Positions 1 through 64,000 of a stretch of DNA of 64,000 nt are shown one piece after another (position 1 is the stretch's first letter; each line of letters starts with the position of its first letter). Both the position numbers and the translations under genes were made by a program. Source of the stretch: Novacetimonas cocois (lineage in GTDB: Bacteria; Pseudomonadota; Alphaproteobacteria; Acetobacterales; Acetobacteraceae). Location of the stretch: the NCBI RefSeq assembly GCF_003311635.1, contig NZ_QEXL01000002.1, positions 186,001 through 250,000 of the forward strand. The letters run 5' to 3'. The notes under the pieces are model-generated. The model was not told where the DNA came from, ran no database searches, and saw nothing but the letters and a program-made list of their open reading frames with translations.

Positions 1-316
1 CGATCTGGCGGAAGGCGGTCTCGGCCTCCCGGATGAAAGTGTCGGGCGAAAAGCCGGGCTGACGCTGCGCGATCGCGGCCAGCACCTGTCCCACGCGCGT
101 ATCGGGGGTGGGAATGTCATAGGTCGTCGCGGGCGGGACGGGTTCGGCCTTGCCCTCGATCACCGGCGCGGCAGGGGTGACAGGCTGCACCGGCTGCGGG
201 GCGGGTTCAACGCCGACACGCTTTCCAAGGATGCTTCTCAGGCGGAGCACCAGAAAAGCGGCGACGAGCCCCAGAAACACCAGGTCGAGGGGGAAATGCC
301 CAAATAAAAAATCCAT
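1..316 (-). CDS. Tim44-like domain protein, N-terminal part (runs off left edge)
   Basis: Only the first 105 codons are in the window, beginning at an ATG at 316. Residues about 5-24 (FPLDLVFLGLVAAFLVLRL) form one hydrophobic segment followed by basic residues, so the protein is probably anchored in the inner membrane. A Pro/Ala-rich spacer follows, then FSPDTFIREAETAF, which resembles the opening helix of the Tim44-like fold. Bacterial Tim44-like (TimA-type) proteins are membrane-tethered and of poorly defined function. A gene of this type divergent from secB is a familiar alphaproteobacterial arrangement. The bulk of the domain lies outside the window, so the family call rests on the N-terminal architecture and the secB neighbour. 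Confidence 0.7.
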   Translation of the reverse strand, partial: MDFLFGHFPLDLVFLGLVAAFLVLRLRSILGKRVGVEPAPQPVQPVTPAAPVIEGKAEPVPPATTYDIPTPDTRVGQVLAAIAQRQPGFSPDTFIREAETAFRQI

Positions 317-423
317 GCCGCCTGTCCATACCGTCGGACGGGTTGCCCCGTCCCGCTGAAAATTCTTAGGCAAACATAGGCAACGCCTGATCCCAAGACA
401 ATGCGACCGTGGCGTTTAATGTA

Positions 424-456
424 CATATCGCGGCAATTGCCCCGCCTCGCGATATG
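424..456. promoter_or_regulatory. perfect inverted repeat between the Tim44-like gene and secB
   Basis: CATATCGCG at 424-432 and CGCGATATG at 448-456 are perfect 9-bp reverse complements separated by 15 bp. The dyad lies in the 221-bp divergent intergenic region, about 80 bp before the secB start. The same arms with the same 15-bp spacer recur at 2991-3019 in the hemC/tsaD divergent region. It looks like an operator or promoter element; no binding protein can be named from sequence. Confidence 0.45.
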
Positions 457-537
457 GTTGGCGAACGCGTGGAGGCATGCTACCGGCTGGAAATACGTTT
501 TTTCTTCTCTTTGCGTTTTCAGGGAATACAGATCCAC

Positions 538-1071
538 ATGACCGATACGCCTTCCATCCTTCCGAAGGACGACGAGGAACCGCAGGCACAGCCCGCCCCC
601 CCGATGGCGCTGAACATCAACCACCAGTACATCAAGGACCTGTCGTTCGAGGTGCCGGGTGGCGCGGCGATCTTCCAGCTCATGCAGGGTGCCGCGCCGA
701 CCATCTCGATCGACATCGACACGCAGGCCAACCGCCTCCAGCAGGACCAGCCGATCTATGAGGTGACCCTGACCACCAAGATCGAGGCCAAGCTGCCCGC
801 CGCCACGCAGGACGGGACAGCGGGCCGCACGCTGTTCATCGCGGAACTGAGCTACGCCGCGATCGCAACGCTCGTCGCCGCGCCCGACGCCATGGTCGAA
901 CCGATGCTGATGGTCGAGGTGCCGCGCTTCATCTTCCCGTTCGTGCGCGCCATCATCTGCGACGTCACCCGCGACGGCGGCTTCCCGCCCATCGTGCTCC
1001 AGCCGATCGACTTCGTCGCGCTGTGGCAGTCAAAGCGCAATTCCTTCGCACAGGCGGCTGGCCACGCCTGA
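538..1071 (+). CDS. secB: protein-export chaperone SecB
   Basis: SecB is the cytosolic tetrameric chaperone that keeps preproteins unfolded and hands them to SecA. The 177-residue product carries the family landmarks: INHQYIKDLSFEVP near residue 25, the Phe/Leu-rich strand YEVTLTTKIEA, and the C-terminal core VPRFIFPFVRAIICDVTRDG followed by PIVLQPIDF. The ATG at 538 was chosen because homology begins just after it. A longer reading frame back to 409 adds 43 residues that overlap a promoter-region dyad and do not look like SecB. A clear terminator follows at 1121-1149. The acidic SecA-binding tail is weak; the C-terminus is basic and Ala-rich (QAAGHA). Confidence 0.96.
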   Translation: MTDTPSILPKDDEEPQAQPAPPMALNINHQYIKDLSFEVPGGAAIFQLMQGAAPTISIDIDTQANRLQQDQPIYEVTLTTKIEAKLPAATQDGTAGRTLFIAELSYAAIATLVAAPDAMVEPMLMVEVPRFIFPFVRAIICDVTRDGGFPPIVLQPIDFVALWQSKRNSFAQAAGHA

Positions 1072-1120
1072 TCGGCGGTCCACCCGGACTGCCTTCTGAC
1101 CAGGCTCCGCTCTGATCAGG

Positions 1121-1149
1121 GCCCGACGGAAATCCCGTCGGGCCTTTTT
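1121..1149 (+). terminator. Rho-independent terminator of secB
   Basis: GCCCGACGG (1121-1129) pairs with CCGTCGGGC (1135-1143) around a 5-nt loop, followed by C and five T. The T-run reaches the stop codon of the convergent hemD gene, so the two transcription units meet back to back. Confidence 0.9.
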
Positions 1150-1988
1150 CATGTCGCCGGATCCAGTGGCCCATTCCCCAGACACGCCAGCATGCCCGCA
1201 CTGTCGGGGGTGGACGCGACACCGACCGATTTCCATTCCCCCATATCCAGCACCGCTGCCGTACGATCGGAAATGACGATGGCCCGCACCTGCCGCAGCA
1301 TCGCACGCTGCGGCGGGGTCAGGGCCGCCATGAATGACTGCGCCGTCCGGGGGGAAAAGAACATGACGGCGTCGGCCCGGCCGTCGATCGTCGCGGCAAT
1401 CCGCGCAGGCAGGCGACCGCGCGCCATCACGCGATAGACGCTGCGCCGCCGCACCCGGAACCCGGCGTCGCGCAGCATCCCGGCCAGTTCCACACCATAT
1501 CCCCGCCCCACCGCCAGCAGCAGCGCACCCGCGGCGGGAGACAGATCATGCGCCACCATACGGCCCAGCCCGGCGGCGGTGCCTTCATCGGCCATTTCCA
1601 CATGCACAAACCCGGCGTCACGCGCGCGACGGGCGGTGGCCGCCCCCACCGCATAGCACGGAACATCCAGCAGGTCGGGACGCGCAATGGCCCGCACCGC
1701 CTGCCCGCTGGTCACGATGATGGCCTGGGGCAGCGGCGTTGGGGCAAGAAGCAGGGGAAGCGCCACGATATCGAGCATCGGTGCCGCCACCGGCAGCCAG
1801 CCCCGCGCGCCCACCGCGCCCATCGTTTCGGCAAGTCCCGGCGGGGGCCGGGTCACCAGTACCGCCGCCCGCCCCCCTGCGGGACGGGCGGGCGTGTCAT
1901 GTGTCGGGCTGCCCCTATTCGACAAAGATGTCCGCCGGGCTGTCGGCCCGCAGGCTGCGGCCCAGCGCGCGGCCCAGTCGAGCGGCAT
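1149..1988 (-). CDS. hemD: uroporphyrinogen-III synthase
   Basis: HemD cyclises hydroxymethylbilane to uroporphyrinogen III. The N-terminal VLVTRPPPGLAET and the internal AIIVTSGQAVRAI, CYAVGAATARRARDAGF and VMFFSPRTAQSF segments are typical of this poorly conserved family, and hemC sits directly upstream. The start is uncertain. The only in-frame ATG (1988) gives 279 residues but overlaps hemC by 74 bp, and about 44 residues precede the first conserved block. A GTG at 1856 would begin at VTRPPPGL, which seems slightly too short. Either start keeps the gene in the hemC-hemD transcription unit. It converges on secB. Confidence 0.9.
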   Translation of the reverse strand: MPLDWAARWAAACGPTARRTSLSNRGSPTHDTPARPAGGRAAVLVTRPPPGLAETMGAVGARGWLPVAAPMLDIVALPLLLAPTPLPQAIIVTSGQAVRAIARPDLLDVPCYAVGAATARRARDAGFVHVEMADEGTAAGLGRMVAHDLSPAAGALLLAVGRGYGVELAGMLRDAGFRVRRRSVYRVMARGRLPARIAATIDGRADAVMFFSPRTAQSFMAALTPPQRAMLRQVRAIVISDRTAAVLDMGEWKSVGVASTPDSAGMLACLGNGPLDPAT

Positions 1989-2991
1989 CGGACGGCGCGC
2001 CGCTGATGGAACGCTTGAGCAGGAAAGAGCCGTCCTCGCGCGCGACCAGCCCCGTCAGGTGCAGTTCCGGCGCCCCCCCGGCGACCACCGGGATCAGCCG
2101 GGCATACCCGCCGATCGGCGTGCGGCACGACCCGTCCAGTTCGGCCAGCAGCGCGCGCTCGGCCGTCGCGACGGCCCGCGCTTCGTAATCCTCGATCGCA
2201 GCCAGCAGTTCGCGCAGTTCGATATCACTTTCGCGCACCGTCACGCCAACGATCCCCTGCCCCGCGGCGGGAACCATGATGGTGGGGTCAAGGATCACGT
2301 CCGCGCGGTCCTCCATCCCCAGACGGCGCAGCCCGGCCAGCGCCAGCAGCGTCGCGTCGCACTGCCGCGCCGCCAGCTTGTCGAGGCGCGTCTGCACATT
2401 GCCGCGCAGCAGGCCGAATTTCAGGTCGGGCCGCACATGCAGCATCTGCGCCTGCCGCCGGACGGAGGCACACCCTACCAGCGCGCCCTCGGGCAGGGCG
2501 GAATACGGATCCATCGGGTCGGGCGTTGCGCAGTCGGGACCAAGGATCAGGACATCGCGCGCGTCCTCGCGCCGCAGGGTGCAGGCCAGCACCAGTCCCG
2601 GCGGCAGCGTCGTTTCAAGGTCCTTGAGGCTGTGGACCGCGAAATCAATGCGCCCGTCGAGCAGTGCCTCGTGGATTTCCTTGGCGAACAGGCCCTTGCC
2701 TCCGATCTCCGCCAGCTTGCGGTTCTGTACCTGATCGCCGGTGGTGCTGATCTGGTGCTCCTGGAACGCGCCCATGTCGCGCAGGACCGGACAGAAACGC
2801 GTCAGCACGGTCAGGAAGGCGCGCGTCTGCACCAGCGCGAGCGGGGACGCGCGCGTCCCCACCTTCAGCGGCAGCTGCCGGCGGTGCGGTTCGGCGCGGG
2901 TGGTGTCCTTTCGCTGACGTGCAGCGGCCTCGGCCGCGACTTTCTGCAGCGCGGACGATGGAGCAGGGGCGGAAGACTTTGCGAAATCCAT
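1915..2991 (-). CDS. hemC: hydroxymethylbilane synthase (porphobilinogen deaminase)
   Basis: HemC polymerises four porphobilinogens on a dipyrromethane cofactor. Visible features: VGTRASPLALVQ near residues 44-55, catalytic Asp in HSLKDLE (D124), RRQAQ and RGNVQTRLDKL, and the cofactor-attachment cysteine in DGSCRTPIGG (C289). At 358 residues it is longer than usual because about 42 residues, Ala/Lys/Arg-rich, precede the conserved start. They could be a genuine extension or an over-long start. The ATG at 2991 lies inside a dyad (2991-3019) and AGGGGG is 13 nt upstream. It is divergent from tsaD, with 71 bp between them, and upstream of hemD. Confidence 0.96.
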   Translation of the reverse strand: MDFAKSSAPAPSSALQKVAAEAAARQRKDTTRAEPHRRQLPLKVGTRASPLALVQTRAFLTVLTRFCPVLRDMGAFQEHQISTTGDQVQNRKLAEIGGKGLFAKEIHEALLDGRIDFAVHSLKDLETTLPPGLVLACTLRREDARDVLILGPDCATPDPMDPYSALPEGALVGCASVRRQAQMLHVRPDLKFGLLRGNVQTRLDKLAARQCDATLLALAGLRRLGMEDRADVILDPTIMVPAAGQGIVGVTVRESDIELRELLAAIEDYEARAVATAERALLAELDGSCRTPIGGYARLIPVVAGGAPELHLTGLVAREDGSFLLKRSISGAPSDAARLGRALGRSLRADSPADIFVE

Positions 2992-3019
2992 ATCGCGTGT
3001 CTATTACCCCCTCGCGATA
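2991..3019. promoter_or_regulatory. inverted repeat between hemC and tsaD, matching the secB dyad
   Basis: TATCGCG (2991-2997) and CGCGATA (3013-3019) are perfect 7-bp reverse complements with a 15-bp spacer, the same arms and spacing as at 426-454. The similarity extends past the arm on the minus strand, where both copies begin TATCGCGAGG. The left arm contains the hemC start codon. In hemC mRNA the arms could pair and leave the AGGGGG ribosome-binding site in the loop. It could act as a DNA operator for both divergent genes or as an RNA element for hemC. Confidence 0.45.
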
Positions 3020-3062
3020 AAGGAAAGATGACATTCGCCCCAAACGGACTGTATTTTGCACG

Positions 3063-4172
3063 ATGAGCCTGCGCCCGCCCCCCGTCCCCGACCTGCCGTC
3101 ACCCGTCCTGGCGATTGAATCTTCGTGCGATGACACGGCCTGCGCCATTGTCGGGACCGACGGGACGATCATGGCAGAGGCGACATTATCGCAATCCGGA
3201 CATGTGCCATTCGGTGGAGTCGTACCTGAAATCGCGGCCCGCGCGCACCTTGGCGCCCTGCCCGCGCTGGTGCGCGACGTGCTGGCGCGGGCGGGCATGC
3301 GGCCCGGCGATATCGGCGCTGTCGCCGCAAGCTGTGGTCCGGGACTGATTGGCGGGCTGATCGTCGGTGCGAACTTCGCAAAGGGGCTGGCAATCGCGCT
3401 GGAGCGTCCCTTCATCGCCGTCAACCATATCGAGGCCCATGCCCTGACGGCGCGCCTGCCGGGGATTGCCCCCGATGGCGCGCCCTTTCCCTACCTGCTG
3501 CTGCTGGTGTCCGGCGGCCACTGCCAGTGCATCGCGGTGGAGGGCGTGGGTCATTACCGCAGGCTGGGCGGGACGATCGACGATGCCGCGGGGGAGGCCT
3601 TCGACAAGGTGGCAAAGATGCTGGGCCTTGGCTGGCCCGGTGGCCCGGCGGTCGAAGCCCTGGCGCGGGAGGGTGACCCCGCCGCCTTTGCCCTGCCGCG
3701 TCCGCTGATGGGGCGGGCGGGATGCGATTTTTCCTTTTCGGGCCTGAAGACGGCCGTGGCGCAGAAGCTTGCCCCCTATGACCGCGACGCGTTGCCGCAT
3801 GACGTGGCGGCGGGACTCGCCGCCAGTTTCCAGCTGGCGGTCAGCGACATCGTGGCCGACCGAATCGGACATGCGCTGGACATGATGCCCGACGCACGCG
3901 GGCTGGTGGCGGCCGGTGGCGTTGCGGCCAATACGGTGCTGCGCGCCCGCCTGACGGACATCGCGCGCGCGCGCGGCCTGCCCTTCGCCGCGCCGCCGCT
4001 GCGGCTGTGCACGGACAACGCGGTGATGGTGGCGTGGGCGGCGATCGAAACCATGCGCGAAGCCGCAGCGCGGGGCCTGCCGATTCCCGACGATATCGCC
4101 CTGCGCCCTCGCCCGCGCTGGCCGCTGGGTGAAATGGCTGCGCGCCTTGCCGCGCCGCAGGCCGGAACCTGA
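3063..4172 (+). CDS. tsaD: tRNA N6-threonylcarbamoyladenosine synthase subunit TsaD
   Basis: TsaD transfers threonylcarbamoyl from its adenylate to A37 of ANN-decoding tRNAs, working with TsaB, TsaE and TsaC. The protein has the ASKHA-type ATPase fold of the family: AIESSCDDTACAIV near residue 17, the metal-binding histidines in NHIEAHAL (H122, H126), LLVSGGHCQ, the DDAAGEAFDKVAKMLGL motif and GGVAANTVLR. Length (369) is slightly above average. It is transcribed divergently from hemC. The gene-free region after it (4173-4478) contains a cloverleaf repeat that could also terminate transcription. Confidence 0.97.
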   Translation: MSLRPPPVPDLPSPVLAIESSCDDTACAIVGTDGTIMAEATLSQSGHVPFGGVVPEIAARAHLGALPALVRDVLARAGMRPGDIGAVAASCGPGLIGGLIVGANFAKGLAIALERPFIAVNHIEAHALTARLPGIAPDGAPFPYLLLLVSGGHCQCIAVEGVGHYRRLGGTIDDAAGEAFDKVAKMLGLGWPGGPAVEALAREGDPAAFALPRPLMGRAGCDFSFSGLKTAVAQKLAPYDRDALPHDVAAGLAASFQLAVSDIVADRIGHALDMMPDARGLVAAGGVAANTVLRARLTDIARARGLPFAAPPLRLCTDNAVMVAWAAIETMREAAARGLPIPDDIALRPRPRWPLGEMAARLAAPQAGT

Positions 4173-4202
4173 ACGTCACATGCCCGCAACAGACTGAAAT
4201 CA

Positions 4203-4285
4203 TAAAAGTTTTTGGTAAAGCTTTTTGTAAAAAGCTTTGAAAGACGTCACCTTTTTGGAAAAAGGCGACACCCAAAAACTTTTGT
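4203..4285. repeat. dispersed cloverleaf repeat, copy 1
   Basis: An outer stem AAAAGTTTTTGG/CCAAAAACTTTT encloses two hairpins: AAAGCTTTTT-GT-AAAAAGCTTT, and GTCACCTTTTT followed by AAAAAGGCGAC (one mismatch). The whole folds into a three-way junction. The reverse complement of 23693-23776 aligns along nearly its full length, and 53066-53110 is a partial copy. After it comes TTTTTATCA and a TTCAGA tail that is also seen after copy 3. It occupies part of the 305-bp gap between tsaD and gpsA; otherwise I see only the gpsA ribosome-binding site (GAGGAG, 10 nt before ATG) there. Confidence 0.8.
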
Positions 4286-4478
4286 TTTTATCAACAGCCT
4301 GTCTTCAGACAGCCTCTGAGCCCGACCGGAGACTTCCCGACGCGGCCGATCTCCCCGGCGGCGCGGCTTCTCCCATTCCCGGCAGTCCACGACCGGGGCA
4401 TCTCCCCTTGCATGGTTCCCCCTTCGGGCGCATGCCAGTGCGATATTCCATCCACCACCGTCGAGGAGCAGTTCGGCC

Positions 4479-5459
4479 ATGGGCAGCGCACGTATCGCCG
4501 TCATCGGCGCGGGAGCATGGGGAATCGCGCTGGCGATACAGGCGGCGCGCGCGGGGGCCAGGGTGCATCTGTGGGCGCGGCGCCCCGGAACCCTGTCATC
4601 GCGACGCACCCTGCCCCGCCTGCCGGACGTCTCCCTGCCCGAACACATCACGCTCAGCGCGGACATGCCCGAACGCGCCGATGCGATCCTGTTCGCCGTG
4701 CCCACCCAGCACCTGCGCGACATCTGCGCGCAGGTGCCCCCCGTCGCGCCGATGATCGCATGCTGCAAGGGGGTGGAACTGTCGACCTGCCTGCTGCCGA
4801 CGCAAATCATGGCGCAGGTCCATCCCACGGTGACGCATGGCGTGCTGTCCGGCCCGAATTTCGCCCATGAAATCGCAGCCGGCCTGCCCGCGGCCTCCGT
4901 CCTGGCGTGCGACAGCGCCGCGCAGGCGCGTGCGCTGGGCGATCTGCTGACCACGCCATCCTTCCGCCTTTACGCCAGCGACGATCCCACCGGCGTGCAG
5001 GTCGGCGGCGCGGCCAAGAATGTCATCGCCATCGCCGCTGGCGCCACGATCGGCGCGGGCATGGGCGAAAACGCCCGCGCGGCCCTGATGACGCGCAGCA
5101 TCGCCGAACTGGGCCGCCTGTCCCATGCCCTTGGCGGGCGTGCGGAAACGCTGTCGGGCCTTGCGGGGATCGGGGACCTGATCCTGACCTGCACGGGGGG
5201 CGCGTCGCGCAACCAGACGCTGGGGCTGGCGCTGGGACGCGGGGAACCGCTGAAGGCGATCATGGCGCGTGGCGGCGGCGTGATCGAAGGCGTGACCACG
5301 GCCCCGGCACTGCTGGAACTGGCGCGCACGCACGGCGTATCCGTGCCAATCATCGAGACCGTCGCCCTTCTGCTGGAGGGAACGATCGGCCTGTCCGACG
5401 CGCGGGCGCGCCTGCTGAACCGCCCCGTGGGGCAGGAGTTCGCCCGCCATCACGCATGA
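4479..5459 (+). CDS. gpsA: NAD(P)-dependent glycerol-3-phosphate dehydrogenase
   Basis: GpsA reduces dihydroxyacetone phosphate to sn-glycerol 3-phosphate for phospholipid synthesis. The Rossmann motif VIGAGAWGIALAIQAARAG is at residues 7-25. Other signatures are FAVPTQHLR, CCKGVE with the conserved Lys, VLSGPNFAHEI, and the catalytic-lysine block GGAAKNVIAIAAGAT. The C-terminal helical domain (GLAGIGDLILTCTG, then a GVTTAPALLELA segment) is complete. Length 326 is normal. The start is supported by GAGGAG ten nucleotides upstream. Confidence 0.97.
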   Translation: MGSARIAVIGAGAWGIALAIQAARAGARVHLWARRPGTLSSRRTLPRLPDVSLPEHITLSADMPERADAILFAVPTQHLRDICAQVPPVAPMIACCKGVELSTCLLPTQIMAQVHPTVTHGVLSGPNFAHEIAAGLPAASVLACDSAAQARALGDLLTTPSFRLYASDDPTGVQVGGAAKNVIAIAAGATIGAGMGENARAALMTRSIAELGRLSHALGGRAETLSGLAGIGDLILTCTGGASRNQTLGLALGRGEPLKAIMARGGGVIEGVTTAPALLELARTHGVSVPIIETVALLLEGTIGLSDARARLLNRPVGQEFARHHA

Positions 5460-5637
5460 CATATCCGACGCACATGACCGCCATGCGGCCCCTGTTACAT
5501 CATGTTCATACAAAACCCCGCCGATCCCGCCGGTCGGGCCTTGACTGCGCCGGATGAATATTCGCCTATCCCCGACAGGCCGACGGCCGGACCATAATGA
5601 CCAGACCATACCCGTTTCCAAAGCCCGAGCGATTTCC

Positions 5638-6123
5638 ATGACCTGTGCGTATGATTTCACGCTTCCCGCCCTGAACGGAACCCCGATCGACCTTTCCACA
5701 TGGCGTGGAAAGCCCATCCTGATCGTCAACACGGCTTCGAAATGCGGTTTCACTCCCCAGTACGAGGGGTTGCAGGGACTGTGGACCACATGGCGCAGCC
5801 ATGACCTGATGGTACTGGGCGTGCCGTCGAACGATTTCGGCGCGCAGGAACCCGGCGATGCGCAGCAGATCGGCACGTTCTGCGAACGCAATTATCACGT
5901 GACCTTCCCGCTGGCGGCGAAATGCCATGTGCGTGGCCCGCAGGCGGTGCCGCTGTTCCGATGGCTCGCGCGGGAGGGCGGGTTCCTGGCGCGGCCGCGA
6001 TGGAATTTCTACAAATACCTGATCGGGCGCGACGGCGCGCTGGTGAACTGGTTTTCCTCCATCACCTCGCCCGAATCGCGTCGCGTCCGCATGGCGGTCG
6101 AACGCGCCGTCATGGACCACTGA
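5638..6123 (+). CDS. glutathione peroxidase family thiol peroxidase
   Basis: A 161-residue thioredoxin-fold peroxidase that reduces hydroperoxides. The peroxidatic Cys is C36 in NTASKCGFTPQY (Cys rather than Sec, as usual in bacteria). The catalytic tetrad partners are recognisable as the Gln in FGAQEPG and the Trp-Asn in RWNFYKYL. In family terms most bacterial members use thioredoxin rather than glutathione as reductant. The ATG at 5638 is chosen because the fold starts at YDFTLPALNG; the frame extends to 5554 but those 28 residues are not family-like. It is followed after 36 bp by murJ, so the two may be cotranscribed. Confidence 0.92.
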   Translation: MTCAYDFTLPALNGTPIDLSTWRGKPILIVNTASKCGFTPQYEGLQGLWTTWRSHDLMVLGVPSNDFGAQEPGDAQQIGTFCERNYHVTFPLAAKCHVRGPQAVPLFRWLAREGGFLARPRWNFYKYLIGRDGALVNWFSSITSPESRRVRMAVERAVMDH

Positions 6124-6159
6124 TGCCATCACCCAACGGCGCCCCGCGGGGGAGAGGAA

Positions 6160-7734
6160 GTGCTTAGGGGCTTCCTGACGGTTGGCGGCTGGACCATGCT
6201 CAGCCGCGTGCTGGGGCTTGTGCGCGATCAGCTGCTTGCAGCACTGATCGGGGTGGGGCCTGTCCAGGATGCCTACCAGATCGCCTTCAGGCTGCCGAAC
6301 ATGTTCCGTCGCCTGTTTGGCGAAGGCGCGCTGAACGCGGCGTTCGTGCCCCTGTTCTCCTCCCTGCTGGCGACCGAAGGCCCCGTCCCGGCCCGGCGCT
6401 TTGCCAATGAAACCCTCAGCGTCCTGATCGCATGGCTTACGCTGCTGACGGTGGGGGGGGAGATTTTCATGCCCGGCGTGCTGCGCCTGCTGGCGCCGGG
6501 GTTCGCCCATGACGGCGTGCGCGACACGCTTGCGATTTCGCTCAGCCGCATCACCTTCCCCTATCTCGTGCTGATCTGCGGGGCGGCACTCGTGTCGGGG
6601 GTGCTCAACGGCATGCACCATTTCGGCGTGGCCGCCGCCGCCTATGTCAGCTTCAATGTGGTGGGAATCGCGGCCATCGTGCTTCTGCCGCCCTATGTGG
6701 GGGGCGTGGCGCATGCCGCCGCGTGGGGCGTTACGGCGTCGGGCGTCATACAGTTCGGCATCCTGCTGTATGCGCTGCATCGCGCGGGGATGACCCTGCA
6801 TCCGGTCATGCCCTGCGTGACGCCGCGCATCCGCATGCTGCTGGGACGCATGGCCGTCGGCCTGCTGGGAAGCGGCATCACGCAGATCAACCTGATGATC
6901 GACACCATCATCGCCACCCTGCTGCCGACGGGCAGCGTGTCGCTGATGTATTTCGCCGACCGCGTGAACCAGCTTCCGCTGGGGGTGCTGGGAGCGGCTG
7001 CGGGCACCACCCTCCTTCCGGTGCTGACGCGCCACCTCGCCCGGGGGGAGATGGCCGATGCCCATGCCGTCCACAACCGCGCCATCGAATACGCGCTGAT
7101 CCTGACCCTGCCCGCCACGCTGGGGCTGATCCTGGTGGCGGACCCGGTGATGATGACCCTGTTCGGCCATGGGTCATTTTCCGCCCGCGACGCGATCCTG
7201 TCGGGGCAGTCGCTGCGGGCCTATGCGCTGGGGCTGCCGGCCTTCGTGATGGTCAAGGTGCTGTCGCCTGGATATTTCGCGCGCGGCGACACCCGCACCC
7301 CCGTGCTGATCGGGCTGATGACGCTGGCGCTCAACCTCGTGCTCAACCTTGTGTTCATGCACCCCCTCGCCCATGTCGGCCCGCCACTGGCAAGCAGCCT
7401 TGCCGCCATCGTCAACATGATGGTGCTGGGGATCGTCCTGCTGCGCACGGGCGCGATGCATGTGACCGATGGCCTGATTTCGCGCCTGTCGCGGATGTCC
7501 GCCTGCACGGCCATCATGGGGGTAGTGGTCATGCTGTGCTGCCTGCTGACGCCTGCGGGCCACATGATGGAAATGAGCGGCACCGCGCGCCTGTTTACGC
7601 TGGGCGCGGTCATGGCGGCGGCGATGGCGACATATGCGACGGGCCTGCACATGACCGGGGTGATCGACATGGGCCGGGTCAGCGCCGCGATACGCCGCAG
7701 GCTGGGCCTGCGCCCCTCGTCCCCCCGCGCATGA
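6160..7734 (+). CDS. murJ: lipid II flippase MurJ
   Basis: MurJ is the MOP-superfamily flippase that moves lipid II across the inner membrane. The 524-residue product is hydrophobic throughout with about 14 predicted membrane segments. It shows the family N-terminus GGWTMLSRVLGLVRDQLLAA and the conserved FRLPNMFRRLFGEGALNAAF segment (residues about 45-64), plus YFADRVNQLPLGV and LSPGYFARGDTRTPV. The start is a GTG at 6160, supported by GGAGAGGAA immediately upstream; no ATG is available at the right place. It lies between the peroxidase gene and mutS; murJ near glnD/mutS is a familiar proteobacterial neighbourhood. Confidence 0.96.
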   Translation: MLRGFLTVGGWTMLSRVLGLVRDQLLAALIGVGPVQDAYQIAFRLPNMFRRLFGEGALNAAFVPLFSSLLATEGPVPARRFANETLSVLIAWLTLLTVGGEIFMPGVLRLLAPGFAHDGVRDTLAISLSRITFPYLVLICGAALVSGVLNGMHHFGVAAAAYVSFNVVGIAAIVLLPPYVGGVAHAAAWGVTASGVIQFGILLYALHRAGMTLHPVMPCVTPRIRMLLGRMAVGLLGSGITQINLMIDTIIATLLPTGSVSLMYFADRVNQLPLGVLGAAAGTTLLPVLTRHLARGEMADAHAVHNRAIEYALILTLPATLGLILVADPVMMTLFGHGSFSARDAILSGQSLRAYALGLPAFVMVKVLSPGYFARGDTRTPVLIGLMTLALNLVLNLVFMHPLAHVGPPLASSLAAIVNMMVLGIVLLRTGAMHVTDGLISRLSRMSACTAIMGVVVMLCCLLTPAGHMMEMSGTARLFTLGAVMAAAMATYATGLHMTGVIDMGRVSAAIRRRLGLRPSSPRA

Positions 7735-7814
7735 GGCCCGCGCGGGCGTAGGACGGGACGCGCCCGGAAAGCCTTTTCACGCGCGCCACCATCGCGGGGT
7801 CTGGAAAATCGGCC

Positions 7815-10466
7815 ATGGCCCCTTTACACATCCACAGCATGACCATCCCCTCCCCCGAAGGCGCCACCCCGGCCATGGCGCAATGGTTCGCCCTCAAGGC
7901 GGAGCATCCCGAAGCCCTGCTGTTTTTCAGGATGGGCGACTTCTACGAACTGTTCTTCGCCGATGCGGAGGCGGCAGCGGCGGCACTTGACATCTCGCTG
8001 ACGGCGCGGGGCACCCATGCGGGCGCGCCCATCGCGATGTGCGGCGTGCCGGTCCATGCGGCGCCGGCCTATCTCGCACGGCTGATCCGCCGTGGCTTTC
8101 GCGTGTCCGTCGCGGAACAGACCGAGGCCCCGCGCAAGGGACGCGGCGCGGCGAAAGGCCCCCTGCGGCGCGAGGTCGTGCGGCTGGTCACCCCCGGCAC
8201 CCTGACCGAGGACGAACTGTTGGAGGCGGGACGCCAGAACCTGCTGGCCTGCATCGTGGCCGACCGGTCCCACGCGCGGCTGGGCGTGGCGTGGATCGAC
8301 ATTTCCACCGGCCTGTTCGAAACCGCCAGCCTCGGGGCGGAGGGGCTGCAGGACCTGCTGGGACGGCTGGACCCGGCGGAAATCCTGTGTGCCGAGGATA
8401 TCGCGCTGGGCGATTTCGCCGGCCGCCGCGCACCACCCGTCATCCCCGTCGCGGCCGCCGTCGCGCGCACGCGCATGGCCGAGACGTTCGGCGCGGCCAG
8501 CCTTGACGCGTTCGGCACGTTTTCGGACGAGGAAGCCATGGCGGGCGCCACCGCCATCGACTACATCCGCCGCAGCCAGGCGGGACAGCTGCCGCGCCTG
8601 TCGCGCCCGCAGCCCCATGACAGCACGGATGTCCTTGGCCTCGACCCCGCGACACGCGCCAGCCTCGACCTGCTGCGCACCCGCGACGGGGAAAACACGC
8701 ACACCCTGTTCGCCGCCGTCGACCGCACGGTGACGGCGGCGGGCAGCCGCCTGCTGAGCGAATGGATCGCCGCCCCCCTGACGGACGTGGCGCGCATCAC
8801 CGCGCGTCAGGACGCGTGGACGTGGCTGCTGGACAAGCCACAGGTGCGCCAGTCCCTTCGCGATGCGCTACGTCCCGCGCCCGACGTGGCGCGCGCGCTG
8901 GGCCGCCTGTCGCTGGGGCGGGGGCAGCCACGCGACGCGGCGGCGATCCGCACGGCGCTGTCCACCGCGCGACAGGTCGCGGCCATCGTGCGCGCCACGA
9001 CGGATGTCCCGGCGCTGGTCCTGCGCGCCACCGCGCACCTGGACAAGGCGACGGAGCTTGAGGCGCTGCTGGCCCGCGCCCTGTCCGACAGCCTGCCCGC
9101 GCGGCTGGAGGATGGCGGCGTCATCGCAGGCGGATATGACGCCGAACTCGACAGCGAACGCGAACTGCGCGATGGCAGCCGCCGGGTCGTCGCCGCCCTG
9201 CAGCAGGAATATGCCGATGAGTTCGGCATCTCCAACCTCAAGATCCGCCACCATGCGCAGCTTGGCTACGTGATCGAGGTGCCGTCGGCCGCCTCCGCCC
9301 GGCTGAAGGGCCGCGACGACCTGATCCTGCGTCAGGGCACCGCCAGCGCCGCGCGGTTTTCCACCGATCGCCTCGTCACCCTCGACCAGCGCATCATCGA
9401 GGCCGCCGAGCACGCGGCCGCGCGTGAACGCGCCCTGTTCACGCAGCTTGTCCAGCGCATACTCGACGAACCGGCGCTTCCCGACATCGCAACCGCGCTG
9501 GCGGTCCTCGATATCGTGCAGTCGTGCGCCGAACTGGCGGGCGGGGGAACATGGTGCCGCGCCGCCATCAGCGACGACACCACGTTCGACCTGACCGACT
9601 GCCGCCACCCGGTGGTGGAGGCGGCGCTGCCGCGCGACGCGCGATTTACCCCCAACAGCTGCGACCTGTCGCCCGACCGGCGCGTCATGCTGCTGACGGG
9701 GCCGAACATGGCGGGCAAGTCAACCTTCCTGCGGCAGACGGCGCTGGCGGTCATCCTGGCGCAGGCGGGACTGCCGGTCTGTGCCACGGCCGCGCGCATC
9801 GGCATCGTCGATCGCCTGTTTTCACGCGTGGGCGCGGCGGACGACCTGGCGCGCGGGCGTTCCACCTTCATGGTGGAAATGACGGAAACGGCCGCGATCC
9901 TGAACCAGGCCGGCCCGCGTTCTCTGGTCGTGGTCGATGAAATCGGGCGCGGGACGGCAACACTCGACGGGCTGGCAATCGCGTGGGCCGTGCTGGAGGC
10001 CATGCATTCGACGCTGCGGTGCCGGGCGATATTCGCGACGCATTTCCACGAACTCTCCGAACTGGCCGAAAGCCTGCCGCGCCTTGCGCCCCATACGATG
10101 AGCGTGCGCGAATGGAAGGGCGAGGTGATTTTCCAGCACGAAGTCATCGCCGGGACGGCGCGGCGCAGTTGGGGCGTGCATGTCGCGCGGCTGGCGGGCG
10201 TGCCCGAACCCGTGGTAAAACGGGCCGGACGCCTGCTGGCGGGACTGGAGAAGGAACGCCATGCCGCGGCCCCCGCCCTGCCACTGTTCGAACGGGTGGG
10301 CGCGTCCCCGGCGGCGGCGGAGCCGGACAGGCCCGCACTGCCGGAAAAAGTGATCGAGATGGTCATCGCCCTCGATCCCGACGGACTGACCCCGCGCACG
10401 GCGCTCGACACCCTTTACCAGTTAAAAAAACTCCTACATTCCAGTAAGGAACCTCTGGACCCGTAA
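7815..10466 (+). CDS. mutS: DNA mismatch repair protein MutS
   Basis: MutS recognises mismatches and recruits MutL. Domain I holds the mismatch-wedge motif MGDFYELFF near residue 40. The clamp and core follow, and the ABC ATPase has Walker A GPNMAGKSTF near residue 630, the RSTFMVEM segment, and the signature/Walker B DEIGRGTATLDGLAIAW near 705. The ATFATH-equivalent is FATHFHEL, and the C-terminal helix-turn-helix dimer region is present. Length 883 is standard. ATG 7815 gives MAPLHIHSM; a second ATG at 7839 is an alternative. glnD follows after 58 bp. Confidence 0.98.
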   Translation: MAPLHIHSMTIPSPEGATPAMAQWFALKAEHPEALLFFRMGDFYELFFADAEAAAAALDISLTARGTHAGAPIAMCGVPVHAAPAYLARLIRRGFRVSVAEQTEAPRKGRGAAKGPLRREVVRLVTPGTLTEDELLEAGRQNLLACIVADRSHARLGVAWIDISTGLFETASLGAEGLQDLLGRLDPAEILCAEDIALGDFAGRRAPPVIPVAAAVARTRMAETFGAASLDAFGTFSDEEAMAGATAIDYIRRSQAGQLPRLSRPQPHDSTDVLGLDPATRASLDLLRTRDGENTHTLFAAVDRTVTAAGSRLLSEWIAAPLTDVARITARQDAWTWLLDKPQVRQSLRDALRPAPDVARALGRLSLGRGQPRDAAAIRTALSTARQVAAIVRATTDVPALVLRATAHLDKATELEALLARALSDSLPARLEDGGVIAGGYDAELDSERELRDGSRRVVAALQQEYADEFGISNLKIRHHAQLGYVIEVPSAASARLKGRDDLILRQGTASAARFSTDRLVTLDQRIIEAAEHAAARERALFTQLVQRILDEPALPDIATALAVLDIVQSCAELAGGGTWCRAAISDDTTFDLTDCRHPVVEAALPRDARFTPNSCDLSPDRRVMLLTGPNMAGKSTFLRQTALAVILAQAGLPVCATAARIGIVDRLFSRVGAADDLARGRSTFMVEMTETAAILNQAGPRSLVVVDEIGRGTATLDGLAIAWAVLEAMHSTLRCRAIFATHFHELSELAESLPRLAPHTMSVREWKGEVIFQHEVIAGTARRSWGVHVARLAGVPEPVVKRAGRLLAGLEKERHAAAPALPLFERVGASPAAAEPDRPALPEKVIEMVIALDPDGLTPRTALDTLYQLKKLLHSSKEPLDP

Positions 10467-10524
10467 CAGCAAAGACCGGCACACTCATCCGGCCATTCGC
10501 CCAAAGGACGCCGATCACACCCCG

Positions 10525-13410
10525 ATGCCGAGCCATGCCCACGCCTCCTCCACTGTCGAGGACATGACCCTTGCCCTGCGCGAGACGCTAGGGCTGAGCG
10601 GTCCTCATGCCCCGTGTCCGTCGCGTGAAGAGGCGATCAGCCTGTTCCGCAGGCATCTGGCGCATTTCCAGACGCATGTGCGCGAGGAGTTCGAGGCCCA
10701 CCGCCTTGGCGGAGCGGCGGCGGGCAAGCTGCTGGCGGCATATACGGACGGAATGATCCGCACGCTGTGCGATTTCGCGACCCGCAGCGTCCCTGCCGAG
10801 TCGCAGGAAGAGGACGACATCAGTTTCGCCATCACCGCGACGGGGGGGTACGGGCGCGGGCTGCTGGCGCCCTTCAGCGATATCGACCTGCTGTTCCTGA
10901 CGTCCGATACGCCATCGGACAACGTGCGCGGCATTGTCGAATACATCCTGTATTTCCTGTGGGACCTGGGGCTGAAGGTCGGGCACGCGACGCGCACCAT
11001 CGACGAATGCATTACCGAGGCGGAGGCCGACACCACCGTGCGCACCACGCTGCTGGACGCGCGGCTGCTGGCGGGGGATGCCAACCTGTTCGCCATGTTC
11101 GAGGCCCGTTACATCGTGGCCTGCGTCACGGTGGGCGCGGCGTCCTTCATCACGGACAAGCGGCGTGAGCGCGCGGCCCGCCACCACCGTTTCGGCGACA
11201 GTCCCTATCTGGTGGAACCCAACGTCAAGGAAGGGCGCGGCGGCCTGCGGGACCTGCAGACGCTTTACTGGATGTGCCGCTATACCTTCGGCACGCGCCA
11301 TGTCTCCGACCTGCTGGCGCCGGGGTTCAACACGCTGGGCCTGCTGACGGAGCAGGAGGCGAAACGCGCGCGGCGGTCGTGGGATTTCCTGTGGCGGGTG
11401 CGTTTTCACCTGCACTACGTCTCCGGCCGGGCGGAGGAACGCCTGACCTTCGACGTGCAGCCGGTGGTTGGCGGGCGGATGGGATATACCCGCCATGGCC
11501 GACAGGTCGGGGTGGAACGCTTCATGCGCCACTACTTCCTGACGGTGCGCGAGGTGATGCGCCTGACGCTGGTGCTGGAGCCCGCGGTGCTGCGCCAGGC
11601 GCTGGGTCCCATCGCCAACGCGCCACAGGCCGACACGCAGATGCGCGACGCGGGCTTTACCGTCATGGATGGCCGCATCCTGCCCGAACGCGGAACCTCC
11701 TTCGAGCATGAGCCCATCCAGATGATGCGGCTGCTGGCCTGGGCGAAAAAGCGCAAGCTGCCGATCCATCCCCTTGCGATGCAGCAGATGATCCGATGGG
11801 AACGCCATGCGGCCAGCCTGCGCGGCAATCCCGAATCCGCCGCCATTTTCCTTGACCTGATGTGCGGCACCCCGCCCGATCGCCCGCGCCATGCCACATC
11901 CGGCGCGGCGCAGGGCGATGACGCACCCAGTTTCCACCAGATGGACGAGGGACGGCGCAAGGGGAACGCCTACTGGCTGCATATCCTCAATGAAACCGGG
12001 CTGATGGGACGGCTGCTGCCGGACTGGTCGCGGGTCGTGGGGCAGATGCAGTTCGACACCTATCACGTCTTTACGGTGGACGAGCACATCATCGACGCGC
12101 TGCATATCCTGGAGCGGGTCGAGCATGGCGCGATGGCCGACGAAATCCCGCTGGCCTATGAACTGGCGCGAAACCTGCATTCGCGCCGTGCGCTGTATGT
12201 GGCGGTCCTGCTGCATGACATCGCAAAGGGACGCGGGGGCGACCATTCCGAAATCGGTTCCGAAATCGCGCTGCATGTCTGTCCAGAACTGGGCATGGAC
12301 AGCGAGGAGACCGAGACGGTCTCATGGCTGGTGCTGCATCACCTGCTGCTTAGTCACACGGCGTTCCAGCGCGATATCGACGATCCCAAGACGATCCTCG
12401 ACCTTGCCGACATCATCCAGTCGCCCGAGCGGCTCCGCCTGCTGCTGCTGCTGACCATCGTGGACATGCGCGCCGTTGGCCCGCGCGTGTGGAACGCATG
12501 GAAGGCGACGCTGCTGAACGAGCTTTACATACGCGTGGCGGAAGTCCTCGAAGGCAGCATGGCGACGACGGAGCGTGACGTGCGCGTGGCCCGCGCCAAG
12601 GCCGCGACCGCCCAGTGGCTGGCCGAGGACGGGCTGCCCGAAAAGGACATCACCCATTTCATGGGGCTTGGCTATGGCAGTTACTGGCTGTCGTTCGACC
12701 GCGATACCCATCGCCGCCATATCCGCCTGATTACCGATTCGGAAGCGCGCGAATCCCCCCTGACGATCGAATCGCAGCCCATTCCCGCGCGTGGCGTCAC
12801 CGAAGTCACGATCTATGCCGGCGACCATCCGGGGCTGTTTTCGCGCATCGCCGGCGCGGTCGCCATTGCCGGCGCGTCCATCGTGGATGCGCGCATCCAC
12901 ACCATGACCAACGGCATGGCGCTGGATACGCTGTGGATACAGGATGCGGACGGCGCGGCGTTCGAGGAACCGCAGCAGCTGGCCCGCCTGTCGATGCTGG
13001 TGGAACAGGCGATGTCGGGACGCATCAACATCAGCCGCGAAATCGCCGGATGCGGGCGGCGCGGCAGCGGCCGGCGCATGCGCGCCATCCATGTCCCGCC
13101 ACGCGTGGTGATGGACAACCGGGCCTCCAATGCCTGCACGGTCATTGAAATCAACGGGCGCGACCGTCCCGGCCTGCTGCATGACATCACCGCGACCATC
13201 AGCGACCAGAAGCTGCAGATCGCCTCCGCCCACATCACGACCTATGGCGTGCGGGCGGTTGACGTCTTTTACGTCAAGGACCTTTTCGGGCTGAAAATCA
13301 CGGACCAGTCCCGGCTGGACACCATCCGCCAGGCCCTGCTGTCGGGTCTTCAGAAGGCGGAGGCGGATGCCACGCGCCTGACCTCGCAGTTCGACAGCAT
13401 CACGATCTGA
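10525..13410 (+). CDS. glnD: bifunctional [protein-PII] uridylyltransferase / uridylyl-removing enzyme
   Basis: GlnD senses glutamine and adds or removes UMP on PII proteins, setting glutamine synthetase activity and nitrogen gene expression. All four modules are visible: the nucleotidyltransferase motif GGYGRGLLAPFSDIDLLFL near residue 110, the GlnE/GlnD middle region (VEPNVKEGRGGLRDLQT), the HD hydrolase motif LLHDIAKGRGGDHSEIG near 563, and two C-terminal ACT domains (starting TIYAGDHPGLFSRIAGAVA and EINGRDRPGLLHDITATIS). Length 961 is typical of alphaproteobacteria. Its last 11 bp overlap the convergent TPR-glycosyltransferase gene. The window also holds gltBD, the next step in ammonium assimilation. 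Confidence 0.98.
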   Translation: MPSHAHASSTVEDMTLALRETLGLSGPHAPCPSREEAISLFRRHLAHFQTHVREEFEAHRLGGAAAGKLLAAYTDGMIRTLCDFATRSVPAESQEEDDISFAITATGGYGRGLLAPFSDIDLLFLTSDTPSDNVRGIVEYILYFLWDLGLKVGHATRTIDECITEAEADTTVRTTLLDARLLAGDANLFAMFEARYIVACVTVGAASFITDKRRERAARHHRFGDSPYLVEPNVKEGRGGLRDLQTLYWMCRYTFGTRHVSDLLAPGFNTLGLLTEQEAKRARRSWDFLWRVRFHLHYVSGRAEERLTFDVQPVVGGRMGYTRHGRQVGVERFMRHYFLTVREVMRLTLVLEPAVLRQALGPIANAPQADTQMRDAGFTVMDGRILPERGTSFEHEPIQMMRLLAWAKKRKLPIHPLAMQQMIRWERHAASLRGNPESAAIFLDLMCGTPPDRPRHATSGAAQGDDAPSFHQMDEGRRKGNAYWLHILNETGLMGRLLPDWSRVVGQMQFDTYHVFTVDEHIIDALHILERVEHGAMADEIPLAYELARNLHSRRALYVAVLLHDIAKGRGGDHSEIGSEIALHVCPELGMDSEETETVSWLVLHHLLLSHTAFQRDIDDPKTILDLADIIQSPERLRLLLLLTIVDMRAVGPRVWNAWKATLLNELYIRVAEVLEGSMATTERDVRVARAKAATAQWLAEDGLPEKDITHFMGLGYGSYWLSFDRDTHRRHIRLITDSEARESPLTIESQPIPARGVTEVTIYAGDHPGLFSRIAGAVAIAGASIVDARIHTMTNGMALDTLWIQDADGAAFEEPQQLARLSMLVEQAMSGRINISREIAGCGRRGSGRRMRAIHVPPRVVMDNRASNACTVIEINGRDRPGLLHDITATISDQKLQIASAHITTYGVRAVDVFYVKDLFGLKITDQSRLDTIRQALLSGLQKAEADATRLTSQFDSITI

Positions 13411-15349
13411 CGTCCCGCGCCGCGCGCCAGTCGCGCAGCGCGTCGCGCACCTGCATCAGGACATCATCCCACGAATCGGGCGGCAGGCCGCATTCCGCCT
13501 GCCGGAACTGCCGCAGGTGGGGATACCAGCAGCTTCCCCGCTGCCCATAGGGCGAAGCCCCGCCCCCATCCAGCGCGGCGGACCAGCGCCAGTCCCCGCC
13601 ATGGCGGTTCAGCAGCCAGACCGGCCATCCCATCGCACCGGCAAGATGCGCAACCATCGTATCCACGCAGATCACCAGATCCAGCGTGGCGATGACCCGC
13701 GCCGTCGCCATCACGTCATCCATCGCGGGGATTTCCATGGGGAACGGCAGCTCATCCGCCGTCGCCCCATGTTGCAGGCTGACGAACTCCACCCCTTCCA
13801 CATCACGCAGCAACGCCATCCGCGCCGCCGGAATCGAACGCAGCCTGTCAAAACGGTACTGCGCGTTCCCCGACCAGCACAGTCCCACCCGGACGCGTGC
13901 CGACCGGCGTGGCGGGCCATGTGGCCCGACACATGCGTCCGCCGGCCGGGGCAGGACATCAAGTCCCAGAAGATGCGGCAGGCTGAACAGGTCGCATTGC
14001 GCGAAAACTCCTGCGGGATATCTGTCATCAGGTGCGATAATTTCCACACGCGACCCGACTGGCGCGCCTGTCCGGTCACGCAGGCTGCGTGCAAGGCGGT
14101 GCAGCGCGGGCGGCAGCACCAGCACCACCCGCCATCGCCGCGCCAGCAGCGGGACATAACGCAGGAACTGGATCGTATCGCCCATGCCCTGCATGGCGCG
14201 CACCACAATCCGGCATTCCGCCCGCGTACCGTCCGCCGCCATGGGGGAACCGTTGGCCACAAGGGCGCGATCACAACAGGGCAGCACGGGATAATGAGTC
14301 ACGACAGCCGGCATGAGCGCATGTCGCGCCTCCCAGCAGGCCCATCCTTCGCCCATGCGTCCCTGCGCCAGCAGGATCGTGCCAAGGTTGAAACGTGCCT
14401 GCGCCCTTGTATGGCTGTCGGCCTCCGCATCCTCCATGACGGCGCGGCACAGGCGGGCGGCCTCATCCCGCCCTTCCCCCTGTTCCGACAGGACGGTGGC
14501 AAGGTTGACGGCAATCCGCCCGTCACGCGGGCGCATGTCACGCGCCATCGACAGGGCCTGCCGCGCGCCCTTCACATCCCCCAGCGCCATGAGGGTCAGG
14601 CCGAGATTGTTGAGGCAGTCCGCATTCGGCATGACATCGGCACAGCGCCGCAGCCATAGCAGGGCGCCCGTGAAATCGCGTTGCGCGAACAGCACCGCAC
14701 CAAGGTTTCCCGCCGCCAGCGCGTCATCGGGCAGATGCCGCAGCCATGCCTCGAGGCTGAGGCGCGCCTCCCCCAGATGACCACAGCCCAGCAGCATCTC
14801 CACCAGTTCATGAAACATCGCCGTATCTTCCACAGGGGAAAGGCGATAGGCCTCGCGCATCCACGATAGGGCATCGTCGCGCCGGTCGCGCCGCCACAGG
14901 AAACGCGCCATGTCGGCGCGGGGCCGCCATGCCTGCGCACCAGCGACCGCGATTGCCTGCGCGCAGGCGGACTCGGCCGTGGCAAAATCGCCGCATGCCT
15001 CGGCAATGCGGGCCTGCGCGGCACAGGCCATCGGATCGCGCGGGGCCTTGAGGATCGCGATGTTCACTGCCGCGCGCGCCTGCGCCAGATGACCGCGCGC
15101 CATCAGCGCGAGGGCGAGCGTCACGTAATAATGCGCCGCCCCCTCGATTTCGATCGCGCGTCCCGCCAGCCCGATCGCAAGGTCATCGCGCCCGCAGGCC
15201 CGCACCACGCACGCCATCCCGTGCAGTGCCCCGGCATTATGCCCGTCACGGCGCAGGACCTGGCGGAAATGTCCCGCCGCCGCCACCGTCTGGCCGCGCG
15301 CCAGCATCCGCATGCCCTGATCGATCGCGTTGGCTGCGCTTCCCGGCAT
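13400..15349 (-). CDS. TPR repeat protein with C-terminal glycosyltransferase-9-like domain
   Basis: The N-terminal ~350 residues are Ala-rich helical repeats with TPR spacing (for example NLGAVLFAQRDFTGALLWL and LNNLGLTLMALGDVKGARQA). The C-terminal ~290 residues resemble the heptosyltransferase/GT-9 fold: QGMGDTIQFLRYVPLLARRW, RVGLCWSGNAQY with a DRLRSIP stretch, FVSLQHGA, and the nucleotide-sugar end DLVICVDTMVAHLAGAMGWP followed by DWRW. Such fusions are often annotated as TPR-containing glycosyltransferases; the acceptor is unknown. I prefer the ATG at 15349, which has AGGAG 11 nt upstream, over a GTG at 15361 that abuts that AGGAG. It is divergent from the M32 peptidase and its 3' end overlaps glnD by 11 bp. 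Confidence 0.85.
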   Translation of the reverse strand: MPGSAANAIDQGMRMLARGQTVAAAGHFRQVLRRDGHNAGALHGMACVVRACGRDDLAIGLAGRAIEIEGAAHYYVTLALALMARGHLAQARAAVNIAILKAPRDPMACAAQARIAEACGDFATAESACAQAIAVAGAQAWRPRADMARFLWRRDRRDDALSWMREAYRLSPVEDTAMFHELVEMLLGCGHLGEARLSLEAWLRHLPDDALAAGNLGAVLFAQRDFTGALLWLRRCADVMPNADCLNNLGLTLMALGDVKGARQALSMARDMRPRDGRIAVNLATVLSEQGEGRDEAARLCRAVMEDAEADSHTRAQARFNLGTILLAQGRMGEGWACWEARHALMPAVVTHYPVLPCCDRALVANGSPMAADGTRAECRIVVRAMQGMGDTIQFLRYVPLLARRWRVVLVLPPALHRLARSLRDRTGAPVGSRVEIIAPDDRYPAGVFAQCDLFSLPHLLGLDVLPRPADACVGPHGPPRRSARVRVGLCWSGNAQYRFDRLRSIPAARMALLRDVEGVEFVSLQHGATADELPFPMEIPAMDDVMATARVIATLDLVICVDTMVAHLAGAMGWPVWLLNRHGGDWRWSAALDGGGASPYGQRGSCWYPHLRQFRQAECGLPPDSWDDVLMQVRDALRDWRAARDVRS

Positions 15350-15404
15350 GGATAAGGCCACTCCTGCTTGCGTGTTACGTCTGACGCCGCCACGCTAGGG
15401 CGCA

Positions 15405-16961
15405 ATGGATAACGACTCCTTTACGTCTGGAAACCGCCCCATGCCTGATGCCGCCCCCACCGCCTCCGCGCTGGCCGCATATGAAACCCTGACCCGCCGC
15501 TTCGCGCAGATGGGCCATATCACCAACGCGCTGGGCATCCTTGGATGGGACAGGGCCACCATGATGCCATCGGGGGCGGCGCACAGCCGTGCCGAAAGTA
15601 TCGCAACCCTGTCGGTCCTGCAGCACGGGATCATGACGGACCCGGAAATGGCCGGACTGCTGGCGGCGGCGGAGGTCGCGGATGATCCGTGGAAGGTCGC
15701 GAACCTGCATGAAATGCGCAGGGTCCACGCCCACGCGGTCGCCGTGCCGTCACGACTGGTGGAGGCGATGTCGCGCGCGTCCTCCCGGTGCGAGATGGCG
15801 TGGCGCACGGCGCGGCGTGACAATGACTTCGCCTCCCTCCTGCCCCTGCTGACGGAGGTGCTCGACCTTACCCGCGAAACCGCGCAGGCAAAGGGGGCGG
15901 CGCTGGGCCTGTCGCCCTATGACGCGCTGCTGGACCAGTATGATCCCGGCACGCGGCAGGATGATATCGACCCGGTGTTTCATCGCCTGTCAACCGAACT
16001 GCCCGGCCTGATCGCCGATGCCCTTGACCACCAGCGCGGACATCGCGTCCCTGCCCTGCCCGGTGGACCATTCGATACGGCGGCGCAGGCGGCGCTGGGA
16101 CACACGATGATGCGCACGGTGGGATTCGACATGTCGCGCGGGCGGCTTGACGTCAGCCTGCATCCCTTCTGCGGCGGGGCGGAGGATGATGTCCGCATCA
16201 CCACGCGTTACGAGGATGGCGATTTCCTCAATGCCCTGATGGGCGTCCTGCATGAAAGCGGACATGCCCTGTATGAACAGGGTCTGCCGCGCGAATGGCA
16301 TGTGCAGCCGGTTGGCAGCGCGCGCGGGATGAGCCTGCATGAAAGCCAGTCGCTGCTGATGGAAATGCAGATCTGCCGGTCGCACGAATTCATGACATGG
16401 GCCGCGCCCGTCGTGGCGCGGGCACTGGGCGGGGACGCGGACGACCCCGCATGGTCGGCCGATACGCTGTACCGGCAGGTGACGCGCGTGCATCCCGGTT
16501 TCATCAGGGTGGACGCGGACGAAATCACCTACCCGGCCCACATCCTTGTCCGTTACGAGATGGAGACGGCGCTGATCAATGGACAGATGTCCCTGCGCGA
16601 CCTGCCCGCCGCCTTCAATGAACGCATCCATGACCTGCTGGGCCTGACGGTGAAGGAAGACCGCCTGGGCTGCCTGCAGGACATTCACTGGCCTTCTGGG
16701 GCGTGGGGCTATTTTCCGACCTATACGCTGGGCGCGATGATCGCGGCACAGCTGCGCGAAGCGGCGCAACGCGACAATCCCGCCCTGATGGAAGAAATCG
16801 GGCGCGGGGATTTCACGTCGCTGCTGTCATGGCTGCGCACGCATGTCCATCATCGCGCCAGCAGCGCGTCCACGCGCGACATCGTGGCCGACGCCACGGG
16901 CGCGCCGCCGGAACCGGATGCCTACCTGCGGCATCTGCGCAGCCGGTATTGCGGGAAATAG
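15405..16961 (+). CDS. M32 family metallocarboxypeptidase (Taq-type)
   Basis: A zinc carboxypeptidase that trims C-terminal residues from peptides in the cytosol. The catalytic HEXXH is HESGHALYEQG near residue 283, and the second-zinc-ligand helix SLHESQSLLMEMQICRS supplies the downstream Glu. Also visible are LGWDRATMMPSGA near residue 45, where the family usually has D-Q-E-T-M-M-P, and the C-terminal GYFPTYTLGAMIAAQL. Length 518 is normal. A second start at 15441 (MPDAAPTAS) is possible. Only 55 bp separate its start from the divergent TPR gene, so the promoters must be compact. Confidence 0.93.
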   Translation: MDNDSFTSGNRPMPDAAPTASALAAYETLTRRFAQMGHITNALGILGWDRATMMPSGAAHSRAESIATLSVLQHGIMTDPEMAGLLAAAEVADDPWKVANLHEMRRVHAHAVAVPSRLVEAMSRASSRCEMAWRTARRDNDFASLLPLLTEVLDLTRETAQAKGAALGLSPYDALLDQYDPGTRQDDIDPVFHRLSTELPGLIADALDHQRGHRVPALPGGPFDTAAQAALGHTMMRTVGFDMSRGRLDVSLHPFCGGAEDDVRITTRYEDGDFLNALMGVLHESGHALYEQGLPREWHVQPVGSARGMSLHESQSLLMEMQICRSHEFMTWAAPVVARALGGDADDPAWSADTLYRQVTRVHPGFIRVDADEITYPAHILVRYEMETALINGQMSLRDLPAAFNERIHDLLGLTVKEDRLGCLQDIHWPSGAWGYFPTYTLGAMIAAQLREAAQRDNPALMEEIGRGDFTSLLSWLRTHVHHRASSASTRDIVADATGAPPEPDAYLRHLRSRYCGK

Positions 16962-17103
16962 GACCGGCCCTTTCCCCTCCCCTGACGCATCCCGCGCTGG
17001 CATCCTGTGACGCCATGTCCCCGTAGCATCTCCCGTGGCATCTCCTGTGGCGATGCCCGTCATTCCGTCGCCCCCCTTGCCATCCGGGGCGGTTCATGGC
17101 GAC

Positions 17104-18267
17104 ATGCGCACGATGTCCAGCCATGCTTCCATACCGTCGCGCCCGCACCGCGCCTGCCGTGCGGGTGCCGCCTTCGCCCTTGCCGGGGTGCTCGCCATGA
17201 TGAATGCCACCGCCGCGCGGGCGGCCAAGCCGGCGCCGCCGCTTGATCCCTCCGCCCCGATGGAGGAGGTCGCGACATCGACAGCCGCGACGTGGGACCG
17301 CGTGGTCGTCCTTCCCGACGGGCGGATCATCGCCGAAGCCCCCGCATGGACCGGCGTGAAGCAGGGCGGGCTTGTCATCCTCGATTCCGCGAAACAGCCC
17401 CATCCCTATCCCGACGCGGCATGGAACGATCCCGCCACGCCGGAGGGACAGCGCCTGACAGCGCCCACGGACATCCAGCTGCAGGATGACGGGACGTTAT
17501 GGGTGCTGGACAGCGGCATCGCCGCCGATGGCACGCGCGGCCAGCCGAAGGTCGTGCGGATCGACACCCGCACCGCGCAGGTCACGGCCACGTGGAACAT
17601 CGATGCCGCCGCCCTGCGCCCCGACAGCCGCCTTGCGGCCATGCGAGTGGGCAATGGCCATGCCTATATCGGCGACGAAGGCGTGCCCGCGATCATCGTG
17701 GCCGACCTTGACGGCCATGCGCAGCGTCGGCTGATGGAACACAACCCCGCGCTTACGGCCGGGCGGCCCATCATTGGCCCCGACGGACGGGTGATGAAGA
17801 ACGCGGCAGGTCACACCGCCATCGTCAATGTCAGCCAGATGGCGATCAGCCCGGATGAAAAATGGCTGTATTTCGAACCGCTCAGCGGACCGATCTACAA
17901 GCTGGGCACCGATGTGCTGATCGATCCCAAGGTCACCCCGATCGAGCTGGAGGACAGTCCCACCCTGTGGTACAAATCCCCCCCCTATGGCGGGATCGCG
18001 GTGGGACCTGACGGGACGCTCTACCTCAACGACGTATCGACCAGCAGCATCTTCCGCCTCACCCCCGGACGCATCTATCAACGCATCGTGACGGATGCGC
18101 GCCTGCAGTGGCCCGCGGGTTCCCACGTCACGCCGCAGGGGATGCTGTATGTTCCCGCAGCCCAGCTTGACCGCACCCCCGCGCTCAATGGCGGGCAGAT
18201 GCAGGTGACATGGCCCGTCCATGTCTATCGCATCAACGTGGCGGCCCTGCCCGAAGCGAAATTCTGA
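17104..18267 (+). CDS. exported MRJP / L-dopachrome tautomerase-related beta-propeller
   Basis: A secreted six-bladed beta-propeller of the major royal jelly protein/yellow family; the activity of bacterial members is not established. Starting at the ATG at 17104, an Arg-rich n-region is followed by a hydrophobic stretch (AGAAFALAGVLAMMNATA) and an Ala-x-Ala cleavage site before KPAPPL. Propeller blades repeat patterns such as LTAPTDIQLQDDGTLWVLDSG, ISPDEKWLYFEPLSGPIYK and YGGIAVGPDGTLYLNDVSTS, shared with the family. The frame is open back to a GTG at 17035, but the extra 23 residues would weaken the signal peptide. It stands alone, 77 bp before thrC. Confidence 0.8.
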   Translation: MRTMSSHASIPSRPHRACRAGAAFALAGVLAMMNATAARAAKPAPPLDPSAPMEEVATSTAATWDRVVVLPDGRIIAEAPAWTGVKQGGLVILDSAKQPHPYPDAAWNDPATPEGQRLTAPTDIQLQDDGTLWVLDSGIAADGTRGQPKVVRIDTRTAQVTATWNIDAAALRPDSRLAAMRVGNGHAYIGDEGVPAIIVADLDGHAQRRLMEHNPALTAGRPIIGPDGRVMKNAAGHTAIVNVSQMAISPDEKWLYFEPLSGPIYKLGTDVLIDPKVTPIELEDSPTLWYKSPPYGGIAVGPDGTLYLNDVSTSSIFRLTPGRIYQRIVTDARLQWPAGSHVTPQGMLYVPAAQLDRTPALNGGQMQVTWPVHVYRINVAALPEAKF

Positions 18268-18306
18268 CACATCTTCCGCAAAATCGTTCAGGATAGGGCA
18301 ATCGAT

Positions 18307-18334
18307 CCCCCCGCGCCCCCTTCGCGCGGTGGGG
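18307..18334 (+). promoter_or_regulatory. hairpin covering the thrC ribosome-binding site
   Basis: CCCCCCGCGC (18307-18316) can pair with GCGCGG-T-GGGG (18324-18334, one bulged T) around a 7-nt loop. The 3' arm contains the GGGG that is the best Shine-Dalgarno for the ATG at 18345. The fold would hide the ribosome-binding site. There is no T-run, so it is not a simple terminator. Confidence 0.35.
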
Positions 18335-18344
18335 TGATGGCATT

Positions 18345-19754
18345 ATGATCGGATCCATGCGTTACATTTCCACCCGGGGACAAGCCCCTGTCCGCGATTT
18401 TTCGTCCGTGCTCCTGGCTGGCCTGGCCGAGGATGGCGGCCTTTTCATGCCCGAAAGCTGGCCGACATTCTCCGTCCAGCAGTGGCGGGAACTGCGTGGC
18501 CTTGCGTATCCCGAACTGGCCGCGCGCGTCATTGCGCCGTTCGCCGAAGGCTCCATCGCGCCGGACGTGCTGCTGGGCCTGTGCCGGGACGCCTATGCCC
18601 ATTTCGACCATGCCGCCATCGTGCCCCTGACGCAGGTGGAGGACGGCCTGTTCGTGCAGGAACTGTTCCATGGCCCGACGCTGGCGTTCAAGGACATGGC
18701 GATGCAGCTGCTGGGCCGCCTGTTCGACCATGTCCTGACGCAGCGTAACGGGCATGTGACCATCGTGGGCGCGACCTCGGGCGATACCGGCTCTGCCGCG
18801 ATCGAGGCCTGTCGCGGGCGCGAACGCCTGCGCGTGGTCATCCTGCATCCCGAAGGCCGCACATCGGACGTGCAGCGCCGACAGATGACCACCGTGCTGG
18901 AACCCAACGTCACCAACCTTGCGGTGCAGGGGACGTTCGACGACTGCCAGGACATGGTAAAGGCCATGTTCGCGGACGCCACGTTCCGTGCGGACATGCA
19001 CCTGTCCGCCGTCAATTCCATCAACTGGGCGCGGATCGCGGCACAGGTTCCCTATTACATCTATTCCGCGCTAGCGCTCGGCGCGCCCGACCGGGAGGTT
19101 GCGTTCGCCGTGCCCACGGGCAATTTCGGCAACGTGCTGGCCGCATGGGTGGCACGGCAGATGGGGCTGCCGGTCCGCGCGCTGTGCGTGGGGTCGAACC
19201 GCAACGATATCCTGACGCGCTTCCTCAACGAAAACGACATGAGCATTCATGGCGTCGTGCCCAGCCTGTCGCCGTCGATGGATATCCAGGTGTCATCCAA
19301 TTTCGAACGGCTGCTGTTCGAACTCCTCGACCGCGACGCGGGCGCATGCGCACGGATCATGACGGAGTTCCGCAAGACCGGACGGATGCACGTTGCCACC
19401 CCCGTATGGGACCGGGCGAACGCCCTGTTCCACGGTGTCGCGCTGGATGACGATGCGACGATGGCTGAAATCCGGCGCATTCATGCCGAAAGCCATTACA
19501 TGGCGGACCCGCATACGGCCATCGGCATCGCCGCCGGACATGCCTTCCGCGAACCGGGCATCCCCATGGTGGCCATGGCGACGGCGCATCCGGCCAAATT
19601 CCCCGATGCGATGGAAAAGGCCATCGGGATCCGCCCGGCGCTGCCCGATGCGCTGGCGGATCTGTTCGACCGGCCGGAGCGTTACGAGGTCGTCCCCGCC
19701 GACCTTGGCGCGATCGAGGACAGGGTTCGCGCCGCCGTGCTGAAAAACGGCTGA
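18345..19754 (+). CDS. thrC: threonine synthase
   Basis: ThrC converts O-phosphohomoserine to threonine with PLP. The family N-terminus MRYISTRGQAPVRDFSSVLL begins at codon 5, the PLP lysine sits in FHGPTLAFKDMAMQLLG near residue 116, and the phosphate cup is VGATSGDTGSAAIEA. AVPTGNFGNVLAAW and SNFERLLFELL are also characteristic. Length 469 is that of the long (E. coli/fungal-like) class. ATG 18345 is preferred because GGTGGGGTG lies about 10 nt upstream; ATG 18357 matches other family members equally well. A hairpin overlaps the ribosome-binding site. Confidence 0.96.
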   Translation: MIGSMRYISTRGQAPVRDFSSVLLAGLAEDGGLFMPESWPTFSVQQWRELRGLAYPELAARVIAPFAEGSIAPDVLLGLCRDAYAHFDHAAIVPLTQVEDGLFVQELFHGPTLAFKDMAMQLLGRLFDHVLTQRNGHVTIVGATSGDTGSAAIEACRGRERLRVVILHPEGRTSDVQRRQMTTVLEPNVTNLAVQGTFDDCQDMVKAMFADATFRADMHLSAVNSINWARIAAQVPYYIYSALALGAPDREVAFAVPTGNFGNVLAAWVARQMGLPVRALCVGSNRNDILTRFLNENDMSIHGVVPSLSPSMDIQVSSNFERLLFELLDRDAGACARIMTEFRKTGRMHVATPVWDRANALFHGVALDDDATMAEIRRIHAESHYMADPHTAIGIAAGHAFREPGIPMVAMATAHPAKFPDAMEKAIGIRPALPDALADLFDRPERYEVVPADLGAIEDRVRAAVLKNG

Positions 19755-19836
19755 CTCCTTCGCGCGTTCTCCTTTTTTCATGATTTCTTAAAATGGCCCC
19801 GCCGGTGCAGATGCCGGCCGGCCCCGCAGGATCCGA

Positions 19837-21102
19837 ATGACTGACCTCATCAATGTTACCCGCCTGCCTTCCGGGCTGACTGTCGTCACCGAACGGATGG
19901 AGCGTGTCGAGACCGTTTCGTTCGGGGCGTATGTCGCCGCCGGCACCTGCAACGAAGCCGCGAGCGAGAACGGGGTTTCCCATTTCCTCGAACACATGGC
20001 CTTCAAGGGCACGGCAACGCGCACGGCGGCGGGCATCGCGGAAGAGATCGAGAATGTCGGCGGCCACATCAATGCCTATACCGCCCGCGAACACACGGCC
20101 TATTACGTCAAGCTGCTGAAGGAGGACCTGCCGCTGGGTGTGGACATCATCGGCGACATCCTGACCCACAGCAGCTTCGCCCCCGAGGAGCTGGAGCGCG
20201 AACGCGGCGTGATCCTGCAGGAAATCGGGCAGGCGAACGATACGCCCGATGACATCGTGTTCGACCATTTCCAGGAAACGGCCTTTCCGGACCAGCCGAT
20301 GGGCCGCCCCACCCTGGGGACCGAGGACGGCATCCGCGGAATGAGCCGCGAGACCCTGATGACCTACATGCGCACGCATTACACCACGCGCAACACCATC
20401 ATCGCGGCGGCAGGCAACCTGCATCACCACAAGGTGGTGGCGCTGGTTGAAAAATATTTCCAGGACCTGCCGCAGACAGACGTCCCCCCGCGTCCCGCCG
20501 TGACCTATGTCGGGGGCGATTTCGCGCAGCAGCGTGAGCTTGACCAGGCGCATATCGTGCTCGGCTTCCCCTCCGTCGGATATGGCGATCCGGACTATTA
20601 CCCCACCCTGCTGCTTTCGACCCTGCTGGGCGGTGGCATGTCGTCGCGCCTGTTCCAGGAAATCCGCGAGAAGCGTGGCCTCGTCTATTCCGTCTATTCC
20701 TTCAACGCCCCGTTCCGTCAGGGCGGCCTGTTCGGCATTTACGCCGGCACGGGCGAGGCACAGGTGGCCGACCTGATCCCCGTAACACTGGAGGAACTGC
20801 GCAAGGTGCAGGGGCAGGTGGCGCAGAATGAGCTTGACCGCGCGCGCGCGCAGCTGAAATCATCGCTGCTGATGTCACTGGAAAGCACCGGCAGCCGATG
20901 CGAACAGCTGGCGCGGCAGCTGCAGATTTTCGACCGCCTGATTCCCACCCATGAAACGGTGAAACGGATCGACGCCGTCACCATCGCCGACGTGCAGCGC
21001 GTGGCGGCACGGATTTTCCATGGCACGCCCACCCTGACGTCGCTGGGACCGGTCCGGCACATGCCCCCCGTCGCCACCGTTGCGGAGATCCTTGCCCGAT
21101 GA
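19837..21102 (+). CDS. M16 family zinc peptidase (processing-peptidase-like)
   Basis: A pitrilysin/MPP-type metallopeptidase of the type close to mitochondrial beta-MPP. The inverted zinc motif HXXEH is HFLEHMAFKG near residue 49, and the third ligand Glu comes from the ELERERGVILQEIGQANDTP helix about 75 residues later. The second, inactive M16 half is present (GGGMSSRLFQEIREKRGLVY). 421 residues is the usual single-subunit length. AGGA precedes the ATG. The last four bases overlap the start of the PmbA gene, so the two peptidase-family genes are translationally coupled. Confidence 0.94.
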   Translation: MTDLINVTRLPSGLTVVTERMERVETVSFGAYVAAGTCNEAASENGVSHFLEHMAFKGTATRTAAGIAEEIENVGGHINAYTAREHTAYYVKLLKEDLPLGVDIIGDILTHSSFAPEELERERGVILQEIGQANDTPDDIVFDHFQETAFPDQPMGRPTLGTEDGIRGMSRETLMTYMRTHYTTRNTIIAAAGNLHHHKVVALVEKYFQDLPQTDVPPRPAVTYVGGDFAQQRELDQAHIVLGFPSVGYGDPDYYPTLLLSTLLGGGMSSRLFQEIREKRGLVYSVYSFNAPFRQGGLFGIYAGTGEAQVADLIPVTLEELRKVQGQVAQNELDRARAQLKSSLLMSLESTGSRCEQLARQLQIFDRLIPTHETVKRIDAVTIADVQRVAARIFHGTPTLTSLGPVRHMPPVATVAEILAR

Positions 21103-22439
21103 ATGCACAGCCGCTCGACCTCGTCTCGACCCTGCTCAGCCGGGCACGCGCCGCCGGCGCGGATGCGGCCGATGCGGTTTACATCACCCGGACCGCCCAT
21201 GCGGCGCAGGTGCGCAATGGCAAGGCGGAGGATCTGGAACGTTCCGAGACATGCGACCTTGGGCTGCGTGTTTTCGTGGGACGGCGTTCGGCCATCGTTT
21301 CGGCCACCAGCCTTGATCCCGCGCGCTTCGACCTGCTGGTGACACAGGCGCTTGCCATGGCGCGCGTCGTGCCGGAGGACCGCTTTGCCGGGCTGTGTGA
21401 CCAGGCGGTGCAGGGACGCCTTGACGCGGCGGGGCTGGACCTTGTGGATACGGCGACGCCTTCGACGGCGGATCTGATCGAACGCGCCCGCGTGGCCGAG
21501 GCCGCGGCACTTGCGGTAAGCGGCGTGACCAACACCAACGGTGCGTCCGCCAGCGCGGGACATACCGACATCGTCCTGATGACCTCCGCCGGGTTTTCGG
21601 GGGAATATTCACGCACCAGCCACTCCGTCTCCGCCAGCGTGGTGGCGGGGCAGGGCACCGCGATGCAGCGTGATTACGATTATCATTCGGCGGTGCACCT
21701 GTCGGACCTGGAGGACGCAGCCACCATCGGGCGGCGGGCGGGCGAACGCACCGTGGCGCGCCTGAACCCGACACGGCCGCGTACCGGCCGGCTGCCCATC
21801 GTGCTGGACCCGCGTATCTCCACCAGTCTGCTGGGCCATCTGTCGGGCGCGATCAACGGGATTTCCATCGCGCGGGGGACCTCCTTCCTCAAGGACCGGC
21901 TGGAGCGGAAGATCATGGAGTCCGGTATCACCATCATCGACGATCCCGTACGCCGGCGCGGTCTGGGCGCGCATCCGTTTGATGGCGAGGGAATGCGCAC
22001 GCATCCCCTGACGATCGTGGAAAACGGGGTGCTCAGGACATGGGCGCTCGACGCGCGCAGTGCGCGGCAGCTGGGGCTGACATCGAACGGATGCGCCAGC
22101 CGTGGCGCCTCCTCCCCACCGTCGCCGTCGCTGGGCAACCTGTACATGCAGCCGGGACAGGTGACACCGCAGGAACTGATGGCGGATATCGGCGAAGGAA
22201 TTTACATCACCGAACTGATGGGATCGGCCATCAACGGCATCACGGGCGATTACAGCCGCGGGGCCGCCGGTTTCATGATCCGTGACGGGGAACTGGCGGA
22301 ACCGGTGGCGGAACTGACGGTTGCGGGCAACCTGCTGGAAATGTTCGGTCGCATGCAGGTCGCCAATGACCTGGAATTCCGTCGCGCGACCAACGCCCCG
22401 ACCGTGCGGATCGATGACATGATGATTGCCGGGGCATGA
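21099..22439 (+). CDS. pmbA: TldD/PmbA family protein, PmbA (TldE) type
   Basis: PmbA/TldE partners TldD in a metalloprotease that degrades unfolded peptides and matures some modified peptides. Visible features: GLRVFVGRRSAIVSATSLD near residue 55, SVSASVVAGQGTAMQRDYDY, the GISIARGTSFLKDRL block, DDPVRRRGLGAHPFDGEGM, and the C-terminal GEGIYITELMGSAINGITGD and SRGAAGFMIRDGEL. It lacks the HEXXXH zinc site of TldD, which is what marks it as the PmbA half. No tldD is in the window. It starts inside the stop codon of the M16 peptidase gene (ATGA). Confidence 0.9.
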   Translation: MNAQPLDLVSTLLSRARAAGADAADAVYITRTAHAAQVRNGKAEDLERSETCDLGLRVFVGRRSAIVSATSLDPARFDLLVTQALAMARVVPEDRFAGLCDQAVQGRLDAAGLDLVDTATPSTADLIERARVAEAAALAVSGVTNTNGASASAGHTDIVLMTSAGFSGEYSRTSHSVSASVVAGQGTAMQRDYDYHSAVHLSDLEDAATIGRRAGERTVARLNPTRPRTGRLPIVLDPRISTSLLGHLSGAINGISIARGTSFLKDRLERKIMESGITIIDDPVRRRGLGAHPFDGEGMRTHPLTIVENGVLRTWALDARSARQLGLTSNGCASRGASSPPSPSLGNLYMQPGQVTPQELMADIGEGIYITELMGSAINGITGDYSRGAAGFMIRDGELAEPVAELTVAGNLLEMFGRMQVANDLEFRRATNAPTVRIDDMMIAGA

Positions 22440-22577
22440 AATCCACGTCAGAAGGCAGGATAATACGGCCCGCCCCCTGTTTATCCGCCCATCGATACCC
22501 CATATCTGGGTAAACTCTGGTCCGGTCGGTCATCGACGGGATCGCCCTATCGCAGGATACCAGATACCCTGACGCAG

Positions 22578-23570
22578 ATGAAACAGACCCATACGCGACA
22601 GATGCCACGTAAACGCATCATCCTGAGCCTGAGTGCCGCACTCGCAGTGCTGCCGTTGCTTGTCCATTCCGTGCCCGCCGATGCGCGGGCCGGTGGTGGC
22701 ATGTCGATGGGCAGCCGGGGGTCCCGCACATACAGCGCACCTCCCCGGTCGGCCACGGCCCCGTATGGCGCGACTCCGTTCCAGCAGACGATGACGCCGC
22801 GTTCCAGCCCGTCCGCGCCTTATGGCACGGCCTCGCGCATGCCTTATGGCGCGGGGGCGGCTGCGATGATGGGGCGGCCCCGCCATCCCTTCCTCAGCGG
22901 CTTTGCCGGTGGTCTGCTGGGCGCGGGCCTGTTCGGCATGCTGTTTGGTCATGGGATGTTCGGTGGCGGCATGGGGGGTAGCGGGATCTTCGGCCTGCTG
23001 ATCCAGCTTCTGCTGATTTTCTTCGTGGTACGCTGGCTGGTCCGCCGCTTTGCCGGGAACAGGGCTTCCGGCGGTCCGGTGAGCATGCCGGGCCTGTCCA
23101 GCCTGACGGGCGGCGCCCCCGCGCAGCAGCCGATGGGGGGCAGCAGTGCCGCCAGTCCGCAGCCTGTCCTGACGGCAGCGGATTATCAGGCGTTCGAGCA
23201 GGCGCTGATCAATGTGCAGACGGCATGGAGCCAGCAGAACCTTGGTGCGCTGCAGCATATGGCAACGCCCGAGATGGTCAATTACTTCAGCAACCAGCTG
23301 AACGAACTTGCCAGCCGGGGCGCACGCAATGTCGTGTCGGACGTACGCTTTGAACGGGGAGACCTGACGGAAAGCTGGCGGGAAAACGGCATGGATTATG
23401 CCACGGTCGCCATGCGGTATTCCCTGATCGACATCACCACCGACATGACCGGCCGTGTAATTGACGGTAGCTCCACAGAGCGCACGACGGTCACGGAACT
23501 CTGGACCTTCGTGCGCAGTGCACGTGGCGGAACATGGCTGGTGGCCGCCATACAGCAGGCCGCCCGGTGA
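22578..23570 (+). CDS. Tim44-like domain protein with signal peptide and Gly-rich membrane region
   Basis: A 330-residue exported or membrane protein. Residues 1-36 look like a signal peptide (KRIILSLSAALAVLPLLV, ending in ADARA). A Ser/Pro/Tyr-rich low-complexity segment follows, then a Gly-rich hydrophobic stretch (GFAGGLLGAGLFGMLF) and a membrane helix (GLLIQLLLIFFVVRWLVRRF). From about residue 195 comes a Tim44-like domain: YQAFEQALINVQTAWSQQNL, then LGALQHMATPEMVNYF and ELWTFVRS. Role unknown. This is the second Tim44-type gene in the window after the one at 1-316. A bidirectional terminator follows. Confidence 0.8.
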   Translation: MKQTHTRQMPRKRIILSLSAALAVLPLLVHSVPADARAGGGMSMGSRGSRTYSAPPRSATAPYGATPFQQTMTPRSSPSAPYGTASRMPYGAGAAAMMGRPRHPFLSGFAGGLLGAGLFGMLFGHGMFGGGMGGSGIFGLLIQLLLIFFVVRWLVRRFAGNRASGGPVSMPGLSSLTGGAPAQQPMGGSSAASPQPVLTAADYQAFEQALINVQTAWSQQNLGALQHMATPEMVNYFSNQLNELASRGARNVVSDVRFERGDLTESWRENGMDYATVAMRYSLIDITTDMTGRVIDGSSTERTTVTELWTFVRSARGGTWLVAAIQQAAR

Positions 23571-23593
23571 CGACGCGGACATGATACGGCGAT

Positions 23594-23632
23594 AAAAAGG
23601 GTGGCGGGACATGATGTTCCGCCACCCTTTTT
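23594..23632. terminator. strong bidirectional terminator after the Tim44-like gene
   Basis: AAAAAGGGTGGCGG pairs with CCGCCACCCTTTTT around a short loop; A-run on one side and T-run on the other. It separates the Tim44-like gene (plus) from the convergent ctaD-like/ctaB unit (minus). Confidence 0.88.
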
Positions 23633-23692
23633 CATATGTCGTGATCGGGATTTTGGCCTGAAAGAGAAGCTTCCTTCAGGACCCCGGGAAGT

Positions 23693-23776
23693 CATAAACG
23701 TTTTTGGATGCCGCCTTTTTTCAAAAAGGTGGCGTCTCTTTGAAGCTTTTTGAAAAAAGCTTCACCAAAAACTTTC
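23693..23776. repeat. dispersed cloverleaf repeat, copy 2 (inverted relative to copy 1)
   Basis: The outer stem CGTTTTTGG/CCAAAAACTTT encloses GCCGCCTTTTTTC followed by AAAAAGGTGGC, and GAAGCTTTTTGAAAAAAGCTTC. Its reverse complement aligns with 4203-4285 in arm order, length and loop positions, with substitutions that often keep pairing. It sits between convergent genes, directly after the terminator at 23594-23632. The 240-bp gap holds nothing else I recognise. Confidence 0.8.
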
Positions 23777-23810
23777 CTATGATTACAGGCTCTTTTTTCG
23801 ACGGCCTGTC

Positions 23811-23951
23811 TCAGATCCTGATGAGGCTCAACACATACAGGATCGTTGCCAGCGCACCCAGCGTCAGGGCAACACCATAGATGCGTCCTTTGTGACGGCG
23901 GGCGGATTCCTCGGCCTCGGTCCGTAAGACGGGGGCATTATCCGATGACAT
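23811..23951 (-). CDS. 46-residue single-span membrane protein, CoxF-like
   Basis: A short gene 77 bp downstream of ctaB with a good ribosome-binding site (AAGGG, 8 nt before the ATG at 23951). The product has an acidic/basic cytosolic part (TEAEESARRHKGRIYG) followed by one membrane helix (VALTLGALATILYVLSLIRI) to the C-terminus. In alphaproteobacterial cytochrome oxidase operons a tiny protein of this design, ending in a similar hydrophobic helix, follows ctaB and is called CoxF. The match here is by size, topology, position and the arginine-rich lead-in, not by long sequence identity. It probably belongs to the ctaD-like/ctaB unit. Confidence 0.7.
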   Translation of the reverse strand: MSSDNAPVLRTEAEESARRHKGRIYGVALTLGALATILYVLSLIRI

Positions 23952-24028
23952 TGCGCGATCCCTTGCAAGACGTGGCGAAAGCGGAAGGCGACAAATGCCT
24001 CTTCACCTTCGCGCCGTCGGATTTCATT

Positions 24029-24976
24029 TCAGTGCATGATCAGGAAATGATCGGCCAGCAGTCCGCAGAACAGCAGGAACAGGTACGCAAGGGAATAGCG
24101 GAACGCCTTGCGCGCCGGCAGGTCGCCTGTCTGGCTCACGCCCTGCGCATCCTGCCTGTCACGCAGCACCCCAATGGCACGATAGATGAACCCCAGCCCC
24201 AGCACCGTGGCCGTCAGGGTATAGAGCCATCCGGCCAGATGCATCACGGACGGCACCAGCGTCACGGCCATCAGGATGATGGTGTACCACAGGATCTGCC
24301 AGCGCGTATGCCGCGCGCCCCGCACCACCGGCAGCATCGGGATCCCCGCCCGCCCGTAATCCTTGCACGCATAAAGCGACAGCGACCAGAAATGCGGTGG
24401 CGTCCACAGGAAAATGATGCCGAACATGACAATCGGCAGGACCGACAGCGACCCTGTCGCCGCTGCCCATCCGATCATGGGAGGAAAGGCACCCGCCGCA
24501 CCACCGATGACGATATTCTGCGGCGTGGAACGTTTCAGCCACATCGTATAGACAACGGCATAGAAAAAGATCGAGAACGCCAGGATACCCGCCGCCAGCG
24601 CATTCGTCGCCAGCCACATCAGGATGACCGACGCGACCGACAGGCCGATGCCAAATCCCAGCACCTCGTCCGGGGCCATGCGTCCATCGGGGATGGGACG
24701 GGTGGCCGTGCGTTTCATCACGGCGTCGATGTCACGGTCATACCACATGTTGATCGCGCCCGCCGCGCCCGACGCCATGCAGATGCACAGGATGCTGATG
24801 GCCGCGATCACGGGATGAATCGACCCCGGCGCCATCGCAAGGCCCGCGGCACCGGTAAAGACCACAAGGGAAATCACCCGTGGCTTGAGCAACACGAACC
24901 AGTCACGCGCCTGCGTCCCCACGACGGAAAGGCGATAGGTCGGCTTCTCGCCGGCAGATGCGACCGAACCACTCAT
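24029..24976 (-). CDS. ctaB: protoheme IX farnesyltransferase (heme O synthase)
   Basis: CtaB prenylates heme B to heme O, needed by bo3 ubiquinol oxidase and as the precursor of heme A. Aspartate-rich prenyltransferase motifs are present: NMWYDRDIDAVMKRT with TRPIPDGRM near residue 75-95, and the WTPPHFWSLSLYACKDYGRA loop near 200. About nine membrane segments are predicted. ATG 24976 is chosen because it overlaps the stop codon of the upstream ctaD-like gene by 4 bp (ATGA). The frame stays open 20 codons further upstream but inside that gene. Acetic acid bacteria respire mainly through bo3-type quinol oxidase, which would explain keeping ctaB. Confidence 0.95.
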   Translation of the reverse strand: MSGSVASAGEKPTYRLSVVGTQARDWFVLLKPRVISLVVFTGAAGLAMAPGSIHPVIAAISILCICMASGAAGAINMWYDRDIDAVMKRTATRPIPDGRMAPDEVLGFGIGLSVASVILMWLATNALAAGILAFSIFFYAVVYTMWLKRSTPQNIVIGGAAGAFPPMIGWAAATGSLSVLPIVMFGIIFLWTPPHFWSLSLYACKDYGRAGIPMLPVVRGARHTRWQILWYTIILMAVTLVPSVMHLAGWLYTLTATVLGLGFIYRAIGVLRDRQDAQGVSQTGDLPARKAFRYSLAYLFLLFCGLLADHFLIMH

Positions 24977-26394
24977 GACCGGTTCCCTTTCGCGTCGGTG
25001 TTCAGCGCGGTTCCGACAGGCGAAGGCAGGCGCCATTCCAGCGTCCGCGCCCCGGTACCCCAGTAATTGGCGGCAACATGGCCCTGCCCGCGCATGCAGG
25101 TCGCGACAAGCACGCCCGCGAAGACCAAGATGGAAACCCCCATCATCACCGCGCCCGCAACGGCCAGCGGCCCCTGATGCGTCATCAGGGAAACGGCCGT
25201 GCCAACCGCCGTCAGGGCGAAATGGATATTCCCGGCCATGCGTGGGACAAGATGGCCGCTCATCTTGCCAATCCAGTAATAGAAACCGGCAAAGGTCGCA
25301 AAAACCGCAGCGAATACGGTCGCGGCATGCACGTCACCCGTTCCACCGGACCGCAGCGACATCATGCCACCTGCCACCAGCAGGACGGCGCATCCCCCGG
25401 CCCAGGCCATCGGCAGGCGAAAAGATATCCGTCCCGCCGCGCCAATGGTCGCCACCCACGCCGCCATCACCACCACGACAGGGGCAAGAATGACGATCAG
25501 TTCCCCCGTCGTCCGGAACGCATCCGCCGTGTTCAGCAGGCCGTCGAACAGGTCATGGGTCCAGACGGAGGCCCCACCCACGGACATCACCGTCAGCGCC
25601 ATGACAACCGGCATGCGCCAGCGCAGGGAAACGCCACAGAAGGTTTCGACGACCTGGCTGACAATCCCCATGGACGGCAGCAGCAGCAGCGCCACCTCCG
25701 GACCGGAAAAGGCATGCAGCACCGTATCGACATGGGCCAGGACATCGCCGCCATCCAGCACGATGCGCGTCAGTGCCGCCGCCAGCACCGGCACGACCAT
25801 GACCAGCATGAACGCCGTCAGCACCTGCGCCCAGACAAACACCGGCATGTCGCGAAGCCGCATGGCGGGCGCGCGCATGTTCAGGACGGACGCCACCATG
25901 TTGATGCCCATTCCCAGCATGCCGACACACCACAGCAGCAGGGCGGCGACGGATACCAGCGGCGACGTCGCCACCGACAGGCCGACCAGCGTCATCACGA
26001 AACTGCCCGCGACCGCGCACCAGCAGGCCATGTTGAGCCGGGGAAAGGCCATGTCGCGCGCACCGGTCAGCAGCGGCACGAACCAGTTGCCGAACCCGCC
26101 GGACAGGGCGGGCAGCACGCAGAAAAAGACCATCATCATGCCGTGGCGCGTGGCGATGCGTTCCCACATTCCGGCGGGATCGCCCCCGCCCCAGCGCGCC
26201 AGCACGTCATGGGGCAGCAACCCGGCCTGCAGCGCAACCGCAAGCATGCCGCCCACGATCCCCGCCACGACCGCGAGGGAGAGATACAGCGTTCCCACCT
26301 TCCGGTGGCCATCCGCATGGCCCCGCTGTCCCGCCAGCCGCGCAGGCAGGCCAGCGTTTCCGCCATCGATCCGGTCGTGACCGACTGTCGGCAT
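24973..26394 (-). CDS. divergent heme-copper oxidase subunit I homologue lacking binuclear-centre ligands
   Basis: Clear homology to CtaD/CoxI: RHGMMMVFFCVLPALSGGFG and GARDMAFPRLN (residues 83-121), GPEVALLLLPSMGI (231-244), WVATI, and AVFATFAGFYYWIGK (363-377). The heme a (low-spin) histidines survive as H84 and H356, and so do the D-channel Asp (D114) and the Glu of helix VI (E233). The binuclear centre is gone: the helix VI G-H-P-E-V-Y motif reads S-G-P-E-V-A, so the CuB His and cross-linked Tyr are lost. The His-His pair reads H280-D281, the heme a3 His is D354, and the K-channel Lys aligns with a Val. Length 473 is short. GAGGGGAG supports ATG 26394. It is intact, coupled to ctaB, with no ctaC or ctaE nearby. 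Confidence 0.85.
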   Translation of the reverse strand: MPTVGHDRIDGGNAGLPARLAGQRGHADGHRKVGTLYLSLAVVAGIVGGMLAVALQAGLLPHDVLARWGGGDPAGMWERIATRHGMMMVFFCVLPALSGGFGNWFVPLLTGARDMAFPRLNMACWCAVAGSFVMTLVGLSVATSPLVSVAALLLWCVGMLGMGINMVASVLNMRAPAMRLRDMPVFVWAQVLTAFMLVMVVPVLAAALTRIVLDGGDVLAHVDTVLHAFSGPEVALLLLPSMGIVSQVVETFCGVSLRWRMPVVMALTVMSVGGASVWTHDLFDGLLNTADAFRTTGELIVILAPVVVVMAAWVATIGAAGRISFRLPMAWAGGCAVLLVAGGMMSLRSGGTGDVHAATVFAAVFATFAGFYYWIGKMSGHLVPRMAGNIHFALTAVGTAVSLMTHQGPLAVAGAVMMGVSILVFAGVLVATCMRGQGHVAANYWGTGARTLEWRLPSPVGTALNTDAKGNRS

Positions 26395-26438
26395 ATATAT
26401 CTACTCCCCTCGTGACGCGGGGATTGCGCCACTGCCCT

Positions 26439-26472
26439 GATATAGCATTTCAGGCGGCAATATATCGCGGCA
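26439..26472. promoter_or_regulatory. inverted repeat and TATCGCG half-site upstream of the ctaD-like gene
   Basis: GATATA (26439-26444) and TATATC (26461-26466) are reverse complements 16 bp apart, about 45-70 bp before the start codon. The right arm runs into ATATCGCGGCA (26462-26472), an 11-mer identical to 425-435 in the secB dyad. No opposing CGCGATA arm is present at the 15-bp distance, so it is only a half-site of that element. Confidence 0.3.
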
Positions 26473-26525
26473 TATCCGCAAAAACGACCCCGTGATCGGG
26501 CCTGTCGGTCGCGGGAATGTCATTA

Positions 26526-26580
26526 CAGCCCTGCCGTCAGGACAGGGCTGCATGCAAATCCGGCATCCCGATCAGGGATG
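26526..26580 (-). terminator. tandem hairpins after pmtA (possible terminator, no T-run)
   Basis: CATCCC (26564-26569) pairs with GGGATG (26575-26580), and CAGCCCTG (26526-26533) pairs with CAGGGCTG (26543-26550). Both lie just past the pmtA stop codon. Neither is followed by a run of T on the minus strand, so termination is uncertain. The rest of the 187-bp gap upstream of the ctaD-like gene carries GATATA-N16-TATATC (26439-26466). Confidence 0.35.
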
Positions 26581-26581
26581 T

Positions 26582-27292
26582 TCAGGCCACCAGCGACTCA
26601 GTCTTCTCGTCCAGCCGGTCGAGCGTGACAAGCGTGAACAGGCCCGCAGGCGGCACGGGACGGATGACCGCGCGCGCCAGATCCTCCGGCGGGAGGAGGC
26701 TTTCCATCGCGAAATCCGGGTGCCAGCCCAGCGAGCGCGAGGCCCGTGCCATGCCGCGCTCCACCGCCAGCCGCACGCCGCCGGTCGCAAGGAAATGGTT
26801 AACGAACAGGATATGCCCGCCCGGCTTGACCACGCGCTTGAGCTCGCTGAGCAGGCGACGCGGATGCGGCACGACCGACGCCACGAACATCGCCACCGCG
26901 ATATCGAACGACGCATCGGGGAACTTTGTTTCCTCCGCGTCCATTTCCAGCAGCGCATCCACGTTCGTAAGGTGCATCTTCGTCACGCGCTGACGCGCGC
27001 GTTCCAGCATGTCTTCCGACAGGTCGATCCCCGTGATCTGCTTGTCACGGCGGTAATAGGGCAGCGCCAGCCCCGTGCCGACCCCGACCTCCAGCACTTG
27101 CTGGCCCGGCAGGGCATTCACCGCTTCGACCGCCCGCTTGCGCGCAAGGGCCGATATGCCACCGAAAAGGGTGTCGTACACCGCCGCCCAGCGACGATAG
27201 GCGACCCTGACGGCATCGGCGTCCAGGGCGGAGCGCGGCGACGGAATCTCGACCACTTTTTCGGCAGTGGCATTACGCAGAACGTCACTCAT
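26582..27292 (-). CDS. pmtA: phosphatidylethanolamine N-methyltransferase (Rhodobacter-type PmtA)
   Basis: A soluble or peripheral SAM-dependent methyltransferase that makes phosphatidylcholine by three methylations of PE. VRVAYRRWAAVYDTLFGG near residue 29 and the SAM motif QVLEVGVGTGLALPYY near 65 are characteristic of the Rhodobacter sphaeroides PmtA type, as are GIDLSEDMLERARQRV, LTNVDALLEMDAE and LKRVVKPGGHILFVNHF. Phosphatidylcholine made by a Pmt enzyme is reported for Acetobacter, which fits. UbiE or another small-molecule methyltransferase is the alternative but matches the N-terminal block less well. It lies 240 bp downstream of gshB; that gap (27293-27532) shows no gene. Confidence 0.85.
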   Translation of the reverse strand: MSDVLRNATAEKVVEIPSPRSALDADAVRVAYRRWAAVYDTLFGGISALARKRAVEAVNALPGQQVLEVGVGTGLALPYYRRDKQITGIDLSEDMLERARQRVTKMHLTNVDALLEMDAEETKFPDASFDIAVAMFVASVVPHPRRLLSELKRVVKPGGHILFVNHFLATGGVRLAVERGMARASRSLGWHPDFAMESLLPPEDLARAVIRPVPPAGLFTLVTLDRLDEKTESLVA

Positions 27293-27532
27293 CAGATGTT
27301 ACCCATCCCCTTGATGCAAACCATCTTCAGGGTCCGGCCCTGCCGTTGCGCGTCTGGCATAATCAAACCTGTCCCGTTCTGCTGCATTAGATTCCCATTC
27401 TGTATCCCGGAACGGCGCCCGGAATATTCCCTGTGCAATTACGCCAGATGGCATACGTCACGGCAAGGGCGCGCAATGGCATAGCATTTTCATCCGCCAG
27501 CCGATACGTTCCGTCCGCATTCCCCGGTCCCA

Positions 27533-28531
27533 TCATCCGTTGCCGCCAAGACGGGCAAGAATGCAGTCCCACAGCAGGCCCGCGGTATTGACGCCGTCGA
27601 AACGATCGATTTCCTGCAGGCCCGTCGGCGATGTCACATTGATTTCCGTCAACCATTCGCCAATGACATCGATGCCGACGAAAATCAGCCCCTGTTCACG
27701 CAGCATCGGGCCGATGGCCGCGCAGATTTCCATGTCACGCGGCGTCAGCGCGGCCTTTACCGCCCTGCCCCCGACATGCATGTTCGAACGCGCCTCCCCT
27801 TCGGCGGGGACGCGGTCGATCGCGCCGATCGGCTTCCCGTCCGCCAGGATGATCCGCTTGTCCCCCTTGCGCACGGCGGGTTCATAACGCTGGATCATCA
27901 GCGGTTCGCGTGAGCGGGCGAAATGCATTTCCAGCAGCGCGTTGAGGTTCGGGTCATCCTCGCGGATGCGAAAGACCCCCGCGCCGCCATTGCCAAACAG
28001 CGGCTTTACGATGATGTCGCGCCACCGGGCGCGGAAATCGTGGATGGCGCGGATGTCCCATGTCACCAGCGTCGGCGGCATCAGGTCGGGATAATGCGTC
28101 ACCAGCAGCTTTTCCGGGGCGTTGCGCACGGCGGCCGGGTCATTGACCACCAGCGCACGCCCCGGCCCGACGCCGTGGACATGTTCCAGCATATGGGTGG
28201 CGGTAATATAGGCCATGTCGAACGGCGGATCCTGGCGCATCAGGATCACATCCATCCCGCCAAGATCAAGAACCTGCTCTTCCCCGAAGGTGGCGTGCGC
28301 GCCCTTCACGCGCTGCACATGGACGCGCCGCGCGCGCGCGGCAAGCCGTTCCAGACGCGAACCATCGGGCGAGACGCGCCCTTCGCTCAGCGTCAGCGTC
28401 TCCACCTGATAGACGAACAGTTCGTATCCGCGGGCCTCGGCTTCCAGCATCATGGCAAAGGTGGAATCGCCGTTGATGTCTATGGCACCAAGCGGGTCCA
28501 TCTGGACCGCTACTTTCAATGGGCGCGACAT
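27533..28531 (-). CDS. gshB: glutathione synthetase
   Basis: GshB ligates gamma-glutamylcysteine and glycine using ATP. It starts with [20 protein letters not shown], the family N-terminus. The [19 protein letters not shown] segment, the ATP-grasp loop [14 protein letters not shown] near residue 170 and the metal-site region [15 protein letters not shown] near 300 follow. Length 332 is normal. The ATG at 28531 has GGAGGT six nucleotides upstream; an in-frame codon at 28552 precedes that site and was rejected. greB ends 120 bp upstream on the same strand. The enzyme supplies glutathione for the gloA product found elsewhere in the window. Confidence 0.96.
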
Positions 28532-28651
28532 GACTGGACCTCCGGACGGCACACAGAGCGGATACTCCGACCGTGTAATAATACGAAATAACGCTTTTGA
28601 AAAACGTCATAATGTGTAAACGGCCCGACAGCCACCATCATCTGTCTTTTT

Positions 28652-29185
28652 TCATGGGCGCGCCTCGGCGGGCGGGGGATAGGAAATGGCGACGATTTCA
28701 AGCATCTCGTCCCCGCGCGGCGTCCTCAGCCGGACCTCGTCGCCCACCTGCGCGCGCATCAGGGCACGCGCTACCGGCGACAGCAGGCTGATTTCGCCCC
28801 GCGCGGTATCGGCCTCGTCCACGCCCATGATGGTGACGACGCGCGTTTCATCGCGTTCCGTAAGGTAGGTGACGCTGGCCCCGAAAAAGACGCGGTCGCG
28901 CCGGGGCTGTGCCGCCGGATCGACGACAATGGCCTTTTCGATGCGTTTCGTCAGGAAACGCACCCTGCGGTCGATTTCCCGCAGGCGCTTCTTGCCATAG
29001 AGGTAGTCGCCATTTTCCGAACGGTCGCCATTGCCCGCCGCCCACGACACGATTTCCACGATGCGGGGACGTTCATCGCGCAAAAGGGTATTGAGTTCGC
29101 GACGCAGCGTCTCCATCCCGACCGGGGAGATATAGCGCGCCAGATCGCGCCCGGCATCGGCGGCTGGCCGCGCCTGCGTCAGCAT
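28652..29185 (-). CDS. greB: transcription elongation factor GreB
   Basis: Gre factors enter the RNA polymerase secondary channel and stimulate cleavage of backtracked RNA. The N-terminal coiled coil contains ISPVGMETLRRELNTLL and the acidic tip GNGDRSENGDYLYGKKRLRE. The wording EIVSWAAGNGDRSENGDY with YGKKRLREIDRRVRFL is the GreB rather than GreA form. The C-terminal FKBP-like domain (VFFGASVTYLTERDETR, GEISLLSPVARALM, GDEVRLRTPRG) is intact. Length 177 includes a short N-terminal extension. The start overlaps the 3' end of galM by 7 bp, so the two form an operon. Confidence 0.94.
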   Translation of the reverse strand: MLTQARPAADAGRDLARYISPVGMETLRRELNTLLRDERPRIVEIVSWAAGNGDRSENGDYLYGKKRLREIDRRVRFLTKRIEKAIVVDPAAQPRRDRVFFGASVTYLTERDETRVVTIMGVDEADTARGEISLLSPVARALMRAQVGDEVRLRTPRGDEMLEIVAISYPPPAEARP

Positions 29186-30063
29186 GTGGCGACGGTCATG
29201 CGGACATGTCCCTCCAGCTTTTCGCCGGGATGCAGGACATGCACGCCGCCATCGCCCACCCCCGGCCGGTTGAAGGCGTCATTCATGTTGGACACCGGCT
29301 CCACCGCGATGAAAGGCTGCTGCCTGGGGGTATAGAGGACAAGGTGGCTGAAGATTTCGCTGGCCTCCAGCGTCAGGGACATGCCCAGCCGCGGCCAGCG
29401 CAGGAAGGCGCTGCGGGACCATCCGGCATAGCAGTTGTCGATGTTGATATCCTCCACATCGCGCATCTTCTCGAACGACCACTCGCCCTGCGCCGGCACG
29501 CGCAGCAGCGGCAGGTGACTGTCATCGTTGGTCCAGACGGATTCCGCCGAAAACCCCAGCCGCAGGCCATTATGGCGCGGGAAATAGGGATGGAATCCCA
29601 ATCCCACCGGCTGGTCCCGCGTATCGGTATTCTCGATCATCATCCCGATCGACAGGCCACATTCACGCAGGTCAAAACGCAGCAGCGCGCGATAGGAAAA
29701 CGGCCACTGCGCCACCGGATCGGCGGGGGGCGTGTGGTCGAGTTCCAGCGTCGCGCTGTCATCCGACAGCAGGTCAAGCCGCCAGCGCCGTTCCCACCCG
29801 TTGCCATGGATGGTGTTGTCCTCGCCCGCGAAATTATGTTCCAGCTGGTAATCCTGTCCCTCGAAACGGAACTGCCCATCGGCGATGCGGTTGGAAAAAG
29901 GCAGCAGCGGATATCCACCCACCGCCCGCCCCCGCTGCGCCAGAAGGTGCGGATCGGCGACGGGGTGCAGGAACGACATGCCGCCCCGCCGCCAGAAGGA
30001 GATCGCCCCACCCACTTCAGGCAGAAGGCCCAGACGTGCCTCGCCCGCCTTAAGTTCGATCAT
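29179..30063 (-). CDS. aldose 1-epimerase family protein
   Basis: A mutarotase-fold enzyme acting on the anomeric carbon of sugars. ARLGLLPEVGGAISFWRRGG opens the fold, PLLPFSNRIADGQFRFEG gives the conserved substrate arginine region, and the catalytic pair is suggested by His in GLGFHPYFPRHNG and Glu in FIAVEPVSNMNDAFN. ATG 30063 is preferred over an upstream start because GAGGAG lies just before it. This gives 294 residues. Substrate cannot be fixed from sequence; galactose mutarotase or a hexose-6-phosphate epimerase are the usual options. The gene leads into greB with a 7-bp overlap. Confidence 0.88.
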   Translation of the reverse strand: MIELKAGEARLGLLPEVGGAISFWRRGGMSFLHPVADPHLLAQRGRAVGGYPLLPFSNRIADGQFRFEGQDYQLEHNFAGEDNTIHGNGWERRWRLDLLSDDSATLELDHTPPADPVAQWPFSYRALLRFDLRECGLSIGMMIENTDTRDQPVGLGFHPYFPRHNGLRLGFSAESVWTNDDSHLPLLRVPAQGEWSFEKMRDVEDINIDNCYAGWSRSAFLRWPRLGMSLTLEASEIFSHLVLYTPRQQPFIAVEPVSNMNDAFNRPGVGDGGVHVLHPGEKLEGHVRMTVATC

Positions 30064-30156
30064 CCCCACTCCTCTTGTCGCTGCTGGCATCCGTAACGAT
30101 CCTGCCCGTTTTTGCAGCGTACGGAAAGGGATACCCCGATCAGGCCGGATGGAACG

Positions 30157-32391
30157 TCAGCGCCCCCTGCGCCGTCCGCCCCGACGGGCGGCGGGATCAT
30201 ACCCCCCGCCACCGGGGCCCAGCGGTTCTGGCGTGCGGGCGCGCCGGGCGTCCGCGCGCGGATTTCCGCCCGCGCGTCCCGCCACGGACTGCGGCAGTGG
30301 CGGTGGCTCCAGCCCCAGTTCCAGTGCCTCCAGCCTGCGGATTTCGTCGCGAAGCCGCGCCGCCGTCTCGAACTCGAGGTCGGCGGAGGCCGCGCGCATG
30401 CGTTTTTCCAGATCGGCGATCGCCCCCTTCAGGTCCTTGCCCACCATTTCGGTGATTTCGCCATCATTGGTGGGGGCGACGGTCACGTAGTCCTGTTCGA
30501 ACACGGAGGACAGGACCTCGCCGATATGCTTGCGCACCGAACGCGGGGTGATGCCGTGTTCCTCGTTCCACAGGGTCTGCTTTTCACGACGCCGGGCCGT
30601 TTCCTCGATGGCGTAGGCAAGGCTGTCGGTCATCTTGTCGGCATACAGCAGGACGCGCCCGTCCACGTTACGCGCCGCGCGCCCGATGGTCTGGATCAGG
30701 GAGGTGCGCGAACGCAGGAACCCTTCCTTGTCGGCATCAAGGATCGCCACCAGCGAACATTCGGGGATATCCAGCCCCTCACGCAGCAGGTTGATGCCGA
30801 TCAGTACGTCAAACGCGCCAAGGCGCAGATCGCGGATGATTTCGATGCGTTCCAGCGTATCGACATCCGAATGCAGGTAACGCACCTTGATCCCGGCTTC
30901 GTTCATGTATTCGGTCAGGTCTTCGGCCATGCGCTTGGTCAGCGTCGTCACCAGCACGCGCCCGCCACTGGCGATGGCCTGCCGGCATTCCGCCAGAAGG
31001 TCGTCCACCTGATGGGCAACGGGGCGCATGTCGGTCACCGGATCGATCAGCCCGGTGGGACGGATCACCTGTTCCGCGAACACGCCGCCCGTCCGCTGCA
31101 GTTCCCACGGCCCCGGCGTCGCGCTGACGAAGATGCTCTGCGGGCGATAGGCATCCCATTCCCCAAATTTCAGCGGACGGTTGTCCAGGCACGACGGCAG
31201 GCGGAAACCGAATTCCGCCAGCACGGACTTACGCGCGTAATCCCCCCGTTCCATCCCGCCGATCTGCGGCACGGTCACGTGGCTTTCATCCACGATCAGG
31301 AGCGCGTCCTCAGGCAGGTATTCGAACAGGGTTGGCGGCGGCTCCCCCGGCTGGCGTCCCGACAGGTAGCGTGAATAGTTCTCGATCCCCTTGCACACCC
31401 CTGTCGTCTCGATCATTTCCAGATCAAAGGTCGTGCGCTGCTGCAGCCGTTCCGCCTCCAGCAGCTTGCCTTCCTTCGTCAGGTGCTCAAGCTGCGTGCG
31501 CAGTTCCGCCTTGATGCCGCTGACCGCCTGGTTGAGGGTGGGGCGCGGGGTGACATAGTGACTGTTGGCGTAAATGCTGATTTCCGCCAGATCAGCGGTC
31601 TTTTCCCCCGTCAGCGGATCGAATTCCACGATCTCGTCAATTTCGTCGCCAAACAGGGTGACGCGCCACGCGCGGTCCTCGTTCTGGACGGGGAAGATGT
31701 CCACGCTTTCGCCACGGACACGGAAGGTGCCGCGCTGGAACGCCGCATCGTTGCGGCGGTACTGCAGTTCCACCAGCGCCTTGACCAGCTGGTCGCGGTC
31801 GATTTCCCCACCGCTTTCCAGCCGGACCACCATGCGCGAATATGTCTCGACCGAGCCGATACCATAGATGCACGAGACCGAAGCGACGATGATGACATCG
31901 TTGCGCTCCAGCAGCGCCTGCGTCGCGGCATGGCGCATGCGGTCGATCTGTTCGTTGATCTGGCTGTCTTTTTCGATATAGGTGTCGGACCGTGGAACGT
32001 AGGCCTCGGGCTGGTAATAATCGTAATAGCTGACGAAATATTCCACCGCGTTGTCGGGGAAGAATTCCTTCATCTCCGCATAAAGCTGCGCGGCCAGCGT
32101 CTTGTTCGGCGCAAGGACAAGGGTGGGTTTCTGCGTCGCCTCGATGACCTTGGCCATCGTGAAGGTCTTGCCCGACCCGGTGACGCCAAGGAGAACCTGA
32201 TCGCGCTCCCCCGCCTCTATCCCCGAAACCAGCTCACGGATCGCCGTCGGCTGGTCGCCCGCGGGTTCATAGGGGGAGTTTATCTTGAACTGCCGGGTCT
32301 TGGGCTTGGCCGGCTGGCGTTCGGGCTGAAAGACGACCGGACCCTCGACACGATCGGTGATCCGTTTTTTCTTACGCGGTGCTGCTGCCAT
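30157..32391 (-). CDS. uvrB: UvrABC nucleotide excision repair subunit B
   Basis: UvrB verifies DNA damage delivered by UvrA and recruits UvrC. Helicase features: Walker [17 protein letters not shown], the beta-hairpin [20 protein letters not shown] that probes the strand, DESH Walker B ([12 protein letters not shown]), and motif [17 protein letters not shown]. The C-terminal UVR motif ([20 protein letters not shown]) contacts UvrC or UvrA. A Gly/Arg-rich tail ([17 protein letters not shown]) follows. ATG 32391 is used; a TTG at 32442 would only add 17 residues unlike UvrB. The next gene upstream ends 105 bp away. Confidence 0.98.
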
Positions 32392-32496
32392 GATGTGATG
32401 ACAGTGGGGAGCGCGGGCTGGCGGCGCAAGGGCGCGCGCCAAAGATATTACGCATCCCGTCGCATCCGTCCCGCCCGGCGGCCGGCGGGAACGCCG

Positions 32497-33885
32497 TCAC
32501 CCGTTCCCCAGCGGCGGCGGCACGCGTGCCTCCCGCAGGGCCTGCGCCTGACGTTCCGCCAGCTTCGCGCGATCGAAATCCTCGATCATTTCCTGGAACA
32601 GGCGATACCAGTTCAGCCGTGCCTTGAGCCGCAGGAACACGCTGCCCAGCCCGATGGCCGAACGGTCCACCAGCACGAACGGACGCGGCGGCCGCACCCC
32701 GCCGGTGCGCTTCAGCCCGGCATAGACCCGTTCCGCCACCGCGCGGCCATATTGCGGGTCGTTCTCTTCCTGAATGGCCCGCACGCGGTCCTGCATCAGC
32801 GGTTCATAGATGAAACGCGCCCATTCGTTGAGCACCCGCATCGTCTCACGCGACATGCCGGTGAACCCCCACCCCTGATAGGCGTGATAGGCAAGGTCCT
32901 CGTCATTGGTTTCAAGTGCGCGGTACAGGTCGATGATGCCCTGGACGAAGGACGGCGGGAAAACACGGATCGCCCCGAAATCCAGCAGGTTGATGCCGTA
33001 ATCGTCGCGCACGGTGAAATTGCCCATGTGCGGGTCGCCATGGATGACACCGTAACGGTACAGCGGAATGTACCATGCGTGGAACAGCGAACGCGCCATC
33101 ATGTTGCGCTGTTCCTGATCGGGATCGGTATCCAGCACCTTCTGGATGCCACGGCCCGTCACCCATTCCATCGTCAGCAGCCGCTTCGTGCATAGCTGCT
33201 CGATCGGGGCGGGGACCGTCACGTCCGGCGATCCGGCCAGCATGATGCGATACAGCCGCATGTTCGCGGCCTCACGCGTGTAATCGAGTTCCTCGTACAG
33301 CCGGGCCTCAAGCTCCTCCAGCACGTCGTCCTGCTGAATGGTGCTGTCGATGCGATAGAACAGGCCCACGGCCATGCGGAACTGCCGCAGGTCGGATTCG
33401 ACCGTTGCCTTCATGTCCGGATACTGCAGCTTGCACGCAACCACCCGGCCATCAGGCAGGACGGCGCGATGCACCTGTCCCAGGCTGGCGGCGGCCGCCG
33501 CCTCGCGCCCGAAACTGCGGAAATTGCGTTCCCAGTTCGGGCCAAGTTCGCTCGCCATGCGGCGGCGGACGAAATTCCATCCCATCGCCGGGGCATTCGC
33601 CTGCAGCTGCGCCAGTTCGACGGCGTATTCCTCGGGCAGGGCGCCGGGGATGGTAGACAAAAGCTGCGCGCCCTTCATCAGCGGCCCCTTGAGCCCGCCC
33701 AGCGCGGTCTTCAGGTCGCCCGCATGCATCGTCCGGTCGGAGCGGAAGCCCATCTTGTGCCCGGCGATCCGGGCCGCGATTCCCCCCATCGTGCCGGAGG
33801 TACGGACCATGCGGCGAAATTCGCCAAACAGTCCGCCGTTATCGAGATCCCGTTCTTCCGCCACGTCAGGTACGCTCCAGTTCAT
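32497..33885 (-). CDS. ABC1/AarF/UbiB family atypical kinase-like protein
   Basis: COQ8/UbiB-type kinase-like fold, generally linked to ubiquinone biosynthesis or membrane lipid homeostasis. The Ala-rich nucleotide loop is EAAAAASLGQVHRAVL. Other kinase elements are VVACKLQYP (VAIK Lys), HGDPHMGNFTV (catalytic loop with metal Asn) and NLLDFGAIRVF (DFG). The family-specific N-terminal K-x-G-Q motif reads M-K-G-A-Q, so its Gly is an Ala. There is no obvious C-terminal membrane anchor, which argues against UbiB itself. ATG 33885 overlaps the 3' end of the oligopeptidase gene by 20 bp, so they are cotranscribed. Confidence 0.88.
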   Translation of the reverse strand: MNWSVPDVAEERDLDNGGLFGEFRRMVRTSGTMGGIAARIAGHKMGFRSDRTMHAGDLKTALGGLKGPLMKGAQLLSTIPGALPEEYAVELAQLQANAPAMGWNFVRRRMASELGPNWERNFRSFGREAAAAASLGQVHRAVLPDGRVVACKLQYPDMKATVESDLRQFRMAVGLFYRIDSTIQQDDVLEELEARLYEELDYTREAANMRLYRIMLAGSPDVTVPAPIEQLCTKRLLTMEWVTGRGIQKVLDTDPDQEQRNMMARSLFHAWYIPLYRYGVIHGDPHMGNFTVRDDYGINLLDFGAIRVFPPSFVQGIIDLYRALETNDEDLAYHAYQGWGFTGMSRETMRVLNEWARFIYEPLMQDRVRAIQEENDPQYGRAVAERVYAGLKRTGGVRPPRPFVLVDRSAIGLGSVFLRLKARLNWYRLFQEMIEDFDRAKLAERQAQALREARVPPPLGNG

Positions 33886-35737
33886 CAATAAATCCGGCGA
33901 TCACATCCAGCCCGCGGTTCCAGAAACCGGGGTCGGCCGCATCCAGCCCGAAGGGCGCCAGCAGTTCGCGATGCCGTTTCGTGCCGCCCGCGCGCAGCAT
34001 GTCCAGGTACTTGTCCTGGAATCCCGGATGCCCGGACTGAAACACATCATATAGGGCGTTCACAAGACAGTCTCCAAACGCATAGGCATAGACGTAGAAC
34101 GGCGAATGGATGAAATGCGGCACATATGTCCAGTAAACATCATATTCCGGCGCGAACTCGAACGCCGGGCCAAGGCTTTCGGCCTGTGTCTGGCGCCAGA
34201 TTTCGCCAATGCGTTCCGGCAGCAGCTCACCCGCGCGACGCTCATCATGCACCAGCGTCTCGAACCGGTAGAACGCGATCTGGCGCACGACGGTATTGAG
34301 CATGTCCTCCACCTTCGCCGCCAGCATCAGCCGCCGACGCGTGGGATCGGTCTGTGCGTCCAGCAGCGCGCGGAAGGTCAGCATCTCGCCAAACACGCTG
34401 GCGGTTTCAGCCAGCGTCAGCGGCGTGCCCGACATCAGGTATCCCTGCTGCCCCGCCAGCACCTGATGCACGCCATGACCCAGCTCATGCGCCAGCGTCA
34501 TCACGTCGCGCGTGCGACCGCGATAGTTGAGCAGGAGGTAGGGATGCGCCGAGGGCACGGTCGGATGAGCGAACGCGCCGGACGCCTTGCCCGGCACCGG
34601 TGGCGCGTCGATCCACGGATTGTCGAAAAACCGCCGCCCGATTTCCCCCATGCGCGGGTCAAACCCTTCATACGCGCCCAGTACCTGCGCGGTTGCGTCC
34701 TTCCATGGGACAAGGGGTTCCGCCTGCGTGGTCAGCGGCGCATTGCGGTCCCAGTACTGCAGCTTTTCCACGCCCAGCCATTTCGCCTTGAGCGCGTAAT
34801 AGCGGTGCGACAGCCGTGGATAGGAGGTCGTGACGGCCTGCACCAGCGCATCGACCACCGCGTCCTCCACCATGTTGGCGCAGTTGCGGGCCGATGTCGG
34901 GCGCGGGTAATGACGCAGCGTATCGGTAATGGCCTTGTCCTTGGCCAGGGTGTTCGTCACCAGCGAAAACAGCCGCAGCCGTTCCGTCAGGGTCTCCCCC
35001 ACCGCCTTCGCCGCGCGGGCGCGCACGTTCTGGTCGGACGAGGACATCCGGTCCAGCGCCGTGCCCAGCGTCAGATCTTCCCCATCCAGCGACACGCGCA
35101 GGCTGGCCATCGTCTCGTCAAACAGGCGGTTCCACGCGGCCGCCCCCGTGACGGATTTTTCATGCAGGACCGATTCGACCTCATCGGACAGCTGATAGGG
35201 GCGGAAAACCCGCAGGTCGCGGATGAACGGCTCCCAATGGGCCAGCGCCGGATCGGAAAGCTGCCGGGCGAGGACATCATCGGGGATGCGGTTCATCTCC
35301 AGCGTGAAAAACAGCAGGTGGGTGGAAATGGCCGTCAGGCGTTCGTTCACCGACTGGCTGAAGCGCGCGATCCGGGCATCGGCCGAATTGGCGGCGAACA
35401 GCAGCTGGGCATAGGACGCGGCCCGGCCCAGCACTTCGTCAATGCGCTGGTATTCCGCGATGGCCGATGCCACCGCCGCGCCATCCGCCTGCGCCAGTTT
35501 CCCGCGCCATGCCTGTGCGAAGGCACGCGAATCCTCATCCGCCTGCTCCAGGTCCGTCTGCAGGCGTGGCGATTCGGGGCTTTCATACAGGTCACGCAGG
35601 TCCCATCGCGGCAGGGTCTCGTCCCACGCCGACGCGGCGGCCCCATCCGCCCCTGCGTGCGCGGAGGATGGCGCGTGCGCGCCGCGCGTGAGGAAACGGG
35701 AAAAATACAGATCGGACATCGGACCAACACCAGTCAT
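33866..35737 (-). CDS. pepF: M3 family oligoendopeptidase (PepF type)
   Basis: A cytosolic zinc oligopeptidase cutting short peptides. The HEXXH is LAHELGHGVHQVLAGQQG, with the third ligand Glu in LAETASVFGEML about 25 residues on. The PepF N-terminal (WDLRDLYESPESPRLQTDL) and C-terminal (FEFAPEYDVYWTYVPHFIH, YVYAYAFGDCLVNALY) domains are complete. The ATG at 35737 has GGAGG nine nucleotides upstream. An open frame back to 35833 and a second ATG at 35719 were considered and rejected on that basis. It is the first gene of a unit with the ABC1 kinase; the strong gltB terminator lies upstream. Confidence 0.93.
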   Translation of the reverse strand: MTGVGPMSDLYFSRFLTRGAHAPSSAHAGADGAAASAWDETLPRWDLRDLYESPESPRLQTDLEQADEDSRAFAQAWRGKLAQADGAAVASAIAEYQRIDEVLGRAASYAQLLFAANSADARIARFSQSVNERLTAISTHLLFFTLEMNRIPDDVLARQLSDPALAHWEPFIRDLRVFRPYQLSDEVESVLHEKSVTGAAAWNRLFDETMASLRVSLDGEDLTLGTALDRMSSSDQNVRARAAKAVGETLTERLRLFSLVTNTLAKDKAITDTLRHYPRPTSARNCANMVEDAVVDALVQAVTTSYPRLSHRYYALKAKWLGVEKLQYWDRNAPLTTQAEPLVPWKDATAQVLGAYEGFDPRMGEIGRRFFDNPWIDAPPVPGKASGAFAHPTVPSAHPYLLLNYRGRTRDVMTLAHELGHGVHQVLAGQQGYLMSGTPLTLAETASVFGEMLTFRALLDAQTDPTRRRLMLAAKVEDMLNTVVRQIAFYRFETLVHDERRAGELLPERIGEIWRQTQAESLGPAFEFAPEYDVYWTYVPHFIHSPFYVYAYAFGDCLVNALYDVFQSGHPGFQDKYLDMLRAGGTKRHRELLAPFGLDAADPGFWNRGLDVIAGFIDELERT

Positions 35738-35841
35738 CGCAAGAGGCCTCCGCAAACGGGTCACGGAAATCCCGGGTTCCAGTAATGGAGAATCTAGTCC
35801 CTCTGCCCCGCCAGTGCGACCCCCTGATGCCACATTCCCTG

Positions 35842-35881
35842 AAAACGGACAGGGCCGGGGATAAAAACCCCCGGCCCTGTC
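35842..35881 (-). terminator. Rho-independent terminator of gltB
   Basis: GACAGGGCCGGGG (35848-35860) pairs perfectly with CCCCGGCCCTGTC (35869-35881), a 13-bp stem with an 8-nt loop. On the minus strand it is followed by CGTTTTC. It ends the gltD-gltB unit before pepF. Confidence 0.88.
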
Positions 35882-35935
35882 ACAATGTTTCCCGATACCG
35901 GGGCAGACGACGCCCCGGCGCGTCCCGGCCGCGCG

Positions 35936-38900
35936 TCAGGCGCTGCGGGGCAGTTCGACCGGGGCAAAGCCGATGACCCTGGCATATTCGCGCGGCACGA
36001 CATGCCAGAAACGCGGCAGCACCTTGTCCCAGTTATGCAGCAGCAGCTCGGCATAGCGGCTGCTGGTTTCGCGCACATGGGTTTCCACCTGTTCGCGCAG
36101 GGCGGCTTCCCATTTCGGGTCCTCGACACGGCTCCATGTCAGGGTGTCGGGATTGACCCGCTCCTCGAACGTGCCGCTTGCGTCATAGACAAAGGCCATG
36201 CCGCCGGTGAAGCCCGCGCCGAAATTGTCCCCGATTTCCCCAAGGATCACGACGAGGCCGCCCGTCATGTATTCGCACCCGTTGGAGCCACATCCCTCCA
36301 CCACGCCGATCGCGCCGGAATTGCGCACGGCAAAGCGTTCGCCCGCCTGCCCCGCCGCATACAGCGCGCCTGCGGTTGCGCCATACAGCACGGTGTTGCC
36401 GATGATGGCATTTTCGTTGGACACGAGGTTGGACGAAGGCGACTGCCGCACGATGATCGTCGCCCCCGACAGGCCCTTGCCGACATAATCGTTGGCGTCG
36501 CCCAGCACCTCGAGCTTGAGGCCCTGCACCGCGAACGCGCCCAGCGACTGCCCCGCCGAACCACGCAGGCGCACCGTCAGGTGCCCCGGAACCAGCCGGT
36601 CCATGCCGAACTGCCGCACGATGAGCGAGGAAATGCGCGTGCCGATCGCGCGATGCGTATTCTGCACGTTGTACTGCAGCTGCATCTTCTCCCCATGATC
36701 GAACAGGGGCCGCGCATCGGCGATCATCTGCGCATCCAGCGTCTCCGGCACCTCGTTGCGGCCTTCGCGCGTGCAGTAGCGCGCATGCGGCCCCGGATCG
36801 GCCTGCGCCAGCAGGGAATTGAGGTCGAGGTCATCGAGGTAGTCCGCCCCACGCAGCACCTGATGCAGGAGGTCGGTGCGGCCGATCACCTCGTTAAGCG
36901 TCGCAAAGCCGAGAGAGGCAAGGATGTTGCGCACGTCCTCCGCGATGAAGGAGAACAGGTTGATCACCTTCTCCGGCGTGCCTTCGAACTTGCGGCGCAG
37001 GTCCTCGTCCTGGGTGCACACGCCCACCGGGCAGGTGTTGGAATGGCACTGGCGCACCATGATGCAGCCCATCGCGACAAGGCTCGCGGTGCCGATCCCG
37101 AATTCCTCCGCCCCCAGCATGGCGGCGATCACCACGTCGCGCCCGGTCTTCAGCCCGCCATCGGTGCGCAGCTTCACCCGGTGGCGCAGGCGGTTGAGCA
37201 TCAGCACCTGATGCGCCTCGGCCAGGCCAAGTTCCCACGGCATGCCGGCGTACTTGACCGAACTCTGCGGACTGGCGCCTGTGCCCCCGCTATGGCCGGA
37301 AATCAGGATCGCGTCCGCCTTGGCCTTCGCCACGCCCGCCGCGATCGTGCCGATGCCCGAACGCGCCACCAGCTTGACGGTCACGGTGGCCTCCGGATTG
37401 ATCTGCTTGAGGTCGTAGATCAGCTGGGCCAGATCCTCGATGGAATAGATGTCGTGGTGCGGCGGGGGGGAAATCAGCGTCACGCCCGGCGTCGCATGAC
37501 GCAGCTTCGCGATCAGGCCCGTCACCTTGAAGCCGGGAAGCTGCCCGCCCTCGCCCGGTTTCGCGCCCTGCGCCATCTTGATCTCGATCTCGCGGCAGTC
37601 ATTGAGGTACTGCGCGGTCACACCGAACCGGCCCGATGCGATCTGCTTGATCGCGGACGACGCGTTATCGCCGTTGGAACGCGGCTTCGCACGGGCAGGG
37701 TCCTCGCCCCCCTCGCCTGAATCGGACTTCGCCCCGATGCGGTTCATCGCGATCGACAGCGTCTCGTGCGCTTCGGGCGACAGCGCGCCGAGCGAAATCC
37801 CAGGCGCGATCAGGCGCTTGCGCAGTTCGGTGATGCTTTCGACCGATTCCACCGCGATGGGCGTGCGCCCGCCCCGGAAATCGAGCAGGTCGCGCAACGC
37901 CACCGGCGGCTGGCGCCGCACCGCGTCGGCATAACGCTGGTAGATGGAGAAGCTGTCGGTCGCCACCGCCGTCTGCAGCATGTGGATCAGCGTGCCGTCA
38001 AAGGCATGCACCTCCCCCGTGCGGCGCAGCTTGTAACGTCCCCCCACCGGCAGGGATTCGATCTGGCGGTCCCATGCCTTTTCATGGAAGCTCAGCACAT
38101 TGCGCGCGATGCCCAGCAGGCCGATGCCCGAAATGCGCGAAGGCATGCCGGGAAAGAATTCCGCCGTCAGGGCGCGCGACAGGCCGATCGCCTCGAAATT
38201 ATAGCCACCGCGATAGGCCGCGACGACGGAAATGCCCATCTTGGACATGATCTTCAGCAGGCCCTTGTTGACGGCCTTGCGGTAACGCTCCACCGCCTCG
38301 CCAAAGGACATGTCGCCAAACAGGCCGCGACGGTGCCGATCGGCGATGCTTTCCTGCGCCAGGTACGGATTGACCGTCGTGGCCCCCACCCCGATCGTCA
38401 CCGCGATGGCATGGACATCCAGCGCCCCGGCCGACCGCACGTTCAGCGAGGTAAAGGTACGCAGCGACTGCCGCACGAGATGCGTATGCACCGCCGCCGT
38501 CGCAAGGATCATGGGGATATAGGCGCGTTCCGCCGACTGGTGTTCGTCGGTCAGGAAGACATGCGTGCATCCGCGCCGCACATGATCCTCCGCCTCCGTG
38601 CGGATGCGCGCAATCGCTTCGCGCAGCCCGGCCTCCCCGTCCGCCGCGGGGAAGGTGCAGTCGATGACGCAGGCATTGTCACCGCAGAACTCCCTCAGCG
38701 CCTGGAACTCGCCCGTCGTCAGCACCGGCGTCGGAAGCTGGAGCAGGTCGCACTGCGTCTCGCTTTCCTCAAGGATGTTGCCAAGATTGCCCAGACGGGT
38801 CACGAGGCTCATCACCCGGGTTTCGCGCAGGCTGTCGATGGGGGGGTTGGTGACCTGGCTGAAGGCCTGGCGGAAATAATGCGCAAGCCCGCGATAGCGC

Positions 38901-40474
38901 GTGGACAGCACCGCAAGCGGCGTATCGTCGCCCATGGAGCCGATGGCCTCGGCGGCATTTTCAACCATGGGCTGGAGGATGACCTCCAGCTCCTCCAGCG
39001 TGGTGCCGACCGCAAGCTGCCGGCGTCGCAGGTTCTCGCCCTCGTACAGGCTCAGCTCCCGGCTGCCCGCACGCACGAGGCAGGAGATGTCGCGCGTGCG
39101 CTTCACCCAGCCCGAAAAGTCCTGCCGCGCGGAGAGCATGTCCAGAAGCTGGTCATTGTTGTAAAGCCGCGCCTCCCTGAGGTCGAGCGCCAGCGACTGC
39201 CCCGGCCCGAGGCGGCCACGGCTGACGATGTCGGCCTCCGGCACCTTCACCATGCCGGTTTCCGAACCCACGATCAGCAGACCGCCCGACGTGATGGTAT
39301 AGCGCAGGGGCCGCAGGCCGCTGCGGTCCAGCCCGGCCAGCATCCACCGCCCGTCCGTCGCGCAGATCGCGGCCGGCCCGTCCCACGGTTCCATCACCGC
39401 GTTGCAGTACGAATACATGTCCTTGTGCCGCTGCGGCATGGCGGAATTGCCGCCGATGCTGGCGGGCACCATCAGGCAGCGCGCCATCGGCGCGTCACGC
39501 CCCGCAAAGGTCAGCAGTTCAAAGACATTGTCAAAGCACGCCGTATCCGACCCCTGCGCCTGCACCACGGGCTTGAGGTCATCCATGTACGCATCCAGCG
39601 CCGGATCGGCCAGCCGCGTCTCGTGGCTTTTCATCCAGTTGACGTTGCCGGAAATGGTGTTGATCTCGCCATTATGGGCAAGGCGGCGGAACGGCTGCGC
39701 CAGCTTCCATGTCGGGAAGGTATTGGTGGAATAACGCTGGTGATAGATCGCAAAGCGGCTGACGAAACGCGGGTCCAGCAGGTCGGGATAGAACTCCGTC
39801 AGATGCTCCGCCAGGAACATGCCCTTGTAGATCAGCGAACGGCACGACAGCGAACAGACATACAGGTCCACCTGGTTGGCGATCGCGCTTTTCTCGATCC
39901 GGCGGCGGATGACATACAGGTCTCGCTCGAACGCGTCTTCCTGCGTGCCGGGCGTGTTGCGGATCAGGATCTGTTCGATTTCCGGCCGCGTGGCGTTCGC
40001 CTTGTCCCCGATACAATCGGTGTTGATCGGCACCTGACGCCAGCCATAGATCGCATAGCCGAAGGCGAGGATCTCGCTCTCGATGATCTGGCGGCAGCGT
40101 TCCTGGGCCGCGATGTCGGTCTTGGGCAGGAAGATCATGCCCACCGCGATCTGGCTGTCCACGCTGGCGTCGCCGCCGATATGGATGGCATCGGCAAAGA
40201 AATCCTGCGGGATTTCGACATGGATGCCCGCGCCGTCGCCAGTCTTGCCATCCGCATCGACTGCGCCACGGTGCCATACGGCCTTCAGCGCGGCAATCCC
40301 CGCCTCCACCACGTCGCGGCGCGGCTTGCCGTCAAGGGCGGCGACCATGCCGACGCCGCACGCATCATGCTCCTGCGCAGGGTCATACAGGCCCGAAATC
40401 GCCTGGGCATTGTCATGCCATTCGCGCACAAAATCGTCCGTCGGGGCCGTGTGCTGTGCTGTGTGCTGGTCCAT
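35936..40474 (-). CDS. gltB: glutamate synthase (NADPH) large subunit
   Basis: GltB hydrolyses glutamine and reductively transfers the amide to 2-oxoglutarate. After a short propeptide the nucleophile is Cys39 (EHDACGVGMVAALDG), exposed by cleavage. Then come the type II amidotransferase domain, the central domain and the FMN barrel (VTLISPPPHHDIYSIEDLAQ, KLVARSGIGTIAAGVAKAKA). The 3Fe-4S cysteines are in CIMVRQCHSNTCPVGVC, and the C-terminal glycine-rich beta-helix (LRGSAGQSLGAFAVQGLKLE) closes the protein. Length 1512 is typical. It lies 5 bp after gltD in one operon and ends at a strong terminator. Confidence 0.98.
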   Translation of the reverse strand: MDQHTAQHTAPTDDFVREWHDNAQAISGLYDPAQEHDACGVGMVAALDGKPRRDVVEAGIAALKAVWHRGAVDADGKTGDGAGIHVEIPQDFFADAIHIGGDASVDSQIAVGMIFLPKTDIAAQERCRQIIESEILAFGYAIYGWRQVPINTDCIGDKANATRPEIEQILIRNTPGTQEDAFERDLYVIRRRIEKSAIANQVDLYVCSLSCRSLIYKGMFLAEHLTEFYPDLLDPRFVSRFAIYHQRYSTNTFPTWKLAQPFRRLAHNGEINTISGNVNWMKSHETRLADPALDAYMDDLKPVVQAQGSDTACFDNVFELLTFAGRDAPMARCLMVPASIGGNSAMPQRHKDMYSYCNAVMEPWDGPAAICATDGRWMLAGLDRSGLRPLRYTITSGGLLIVGSETGMVKVPEADIVSRGRLGPGQSLALDLREARLYNNDQLLDMLSARQDFSGWVKRTRDISCLVRAGSRELSLYEGENLRRRQLAVGTTLEELEVILQPMVENAAEAIGSMGDDTPLAVLSTRYRGLAHYFRQAFSQVTNPPIDSLRETRVMSLVTRLGNLGNILEESETQCDLLQLPTPVLTTGEFQALREFCGDNACVIDCTFPAADGEAGLREAIARIRTEAEDHVRRGCTHVFLTDEHQSAERAYIPMILATAAVHTHLVRQSLRTFTSLNVRSAGALDVHAIAVTIGVGATTVNPYLAQESIADRHRRGLFGDMSFGEAVERYRKAVNKGLLKIMSKMGISVVAAYRGGYNFEAIGLSRALTAEFFPGMPSRISGIGLLGIARNVLSFHEKAWDRQIESLPVGGRYKLRRTGEVHAFDGTLIHMLQTAVATDSFSIYQRYADAVRRQPPVALRDLLDFRGGRTPIAVESVESITELRKRLIAPGISLGALSPEAHETLSIAMNRIGAKSDSGEGGEDPARAKPRSNGDNASSAIKQIASGRFGVTAQYLNDCREIEIKMAQGAKPGEGGQLPGFKVTGLIAKLRHATPGVTLISPPPHHDIYSIEDLAQLIYDLKQINPEATVTVKLVARSGIGTIAAGVAKAKADAILISGHSGGTGASPQSSVKYAGMPWELGLAEAHQVLMLNRLRHRVKLRTDGGLKTGRDVVIAAMLGAEEFGIGTASLVAMGCIMVRQCHSNTCPVGVCTQDEDLRRKFEGTPEKVINLFSFIAEDVRNILASLGFATLNEVIGRTDLLHQVLRGADYLDDLDLNSLLAQADPGPHARYCTREGRNEVPETLDAQMIADARPLFDHGEKMQLQYNVQNTHRAIGTRISSLIVRQFGMDRLVPGHLTVRLRGSAGQSLGAFAVQGLKLEVLGDANDYVGKGLSGATIIVRQSPSSNLVSNENAIIGNTVLYGATAGALYAAGQAGERFAVRNSGAIGVVEGCGSNGCEYMTGGLVVILGEIGDNFGAGFTGGMAFVYDASGTFEERVNPDTLTWSRVEDPKWEAALREQVETHVRETSSRYAELLLHNWDKVLPRFWHVVPREYARVIGFAPVELPRSA

Positions 40475-40479
40475 TGTCG

Positions 40480-41934
40480 TTACTCCGCCGCTTCGGCGCG
40501 CACGGCCGCCACGGTCTCAAGCCAGCGGTGCATCTGCGCCGCCGCGTCCCGTCCATCGCGGATGGCCCACACCACAAGGCTGGCCCCCCGCACGATATCG
40601 CCCGCGGCGAACACGCCGGGCAGGCTGGTCATGAATGTCTGCCGGTCCACCATCAGGGTGCCCCAGCGCGAAACCTCGAGCTCCGGCTGCCCCCACAGGG
40701 TCGGCAGCGGTTCGGGGTCGAAGCCAAGGGCCTTGACCACGAGGTCGGCCTCCAGCGTGAAGGCGCTGCCTTCGACCGGCTCCACCGACTGCCGCCCGCT
40801 GGCGTCGGGCAGGCCGAGCTTCATGCGCACGGCGCGCACGCCGGTGACATGCCCATCGCCAAGGAAGGCCTCCGGCCCGGCGAGCCAGACGAACTCCACG
40901 CCTTCTTCTTCCGCGTTCTTCACCTCCCGCACCGAGCCGGGCATGTTGGCGCGGTCGCGGCGATACAGGCATTTTACCGACCGCGCGCCCTGCCGGATGG
41001 CGGTGCGTACGCAGTCCATCGCGGTATCGCCGCCGCCGATCACGACCACGGACTTACCCGCCGCGTTCAGCGCGCCGGATTCGTACTCCGCCACACTGTC
41101 GCCGAGGGAGACGCGGTTCGACGCGGTCAGGTAATCCAGCGCCCGCACGATCCCGCCCAGGCCCGCGCCGGGACCGCCGATATCGCGCGATTTGTACACG
41201 CCCGTTGTGATCAGCACCGCGTCATGGCGGTCATGAAGGGTGGAAAATGCGATGGTATCGTCACCGTCCACATCCGCGACCCCCCTGCCCAGATGAAAGG
41301 TGACGCCGGACTCCTCCAGCAGGCGATGGCGGCGCAGGACGATGTCCTTCTCCAGCTTGAAGCCGGGGATGCCATACATCATCAGCCCGCCGATGCGGTC
41401 ATAACGGTCATAGACATGGACCTGAAAACCAAGTTCACGCAGTTGCACGGCAGCGGCGAGGCCACCGGGACCGGCCCCGATGATGCCGACCGTCTGCGTG
41501 CGCTCGGCCACCGGACGTACCGGCCTGACCCAGCCCTGCTCGAACGCGGTGTCGGTGATGAAACGCTCCACCGCGCCGATGGTGACGCTTTCGAATCCCG
41601 GCTCGATCACGCAGTTGCCTTCGCACAGGCGGTCCTGCGGACAGATGCGGCCACAGATTTCGGGGAAGTTGTTGGTGGCGGAGGACACTTCATAGGCTTC
41701 CTCCAGCCGTCCGGCCGCCGTCATCATCAGCCAGTCGGGAATGTTGTTGCCCAGCGGACAGTGCACCGAACAGAAGGGCACCCCGCACTGCGAACAGCGC
41801 GAGGACTGGGTCTGCGCCTGCGTGAGGGGCAGTTCGTCATAGATTTCATTGAAATCCCGGCGCCGTGCCTCGGCAGGCCGCTTTTCAGGCTGCTCCTGCG
41901 CAACAGAGACGAATTTCAGCATGCGCTCGGTCAT
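40480..41934 (-). CDS. gltD: glutamate synthase (NADPH) small subunit
   Basis: GltD carries FAD and NADPH sites and two low-potential 4Fe-4S clusters that feed electrons to GltB. N-terminal cluster cysteines are seen in SSRCSQCGVPFCSVHCPLGN and CGRICPQDRLCEGNCVIE. The FAD motif GIIGAGPGGLAAAVQLRELG is near residue 150 and the NADPH motif VVIGGGDTAMDCVRTAIRQG near 290. The end (GVFAAGDIVRGASLVVWAIR) completes the FAD site. Length 484 is normal. It precedes gltB by 5 bp. The 155-bp leader (41935-42089) shows no convincing sigma-54 site. Confidence 0.97.
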   Translation of the reverse strand: MTERMLKFVSVAQEQPEKRPAEARRRDFNEIYDELPLTQAQTQSSRCSQCGVPFCSVHCPLGNNIPDWLMMTAAGRLEEAYEVSSATNNFPEICGRICPQDRLCEGNCVIEPGFESVTIGAVERFITDTAFEQGWVRPVRPVAERTQTVGIIGAGPGGLAAAVQLRELGFQVHVYDRYDRIGGLMMYGIPGFKLEKDIVLRRHRLLEESGVTFHLGRGVADVDGDDTIAFSTLHDRHDAVLITTGVYKSRDIGGPGAGLGGIVRALDYLTASNRVSLGDSVAEYESGALNAAGKSVVVIGGGDTAMDCVRTAIRQGARSVKCLYRRDRANMPGSVREVKNAEEEGVEFVWLAGPEAFLGDGHVTGVRAVRMKLGLPDASGRQSVEPVEGSAFTLEADLVVKALGFDPEPLPTLWGQPELEVSRWGTLMVDRQTFMTSLPGVFAAGDIVRGASLVVWAIRDGRDAAAQMHRWLETVAAVRAEAAE

Positions 41935-42024
41935 CGGGCTGCCCCTCGGGTCTGGAAATCATGCGAACGCACCCCTGTGCGCCTTTTGTGCGTCACACCT
42001 ACGCAAGGCGGGGGAGGAATAAAA

Positions 42025-42043
42025 GACAGTATTGCTGTCGTTT
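42025..42043 (-). terminator. weak hairpin with T-run after the NDUFA9-like gene
   Basis: GACAG (42025-42029) and CTGTC (42035-42039) form a 5-bp stem, followed on the minus strand by TTTT. The stem is short. It could instead be part of the gltD promoter region, as both genes share this gap. Confidence 0.35.
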
Positions 42044-42089
42044 TTACGGAAAATACACAAAATGGCGCTGCATGGCTTCTGAAATATCC

Positions 42090-43013
42090 TCAACCCGACC
42101 GAAAACGCGCCAGATATTGCGCAGCCATCATTTCCAGTGACACGGGCGTGATCCCCAGCAGGTCGAAGCCGCGCATCCCCTCCGCCACCACATTGTCGGA
42201 ACAGAGCATCGAAAGCTGATCGCGCGTCAGCACCCGGCCGGGCAGGCGTTCAAGGAACAGCGCCTGGATCCGCGCCAGCCACATCGGCACCGGCAGCACG
42301 GGACGCGGATGTCCTGCAGCGCCCGCGATCCATCGCACCATGTCCTCCATGCGCCATATGCGCGGGCCGCCAAGCTCGAAGATATCGCCCGCCGTGTGGC
42401 TGTCGCGCGCGATGCGGCGAATCGCCTCGGCCACGTCGCCCACGTACACCGGCTGGAAACGCGTCGCGGCGCCATAGACCGGCAGGACCGGAAGATAGCG
42501 CGCCATGCGCCCGAACATGTTGGTGAAATGATCCTCCGCCCCGAAGATGATGGAGGGACGCACGATCACGGCCTCTGCCATGTGGCGGACGACCTCCGCC
42601 TCCCCCAGTCCCTTGCTGCGGCCATAGGCGGAAACGGCCCCCGGCGCCGCGCCGATGGCCGACATGTGGATCAGCGCCCCCACCCCGGCGGACGCGCACA
42701 GGCGCGCGACGCGCCCGGCGCCCTCGACATGCACGGCGGTGAACGAGGCATGGCGCCCGGGGGCAAGGATACCGACCAGATTGACCACCAGATCGCTTCC
42801 CTCGATGGCTGCCACGCTCGAACGTTCCTCCAGCACGGAGGCATAGATGGGAACGATCTGCCCCACATCGCCCATCGGGCGCATCTGCGCCGCGCGGTCC
42901 GGGCGGCGCGACGCGACGCGCACCACGTAACCATCGCGCGCCAGCCGACCGACCAGATGCCGTCCCACAAATCCGGTCCCGCCAAAGACCGTTGCGACCC
43001 TGCGAATCCCCAT
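42090..43013 (-). CDS. NDUFA9-like atypical SDR (NAD(P)-binding) protein
   Basis: An extended/atypical short-chain dehydrogenase fold similar to the complex I accessory subunit NDUFA9. The dinucleotide motif ATVFGGTGFVGRHLVGRLA is at residues 7-25; the SDR Ser-Tyr-Lys region reads HMSAIGAAPGAVSAYGRSKG. RPSIIFGAEDHFTNMFGRM and the FQPVYVGDVAEAI segment are typical of this subfamily. GGAGAGG is seven nucleotides before the ATG at 43013. In alphaproteobacteria such genes are usually not within the nuo operon, and none of nuo is visible here. Function is unproven; a quinone-related or complex I role is family-based inference. Confidence 0.82.
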   Translation of the reverse strand: MGIRRVATVFGGTGFVGRHLVGRLARDGYVVRVASRRPDRAAQMRPMGDVGQIVPIYASVLEERSSVAAIEGSDLVVNLVGILAPGRHASFTAVHVEGAGRVARLCASAGVGALIHMSAIGAAPGAVSAYGRSKGLGEAEVVRHMAEAVIVRPSIIFGAEDHFTNMFGRMARYLPVLPVYGAATRFQPVYVGDVAEAIRRIARDSHTAGDIFELGGPRIWRMEDMVRWIAGAAGHPRPVLPVPMWLARIQALFLERLPGRVLTRDQLSMLCSDNVVAEGMRGFDLLGITPVSLEMMAAQYLARFRSG

Positions 43014-43218
43014 CTGGCGCCTCTCCTACCTGTTTTCCGCCCCGGCGTTCCACTCCGGCTTTTCAGGCCGGATTTCCGTGCCGGTCCGCGATCATGACGC
43101 ACCCGCGCCGTGCATGCACCTCATTCCGGCGGGATCGTCCGTCGTGCCGTAAAAAGGCCGTCCGCCGCGGGTGCGCAAAAAAAACGTCATCGAATTCAAA
43201 AAAATACACCAATCCCTG

Positions 43219-43247
43219 TTGACCGCGCGATGGGCTCAGACTAGAAA
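43219..43247 (+). promoter_or_regulatory. sigma-70-type promoter of tRNA-Leu
   Basis: TTGACC (43219-43224) and TAGAAA (43242-43247) are 17 bp apart, predicting a start near 43254, about 30 bp before the tRNA. The preceding stretch is A-rich (runs of A at 43183-43206), like an UP element. The spacer holds GGGCTCAGA, a perfect reverse complement of TCTGAGCCC at the tRNA 5' end. Confidence 0.75.
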
Positions 43248-43283
43248 CCGCTTCACACCACCCCGGCAACGGGGAGCCTCTGA

Positions 43284-43370
43284 GCCCAGATGGCGGAATT
43301 GGTAGACGCGCAGGTTTCAGGTACCTGTGGCCGCAAGGTCGTGGAAGTTCGAGTCTTCTTCTGGGCACCA
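43284..43370 (+). tRNA. tRNA-Leu (anticodon CAG)
   Basis: An 87-nt tRNA including encoded CCA. The acceptor stem GCCCAGA/TCTGGGC closes the cloverleaf. The D arm contains GGTAGACGC, the anticodon stem is CAGGT/ACCTG with loop TTCAGGT (anticodon CAG, 43318-43320), and there is a long class II variable arm. The T arm has GTTCGAGTC. It decodes CUG, the dominant leucine codon in such a GC-rich genome. A T6 tract follows two bases after CCA and may end transcription. Confidence 0.97.
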
Positions 43371-43682
43371 GCTTTTTTCCAAAAAAGTCAGACTGAAAAT
43401 CCTACCGGACTGTTGTCCGGCCGGATTTCCCGGTTCGCCGGATGGCCAATGCAGCCAAATAGTGGCGCATTCGCATCAATCCCCCCTGTTCCCGATACGA
43501 ATTTGGTGTAAACCGCGACAATGTTCACACCGTCGGCATATCGCCGTCTGGATGCTGGCAAAGTGGCATGGTGCGCGCCCCGGTCTGGATTTCCCTGTCC
43601 CGACCGTGTGGAATCGTCTTTTGTATCCTGTCGCTCCATACCACATGCCACGGACCGACACCGTTACGGAGCATGACGCACG
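43371..43682. other. gene-free gap between tRNA-Leu and rnd
   Basis: About 310 bp. Right after the tRNA is CTTTTTTCC followed by AAAAAAG, a small AT palindrome that may serve as terminator; CCGGAC-N4-GTCCGG (about 43406-43421) is a second small hairpin. The right part should contain the rnd promoter, but no strong consensus stands out; GGAG precedes the rnd ATG by 11 nt. I see no credible gene on either strand. Confidence 0.5.
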
Positions 43683-44330
43683 ATGCCTGAGACCGCCGTA
43701 CCCGACACAATCCATTTCCATCGCGGCGACCTGCCCGCCGATGTGAGCTTTTCGGGCATGGTGGCCGTCGATACGGAGACAATGGGCCTCAACCCGCATC
43801 GCGACCGCCTGTGCCTGGTGCAGCTGTCGGGCGGTGACGGGCATGCCCATCTGGTACAGATCCCCGCAGGGGCGAAAGCGGCGGATTTCCCCAACCTGAT
43901 CCGCGTGCTGTGCGATGCGACGGTGCCGAAACTGATGCATTTCGCCCGCTTTGACGTCGGCATCCTGCAATATACCTTCAACATCACGGTCGCACCCGTC
44001 ATCTGCACCAAGATCGCCTCGAAGCTCGTGCGGACCTATACCGACCGTCACGGGCTTGCGAACCTGTGCCGGGAACTTCTGGGCATCGAACTGAGCAAGC
44101 AGCAGCAGAGTTCCGACTGGGGCGCGCCGTGCCTGACCCCGCAGCAGCAGATCTATGCCGCCTCCGACGTGCTGTACCTGCATGCGCTGTGGGCGAAGCT
44201 GGAGGCACTGCTTGTGCGCGAGGGACGCCGCGAACTGGCGCAGGCGTGCTATGACTTCATGCCCACGCGCGCGCGTCTGGATATCCTTGGCTACGATGAA
44301 CCGGACCTGTTCGCCCATCGGGCGGCGTGA
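43683..44330 (+). CDS. rnd: ribonuclease D (short form)
   Basis: A DEDD-family 3'-5' exoribonuclease. Exo I is AVDTETMGLNPHRDRLCLVQ near residue 28, exo II is KLMHFARFDVGIL, and exo III is YAASDVLYLHALW with the DEDDy tyrosine. At 215 residues it holds only the catalytic domain; the HRDC domains of E. coli RNase D are absent, which is common in alphaproteobacteria. It likely trims tRNA and other small RNA 3' ends. It is followed by kdsD after 69 bp and may be the first gene of the LPS-export run. Confidence 0.92.
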   Translation: MPETAVPDTIHFHRGDLPADVSFSGMVAVDTETMGLNPHRDRLCLVQLSGGDGHAHLVQIPAGAKAADFPNLIRVLCDATVPKLMHFARFDVGILQYTFNITVAPVICTKIASKLVRTYTDRHGLANLCRELLGIELSKQQQSSDWGAPCLTPQQQIYAASDVLYLHALWAKLEALLVREGRRELAQACYDFMPTRARLDILGYDEPDLFAHRAA

Positions 44331-44399
44331 CCCCTCCTTGTCCCACCCGTTTCCCGGCATGCGCGGGAACACTTTCATAACGATACAGAAAAAACCGGC

Positions 44400-45464
44400 A
44401 TGACCCACAGCCTTCCGTCCCTTTCAAACGCGTGTCCCGTCACCGCGGATCAGGCTGCCATGATCGAAGGCGCCTGCAAGGTGCTGCAGACCGAACGCAA
44501 CGGCCTGACGCTGCTGATGGAGGCGCTGCGCCAGGCGCTGGGGAACACGGGGGATGCCGCTGTCGCGGCCTCGGGGCTGGGGGATGCCTTCATCCGCACG
44601 ATAGAGGTCCTTTCCACCCCGGCGCGGCGCGTCGTCGTGACGGGAATGGGGAAATCGGGCCATATCGGGCGCAAGATCCAGTCCACGCTGGCCTCGACCG
44701 GCACGCCGTCGATTTTCGTGCATCCCGCCGAGGCCTCGCATGGGGATCTGGGCATGCTCCAGCCCGGGGATGCGATCCTTGCGCTATCGAATTCGGGCGA
44801 GACGTCGGAACTGGCGGACATCGTCTCGCACGCGCGGCGCTTCGGGCTGCTGCTGATCGCCATGACCGCGCATGCCGAATCGACGCTGGCGCGCGCCGCC
44901 GACATCTCTCTGGTCCTTCCCCACGCGCCAGAGGCCTGCCCCATGGGGCTGGCGCCGACCACCAGTTCGACCATGCAGCTTGCGCTGGGCGACGCGCTGG
45001 CCATCGTGCTGCTGACGCGCCGTGGTTTCGGGGCGGACGATTTCGGCGTCTTTCACCCCGGCGGCCGGCTGGGCGCGCAACTGCGCAGCGTGCGTGAACT
45101 GATGCATACCGGACCGGGCATGCCCCTGGGCGCGCCCGACCTGCCGCTGCGTCAGGTCATCATGGAAATGACGCGCAAGGCCTTTGGCTGCATGGGGGTG
45201 GTGGGGCCCGATGGCGCGCTGGTGGGCCTGATTACCGATGGCGACCTGCGCCGCGCGCTGGAACAGGATATCGACGGGACCCGCGCTGCCGACATCATGA
45301 ATACGAATCCGCAGACCATCCGCCCCGACGCGCTGGCCGTAGATGCGCTGCGGATCATGAATGATCGTCCGCGCCCCATCACAAGCCTGTTTGTCCTTGA
45401 TGCGGAACACCATCCCATCGGCATCCTGCATATCCATGACCTGCTGCGTGCCGGGGTTGCATGA
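44400..45464 (+). CDS. kdsD: arabinose-5-phosphate isomerase (KdsD/KpsF/GutQ)
   Basis: KdsD interconverts ribulose 5-phosphate and arabinose 5-phosphate, the first step toward Kdo. The SIS domain shows RRVVVTGMGKSGHIGRKIQS near residue 80, HPAEASHGDLGML, ALSNSGETSEL and the APTTSSTMQLALGDALAIVL helix. Two CBS domains fill residues about 225-354 (GPDGALVGLITDGDLRRALE, and PITSLFVLDAEHHPIGILHI). The stop codon overlaps lptC by 4 bp. Its place upstream of lptC-lptA-lptB links Kdo supply to LPS transport. Confidence 0.96.
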   Translation: MTHSLPSLSNACPVTADQAAMIEGACKVLQTERNGLTLLMEALRQALGNTGDAAVAASGLGDAFIRTIEVLSTPARRVVVTGMGKSGHIGRKIQSTLASTGTPSIFVHPAEASHGDLGMLQPGDAILALSNSGETSELADIVSHARRFGLLLIAMTAHAESTLARAADISLVLPHAPEACPMGLAPTTSSTMQLALGDALAIVLLTRRGFGADDFGVFHPGGRLGAQLRSVRELMHTGPGMPLGAPDLPLRQVIMEMTRKAFGCMGVVGPDGALVGLITDGDLRRALEQDIDGTRAADIMNTNPQTIRPDALAVDALRIMNDRPRPITSLFVLDAEHHPIGILHIHDLLRAGVA

Positions 45465-46270
45465 CCGGAATAGCGCCAGACGATCCGGCCTTCCCCCCTT
45501 CGGATGACGACGATCAGCGCGACCGGCCCGTACAGCGCGAGGATTATGCCCGTTCGGCCGAGGATGTCGCACGTCAGCGCAGCATCTTTAACAACCGCAC
45601 CATCCGGCAGCGGCTGCTGCCCAATGAAAACGACCTGGCGCGACGGCGCGCGATCATGCGGTCGGCCAAATGGGCGCTTCCGCTGACGGCGCTGGTCCTG
45701 CTGGGCTCCATCGCCGCATGGCCCGCGGTGGAACGCGCGGTCATCATGCATCGCGGCACGATGGCGCAGATGTCGCGCGTACACGTCAAGAGCGGCAGCA
45801 TGCTCAACGCGACCTATCGCGGGCTGGACGATCACGGCCATCCCTTCATGGTCACCGCCGATGAGGCCCGCCAGATTTCCCCCGAACGCATCGACCTGAC
45901 CACGCCACAGGCCGACAGCCTGCTGGGACCGGGCAACTGGGTCTATGTCACCGCCCGCAATGGCGTCTATATCCAGCACAGCCAGCTTCTGGACCTGACA
46001 CAGGACGTGATGCTTTATCGTAGTGACGGAACCACCATGTACAGCCCAACCGCGGATATCGACATGAAACACGGCATCATCGTGTCGGACAGCTGGATCC
46101 ATTCCGAAGGTCCGTTCGGCGTACTGGACGCGCAGGGCACGATGCTGCTGATCCGTGACGGCATCATGCAGTTCCGGGGACCGGGGCGGATGCTCCTCAA
46201 TACCGGCCATGATGGACAGACGGGCGCGCCATCGCCTTCCCCCGCCGCCATGTCGGGGGGGAAACGCTGA
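45461..46270 (+). CDS. lptC: LPS export protein LptC
   Basis: LptC is the bitopic inner-membrane protein that receives LPS from LptBFG and passes it to LptA. An unusually long cytosolic N-terminus of about 70 charged residues (SDDDDQRDRPVQREDYARS and onward) precedes a single membrane segment (ALPLTALVLLGSIAAWPAVE, about residues 72-91). The periplasmic beta-jellyroll follows, with FMVTADEARQISPERIDLTT and a short C-terminal strand region (VLDAQGTMLLIRDG). It overlaps kdsD by 4 bp and lptA by 1 bp. LptC proteins are weakly conserved; context makes the call firm. Confidence 0.9.
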   Translation: MTGIAPDDPAFPPSDDDDQRDRPVQREDYARSAEDVARQRSIFNNRTIRQRLLPNENDLARRRAIMRSAKWALPLTALVLLGSIAAWPAVERAVIMHRGTMAQMSRVHVKSGSMLNATYRGLDDHGHPFMVTADEARQISPERIDLTTPQADSLLGPGNWVYVTARNGVYIQHSQLLDLTQDVMLYRSDGTTMYSPTADIDMKHGIIVSDSWIHSEGPFGVLDAQGTMLLIRDGIMQFRGPGRMLLNTGHDGQTGAPSPSPAAMSGGKR

Positions 46271-47676
46271 TGCGCAGGCATGTATCCGCCCTCCTGCTGC
46301 TGACGGGGGGGATAACCGGCGTTACCTGTCACCACGATGCCCGCGCGCAGGGGCTGGACATGTCGCAGGGCGGTCAGGTGAGCGTGACGGCGGCAGGCGG
46401 TTTCGACTGGGACCAGAACAGCCAGACCGTCACGGCCTATGACCGGGCGCAGGCCGTGCGCGGGAATGTCACGGTCCGCGCGGACAGGCTGATCGCCTAT
46501 TACCGCAAGAAAAATCCCACGACGCACCCCGCGCCATCCGCCCCGCCATCCGCCTCCGGGAATGCCCCCGCCGCGCCGCAGGCTGCGGCACGGCAGGGGG
46601 CGGCCGCTCCGGTCGCGGCTTCCACCGCGACGCCTGCGCCCCCGCCTGCCACACAGTCACAGGCCGCCGACACGGTCCCGGATGCCTCGATACAGGCGCC
46701 ACGCACGCCACCTGCAAAAGCGGGGGGAGCTTCCACGCCGTCGTCCCAGCCTGTTGCCCAATCCACCGTCCAGTCCACTACGCAGGCCGCCACGGGCAAG
46801 CCCGCGCCTTCCCCTGTCGCGACGACCCCTCCGCCAGTTCCCACTCCGGCGGCCGCCCCTTCCGCACCGTCATCCCCGCCTGCCAAAGCGCCGGCCACAC
46901 CGACGGTGACAGCAGCAGCCGGGGGCGATCCGGACGTGGATACAAGCCTTGCGACCCATTCAGATACCCTGCCCGAGGATCTGCCGCCGCCTGACCGGCC
47001 CATGCCGCAGTCATCGGGCCATGCGGCCGGACCGGGCGGCGAGGGATCTGGGGGCAATGGCGGAAGCGAGGTCTATCGGCTCGAAGCGGTGGGTCATGTC
47101 CACATCTTCACCAACACCGATCAAGCATGGGGGGACCGTGCCGTTTACGACATGGACCAGGCCGTCCTTGTGATGACCGGCACGAACATGAAGATGACCA
47201 CCCCGCAGGACATCCTGACAGCGCGTGACACCATGGAGTACCATTCGCGCGAACACATGTCCGTCAGCCGGGGCAATGCCACCCTGACCACCAATGATGG
47301 ACGCCAGATGCGCGCGGATATCCTGGTGGGATACGACAGGCCGAAGAATTCCCGCACGCCCCGGTCCGCGGCCGGGCATGACGCCAGTCCCGGCGCGGGG
47401 GCGATCGATCGCGTCGATGCCTTTGGCCACATCCTGATCCGCACACAAAGCGAGGCCGTAACAGGTGATCGTGGCGTATATGTTCCCGACAGCGCGATCG
47501 CGCGGATTGTGGGCAATGTCCACATTTCGCGTGGCCTGAACCAGATCAGCGGCGCCGCCGCGATCGTGAACATGCGCACGGGAATCGCCACCCTGACCGA
47601 TACGCCGGGATCGCGCGTCAGTGGGCTTGTCGTGCCCAACCAGGCCGGAAACGGCAACAAGGGAACCACGAAATGA
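46270..47676 (+). CDS. lptA: LPS transport periplasmic protein LptA with large Pro/Ala-rich insertion
   Basis: LptA oligomers bridge the periplasm for LPS. A signal peptide (HVSALLLLTGGITGVTC, cleavage near ARAQ) is followed by the first OstA strands (VSVTAAGGFDWDQNSQTVTA, RGNVTVRADRLIAYY). Residues about 82-266 then form a low-complexity Pro/Ala/Ser/Thr-rich insert. The OstA fold resumes with YRLEAVGHVHIFTNTDQAWG and continues through VRVDAFGHILIRTQ-like repeats to about 455. Typical LptA is 170-240 residues; this is 468. A smaller Ser/Gly insert lies near residues 357-378. It overlaps lptB by 4 bp. Confidence 0.88.
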   Translation: MRRHVSALLLLTGGITGVTCHHDARAQGLDMSQGGQVSVTAAGGFDWDQNSQTVTAYDRAQAVRGNVTVRADRLIAYYRKKNPTTHPAPSAPPSASGNAPAAPQAAARQGAAAPVAASTATPAPPPATQSQAADTVPDASIQAPRTPPAKAGGASTPSSQPVAQSTVQSTTQAATGKPAPSPVATTPPPVPTPAAAPSAPSSPPAKAPATPTVTAAAGGDPDVDTSLATHSDTLPEDLPPPDRPMPQSSGHAAGPGGEGSGGNGGSEVYRLEAVGHVHIFTNTDQAWGDRAVYDMDQAVLVMTGTNMKMTTPQDILTARDTMEYHSREHMSVSRGNATLTTNDGRQMRADILVGYDRPKNSRTPRSAAGHDASPGAGAIDRVDAFGHILIRTQSEAVTGDRGVYVPDSAIARIVGNVHISRGLNQISGAAAIVNMRTGIATLTDTPGSRVSGLVVPNQAGNGNKGTTK

Positions 47677-48458
47677 ATACGTCTGCCGTCCCAACGGACG
47701 CATCCGTGCAAAAGCCCCCCGCAGCCGGACCGGCAACGGGCGGCCTGATCGCCAGCGGCATCGGCAAGAGCTATCGCAAGCGCTCGGTCGTGCGTGATGT
47801 CTCGCTTCAGGTGCAGCGGGGCGAGGCCGTGGGCCTGCTGGGCCCCAATGGCGCGGGCAAGACCACCAGCTTTTACATGATCGTGGGGCTGGTGCGGCCC
47901 GACATCGGCACCATCACCCTGGATGGCGCGGATATCACGCAGTTGCCGATGTATCGCCGCGCGCGCATGGGCATCGGTTACCTGCCGCAGGAATCCAGTA
48001 TTTTCCGTGGCCTCAATGTCGAACAGAACATCATGGCCGCGCTGGAAATCGTGGAACCGGACGCGGACCGCCGCCAGACGATGCTTGACGGGCTTTTGGG
48101 GGAATTCGGGATTACGCGGCTGCGCCATTCCCCCTCCCTCGCCCTGTCGGGCGGTGAGCGGCGACGCCTTGAAATCGCGCGCGCACTGGCCAGCCAGCCG
48201 CATTACATCCTGCTCGACGAACCGCTGGCGGGGATCGATCCCATCGCGGTGGGCGAAATCCGCGACCTTGTCGCCCATCTCAAGGATCGTGGCATCGGGG
48301 TGCTGATCACCGACCATAACGTGCGTGAGACGCTGGAGGTGATCGACCGCGCCTACATCATGCACAGCGGGCAGGTCCTGACGGAGGGACGGCCCGAGGA
48401 AATCGTCGCCAACGAGGACGTGCGCCGCGTCTATCTGGGTGAGAAATTCACCCTCTGA
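47673..48458 (+). CDS. lptB: LPS export ABC transporter ATP-binding protein LptB
   Basis: LptB powers extraction of LPS by LptFG. Walker A is LLGPNGAGKTTSFYMIVGLV near residue 53, the Q-loop region GYLPQESSIFRGLNVEQNIM is diagnostic for LptB, the signature is LALSGGERRRLEIARALAS, and Walker B is YILLDEPLAGIDPIAV, with the switch His in LITDHNVRETLEV. Length 261 is normal; about 25 residues precede the first strand. The usual rpoN gene does not follow; instead comes a 263-bp gap and hpf. It overlaps lptA by 4 bp. Confidence 0.97.
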   Translation: MNTSAVPTDASVQKPPAAGPATGGLIASGIGKSYRKRSVVRDVSLQVQRGEAVGLLGPNGAGKTTSFYMIVGLVRPDIGTITLDGADITQLPMYRRARMGIGYLPQESSIFRGLNVEQNIMAALEIVEPDADRRQTMLDGLLGEFGITRLRHSPSLALSGGERRRLEIARALASQPHYILLDEPLAGIDPIAVGEIRDLVAHLKDRGIGVLITDHNVRETLEVIDRAYIMHSGQVLTEGRPEEIVANEDVRRVYLGEKFTL

Positions 48459-48463
48459 CGCCC

Positions 48464-48484
48464 CCTTCCGCCACATGCGGAAGG
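48464..48484 (+). other. hairpin after lptB
   Basis: CCTTCCGC (48464-48471) pairs with GCGGAAGG (48477-48484) around CACAT, just past the lptB stop. No T-run follows, so it may only protect the 3' end. The rest of the 263-bp gap to hpf contains a good ribosome-binding site (AAGGAG, about 48706-48711) and no gene I can support. Confidence 0.5.
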
Positions 48485-48721
48485 TTGCATGGAAAATGCT
48501 GATGCCCTTCATGCAAAGAAGGAATGGACAGAAGCGGCCCAAGCATGTCCAATGGTCTTTCCGGCTTCCCGTGGGGGGCCGGAACTGGTGCAACAGAGTG
48601 AACCTGAAGCCACAGCAGGCCGTGCATGCGGAACGGGGCAATTCCTGACCTCAGACGATAATGGCCCATCGCTTCCGTCATTGCGCACGGCTCCTTTGGC
48701 GATAAGAAGGAGTGGTCCCTT

Positions 48722-49369
48722 ATGCACATCAGCGTTTCCGGCAAGCAGCTTGACCTGTCCGATGCCCTGAAATACCGCGTGACCGATCATCTGGACCGCA
48801 TTTCGGAAAAATATTTCGGACAGGCGATGGAGGCACGCGTCACCTTTGGACGCGCACGTTCCTTTTTTACCTGTGACATCAACCTCCATGCCTCACGCGG
48901 GCTGACCCTGCGTGGCGAGGGCGAGGCTGCCGATGCCCACGGCGCGTTCGACGATGCCGCCGAACATATCGCCAAGCGGCTGCGCCGCTATCACCGCAAG
49001 GCCACCAACCACGGCCATCTGCGCGGCGCCCGCGCCGTCCCGACCGAAACCGGCCGCAGCTATGTCCTGCGCCCCGGAAGCGACATGCCGGAACGCGATA
49101 CCGCGCCGTCCCCGTCACAGGCGGCCGCCACCGACGGAATGGACGAGGATGCGGACCCCGCCATACCGGAGGCCGGTCCCTATGCCACCGTCATTGCCGA
49201 ACGTCCCGCGGATATCGCGACACTGAGCGTGAGCGAGGCCGTCATGCGGCTTGACCTGGCGAATACGGCGCTGATGATGTTCCGCAACAGCTGCAATGAC
49301 GAAATCAACGTCATCTATCGCCGCGACGACGGCAATATCGGGTGGCTTGACCCGTCGCCACGGCCCTGA
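48722..49369 (+). CDS. hpf: long-form ribosome hibernation promoting factor
   Basis: HPF binds the 30S decoding centre in stationary phase and its C-terminal domain dimerises ribosomes into 100S. The N-terminal S30AE domain starts MHISVSGKQLDLSDALKYRV and contains EARVTFGRARSFFTCDINLH. A hydrophilic linker (about residues 105-155, Asp/Pro/Ala-rich) leads to the C-terminal dimerisation domain, IATLSVSEAVMRLDLANTAL and MMFRNSCNDEINVIYRRDDG. Length 215 is that of the long form. AAGGAG precedes the ATG. In alphaproteobacteria it commonly sits near lptB/rpoN, as it does here without rpoN. Confidence 0.95.
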   Translation: MHISVSGKQLDLSDALKYRVTDHLDRISEKYFGQAMEARVTFGRARSFFTCDINLHASRGLTLRGEGEAADAHGAFDDAAEHIAKRLRRYHRKATNHGHLRGARAVPTETGRSYVLRPGSDMPERDTAPSPSQAAATDGMDEDADPAIPEAGPYATVIAERPADIATLSVSEAVMRLDLANTALMMFRNSCNDEINVIYRRDDGNIGWLDPSPRP

Positions 49370-49410
49370 AAACACGCCCCCGGAAAAACCGGAAAACAGA
49401 GACACCAGAT

Positions 49411-49441
49411 AAAAAAACCGCCCCGTCAACAAACGGGGCGG
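49411..49441 (-). terminator. terminator of the DUF1150/Hsp20 unit
   Basis: CCGCCCCGT (49418-49426) pairs with ACGGGGCGG (49433-49441) around CAACAA. On the minus strand it is followed by seven T (49411-49417), so it serves the DUF1150 gene rather than hpf. Confidence 0.85.
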
Positions 49442-49510
49442 CCATCAGGTGGGGCGGAACGGCCTTGCGCGCGTTCCTGTTCAGCAAAACAGGGTTCAGT
49501 GGGCCAAGGT

Positions 49511-49714
49511 TCAGTGGACCAAGGCCGGCACCATTTCATGTTCCAGCACGGCGGTGATCGCCATGTCACGATCCGGTGTCAGGGCCATGGGCGTGCCATC
49601 GGCGGCATGGATGGCGAATGCCTCCTCCCCATCGACCACGACCTCCTTGATATAGGCCACATATTCCATTCCCAGCGCACGCATCTGGCTGTCGCTCAGC
49701 GCGTGCACATCCAT
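49511..49714 (-). CDS. DUF1150 family protein
   Basis: A short protein of unknown function found almost only in alphaproteobacteria. Diagnostic stretches are MRALGMEYVAYIKEVVVDGE, AFAIHAADGTPMALTPDRD and MAITAVLEHEMVPALVH. ATG 49714 yields 67 residues and starts where the family starts. The frame is open to ATGs at 49780 and 49840, which would add a Cys/Arg-rich tail not typical of DUF1150; the start is therefore tentative. It follows the Hsp20 gene on the same strand, a pairing seen in many alphaproteobacteria, and ends at a strong terminator. Confidence 0.85.
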   Translation of the reverse strand: MDVHALSDSQMRALGMEYVAYIKEVVVDGEEAFAIHAADGTPMALTPDRDMAITAVLEHEMVPALVH

Positions 49715-49858
49715 CGGCAGGCTGTTGCCCGGCTCGCATGGCACAATCCGACCGTTACGGAGTGTTGTCCTCAATTGCATGCCCTCCAGCAGCCGGGAGA
49801 TGCGCCCACAGGGACGTCTCCCGCATTCGTATGATAACATGGGTGGGCGGCATTCCCC

Positions 49859-50353
49859 CTATTCGTCATCGATGACCCTGACGACATGCTGCTTGCGCAT
49901 GCCGGGAACATCGACGACCGGGGCCGCGCGATCGCGGATCGACGGTCCTTTCGTAATCTCGATCTTGCGCACGCGCACTTCGGGCTGGGGCCGGTGCAGT
50001 TCTATGTGCAGCAGGCCGTTATCCATCCATGCGCCGCCAATCTCGATCCCTTCGGCCATGACAAAGGCCTTCTGGAACTGTCGCGCGGCGATACCGCGAT
50101 GCAGGAACACCCGTCCCTGTCCGTCGTCGTTCTGGCGACCCCGGATCACAAGCTGGTTGTCCTCCTGCGTGATATGCAGGTCTTCCATCATGAACCCTGC
50201 CACCGCCAGCGTGATGCGCAGTGTCGTGGGGCTGACCTGTTCTATGTTGTATGGCGGATACCCGTCGGACGCATTCTTTGATGCGCGTTCCAGCATCTGT
50301 TCCAGATGATCAAAACCAAGAAACATGGGGGATCCGAACACTCTTCCCGACAC
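49859..50353 (-). CDS. Hsp20 family small heat-shock protein
   Basis: An IbpA-like ATP-independent holdase. The N-terminus (FGSPMFLGFDHLEQMLERA) and YPPYNIEQVSPTTLRITLAV followed by GFMMEDLHITQ are the usual alphaproteobacterial form; the alpha-crystallin strands continue through LVIRGRQ and FLHRGIAARQFQKAFVMAEG. A C-terminal extension (DRAAPVVDVPG) carries a V-x-V variant of the oligomerisation motif. The start is a GTG at 50353 with GAGGAG eight nucleotides upstream. The 231-bp region to def (50354-50584) should contain heat-shock control; a GCCUUU stretch about 30 nt upstream could pair with the ribosome-binding site. Confidence 0.93.
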   Translation of the reverse strand: MSGRVFGSPMFLGFDHLEQMLERASKNASDGYPPYNIEQVSPTTLRITLAVAGFMMEDLHITQEDNQLVIRGRQNDDGQGRVFLHRGIAARQFQKAFVMAEGIEIGGAWMDNGLLHIELHRPQPEVRVRKIEITKGPSIRDRAAPVVDVPGMRKQHVVRVIDDE

Positions 50354-50584
50354 TCAGGCCTCCTCAATTCTCGAGCGAGACGACAATGAAAGGCGGACCC
50401 GTCATGGCATCCGCCCCCGTTGACGATATGGGACATTGGCCGCAATACGCAAGGGAACCCCTGTCCGCCCGCATGGCGCAGCGATCGCCAGAAGCAGGGA
50501 AAATGGCACGCGGAAGGTAAAAAACACGTACCCCGACGCACGGAACCTCTGGCATCCGGGGCGCAGGATCGCTAAATCGCGAAC

Positions 50585-51127
50585 ATGATTGATCAAGACG
50601 TCATTTCCACGGCCACCCCGCTGCCGATCCTTGTCGCCCCGCAGGCGATCCTGCGTCAGAAAACGCGCCTTGTCCGTCCCGAGGATGTCGCCGGACTGCG
50701 TGAAACCATCCCGCGCATGTTCGCGGCGATGTACAAGGCCCCCGGAATCGGGCTGGCCGCGCCGCAGGTGGGTCTTGGCCTGCGTTTCGCCATCATCGAT
50801 GTCGCCGACAAGGACGAGGCCCGCAACCCGATGGTGCTGATCAATCCCGACGTCATCGCGGAAACGGAGACCATGTCCGTAAGGGAGGAAGGCTGCCTGT
50901 CGCTTCCCAACCAGTATGCCGAGGTCGTGCGCCCTGAAAGCGTCCGGGTGCGTTATCAGGACCTTGAGGGCAAGCGTCACGAGATCGAGGTCGATGGCCT
51001 GCTGGCGACCTGCATCCAGCATGAAATCGACCATCTGGAGGGGATTCTCTTCGTCGATCACCTCTCCGCGCTCAAGCGCAACATGATCATGCGCCGGCTG
51101 GCCAAGGAACAGCGCCAGAAACACTGA
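50585..51127 (+). CDS. def: peptide deformylase
   Basis: Def removes the formyl group from nascent chains. All three motifs are intact: GIGLAAPQVG near residue 54, EGCLSLP (metal Cys near 103), and QHEIDHLEGILFVDHLS near 145. Length 180 is normal. It starts the def-fmt-truA cluster, with fmt 131 bp downstream; the formylation enzyme and the deformylase are thus adjacent. It is transcribed divergently from the Hsp20 gene. Confidence 0.97.
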   Translation: MIDQDVISTATPLPILVAPQAILRQKTRLVRPEDVAGLRETIPRMFAAMYKAPGIGLAAPQVGLGLRFAIIDVADKDEARNPMVLINPDVIAETETMSVREEGCLSLPNQYAEVVRPESVRVRYQDLEGKRHEIEVDGLLATCIQHEIDHLEGILFVDHLSALKRNMIMRRLAKEQRQKH

Positions 51128-51258
51128 TCTGCAGCCACACCTGTCCCTGCCGTCCATGAAGCCCGCGGGGACAGGAGGCACGCTCCTCCCCCAATGCCAT
51201 CGCGCGCCCGTGGGCTGTTTCCGTGCCCGGCGCGCCCCATTCCCGACGGACCGACATC

Positions 51259-52185
51259 ATGCGCCTTGCCTTCATGGGAACGCCCGACTTTTCCGTACCG
51301 GCCCTTCATGCCCTGCATGAAGCGGGGCATGAGATCGCCGTCGTCTATACACAGCCCCCGCGTCCTGCCGGACGGGGCAAGGCCCTGCGTCTCTCCCCCG
51401 TGCAGGTCGCGGCGCAGGAACTGGGGATCGAGGTCCGCACCCCGCTTTCCCTGCGTCGCAACACGGCGGAACATGAATATTTCGCGGGCCTGAAACTCGA
51501 TGCCGCGGTGGTCGCCGCCTATGGGCTGATCCTGCCTTCGGCCATGCTCGATGCCCCGGCGCATGGCTGCCTGAACATCCATGCCAGCCTGCTGCCACGC
51601 TGGCGCGGCGCGGCGCCGATCCAGGCCGCGATACTGGCGGGCGACAGCGAAAGCGGCGTGACCATCATGCAGATGGATGCGGGGCTGGACACAGGCGCGA
51701 TGCTGACGCGCGATCGTGTCGCCATCACGCCCCGCACCACGGCATCAAGCCTGCATGACGACCTTGCCGCCATGGGCGCGCGCCTGATTGTCGAAACCCT
51801 GCGTGACATCCCGCCCCCCCGTCCACAGCCAGAGGAGGGGGTGACCTATGCCGCGCGCCTGACGCGGGAGGACGGACGTCTGGACTGGAACCGGACGGCC
51901 GACGCGCTCGACCGGCAGGTACGCGCCATGACGCCATGGCCCGGCACGTTCACCATGCTTGGCGGGCAGACGATCAAGGTCGGGGCGGTCGCGGTGGAGG
52001 CCGCAGGCAGCGCCGCCGTGGCTGGCAGCATGCTGGATGACCGTCTGCTTGTGGCATGCGGGAACGGCACGGCGCTGCGCATCATCCGCCTGCAGCGTCC
52101 CGGTCGCGGAATGATGGAGGCCGAAGCCTTCCTGCGGGGCCAGCCCGTGCCGGCCGGAACCCGATTCGACGTGGCCGGGGCATGA
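51259..52185 (+). CDS. fmt: methionyl-tRNA formyltransferase
   Basis: Fmt formylates initiator Met-tRNA with 10-formyltetrahydrofolate. [19 protein letters not shown] is the standard N-terminus, so ATG 51259 is used rather than the frame opening at 51223. The catalytic region [20 protein letters not shown] near residue 105 and DTGAMLTR are present, and the C-terminal OB-fold domain begins near RLDW. Length 308 is normal. Its stop codon overlaps truA by 4 bp. Confidence 0.96.
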
Positions 52186-53009
52186 TCGGCGGCCTGCCCC
52201 CCGGCGTGGTGCCCCCACATGCCGAAGCCCCGAAAAACATACGTCGCTGGGCCGTCAGGATCGAATATGACGGGCGCGGCTTTGTCGGCTGGCAACGTCA
52301 GGCGACGGGCCTGGTCTCGGTCCAGAGCGTGCTGGAGGCCGCGGCGACACGCCTGACGGGTGGCCGCCCCGTCAGCAGCATCACCGCCGGACGCACCGAT
52401 TCCGGCGTGCATGCGACCGGACAGGTCGCCCACCTTGATTTCCCCGATGACATTCCGCTCAGCAGTTCGGCCGTCCGCGATGCGCTGAATTACCATATGA
52501 AGCCACATCGGGTGGCGATCCTGATCGCGCGGCCCGTCCTGCCGACATGGAGCGCGCGCTTTTCCGCCGTTCGCCGGTCCTACCGCTACCGCATCCTGAA
52601 CCGTCCCGCGCGCCCGACACTCGACGAGGGACGCGTGTGGCATGTCCGCCAGCCGCTGGATGTCGAGCTGATGCAGAAGGCCGCGCAATGCCTGCTGGGA
52701 CGCCACGACTTCACCACCTTCCGTGCCTCCGCCTGTCAGGCCAGAAGCCCTGTCCGCACGCTCGACCGGCTGGATATCCATCGGGAGGGCGATGAAATCG
52801 TGCTTGTCACCGAAGCCCGCGCCTTCCTGCACCATCAGGTGCGCAACATGACCGGAACACTGAAGATGGTCGGGGAAGGCAGCTGGTCCGTCGAACGGGT
52901 GGCGCAGGCGCTGGCGGCATGCGACCGCCGCGCCGGTGGCCCCACCGCCCCGTCGGAAGGCCTTTACCTGACGGGCGTCGGCTATAACGAGGACCCGTTC
53001 ATCAAATAA
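52182..53009 (+). CDS. truA: tRNA pseudouridine(38-40) synthase
   Basis: TruA converts U38-U40 in the anticodon arm to pseudouridine. [18 protein letters not shown] opens the fold, the catalytic Asp is in [19 protein letters not shown] near residue 70, and [22 protein letters not shown] and [19 protein letters not shown] complete the set. ATG 52182 overlaps the fmt stop (ATGA) and begins a 275-residue protein; the longer frame from 52056 lies inside fmt. It converges on the membrane-protein gene at 53180 with a partial cloverleaf repeat between. Confidence 0.96.
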
Positions 53010-53065
53010 AGGGCGGCTTGACCTGGCCAGCCTTCAGAAAGAGCTGAAAAATCAGGAAATTTCAG

Positions 53066-53110
53066 GAAAGGCCGCCTTTTTTCAAAAAGGCGGCCCCCGG
53101 AAACTTCTGT
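53066..53110. repeat. dispersed cloverleaf repeat, copy 3 (partial)
   Basis: Only one arm is complete: GGCCGCCTTTTT (53070-53081) and AAAAAGGCGGCC (53084-53095) form a perfect 12-bp stem with a 2-nt loop. GGAAACTTCTG after it is the remnant of the outer stem, and TTTTTATCA plus TTCAGA follow as after copy 1. The GAAGC arm and the left outer stem are missing. It lies between the convergent truA and membrane-protein genes and can act as a terminator for both. The 170-bp gap shows nothing else. Confidence 0.7.
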
Positions 53111-53179
53111 CATTTTTATCACGGGGCAGTTTTCAGATACTCCCCTGCGCGTCCTGCCCGGCATGACAGGACGCGGGGA

Positions 53180-53821
53180 TCAATGTTTTGCCGCGGGTCC
53201 TGATCCCGGCAGGGACATGAAATCGTGCCATGCCACGTAATGCGGCGGCAGAAGGGCGGTGATTTCCGCCATGAGCGCGAGGCTGGCCAGCACCGCGCCA
53301 ACCAGTATCAGCGCACGTCCCGACCGCAGCCCCAGCCCGATGCGTGCGATGAACCACGTCATCCACAGGCTGTAGGCAAAGCCGACCACATTGACGATCA
53401 GGCCGCCATAAAACGTTTCAAGCAGCGCGGGCGATCCCAGCGCCATCAGCAGCGCCACCCCCAGCATGACGAAAGGCGAAAGCCAGTCCGTCCACCAGGC
53501 CGCCGTGATATAGCGGTACCACAATGCCGCGCGCTCCCACCGTTTCGCCAGCGCATAGGTCACCGCCGCGGGCAGCAGGATCATGCACAGCGAAAACAGC
53601 AGGCGTGTCACGCTGGTGGTATCGGGCGCATGCAGGCAGGTCAGAAGCCCCCCCACCAGCCACAGCGCGATACGCGGCGCCAGCGCCGTAAGGACCGCAT
53701 CGCGCGTATTGCCGAAACAGGCGATCCCTTCGGCCCGCCCCCGTCCCAGCAACAGCATCCCGCGAATGATATTGCCGAACCCGGCGGGCGAGGATCGGGG
53801 CGTCATGCCGTTATCCGCCAT
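53180..53821 (-). CDS. multi-span membrane protein, possibly YIP1-like
   Basis: A 213-residue protein I do not recognise with certainty. Five hydrophobic segments can be seen: APRIALWLVGGLLTCL, LLFSLCMILLPAAVTYAL, FVMLGVALLMALGSPALL, GLIVNVVGFAYSLWMTWFI and ALILVGAVLASLALMAEI. The N-terminal layout (a short soluble lead with LLGRGRAEGI, then a first helix after the TALAPRIA stretch) and the overall helix spacing resemble YIP1-family proteins, but there is no diagnostic motif. Its ATG shares one base with the dapE stop (TGATG), so it is translated from the dapD-dapE transcript. A role in lysine or peptidoglycan-precursor synthesis is possible but unsupported. Confidence 0.75.
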   Translation of the reverse strand: MADNGMTPRSSPAGFGNIIRGMLLLGRGRAEGIACFGNTRDAVLTALAPRIALWLVGGLLTCLHAPDTTSVTRLLFSLCMILLPAAVTYALAKRWERAALWYRYITAAWWTDWLSPFVMLGVALLMALGSPALLETFYGGLIVNVVGFAYSLWMTWFIARIGLGLRSGRALILVGAVLASLALMAEITALLPPHYVAWHDFMSLPGSGPAAKH

Positions 53822-55005
53822 CAGCCCATCAGCCTTTCCAGAAATGAGTCATAAATCCGCGTCAGCTGCATCAGATCCGCAACCGCCACATGTTCGTCCA
53901 CCTTGTGCATGCTGGCCCCCACCAGACCGAATTCCGCAACCGGGCAATAGCGGCTGATGAAACGGGCGTCGGACGTGCCGCCCCCCGTATCCAGCCGTGG
54001 CACATGTCCCGTCACGTCGGCAACCGCCTGACGCAGTGCCTCCACCCCCGCCGTGGGCTGCGTCAGGAAGGATTCGCCACTGATATTGACGCTGACCTCC
54101 GCCCCCGGGGCATGCCGGGCGCACACGGTGCGTATCCAGCCCGCCAGATCGGCACCCGAATGCAGGTCGTTGAAGCGGATGTTCAGCCGCGCCCGGGCCG
54201 TTGCGGGGATGACGTTCGTCGCCATGTTCCCCACGTCGATGCTGGTGACCTGAAGGCTGGAGGGTTCGAACCAGTCGCTGCCCGCATCCAGCGGACTGGC
54301 GGTCAGTTCATGCAGGATCGCCAGCAGGCGATGCACCGGATTGTCGGCCCGGTGGGGATAGGCCACATGTCCCTGCACCCCGTTGACCGAAATCGTGGCA
54401 TTCAGGCTGCCGCGCCGCCCGATCTTGATGACCTCGCCCATCGTCTGGGGATTCGTCGGCTCCCCCACCACGCAGAAATCGGGGATCTGCGCGTGTTCGT
54501 GCATCCATTGCAGCACGCGCACCGTGCCGTTCGTCGCCGGGCCTTCCTCGTCGCCTGTAATCAGCAGGCTGATCGATCCCCCGGGCGCGCCCTGATGACG
54601 CGCGAGATGGGAACGGACCGCCGCGACAAAGGCGGCAATCCCCCCCTTCATGTCACACGCCCCGCGTCCGTACAGAATTCCCTCACGCACCTGCGCGGCA
54701 AAGGGATCGCTGCTCCACGCGCCCTCGCCCACCGGCACGACATCGGTATGGCCGGCGAAACAGACATGCGGATGCGTCGTGCCCAGACGCGCGAACAGGT
54801 TCGGGGTGCGGGTGCTCCCCTCCCCGAACGGCAGGGGTGTGACCGTAAACCCCATCCGCCGCAGCACGTCCGCCAGCACGTCGATCGCACAGCCATCATC
54901 GGGCGTGACCGAAGGACAGCGGATCAGGTCCCGCGCCAGTGCTACGGCCCCCCCGGCATCATCCTGCCCCCCGAGGGTTGCGTCGCCGTGGGGTGCGTCA
55001 GTCAT
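53821..55005 (-). CDS. dapE: succinyl-diaminopimelate desuccinylase
   Basis: DapE removes succinate from N-succinyl-LL-diaminopimelate on the way to meso-DAP and lysine. The M20 zinc site shows the first His/Asp in CFAGHTDVVPVGEG near residue 85, GRGACDMKGGIAAFV, the catalytic Glu-Glu in LLITGDEEGPATNGT, and the final His near the C-terminus in GLVGASMHKVDEHV. Length 394 is normal. It follows dapD by 11 bp and shares one base with the next gene. Confidence 0.96.
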   Translation of the reverse strand: MTDAPHGDATLGGQDDAGGAVALARDLIRCPSVTPDDGCAIDVLADVLRRMGFTVTPLPFGEGSTRTPNLFARLGTTHPHVCFAGHTDVVPVGEGAWSSDPFAAQVREGILYGRGACDMKGGIAAFVAAVRSHLARHQGAPGGSISLLITGDEEGPATNGTVRVLQWMHEHAQIPDFCVVGEPTNPQTMGEVIKIGRRGSLNATISVNGVQGHVAYPHRADNPVHRLLAILHELTASPLDAGSDWFEPSSLQVTSIDVGNMATNVIPATARARLNIRFNDLHSGADLAGWIRTVCARHAPGAEVSVNISGESFLTQPTAGVEALRQAVADVTGHVPRLDTGGGTSDARFISRYCPVAEFGLVGASMHKVDEHVAVADLMQLTRIYDSFLERLMG

Positions 55006-55016
55006 GTCCCCGCGCC

Positions 55017-55865
55017 TCAGCCGCGCAGCAGGTCGTTGATGGAGGTCTTGGAACGCGTGCGCTCGTCCACGCGCTTGACGATCACGGCGCAGTCCAGCGA
55101 CGGCAGCGGCCGTCCCTCTGCCGAGGTCGCCTGACGCGGCGGCAGCGTGCCGGGCACCACGACGGAATAGGCGGGAACGCGGCCCATGAACACCTCGCCG
55201 GTCGCGCGGTCCACGATCTTGGTCGAGGCGCCAAGGAAGACGCCCATCGACAGCACGCTGCCGCGTTCGACCACGACGCCTTCAGCCACTTCGGAACGCG
55301 CGCCGATGAAACAGCCGTCCTCGATAATGACGGGCGCGGCCTGCAACGGCTCAAGCACGCCGCCGATGCCGACGCCACCGCTGATATGGCAGTTCTTGCC
55401 AATCTGCGCACAGCTGCCGATCGTGACCCACGTATCGACCATCGTGCCGCTGTCGACATACGCGCCCGCGTTGACGAAGCTCGGCATCAGGACCACGCCC
55501 GACGCGATATGGGCGGAACGGCGCACGATGGCGCCCGGGACCGCGCGGAAGCCCGCCTGCGTGAAGGCGGCTTCGTCCCAGCCGGAGAATTTCAGGGGCA
55601 CCTTGTCAAAGGCCGGTGCGCCCGCACCGCCGCCAGGGACGATGCGATTGTCATTGAGGCGGAAGGACAGCAGGACCGCCTTCTTCAGCCATTCATTGAC
55701 CACCCATCCATCCGCGCCCGGCGTCGCCACGCGCAGGCGACCGGCATCGAGTTCGGACAGTGCGGCATCAACCGGCGCGCGCTCGGCCGCGCCGGACGCG
55801 GGGGACAGCGTATCGCGCCGTTCCCACAGGGCCTCGATCTGGCTCTGGAGGGTTGTATCAGTCAT
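55017..55865 (-). CDS. dapD: tetrahydrodipicolinate N-succinyltransferase
   Basis: DapD succinylates tetrahydrodipicolinate. The helical N-terminal domain starts [16 protein letters not shown], and the left-handed beta-helix follows with hexapeptide turns in [40 protein letters not shown] and [23 protein letters not shown] 55865 is used; the frame extends three codons to a TTG. The 158-bp gap upstream to argB contains no gene. It is the first gene of dapD-dapE-membrane protein. Confidence 0.96.
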
Positions 55866-56023
55866 GAATTCCAAATCCTGTTGCGGATCACGTCATCGCC
55901 CCGGCATCCGGGGACGGCGACAGCACGAAAGGGGGACGATCGCGGACCATGCGGGGGATGCTCGCCCATGTCAACGCATCCCCTCAACGCATCCCCGATC
56001 CCTACCCGTTCGGGCAGGACGCC

Positions 56024-56929
56024 TCATTCTCCGCGGATCAGCGTGCCCAGCCCGGCCTCGGTAAACAGTTCCAGCAGGCAGGCATGCGGCACGCGGCCAT
56101 CCAGGATGACGGCGGCCTTAGCACCCGCCTTCACCGCCGCAAGGCAGGTTTCCACCTTCGGGATCATGCCGCCCGAGATCATACCACTTGCGATGCCGCG
56201 ACGCGCGTCTTCCGCCGTCAGTTCGGGGATAAGGTTGCCGTTTTCATCCAGCACCCCCGGCACGTCCGTCAGCATCAGCAGGCGACTGGCATTGACCGCG
56301 CCCGCGATCGCGCCCGCCGCCGTATCGGCGTTGATGTTATAGGTCTCGCCATGTTCGCCACTGCCCACCGGGGCGATGACCGGGATCAGGCCCGATCCCG
56401 ACAGGGCATAAATCACGCGCGCGTCGATGCGCGTGGGCTCCCCGACGAAGCCCAGATCCAGAAGGCGGTCGGTCTCCACCCCGTTTTCACGGGCGCGACG
56501 CTCCAGCCGCCGGGCGGAAATCAGGCCGCCATCCATGCCCGAAATCCCGACCGCCAGCGCGCCGGCGCGGTTGATCAGGCCCGCGACCTGCTTGTTCACC
56601 TTGCCCGCCAGCACCATCTCGATCACGTCGATCATGGCGGCATCGGTCACGCGTAGCCCGTCGATGAAGGTCGATTCGATCTGCAGGCGCCGCAGCATCG
56701 CGCTGATCTGCGGACCGCCGCCATGCACGACAACGGGGTTGATCCCAACCTGCTTGAGCAGGGCGATGTCATGGCCGAAGGCATCCGAGAGCGAGGCATC
56801 CACCATCGCGCTGCCGCCATATTTCACGACAAGCGTATCGCCCGCATAACGTCGCAGGTACGGCAACGCCCGCGCCAGAACATCCGCCTGTTCACCGGCA
56901 TCCTGACTGCCTGGTCCTGTTAACGTCAT
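56024..56929 (-). CDS. argB: acetylglutamate kinase
   Basis: ArgB phosphorylates N-acetylglutamate in arginine synthesis. VVKYGGSAMVDASLSDAF near residue 42, VVHGGGPQISAMLRRLQI (substrate loop), and the nucleotide-side NINADTAAGAIAGAVNASRL are all present, with GGMIPKVETCLAAVKAGA toward the end. ATG 56929 gives 301 residues; the frame is open to 57169 but that region overlaps engB and is unrelated. The N-terminal extension before the kinase core (about 35 residues) resembles that of arginine-sensitive ArgB enzymes. Confidence 0.96.
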   Translation of the reverse strand: MTLTGPGSQDAGEQADVLARALPYLRRYAGDTLVVKYGGSAMVDASLSDAFGHDIALLKQVGINPVVVHGGGPQISAMLRRLQIESTFIDGLRVTDAAMIDVIEMVLAGKVNKQVAGLINRAGALAVGISGMDGGLISARRLERRARENGVETDRLLDLGFVGEPTRIDARVIYALSGSGLIPVIAPVGSGEHGETYNINADTAAGAIAGAVNASRLLMLTDVPGVLDENGNLIPELTAEDARRGIASGMISGGMIPKVETCLAAVKAGAKAAVILDGRVPHACLLELFTEAGLGTLIRGE

Positions 56930-56990
56930 CCGATCGTGCCTCAATCCATCAAACACAATATGGCCATGCCCATCGTCATGGCCCGCCCCT

Positions 56991-57668
56991 TCATGCCCGT
57001 GCGGGGGGCGGATTTGCAAGTCGGGCAAGTTCCGCGCGAAGCTCGACAATCCCCTCGCCATCCGCGCTGCTGGTCGCAAGGACGGTGGGATAGGCGGCGG
57101 CATGCCTGCCCGCGATCTCACGCGCCTCACGCAGTTTTGCCGCAAGCGCCGGCGGCTTGGGGACATCACATTTTGTCAGCACAATCTGGAACGTCACCGC
57201 CGCGCGGTCGAGCATCTGCATGATCTGGCGGTCGTTCTCCTTGACCTCCACCCGCGAATCCAGAAGCAGCACCACTCGCTTCAGGGTGGGGCGACCGCGC
57301 AGGAACGAAAACATCATCCCCTGCCAGTCTTCCTTGACCGCCTTTGCCGCCTTGGCAAAGCCATAGCCCGGCATGTCCACCAGCGTCAGGCGATTCGCAA
57401 GCTCGAAGAAATTGAGCTGCTTGGTCCGTCCCGGCTCCGAAGAGGCCCGCGCCAGCGTGCGGCGTCCCGTCAGGGCGTTGACCAGGCTGGACTTCCCCAC
57501 ATTCGAACGTCCCGCGAACGCAACCTCCGGCAGATGCGGATCAGGCAGATGGCCCAGCTTCTGCGCGCCGAAGACGAAATTGCATTCGCCCGCGAACAGG
57601 AGGCGCCCTGCCTCCCGGTCGCGTTCGATTTCCTCCGTCGTGGGGGTGTGGGGTGTGAAATCGACCAT
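56991..57668 (-). CDS. engB: ribosome biogenesis GTPase EngB/YsxC
   Basis: EngB is a TrmE-Era-like GTPase needed for 50S assembly. G1 is FAGRSNVGKSSLVNALTGR near residue 50, the switch region SSEPGRTKQLNFFEL, G3 DMPGYGFAKA, G4 VLTKCDVPK and G5 ATSSADGEG are all clear. ATG 57668 yields 225 residues, starting MVDFTPHTPTTEEI; the longer frame to 57995 runs inside yidC. It follows yidC by 11 bp in the rpmH-rnpA-yidD-yidC-engB run. Confidence 0.96.
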   Translation of the reverse strand: MVDFTPHTPTTEEIERDREAGRLLFAGECNFVFGAQKLGHLPDPHLPEVAFAGRSNVGKSSLVNALTGRRTLARASSEPGRTKQLNFFELANRLTLVDMPGYGFAKAAKAVKEDWQGMMFSFLRGRPTLKRVVLLLDSRVEVKENDRQIMQMLDRAAVTFQIVLTKCDVPKPPALAAKLREAREIAGRHAAAYPTVLATSSADGEGIVELRAELARLANPPPARA

Positions 57669-57679
57669 CGCCGCCTGTC

Positions 57680-59452
57680 TTACTTGTTCTTCTTCGGGTT
57701 CTTTTTCGTCGGCGGGATCACGACGGGGGCCTTGGCCTCCGCATTGACGCGACGCTGGATCAGGCTCTGCTGCGCCATCGTCAGCAGGTTGTTCCAGCAA
57801 TAGTAGATCACCAGTCCCGAAGGCTGCCGCGCCATGAAGAAGGTGAACAGGATCGGCATCAGCTGGAACATCCTCTGCTGGGCCGGGTCCGCCGCCGGGG
57901 CGGGATTGATCTTCTGCTGCGCGAACATGGTCAGGCCAAAGGCGATCGGCCACAGCCCGAGCTGGAAGAAGGTCGAGATATGGGTGGGATCCCACGGGAT
58001 CAGCCCGAACAGGGTGAATATGTTCGTCGGGTCCGCCGCCGACAGGTCATGGATCCAGCCAAAGAACGGCGCATGACGCATTTCGATCGTCACATACAGC
58101 ACCTTGTACAGGCACCAGAAGACCGGGATCTGCAACAGCATCGGCAGGCAGCCGCTGGCGGGATTGACGCCCTCCTGCTTGTACAGCGCGATCATCTGCT
58201 GGTTCAGCGCCATCTGATCGTCCTTGTAGCGTTCACGCAGCGCTTTGATCTTGGGCTGAAGCTGGCGCATCTTGCCCATGGAGCGGAACTGCTTGGTCGC
58301 AAGCGGGAAGAACAGCCCCTTGACCACAAGGGTAAAGGCCATGAGCGCCAGGCCGAAATTGCCCAGCAGCGTGTTCAGCCAGTCCAGCACCGTAAAGATC
58401 GGATGCGTCAGGAACGCGAACCACCCGAAATCCACCGCCTTCCAGAAGGAGGGGATATGCAGGCTGGATTCATACTTCTCCAGCAGCGGCACTTCCTTCG
58501 CGCCGGCGAAGACGTGGCTTTCGGTCACGCCTTCCCCGCCCGCGGCGATCACTTCGGGCACGCGCGCGGTAAAGCCGACCTGATACACGCCGTCATGACC
58601 GGGAACCGGCACGTAACCATAGCTGCCCGTTACCTGCGAATCCTGCTGCGGGATCACGGCCGTCAGCCAATACTTGTCGGTGATGCCAGCCCAGCCACCC
58701 GTGCCCGGCTTGTTCCATGACAGGTTGGCAGGGGGCACCGCGCCATTGCGCAGCGATTTGTAGGAGCTTTCGTCAAGGCGTCCGTCAATGACGGAAATCG
58801 GCCCCTCATGCACCAGATAGCCGCCGGTTTCCGTGGGCGTGTAACCGCGATCGACACGCGAATACGGATAAAGCGACACGGGCGCCCCGGACTGGTTGCG
58901 CACCTTCTGCGTGACGGAGAACATGTAGTTCTGGTCAATCGCGACCACGATCTGGAACGTCTGTCCCTGTCCGTTATCCCACGACAGGGTGACCGGATGG
59001 TCCTGCGTCAGGGTGGGCTGGTCCGCCGTCCAGACCGTACTGGCATCAGGCACGGCCACCTTGCCGCCCGCCACGTTAAGCCAGCCGACCTCCACCAGGT
59101 TGGACTGCGGATCATGCTGGGGATCGAGGATACGGACCAGCGGGCTGCCGGGCTGGACCGTCTCGTGATAATTCTTGAGCACGAGATCGTCGAGGCGCGC
59201 GCCACGCAGGTCAAGCGATCCGCTGACACGTCCCGCATCGATCTGCAGGCGCGGGTCATCCCTGGTTTCGGTCGCGGGCTGTGCCTCGCCCCCCACCGCG
59301 GGGGTGGGCGAAGCCGCGGCAGGCGCATCCTGCCCGGCACTGGCCGCAGACTGCGTGGCCGTCTTGTGATCCGGATGCGGCATGAAATATTCAAAACCGA
59401 CCAGAACCACGGTAGACATCACCGTTGCCACCATAAAACGCTTGATATCCAT
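57680..59452 (-). CDS. yidC: membrane protein insertase YidC
   Basis: YidC inserts and folds inner-membrane proteins alone or with SecYEG. An N-terminal signal-anchor (MVATVMSTVVLVGFEYFM) leads to a low-complexity Ala-rich spacer and a large periplasmic beta domain (to about residue 350). The conserved five-helix core follows: FGLALMAFTLVVKGLFFPLA, KFRS-type contacts at KQFRSMGKMRQLQPKIKALR, and NPASGCLPMLLQIPVFWCLY. A basic tail (PPTKKNPKKNK) could contact ribosomes. Length 590 is typical for alphaproteobacteria. yidD lies 21 bp upstream. Confidence 0.98.
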   Translation of the reverse strand: MDIKRFMVATVMSTVVLVGFEYFMPHPDHKTATQSAASAGQDAPAAASPTPAVGGEAQPATETRDDPRLQIDAGRVSGSLDLRGARLDDLVLKNYHETVQPGSPLVRILDPQHDPQSNLVEVGWLNVAGGKVAVPDASTVWTADQPTLTQDHPVTLSWDNGQGQTFQIVVAIDQNYMFSVTQKVRNQSGAPVSLYPYSRVDRGYTPTETGGYLVHEGPISVIDGRLDESSYKSLRNGAVPPANLSWNKPGTGGWAGITDKYWLTAVIPQQDSQVTGSYGYVPVPGHDGVYQVGFTARVPEVIAAGGEGVTESHVFAGAKEVPLLEKYESSLHIPSFWKAVDFGWFAFLTHPIFTVLDWLNTLLGNFGLALMAFTLVVKGLFFPLATKQFRSMGKMRQLQPKIKALRERYKDDQMALNQQMIALYKQEGVNPASGCLPMLLQIPVFWCLYKVLYVTIEMRHAPFFGWIHDLSAADPTNIFTLFGLIPWDPTHISTFFQLGLWPIAFGLTMFAQQKINPAPAADPAQQRMFQLMPILFTFFMARQPSGLVIYYCWNNLLTMAQQSLIQRRVNAEAKAPVVIPPTKKNPKKNK

Positions 59453-59473
59453 CAGCGACCAGCCAGACTCTCG

Positions 59474-59755
59474 TTATTCAGGGTTATGGATGCAGCGGCA
59501 GGAGCGATCGCCACGGCGCGTTGCGGGCACCGGATCATATCCCCCCGCATTCCAGGGATTGCAGCGCAGGATGCGCCATGCCGACATGATCCCGCCATGC
59601 CACGCGCCATGACGGGCCAGCGCATCGCGGGCATAATGACTGCATGAGGGAGTAAAGCGGCAGTTCGCGCCGATCACCGGCCGGATGACCAGTTGATAGG
59701 CACGGATCATGCCGCGCAGCACGGCAACGGCCGGACCATGGGAAGGAGTGTTCAC
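59474..59755 (-). CDS. yidD: membrane protein insertion efficiency factor YidD
   Basis: A small amphipathic membrane-associated protein that assists YidC. Family motifs: AYQLVIRPVIGANCRFTPSC, then SHYARDALARHG and RILRCNPWNAGGYDPVP. Length 93 is usual. The start is a GTG at 59755 that overlaps the rnpA stop codon by 4 bp, so translation is coupled. A short Cys/Arg tail (GDRSCRCIHNPE) is not conserved in the family. Confidence 0.94.
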   Translation of the reverse strand: MNTPSHGPAVAVLRGMIRAYQLVIRPVIGANCRFTPSCSHYARDALARHGAWHGGIMSAWRILRCNPWNAGGYDPVPATRRGDRSCRCIHNPE

Positions 59756-60102
59756 GCGTCCCCCACGACCCCGGCCCTGTTCAATGCCTTGCGATAATCG
59801 GCCAGCAGCAACGCAAACTTACGATCGATTGTGGCGCTGCGGCCAATAACCACAAGATCAACGCCTGTCAGCGGCATTTCCCGCCCGACCTGGCGGACCA
59901 CTTCGCGCAGGCGCCTGCGCACGCGGTTGCGAACCACCGAATTTCCGACCTTTTTCGTCACGGTAAACCCATGACGCGCCGCGCCATCGTCACCGCGCTG
60001 CAACGCCTGCAAAACCATTCCGGACACCGGGGCCTTGCGCCCTTTTGACGCGACCTTCAGGAATTCCGCACGTTTCTTGAGACGTATTGACTGGTCGGCC
60101 AC
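59752..60102 (-). CDS. rnpA: ribonuclease P protein component
   Basis: RnpA is the protein cofactor of RNase P, which matures tRNA 5' ends. IRLKKRAEFLKVASKGRK opens the protein and the diagnostic RNR box is KVGNSVVRNRVRRRLREVVR near residue 62. The end, FALLLADYRKALNRAG, is typical. Length 116 is normal. It begins with a GTG at 60102. A perfect 9-bp hairpin lies in the leader between rpmH and rnpA. Confidence 0.95.
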   Translation of the reverse strand: MADQSIRLKKRAEFLKVASKGRKAPVSGMVLQALQRGDDGAARHGFTVTKKVGNSVVRNRVRRRLREVVRQVGREMPLTGVDLVVIGRSATIDRKFALLLADYRKALNRAGVVGDA

Positions 60103-60133
60103 GTTCAGCAGCCCCTGTTGATGCAGAGTGTCA

Positions 60134-60156
60134 TTCCGGAACGCATGGTTCCGGAA
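60134..60156 (-). other. hairpin between rpmH and rnpA
   Basis: TTCCGGAAC (60134-60142) and GTTCCGGAA (60148-60156) form a perfect 9-bp stem with a 5-nt loop, 17 bp downstream of rpmH and about 30 bp before rnpA. There is no T-run, so it may be a processing or partial-attenuation site that sets the L34 to RnpA ratio. Confidence 0.55.
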
Positions 60157-60173
60157 CGTGAACCAGGACGCAA

Positions 60174-60308
60174 TTAAGCGGAAAGACGCTTGCGGCCCTT
60201 GGTGCGACGGTTCGCAATCACCTTGCGGCCACCGACGGTTTCCATGCGGGAACGAAAGCCGTGACGGCGCTTGCGGACCAGCTTCGAGGGTTGATACGTG
60301 CGCTTCAC
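60174..60308 (-). CDS. rpmH: 50S ribosomal protein L34
   Basis: The 44-residue L34 reads [18 protein letters not shown], then [17 protein letters not shown] and TKGRKRLSA, a near-canonical alphaproteobacterial sequence. The start codon is GTG (60308) with GGGAGTG about 8 nt upstream. It is the promoter-proximal gene of the rpmH-rnpA-yidD-yidC-engB run, a conserved order in bacteria. A strong sigma-70 promoter precedes it. Confidence 0.97.
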
Positions 60309-60392
60309 GACAGCACTCCCAGATTGACTATGACAGGTTACGGATGAATATCAGGGGCACAGGCAATTCACATGCACATCCCCAAGGCGGGC

Positions 60393-60421
60393 CTTATACT
60401 GCCCGTTATTCCCAGCGTCAA
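60393..60421 (-). promoter_or_regulatory. sigma-70-type promoter of the rpmH operon
   Basis: On the minus strand TTGACG and TATAAG are separated by exactly 17 bp. The predicted start near 60386 leaves a leader of about 78 nt before the rpmH GTG. This 176-bp gap also has to carry the promoter of the divergent small gene at 60485. Confidence 0.75.
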
Positions 60422-60484
60422 TGCGCAACGCACGACACACGCATCGGGCATTGCCCCGTGACCGCCGCACCACAGCATGGAACC

Positions 60485-60724
60485 ATGATGCCCGATACGC
60501 CAGACATCACGCCCGCCTCCCCCGACATTGCCGCGCTACGCGGGCAGCTGCACGATATCCGTGGCATCCTGTCGCCCGCCCTGATGAAGGCGGACCAGCT
60601 TGCCGCCCATCCGGACGAGAAGGTGCGCGCCGGCGCGGAACTCATCATAAAAGCCATAGAGGCCACGGTCGGCAGGCTCGATGACATGCGCCGCACCTGC
60701 CTTCCCGCGATCCGGGGGGACTGA
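60485..60724 (+). CDS. 79-residue helical protein resembling a histidine-kinase dimerisation (DHp) hairpin
   Basis: I do not recognise a named family. The short Pro/Thr/Asp-rich N-terminus (MMPDTPDITPASPD) is followed by one predicted helical hairpin: ALRGQLHDIRGILSPALMKA, a turn at AHPDEK, then VRAGAELIIKAIEATVGRL. The first helix, with H-D-I-R-x-I-L-S-P, looks like the H-box of a HisKA/DHp domain (H-D-L/I-R-N-x-L-x-P), but no ATPase domain follows before the stop. It may be a free-standing phosphotransfer or dimerisation hairpin, or the similarity may be superficial. ATG 60488 is an equal alternative start. It is convergent with gloA and divergent from rpmH. Confidence 0.65.
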   Translation: MMPDTPDITPASPDIAALRGQLHDIRGILSPALMKADQLAAHPDEKVRAGAELIIKAIEATVGRLDDMRRTCLPAIRGD

Positions 60725-60738
60725 ACGGCCGGCGCCGC

Positions 60739-61128
60739 CTAGCGCCGTTCGATCAGTTCGATCTTGTAGCCGTCGGGATCCTCGACAAACGCGATGACGG
60801 TGGTGCCGAACTTGACCGGCCCCGCCTCCCGCGTGACCTTGCCCCCGCCGGCCCGGACGGTTTCCACGACGGCCGCGACGTCTTCCACCCCGACGGCAAA
60901 GTGACCGAATCCGGTACCGACCTCGTATCCGTCATCCTTGCCCCAGTTATAGGTCAGCTCGATTTCGGCCTGTCCCGCCGCATTGTCCGCATACCCGATG
61001 AAGACAAGGGTATATTTGCCCTCGGGGACTTCCCGGCGGCGAAGTTCGTGCATGCCCAGCAATTTGTAGAACGCAATGCTGGCGTCCAGATTACGGACAC
61101 GGACCATTGTATGCAGATAGGTGCCCAT
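60739..61128 (-). CDS. gloA: lactoylglutathione lyase (glyoxalase I)
   Basis: GloA isomerises the methylglyoxal-glutathione hemithioacetal. Metal ligands are His6 (TYLHTMVRV), Glu in [10 protein letters not shown], His in [11 protein letters not shown] and Glu in [25 protein letters not shown] and VAFVEDPDG-like [10 protein letters not shown] are family hallmarks. Length 129 is that of the small bacterial Ni-type enzyme. AAGGAG lies nine nucleotides before the ATG. Glutathione comes from gshB elsewhere in the window. Confidence 0.96.
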
Positions 61129-61146
61129 GACGTTTCACTCCTTTTT

Positions 61147-62040
61147 TTATGGGTGGGATTCCACTATCCCGTCCGCCGAGATTCCCACCAGAAAGATGCC
61201 CGCCTCATCCGCCTGCGCGATGCAGCCTTCCGGGTCGGTCATCAGGGTGGCCCCGGCTTCGAACGCAATGCCACGCAGGCCCGCGCGAACGACACGACGG
61301 ACGGTTTCCGGCCCGATGGTCGGCAGGTCGGCCCGACGCTCCTGCCCGGGCTTCACCATCTTGACCAGAACCCCGCCGGGACGACCATCCTGACGGTATC
61401 GTCCGACACGTTCAAGCATCTCGTCCGTGCCCTCGATCGCCTCGACCCCGAGGACAAGCCCGTCCTGCACCACGCAGCCCTGACCGATATCAAGCGCGCC
61501 CAGCGCATGGACCACGCGACGTCCCCGCGCGATATCCGACACCGCGACCCGGTCGGGATGGATACGCCCCATCACCCCGCGCCGTCCGACCGAGGCATGG
61601 AGGTATTCATGCGCGCCACGCACGACGAATCCCTCCTCACCCAGCACGCGGACAATCGCACCCAGCAGTCCGTCGTCGCCTGAAAACAGGGCACGGCCAA
61701 CCCGCGCGAGAATCCGCGCCCCGACGGCATCAGGACGCAGCGTGGCAAAGGAAGGACGGCGGACCGGCCCGATCAGGACCAGTTCGCGGCATCCATGCTG
61801 GCGAAGGGTCGCAAGGATATCCCCCGCCGCGGCCAGACGGATGAAACGGTGGGGCCACGGGGCGATGACAGCGGGGTCGGCAAACCCCTCGAATCCGATA
61901 ATGAAAACACTGCCGCCCGCAGCAGTAATGGAACGCGCCACCTGCGCGGGAAGCGGACCGCCCCCGGCAAGGATACCTATGCAGGGCGGGGAGGCACGGG
62001 AATGGGACGGCGGCTGATCCGTAACGGGATCAGGCGCCAT
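61147..62040 (-). CDS. lpxI: UDP-2,3-diacylglucosamine diphosphatase LpxI
   Basis: LpxI makes lipid X in lipid A synthesis in organisms that lack LpxH; it was defined in Caulobacter. The N-terminal domain shows IGILAGGGPLPAQVARSITA, IIGFEGFADPAV and IGPVRRPSFATLRPDAVG. The C-terminal DUF1009-type domain has GVLVKMVKPGQERRADLPTI, GPETVRRVVRAGLRGIAFEA and ADEAGIFLVGIS. Length 297 is slightly above average because of about 20 N-terminal residues. It overlaps lpxA by 11 bp as the last gene of lpxD-fabZ-lpxA-lpxI. Confidence 0.93.
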   Translation of the reverse strand: MAPDPVTDQPPSHSRASPPCIGILAGGGPLPAQVARSITAAGGSVFIIGFEGFADPAVIAPWPHRFIRLAAAGDILATLRQHGCRELVLIGPVRRPSFATLRPDAVGARILARVGRALFSGDDGLLGAIVRVLGEEGFVVRGAHEYLHASVGRRGVMGRIHPDRVAVSDIARGRRVVHALGALDIGQGCVVQDGLVLGVEAIEGTDEMLERVGRYRQDGRPGGVLVKMVKPGQERRADLPTIGPETVRRVVRAGLRGIAFEAGATLMTDPEGCIAQADEAGIFLVGISADGIVESHP

Positions 62041-62929
62041 CGGACTCGATCATTTCAGAGGAGCTTCTCTGCACGCGCACCAACCCGCGATGGGTGGGCG
62101 CGGCAATGAAATCAAGGATTTCCGCCACCCGCGCGTCATCACCATAATGCACGCGCACATAGGCCAGGCGTTCCTGGAACACGGCGTCGCTGGCATGCGC
62201 GGCCTTGGGATACAGTGCGCGGAACGCCAGCCGCATGCGGCGGATGTCATCGGGGGCCACGCCATTGCGACGCAGCCAGATCCAGTGCAGCCCGACAAGG
62301 CGCGCCCGGTTTCCCAGCACGCTGCCATAGGGAATGACGTCGGCCTCCACCCCGCAGACGCCCCCGACCAGGGCGGCATGGCCGATCCGCACGAACTGGT
62401 GCAGCGCGGCCGAGCCCATGATCCGGGCATTGTCGCCAATCATGACGTGGCCACCCATGACGACATTGTTGACGATGATGACGCCCTTGCCCAGCGTACA
62501 GTCATGCGCCACATGGGAATTCGCCATGATGAGGCAGTTTTCCCCAATGCGGGTGATCCCCACCCCCGTGGCGGTCCCGCGATGGATGGTGACGTTTTCG
62601 CGGATAATGGTTCCCGCCCCCACGACGCAGCGGGTGGGCTCGCCCTTGTATTTGAGGTCCTGCGGCTCCATCCCCACCGTGGTGAAGGGATAGCAGACAA
62701 CCCCCGCGCCGATATGCGTGTGCCCGTCAATCACGACATGGGAAATCAGCCGCACGCCATCATCGATCACCACATCCGGACCGATGGTGCACCATGGACC
62801 GATGGACACGCCCCGGCCAATCCGCGCGCCAGGGGCAACAATGGACGAGGGATGGATCTCAGCGGCGCCCAAAGGTTCCGCATCCCTCGTCGCGCCGGTA
62901 GATGCGCTCTGTGCCAGAACAGCCTCCAT
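62030..62929 (-). CDS. lpxA: UDP-N-acetylglucosamine acyltransferase LpxA
   Basis: LpxA adds the first 3-hydroxyacyl chain to UDP-GlcNAc. The left-handed beta-helix begins at IHPSSIVAPGARIGRGVSIG, and the catalytic-His turn is in NSHVAHDCTLGKGVIIVNNV with MGGHVMIGDNARIMGSAALH following. The helical C-terminal domain starts at RNGVAPDDIRRMRLAFRAL. ATG 62929 (GGAAGG 8 nt upstream) gives 299 residues, still about 24 longer at the N-terminus than E. coli LpxA. ATG 63022 would add 31 more residues but leave only 21 bp after fabZ; the choice is open. Confidence 0.95.
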   Translation of the reverse strand: MEAVLAQSASTGATRDAEPLGAAEIHPSSIVAPGARIGRGVSIGPWCTIGPDVVIDDGVRLISHVVIDGHTHIGAGVVCYPFTTVGMEPQDLKYKGEPTRCVVGAGTIIRENVTIHRGTATGVGITRIGENCLIMANSHVAHDCTLGKGVIIVNNVVMGGHVMIGDNARIMGSAALHQFVRIGHAALVGGVCGVEADVIPYGSVLGNRARLVGLHWIWLRRNGVAPDDIRRMRLAFRALYPKAAHASDAVFQERLAYVRVHYGDDARVAEILDFIAAPTHRGLVRVQRSSSEMIESDGA

Positions 62930-63043
62930 TTCGACGGCCTTCCGGCAGACAGCCACCGGAGATAAAGCCTTGAACACAACGCCGCATGCCCTCTGCGGGT
63001 GCTGCCGGCGCCGGTCGATCATTTCCGTTGCACGGGACGGGCC

Positions 63044-63553
63044 TCAGCCCATGATCATCGCGCTGAACGTAGCTTCGGCAACCGAAACGCCATCCACCCG
63101 CGCGATTCCCTTGAACTTCCACACATTCGCGCGGCTGCGTTCCTTTTCAACGGAAATCCGCAGCTGGTCGCCCGGTCCCACGGGACGGCGGAATTTCGCG
63201 CCGTCAATCGTCATGAAATAGACCAGCTTCCCCTCGAACGCCTCACCCAGCGTCAGGACCACAAGGGTCGCCGCCGTCTGGGCCATCGCCTCGATGATAA
63301 GCACGCCGGGCATCACGGGCCGCGCGGGGAAATGCCCCTGGAAGTGCGGTTCGTTGACGGACACATTCTTGATGCCGACCGCCGACTGTCCCCGAACGAT
63401 ATCAACCATCCTGTCAATCAGCAGGAAGGGATAACGATGGGGAATCGCCTCCATGATGCGCATGATATCGATTGCCTCGACACTCTGCGGCGTCTGTGCT
63501 GTCGGTAATGCCTCTACTTCTTTATCCACGTCGTCCAACCATCTATTCGGCAC
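63044..63553 (-). CDS. fabZ: 3-hydroxyacyl-ACP dehydratase FabZ
   Basis: FabZ dehydrates 3-hydroxyacyl-ACP and competes with LpxA/LpxD for substrate. [20 protein letters not shown] leads to the hot-dog fold with catalytic His in [20 protein letters not shown] and Glu in [29 protein letters not shown] is also diagnostic. Length 169 includes about 30 extra N-terminal residues; ATG 63553 is the only good start I see. It sits between lpxD and lpxA, the standard order. Confidence 0.96.
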
Positions 63554-63631
63554 GGGCGGCAGCTGCGAACTGACTGGGCAGCCATGCCCCCTGCCGGTTG
63601 AATGTTCCTTGCCGCGCCCGGGCGCCGTCGC

Positions 63632-64000
63632 CTAGTCGTCTTTCTCACGGCCCCGGTCCTGCGCCGGCTTCTTCGCCAGACGACGCAGGAACGCCACGTT
63701 TCGGAAAAACTCCCTGAACGGCATCGCCGGACTTCCGATGACATCGGCCCCGGCCTCGACATCGGACATGACGCCACACTGTGCGCCGATCCGTGCCTTG
63801 TCACCGATCTTGATATGCCCGATCAGCCCGGCCTGCGCCGCGACCGTGACAAAATCACCCAGTTCCGTCGAACCCGAAATACCGGCCTGGGACACCACGA
63901 TGCAGCACCGCCCCAGACGCGCATTATGGCCGATCTGCACCAGATTGTCGAGGCGCGAACCCGCGCCGATCAGGGTATCGCGAATCGAACCGCGATCGAT
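63632..64000 (-). CDS. lpxD: UDP-3-O-acylglucosamine N-acyltransferase LpxD, C-terminal part (runs off right edge)
   Basis: The last 122 codons of a hexapeptide-repeat acyltransferase; the 5' part is outside the window. [20 protein letters not shown], then [20 protein letters not shown] and [20 protein letters not shown] are beta-helix coils of LpxD type, followed by [13 protein letters not shown]. The terminal [20 protein letters not shown] helix is the LpxD C-terminal extension. It is the first visible gene of lpxD-fabZ-lpxA-lpxI, with 78 bp to fabZ. Confidence 0.93.

Follow-up and report, generated by a model that had tools for sequence, protein, structure and literature searches.

A gene of Novacetimonas cocois descended from ctaD, which encodes subunit I of cytochrome oxidase, has lost ligands of the heme a3/CuB centre and has kept the two histidines of the low-spin heme. 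The earlier note had described such a CtaD homologue, with a dismantled binuclear centre and an intact low-spin site, in the window (the whole stretch of 64,000 nucleotides that was analysed); its anatomy is now confirmed throughout the family, at 94 loci in 20 genera. We use dCOX1 as the label for this 473-aa CtaD orthologue and for its orthologue family. dCOX1 is under purifying selection, lies invariably beside ctaB, and co-occurs with the bo3 quinol oxidase. We favour the reading that it is a membrane protein with one heme that works with CtaB to supply heme O or to assemble bo3, with a probability of about 0.52; heme binding, the type of heme, the contact with CtaB and a handoff are the parts that we infer.

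The gene and its fold

The gene and its downstream neighbour are arranged as follows:

24973..26394, minus strand: dCOX1, degenerate cytochrome oxidase subunit I (ctaD orthologue), 473 aa, ATG start, open frame
24029..24976, minus strand: ctaB, heme O synthase (330.9 bits with TIGR01473, whose cut-off is 210.3; score obtained on the longer frame 24029-25036)
24973..24976, minus strand: ATGA, in which the dCOX1 stop and the ctaB start overlap

The frame had been called open, well started and coupled to ctaB, and the ATG start and the ATGA overlap agree with this description. Homology to heme-copper oxidase subunit I is found with the Pfam model COX1 (PF00115), which scores 159.2 bits (E 2e-46; cut-off 34.8). 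The protein scores below the cut-offs of the curated models for CtaD (NCBIfam TIGR02891, 195.5 bits against 670.75) and CyoB (124.5 bits against 1020.35). An AlphaFold model calculated from a 36-row alignment has a pLDDT of 81.3 and a pTM of 0.85, and the predicted structure superposes on Paracoccus subunit I (1ar1_A) with a Z of 42.9 and 2.9 Å over 420 residues. The subunit I fold is thus retained in the model. The closest named orthologues are those of Gluconacetobacter entanii (78% identity in the best segment) and Novacetimonas hansenii (76%). No structured RNA matched at the gathering threshold between 23500 and 27600.

The genome that carries dCOX1 (3.40 Mb, 75 contigs) has four COX1-family genes, namely two without stops, dCOX1, and one with a single TAG on a short contig. 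A second intact protein of 551 aa (L002, L219; G000:C23:171737-173065) keeps the binuclear ligands and the Lys, and has Ala at the position of the A-type helix VI Glu. The frame with one TAG (L003/L217) lies on a contig of 3,684 bases (G000:C40), and its motifs presumably resemble those of quinol nitric oxide reductase.

Metal ligands of the window protein

Residues were mapped through alignments to functional CtaD, several of which agree, onto the numbering and the residue roles known for the R. sphaeroides and bovine oxidases, which we take as given. The low-spin heme pair of functional CtaD is present, as H84 and H356:

26143..26145, minus strand: codon of His84 (CAC), equivalent to R. sphaeroides H102, low-spin heme ligand in helix II
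25327..25329, minus strand: codon of His356 (CAT), equivalent to R. sphaeroides H421, low-spin heme ligand in helix X

The other residues that had been named from the sequence are likewise borne out. D114 corresponds to R. sphaeroides D132 and E233 to E286. The motif SGPEVA places G at the position of H284 and A at that of Y288, H280-D281 takes the position of H333-H334, D354 occupies that of H419, and Val that of K362. The earlier note had not mentioned that three sets of residues have gone by deletion of the segments bearing them: the Mg-site His, the Trp in the loop between helices III and IV, and R481/R482, the propionate arginines. The complete set of CuB ligands, a3 ligand and cross-linked Tyr is absent from the window protein and from all 94 dCOX1 rows, and a working oxidase was rejected on this ground. 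An alignment slip that masks the ligands was rejected too, since four alignments are concordant; the register of helix X is anchored by a block, AVF..FAGFYYWIGK, common to dCOX1 and functional CtaD.

Selective conservation of the low-spin site

A 25-row profile was searched against 397 genomes of the family and against 70 chosen genomes. The resulting alignment contains 94 distinct loci from 20 acetous genera, by assigned genus labels. Outside it stand L133-L161 (29 loci; the window's genus, g61 and g43; partly duplicates, with L161 counted as L216) and the repeat copies L004, L005, L007, L012 and L047-L052. Loci entered the set by their profile score, so that members too diverged to be recognised would have escaped.

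Pairwise identity among the 94 proteins has a median of 26% and a minimum of 14%, and at every locus a single frame runs from the column of residue 84 to that of residue 414. H356 is kept in all 94 and H84 in 93, the single miss being the frameshifted copy L206. H284, Y288 and K362 are lost everywhere (0/94 each), and H334 and H419 survive in 2 of 94 each. Conservation is partial for H333 (47/94), E286 (50/94) and D132 (22/94). R481 and R482 are gaps in 92 rows and the Mg-site His in 93, and the formyl-binding Arg is kept in 11. One row (L167) has two of the six residues that make up the a3 and CuB ligands, the Tyr and the Lys; the binuclear set is found in no dCOX1 row.

The retention of the pair is selective. 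Across 45 rows of functional CtaD, 219 columns are invariant, and the 11 of these that are kept in all 40 dCOX1 rows of the same alignment include both low-spin histidines; P is about 0.002 for these two named columns, a rough value that treats columns as equal and ignores relatedness. Functional CtaD has 12 invariant His columns, 2 of which are kept in all 40 rows. After weighting (39.7 effective members), W188, W278, H356 and H84 are the four most conserved columns of dCOX1. Ancestral residues are retained most in the ligand helices II (0.43) and X (0.42) and least in the K-channel helix VIII (0.17). Both His codons are found as CAT and as CAC, so that these sites do mutate, and a FastTree tree of the 94 sequences has a total length of about 52 substitutions per site.

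Two further tryptophans, W155 and W343 in window numbering, are conserved in dCOX1 (weighted 0.85 and 0.65), and the functional CtaD consensus has Ala and Gly there. It is possible that they are marks of a new function.

From the conserved ligands and the predicted fold, dCOX1 probably binds heme. The pair might instead bind a different ligand, such as copper or zinc, or have a structural task, and the loss of the propionate and formyl anchors would be expected then; its positions and helices are, however, those of the axial pair of heme a, within a fold that is kept, so that this explanation appears very unlikely. The erosion of heme anchors beyond the His pair (R481/R482 and the formyl Arg) does count against the one-heme partner that we prefer. 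It would suit a dCOX1 that carries no heme and serves only as a structural partner stabilising CtaB, the role already proposed in a passage of PMC10715153, and the fixed linkage to ctaB agrees with that role as well. We give such a partner little weight, because the invariance of exactly two low-spin histidines, with the other metal ligands lost, is left unaccounted for.

Selection and decay

Nei-Gojobori dN/dS was calculated for 24 pairs from stop-to-stop frames with the first 20 codon pairs trimmed, and one pair gave no dS. In the 23 usable pairs dCOX1 has values from 0.060 to 0.430; 22 of them are at 0.27 or less, and therefore selection maintains the gene. The values of ctaB for the same pairs are 0.008 to 0.180, below those of dCOX1 in every case. 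Purifying selection acts on dCOX1 and is weaker than on ctaB. The higher rate of dCOX1 relative to ctaB in each of the 23 pairs is a second point against our preferred reading.

Frames cover helices II to XII at 93 of the 94 loci. At the remaining one (L206/L229; G326:C21), the helix II part of the spanning frame is non-homologous, and the homologous N-terminal part is encoded in a different frame, together with its His. This frameshift may be a sequencing error or early decay; the genome is 85% complete. Some profile matches show one to three stops, which by their coordinates lie at the match ends, outside the frames.

A functionless, decaying vestige is the sense of the 'accumulated mutations' that reportedly describe the gene in the abstract of Matsutani et al. 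2014. Such a vestige would explain the lost residues and loops of the binuclear site, the faster evolution relative to ctaB, the one frameshifted copy (L206) and the one lineage without the gene (G001, described below). A vestige is hardly to be believed, however, when dN/dS is well below 1 and the frames of helices II to XII persist at 93 of 94 loci across a tree of such length. The signs of a pseudogene, relaxed selection and frequent disruption, were not found in the 23 usable pairs and the 94 loci. The earlier note had named such signs, or ligands restored by a better alignment, as what would overturn it; strongly relaxed selection did not appear, no ligand was restored, and L206 is the one clear frameshift. 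Its view of a protein that is not an obvious pseudogene, cannot reduce oxygen and could bind one heme has good support in orthologue conservation, dN/dS and synteny.

Linkage to ctaB and origin

Three further genes mark the synteny of the locus:

26582..27292, minus strand: methyltransferase gene, upstream same-strand neighbour of dCOX1
22578..23570, plus strand: Tim44-domain protein, on the far side of ctaB
21099..22439, plus strand: TldD/PmbA family protein

Looking for orthologues beside ctaB in genomes of the family, as had been suggested, gave same-strand ctaB directly downstream of dCOX1 at 94 of 94 loci. A possible ctaB start overlaps the dCOX1 stop by 4 bases at 71 of these loci, as in the window, and by 1 base at 2; dCOX1 is probably co-translated with ctaB. 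The methyltransferase gene is the upstream neighbour at all 94, and glutathione synthetase is found within the examined stretch at 93. In Lichenicoccus (L077) the gene order is the same, and a COX2 gene, a ligand-complete ctaD, ctaB and a COX3 gene stand at the place of dCOX1. Because this gene order is shared with a complete COX operon, dCOX1 is the ancestral ctaD in place. The A-type ctaD of Acetobacteraceae would have stayed where it was after the neighbouring COX genes (ctaC, ctaE) were lost.

A tree of 48 dCOX1 and 20 functional proteins separates the two sets by a single 100/100 branch, in a topology with very long branches and a midpoint root. Repeated independent decay is disfavoured by this branch. 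A single origin of dCOX1 would be the simplest reading, though not a proven one.

The linkage to ctaB has to be read with care. As the ancestral COX operon already had ctaB next to ctaD, linkage alone is weak and non-independent evidence of shared function. The stronger point is that the linkage has outlasted the loss of ctaC and ctaE. One genome, G001 (L225; G001:C7:144000-155000), keeps the order TldD, Tim44-like, ctaB and methyltransferase with no dCOX1 between ctaB and the methyltransferase. In G009 and G031, ctaB lies at a contig edge, so that dCOX1 may be present or absent there. A longer COX1-family protein is encoded near ctaB in G077.

Co-occurrence with heme and oxidase genes

Genomes for this comparison were chosen, not random, and are related to one another. 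Among the 29 dCOX1 genomes tested, all have ctaB above its cut-off and all have CyoB (28 above the cut-off, and G032 just under it). Heme A synthase (CtaA) is present in 15 and gave no match in the other 14, for example G054, G085, G032 and G022, which nevertheless have a bo3 oxidase. Therefore heme O or B is a likelier cofactor than heme A, and a general carrier of heme A was rejected. The earlier note had suggested a handoff of heme O or A. The heme O half of that suggestion is in keeping with the ctaB operon and with the presence of bo3 alongside dCOX1; the heme A half cannot be general. SURF1 was found in none of 31 acetous genomes (the 29 with dCOX1, G001 and G009) and is present in Lichenicoccus.

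Seven genomes without ctaB above the cut-off (G029, G116, G066, G070, G210, G076 and G002) have no CyoB match. No dCOX1 was found in them either, at E 1e-8 in G029, G066, G070 and G210 and at 1e-30 only in G116, G076 and G002. G002 has heme A synthase, and its assembly is in 550 contigs, so that its missing ctaB may be an assembly gap. The counter-example is again G001, which has ctaB and two CyoB without dCOX1; dCOX1 is thus dispensable there.

Such patterns bear on whether dCOX1 works alone. A stand-alone membrane cytochrome with one heme, acting in electron transfer or heme sensing and tied to ctaB only by history, would keep the bis-His site, and the linkage is indeed ancestral, as in Lichenicoccus. 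However, dCOX1 occurs together with ctaB and CyoB in 29 genomes and all three are jointly absent from seven others, and the locus is without a partner gene for electron transfer. We regard a stand-alone cytochrome as unlikely. From linkage and co-occurrence we lean towards dCOX1 partnering CtaB or aiding bo3 assembly.

A possible role beside CtaB

Our preferred reading, the one-heme partner of CtaB, may be put as follows. dCOX1 is unable to form the heme a3/CuB centre and is maintained as a membrane protein of subunit I fold. One low-spin heme, O or B, would most likely be held between His84 in helix II and His356 in helix X. dCOX1 would then most likely work with CtaB, either by taking or holding newly made heme O or by stabilising CtaB while bearing heme. 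Cells that have no SURF1, and often no CtaA, could in this way assemble their bo3 or ba3 quinol oxidase. Handoff of heme by dCOX1 is a tentative element of this scheme. It is a little more doubtful still that an oxidase subunit was converted once, in the acetous ancestor, into a dedicated one-heme carrier of heme O from CtaB to bo3, in the role that CtaA or Surf1 have elsewhere. Across many genera of vinegar bacteria, the pattern suggests that dCOX1 gave up its work as an oxidase and has persisted for heme handling.

Comparison with known systems

The gene itself is known already, printed as a non-functional or structural remnant of COX. A 'deranged COX1-like protein' in Acetobacter spp. is mentioned in a passage of PMC10715153, which cites Matsutani et al. 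2014 and prints it as lacking all metal-binding residues. In A. pasteurianus, ctaB (APT_01774) and ctaD (APT_01775) bear adjacent locus numbers in the portion of PMC5158111 that gives them, and ctaB and ctaA are called functional remnants of the COX cluster in a passage of PMC6915089. The two cyo operons of Asaia are described in part of PMC4596401 as not flanked by cyoE or surf1. Heme insertion into subunit I after synthesis is stated to be not known in a section of a review (PMC9145763). In the open-access literature we found no report of a heme-binding role or a kept heme pair of dCOX1, and no paper on a heme-copper subunit I that is without CuB ligands or is termed a pseudoenzyme. Our analysis adds the conserved site predicted for one heme and shows how widely it occurs; it also adds a test for selection and links the gene to ctaB and bo3 instead of heme A.

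A printed statement on a well-studied group is thereby corrected, and a supposed relic becomes a protein with a testable predicted cofactor. dCOX1 shows which half of the oxidase core can persist alone. If it is oxidase-shaped, tied to ctaB and low-spin-only, it would offer a simple system for studying heme insertion into subunit I. Since the gene is printed as the cytochrome c oxidase subunit ctaD (in the portion of PMC5158111 cited above), inventories of respiratory chains can miscount.

Three known systems are comparable. The ctaD remnant of Acetobacter, as described in passages of PMC5158111 and PMC10715153, is likewise COX1-like, lies beside ctaB and has no oxidase function, and from the printed description and locus numbers we take it to be of the same orthologous family. 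It is printed there as having no metal-binding residues, whereas dCOX1 keeps the low-spin His pair in its 94 loci, which contradicts the loss of 'all' of them. Functional A-type CtaD (Lichenicoccus, Acidocella, Paracoccus) is orthologous to dCOX1 by synteny and tree and has the same fold and the same low-spin ligands, but dCOX1 is without the binuclear centre, the cross-linked Tyr, the K channel, the Mg site and the propionate arginines, and has no ctaC or ctaE beside it. CtaA (heme A synthase) and Surf1 are alike only in how they work, as membrane proteins that hold heme O or A near CtaB or during assembly (so described in a section of PMC9145763); they belong to families unrelated to dCOX1, which is a former oxidase subunit.
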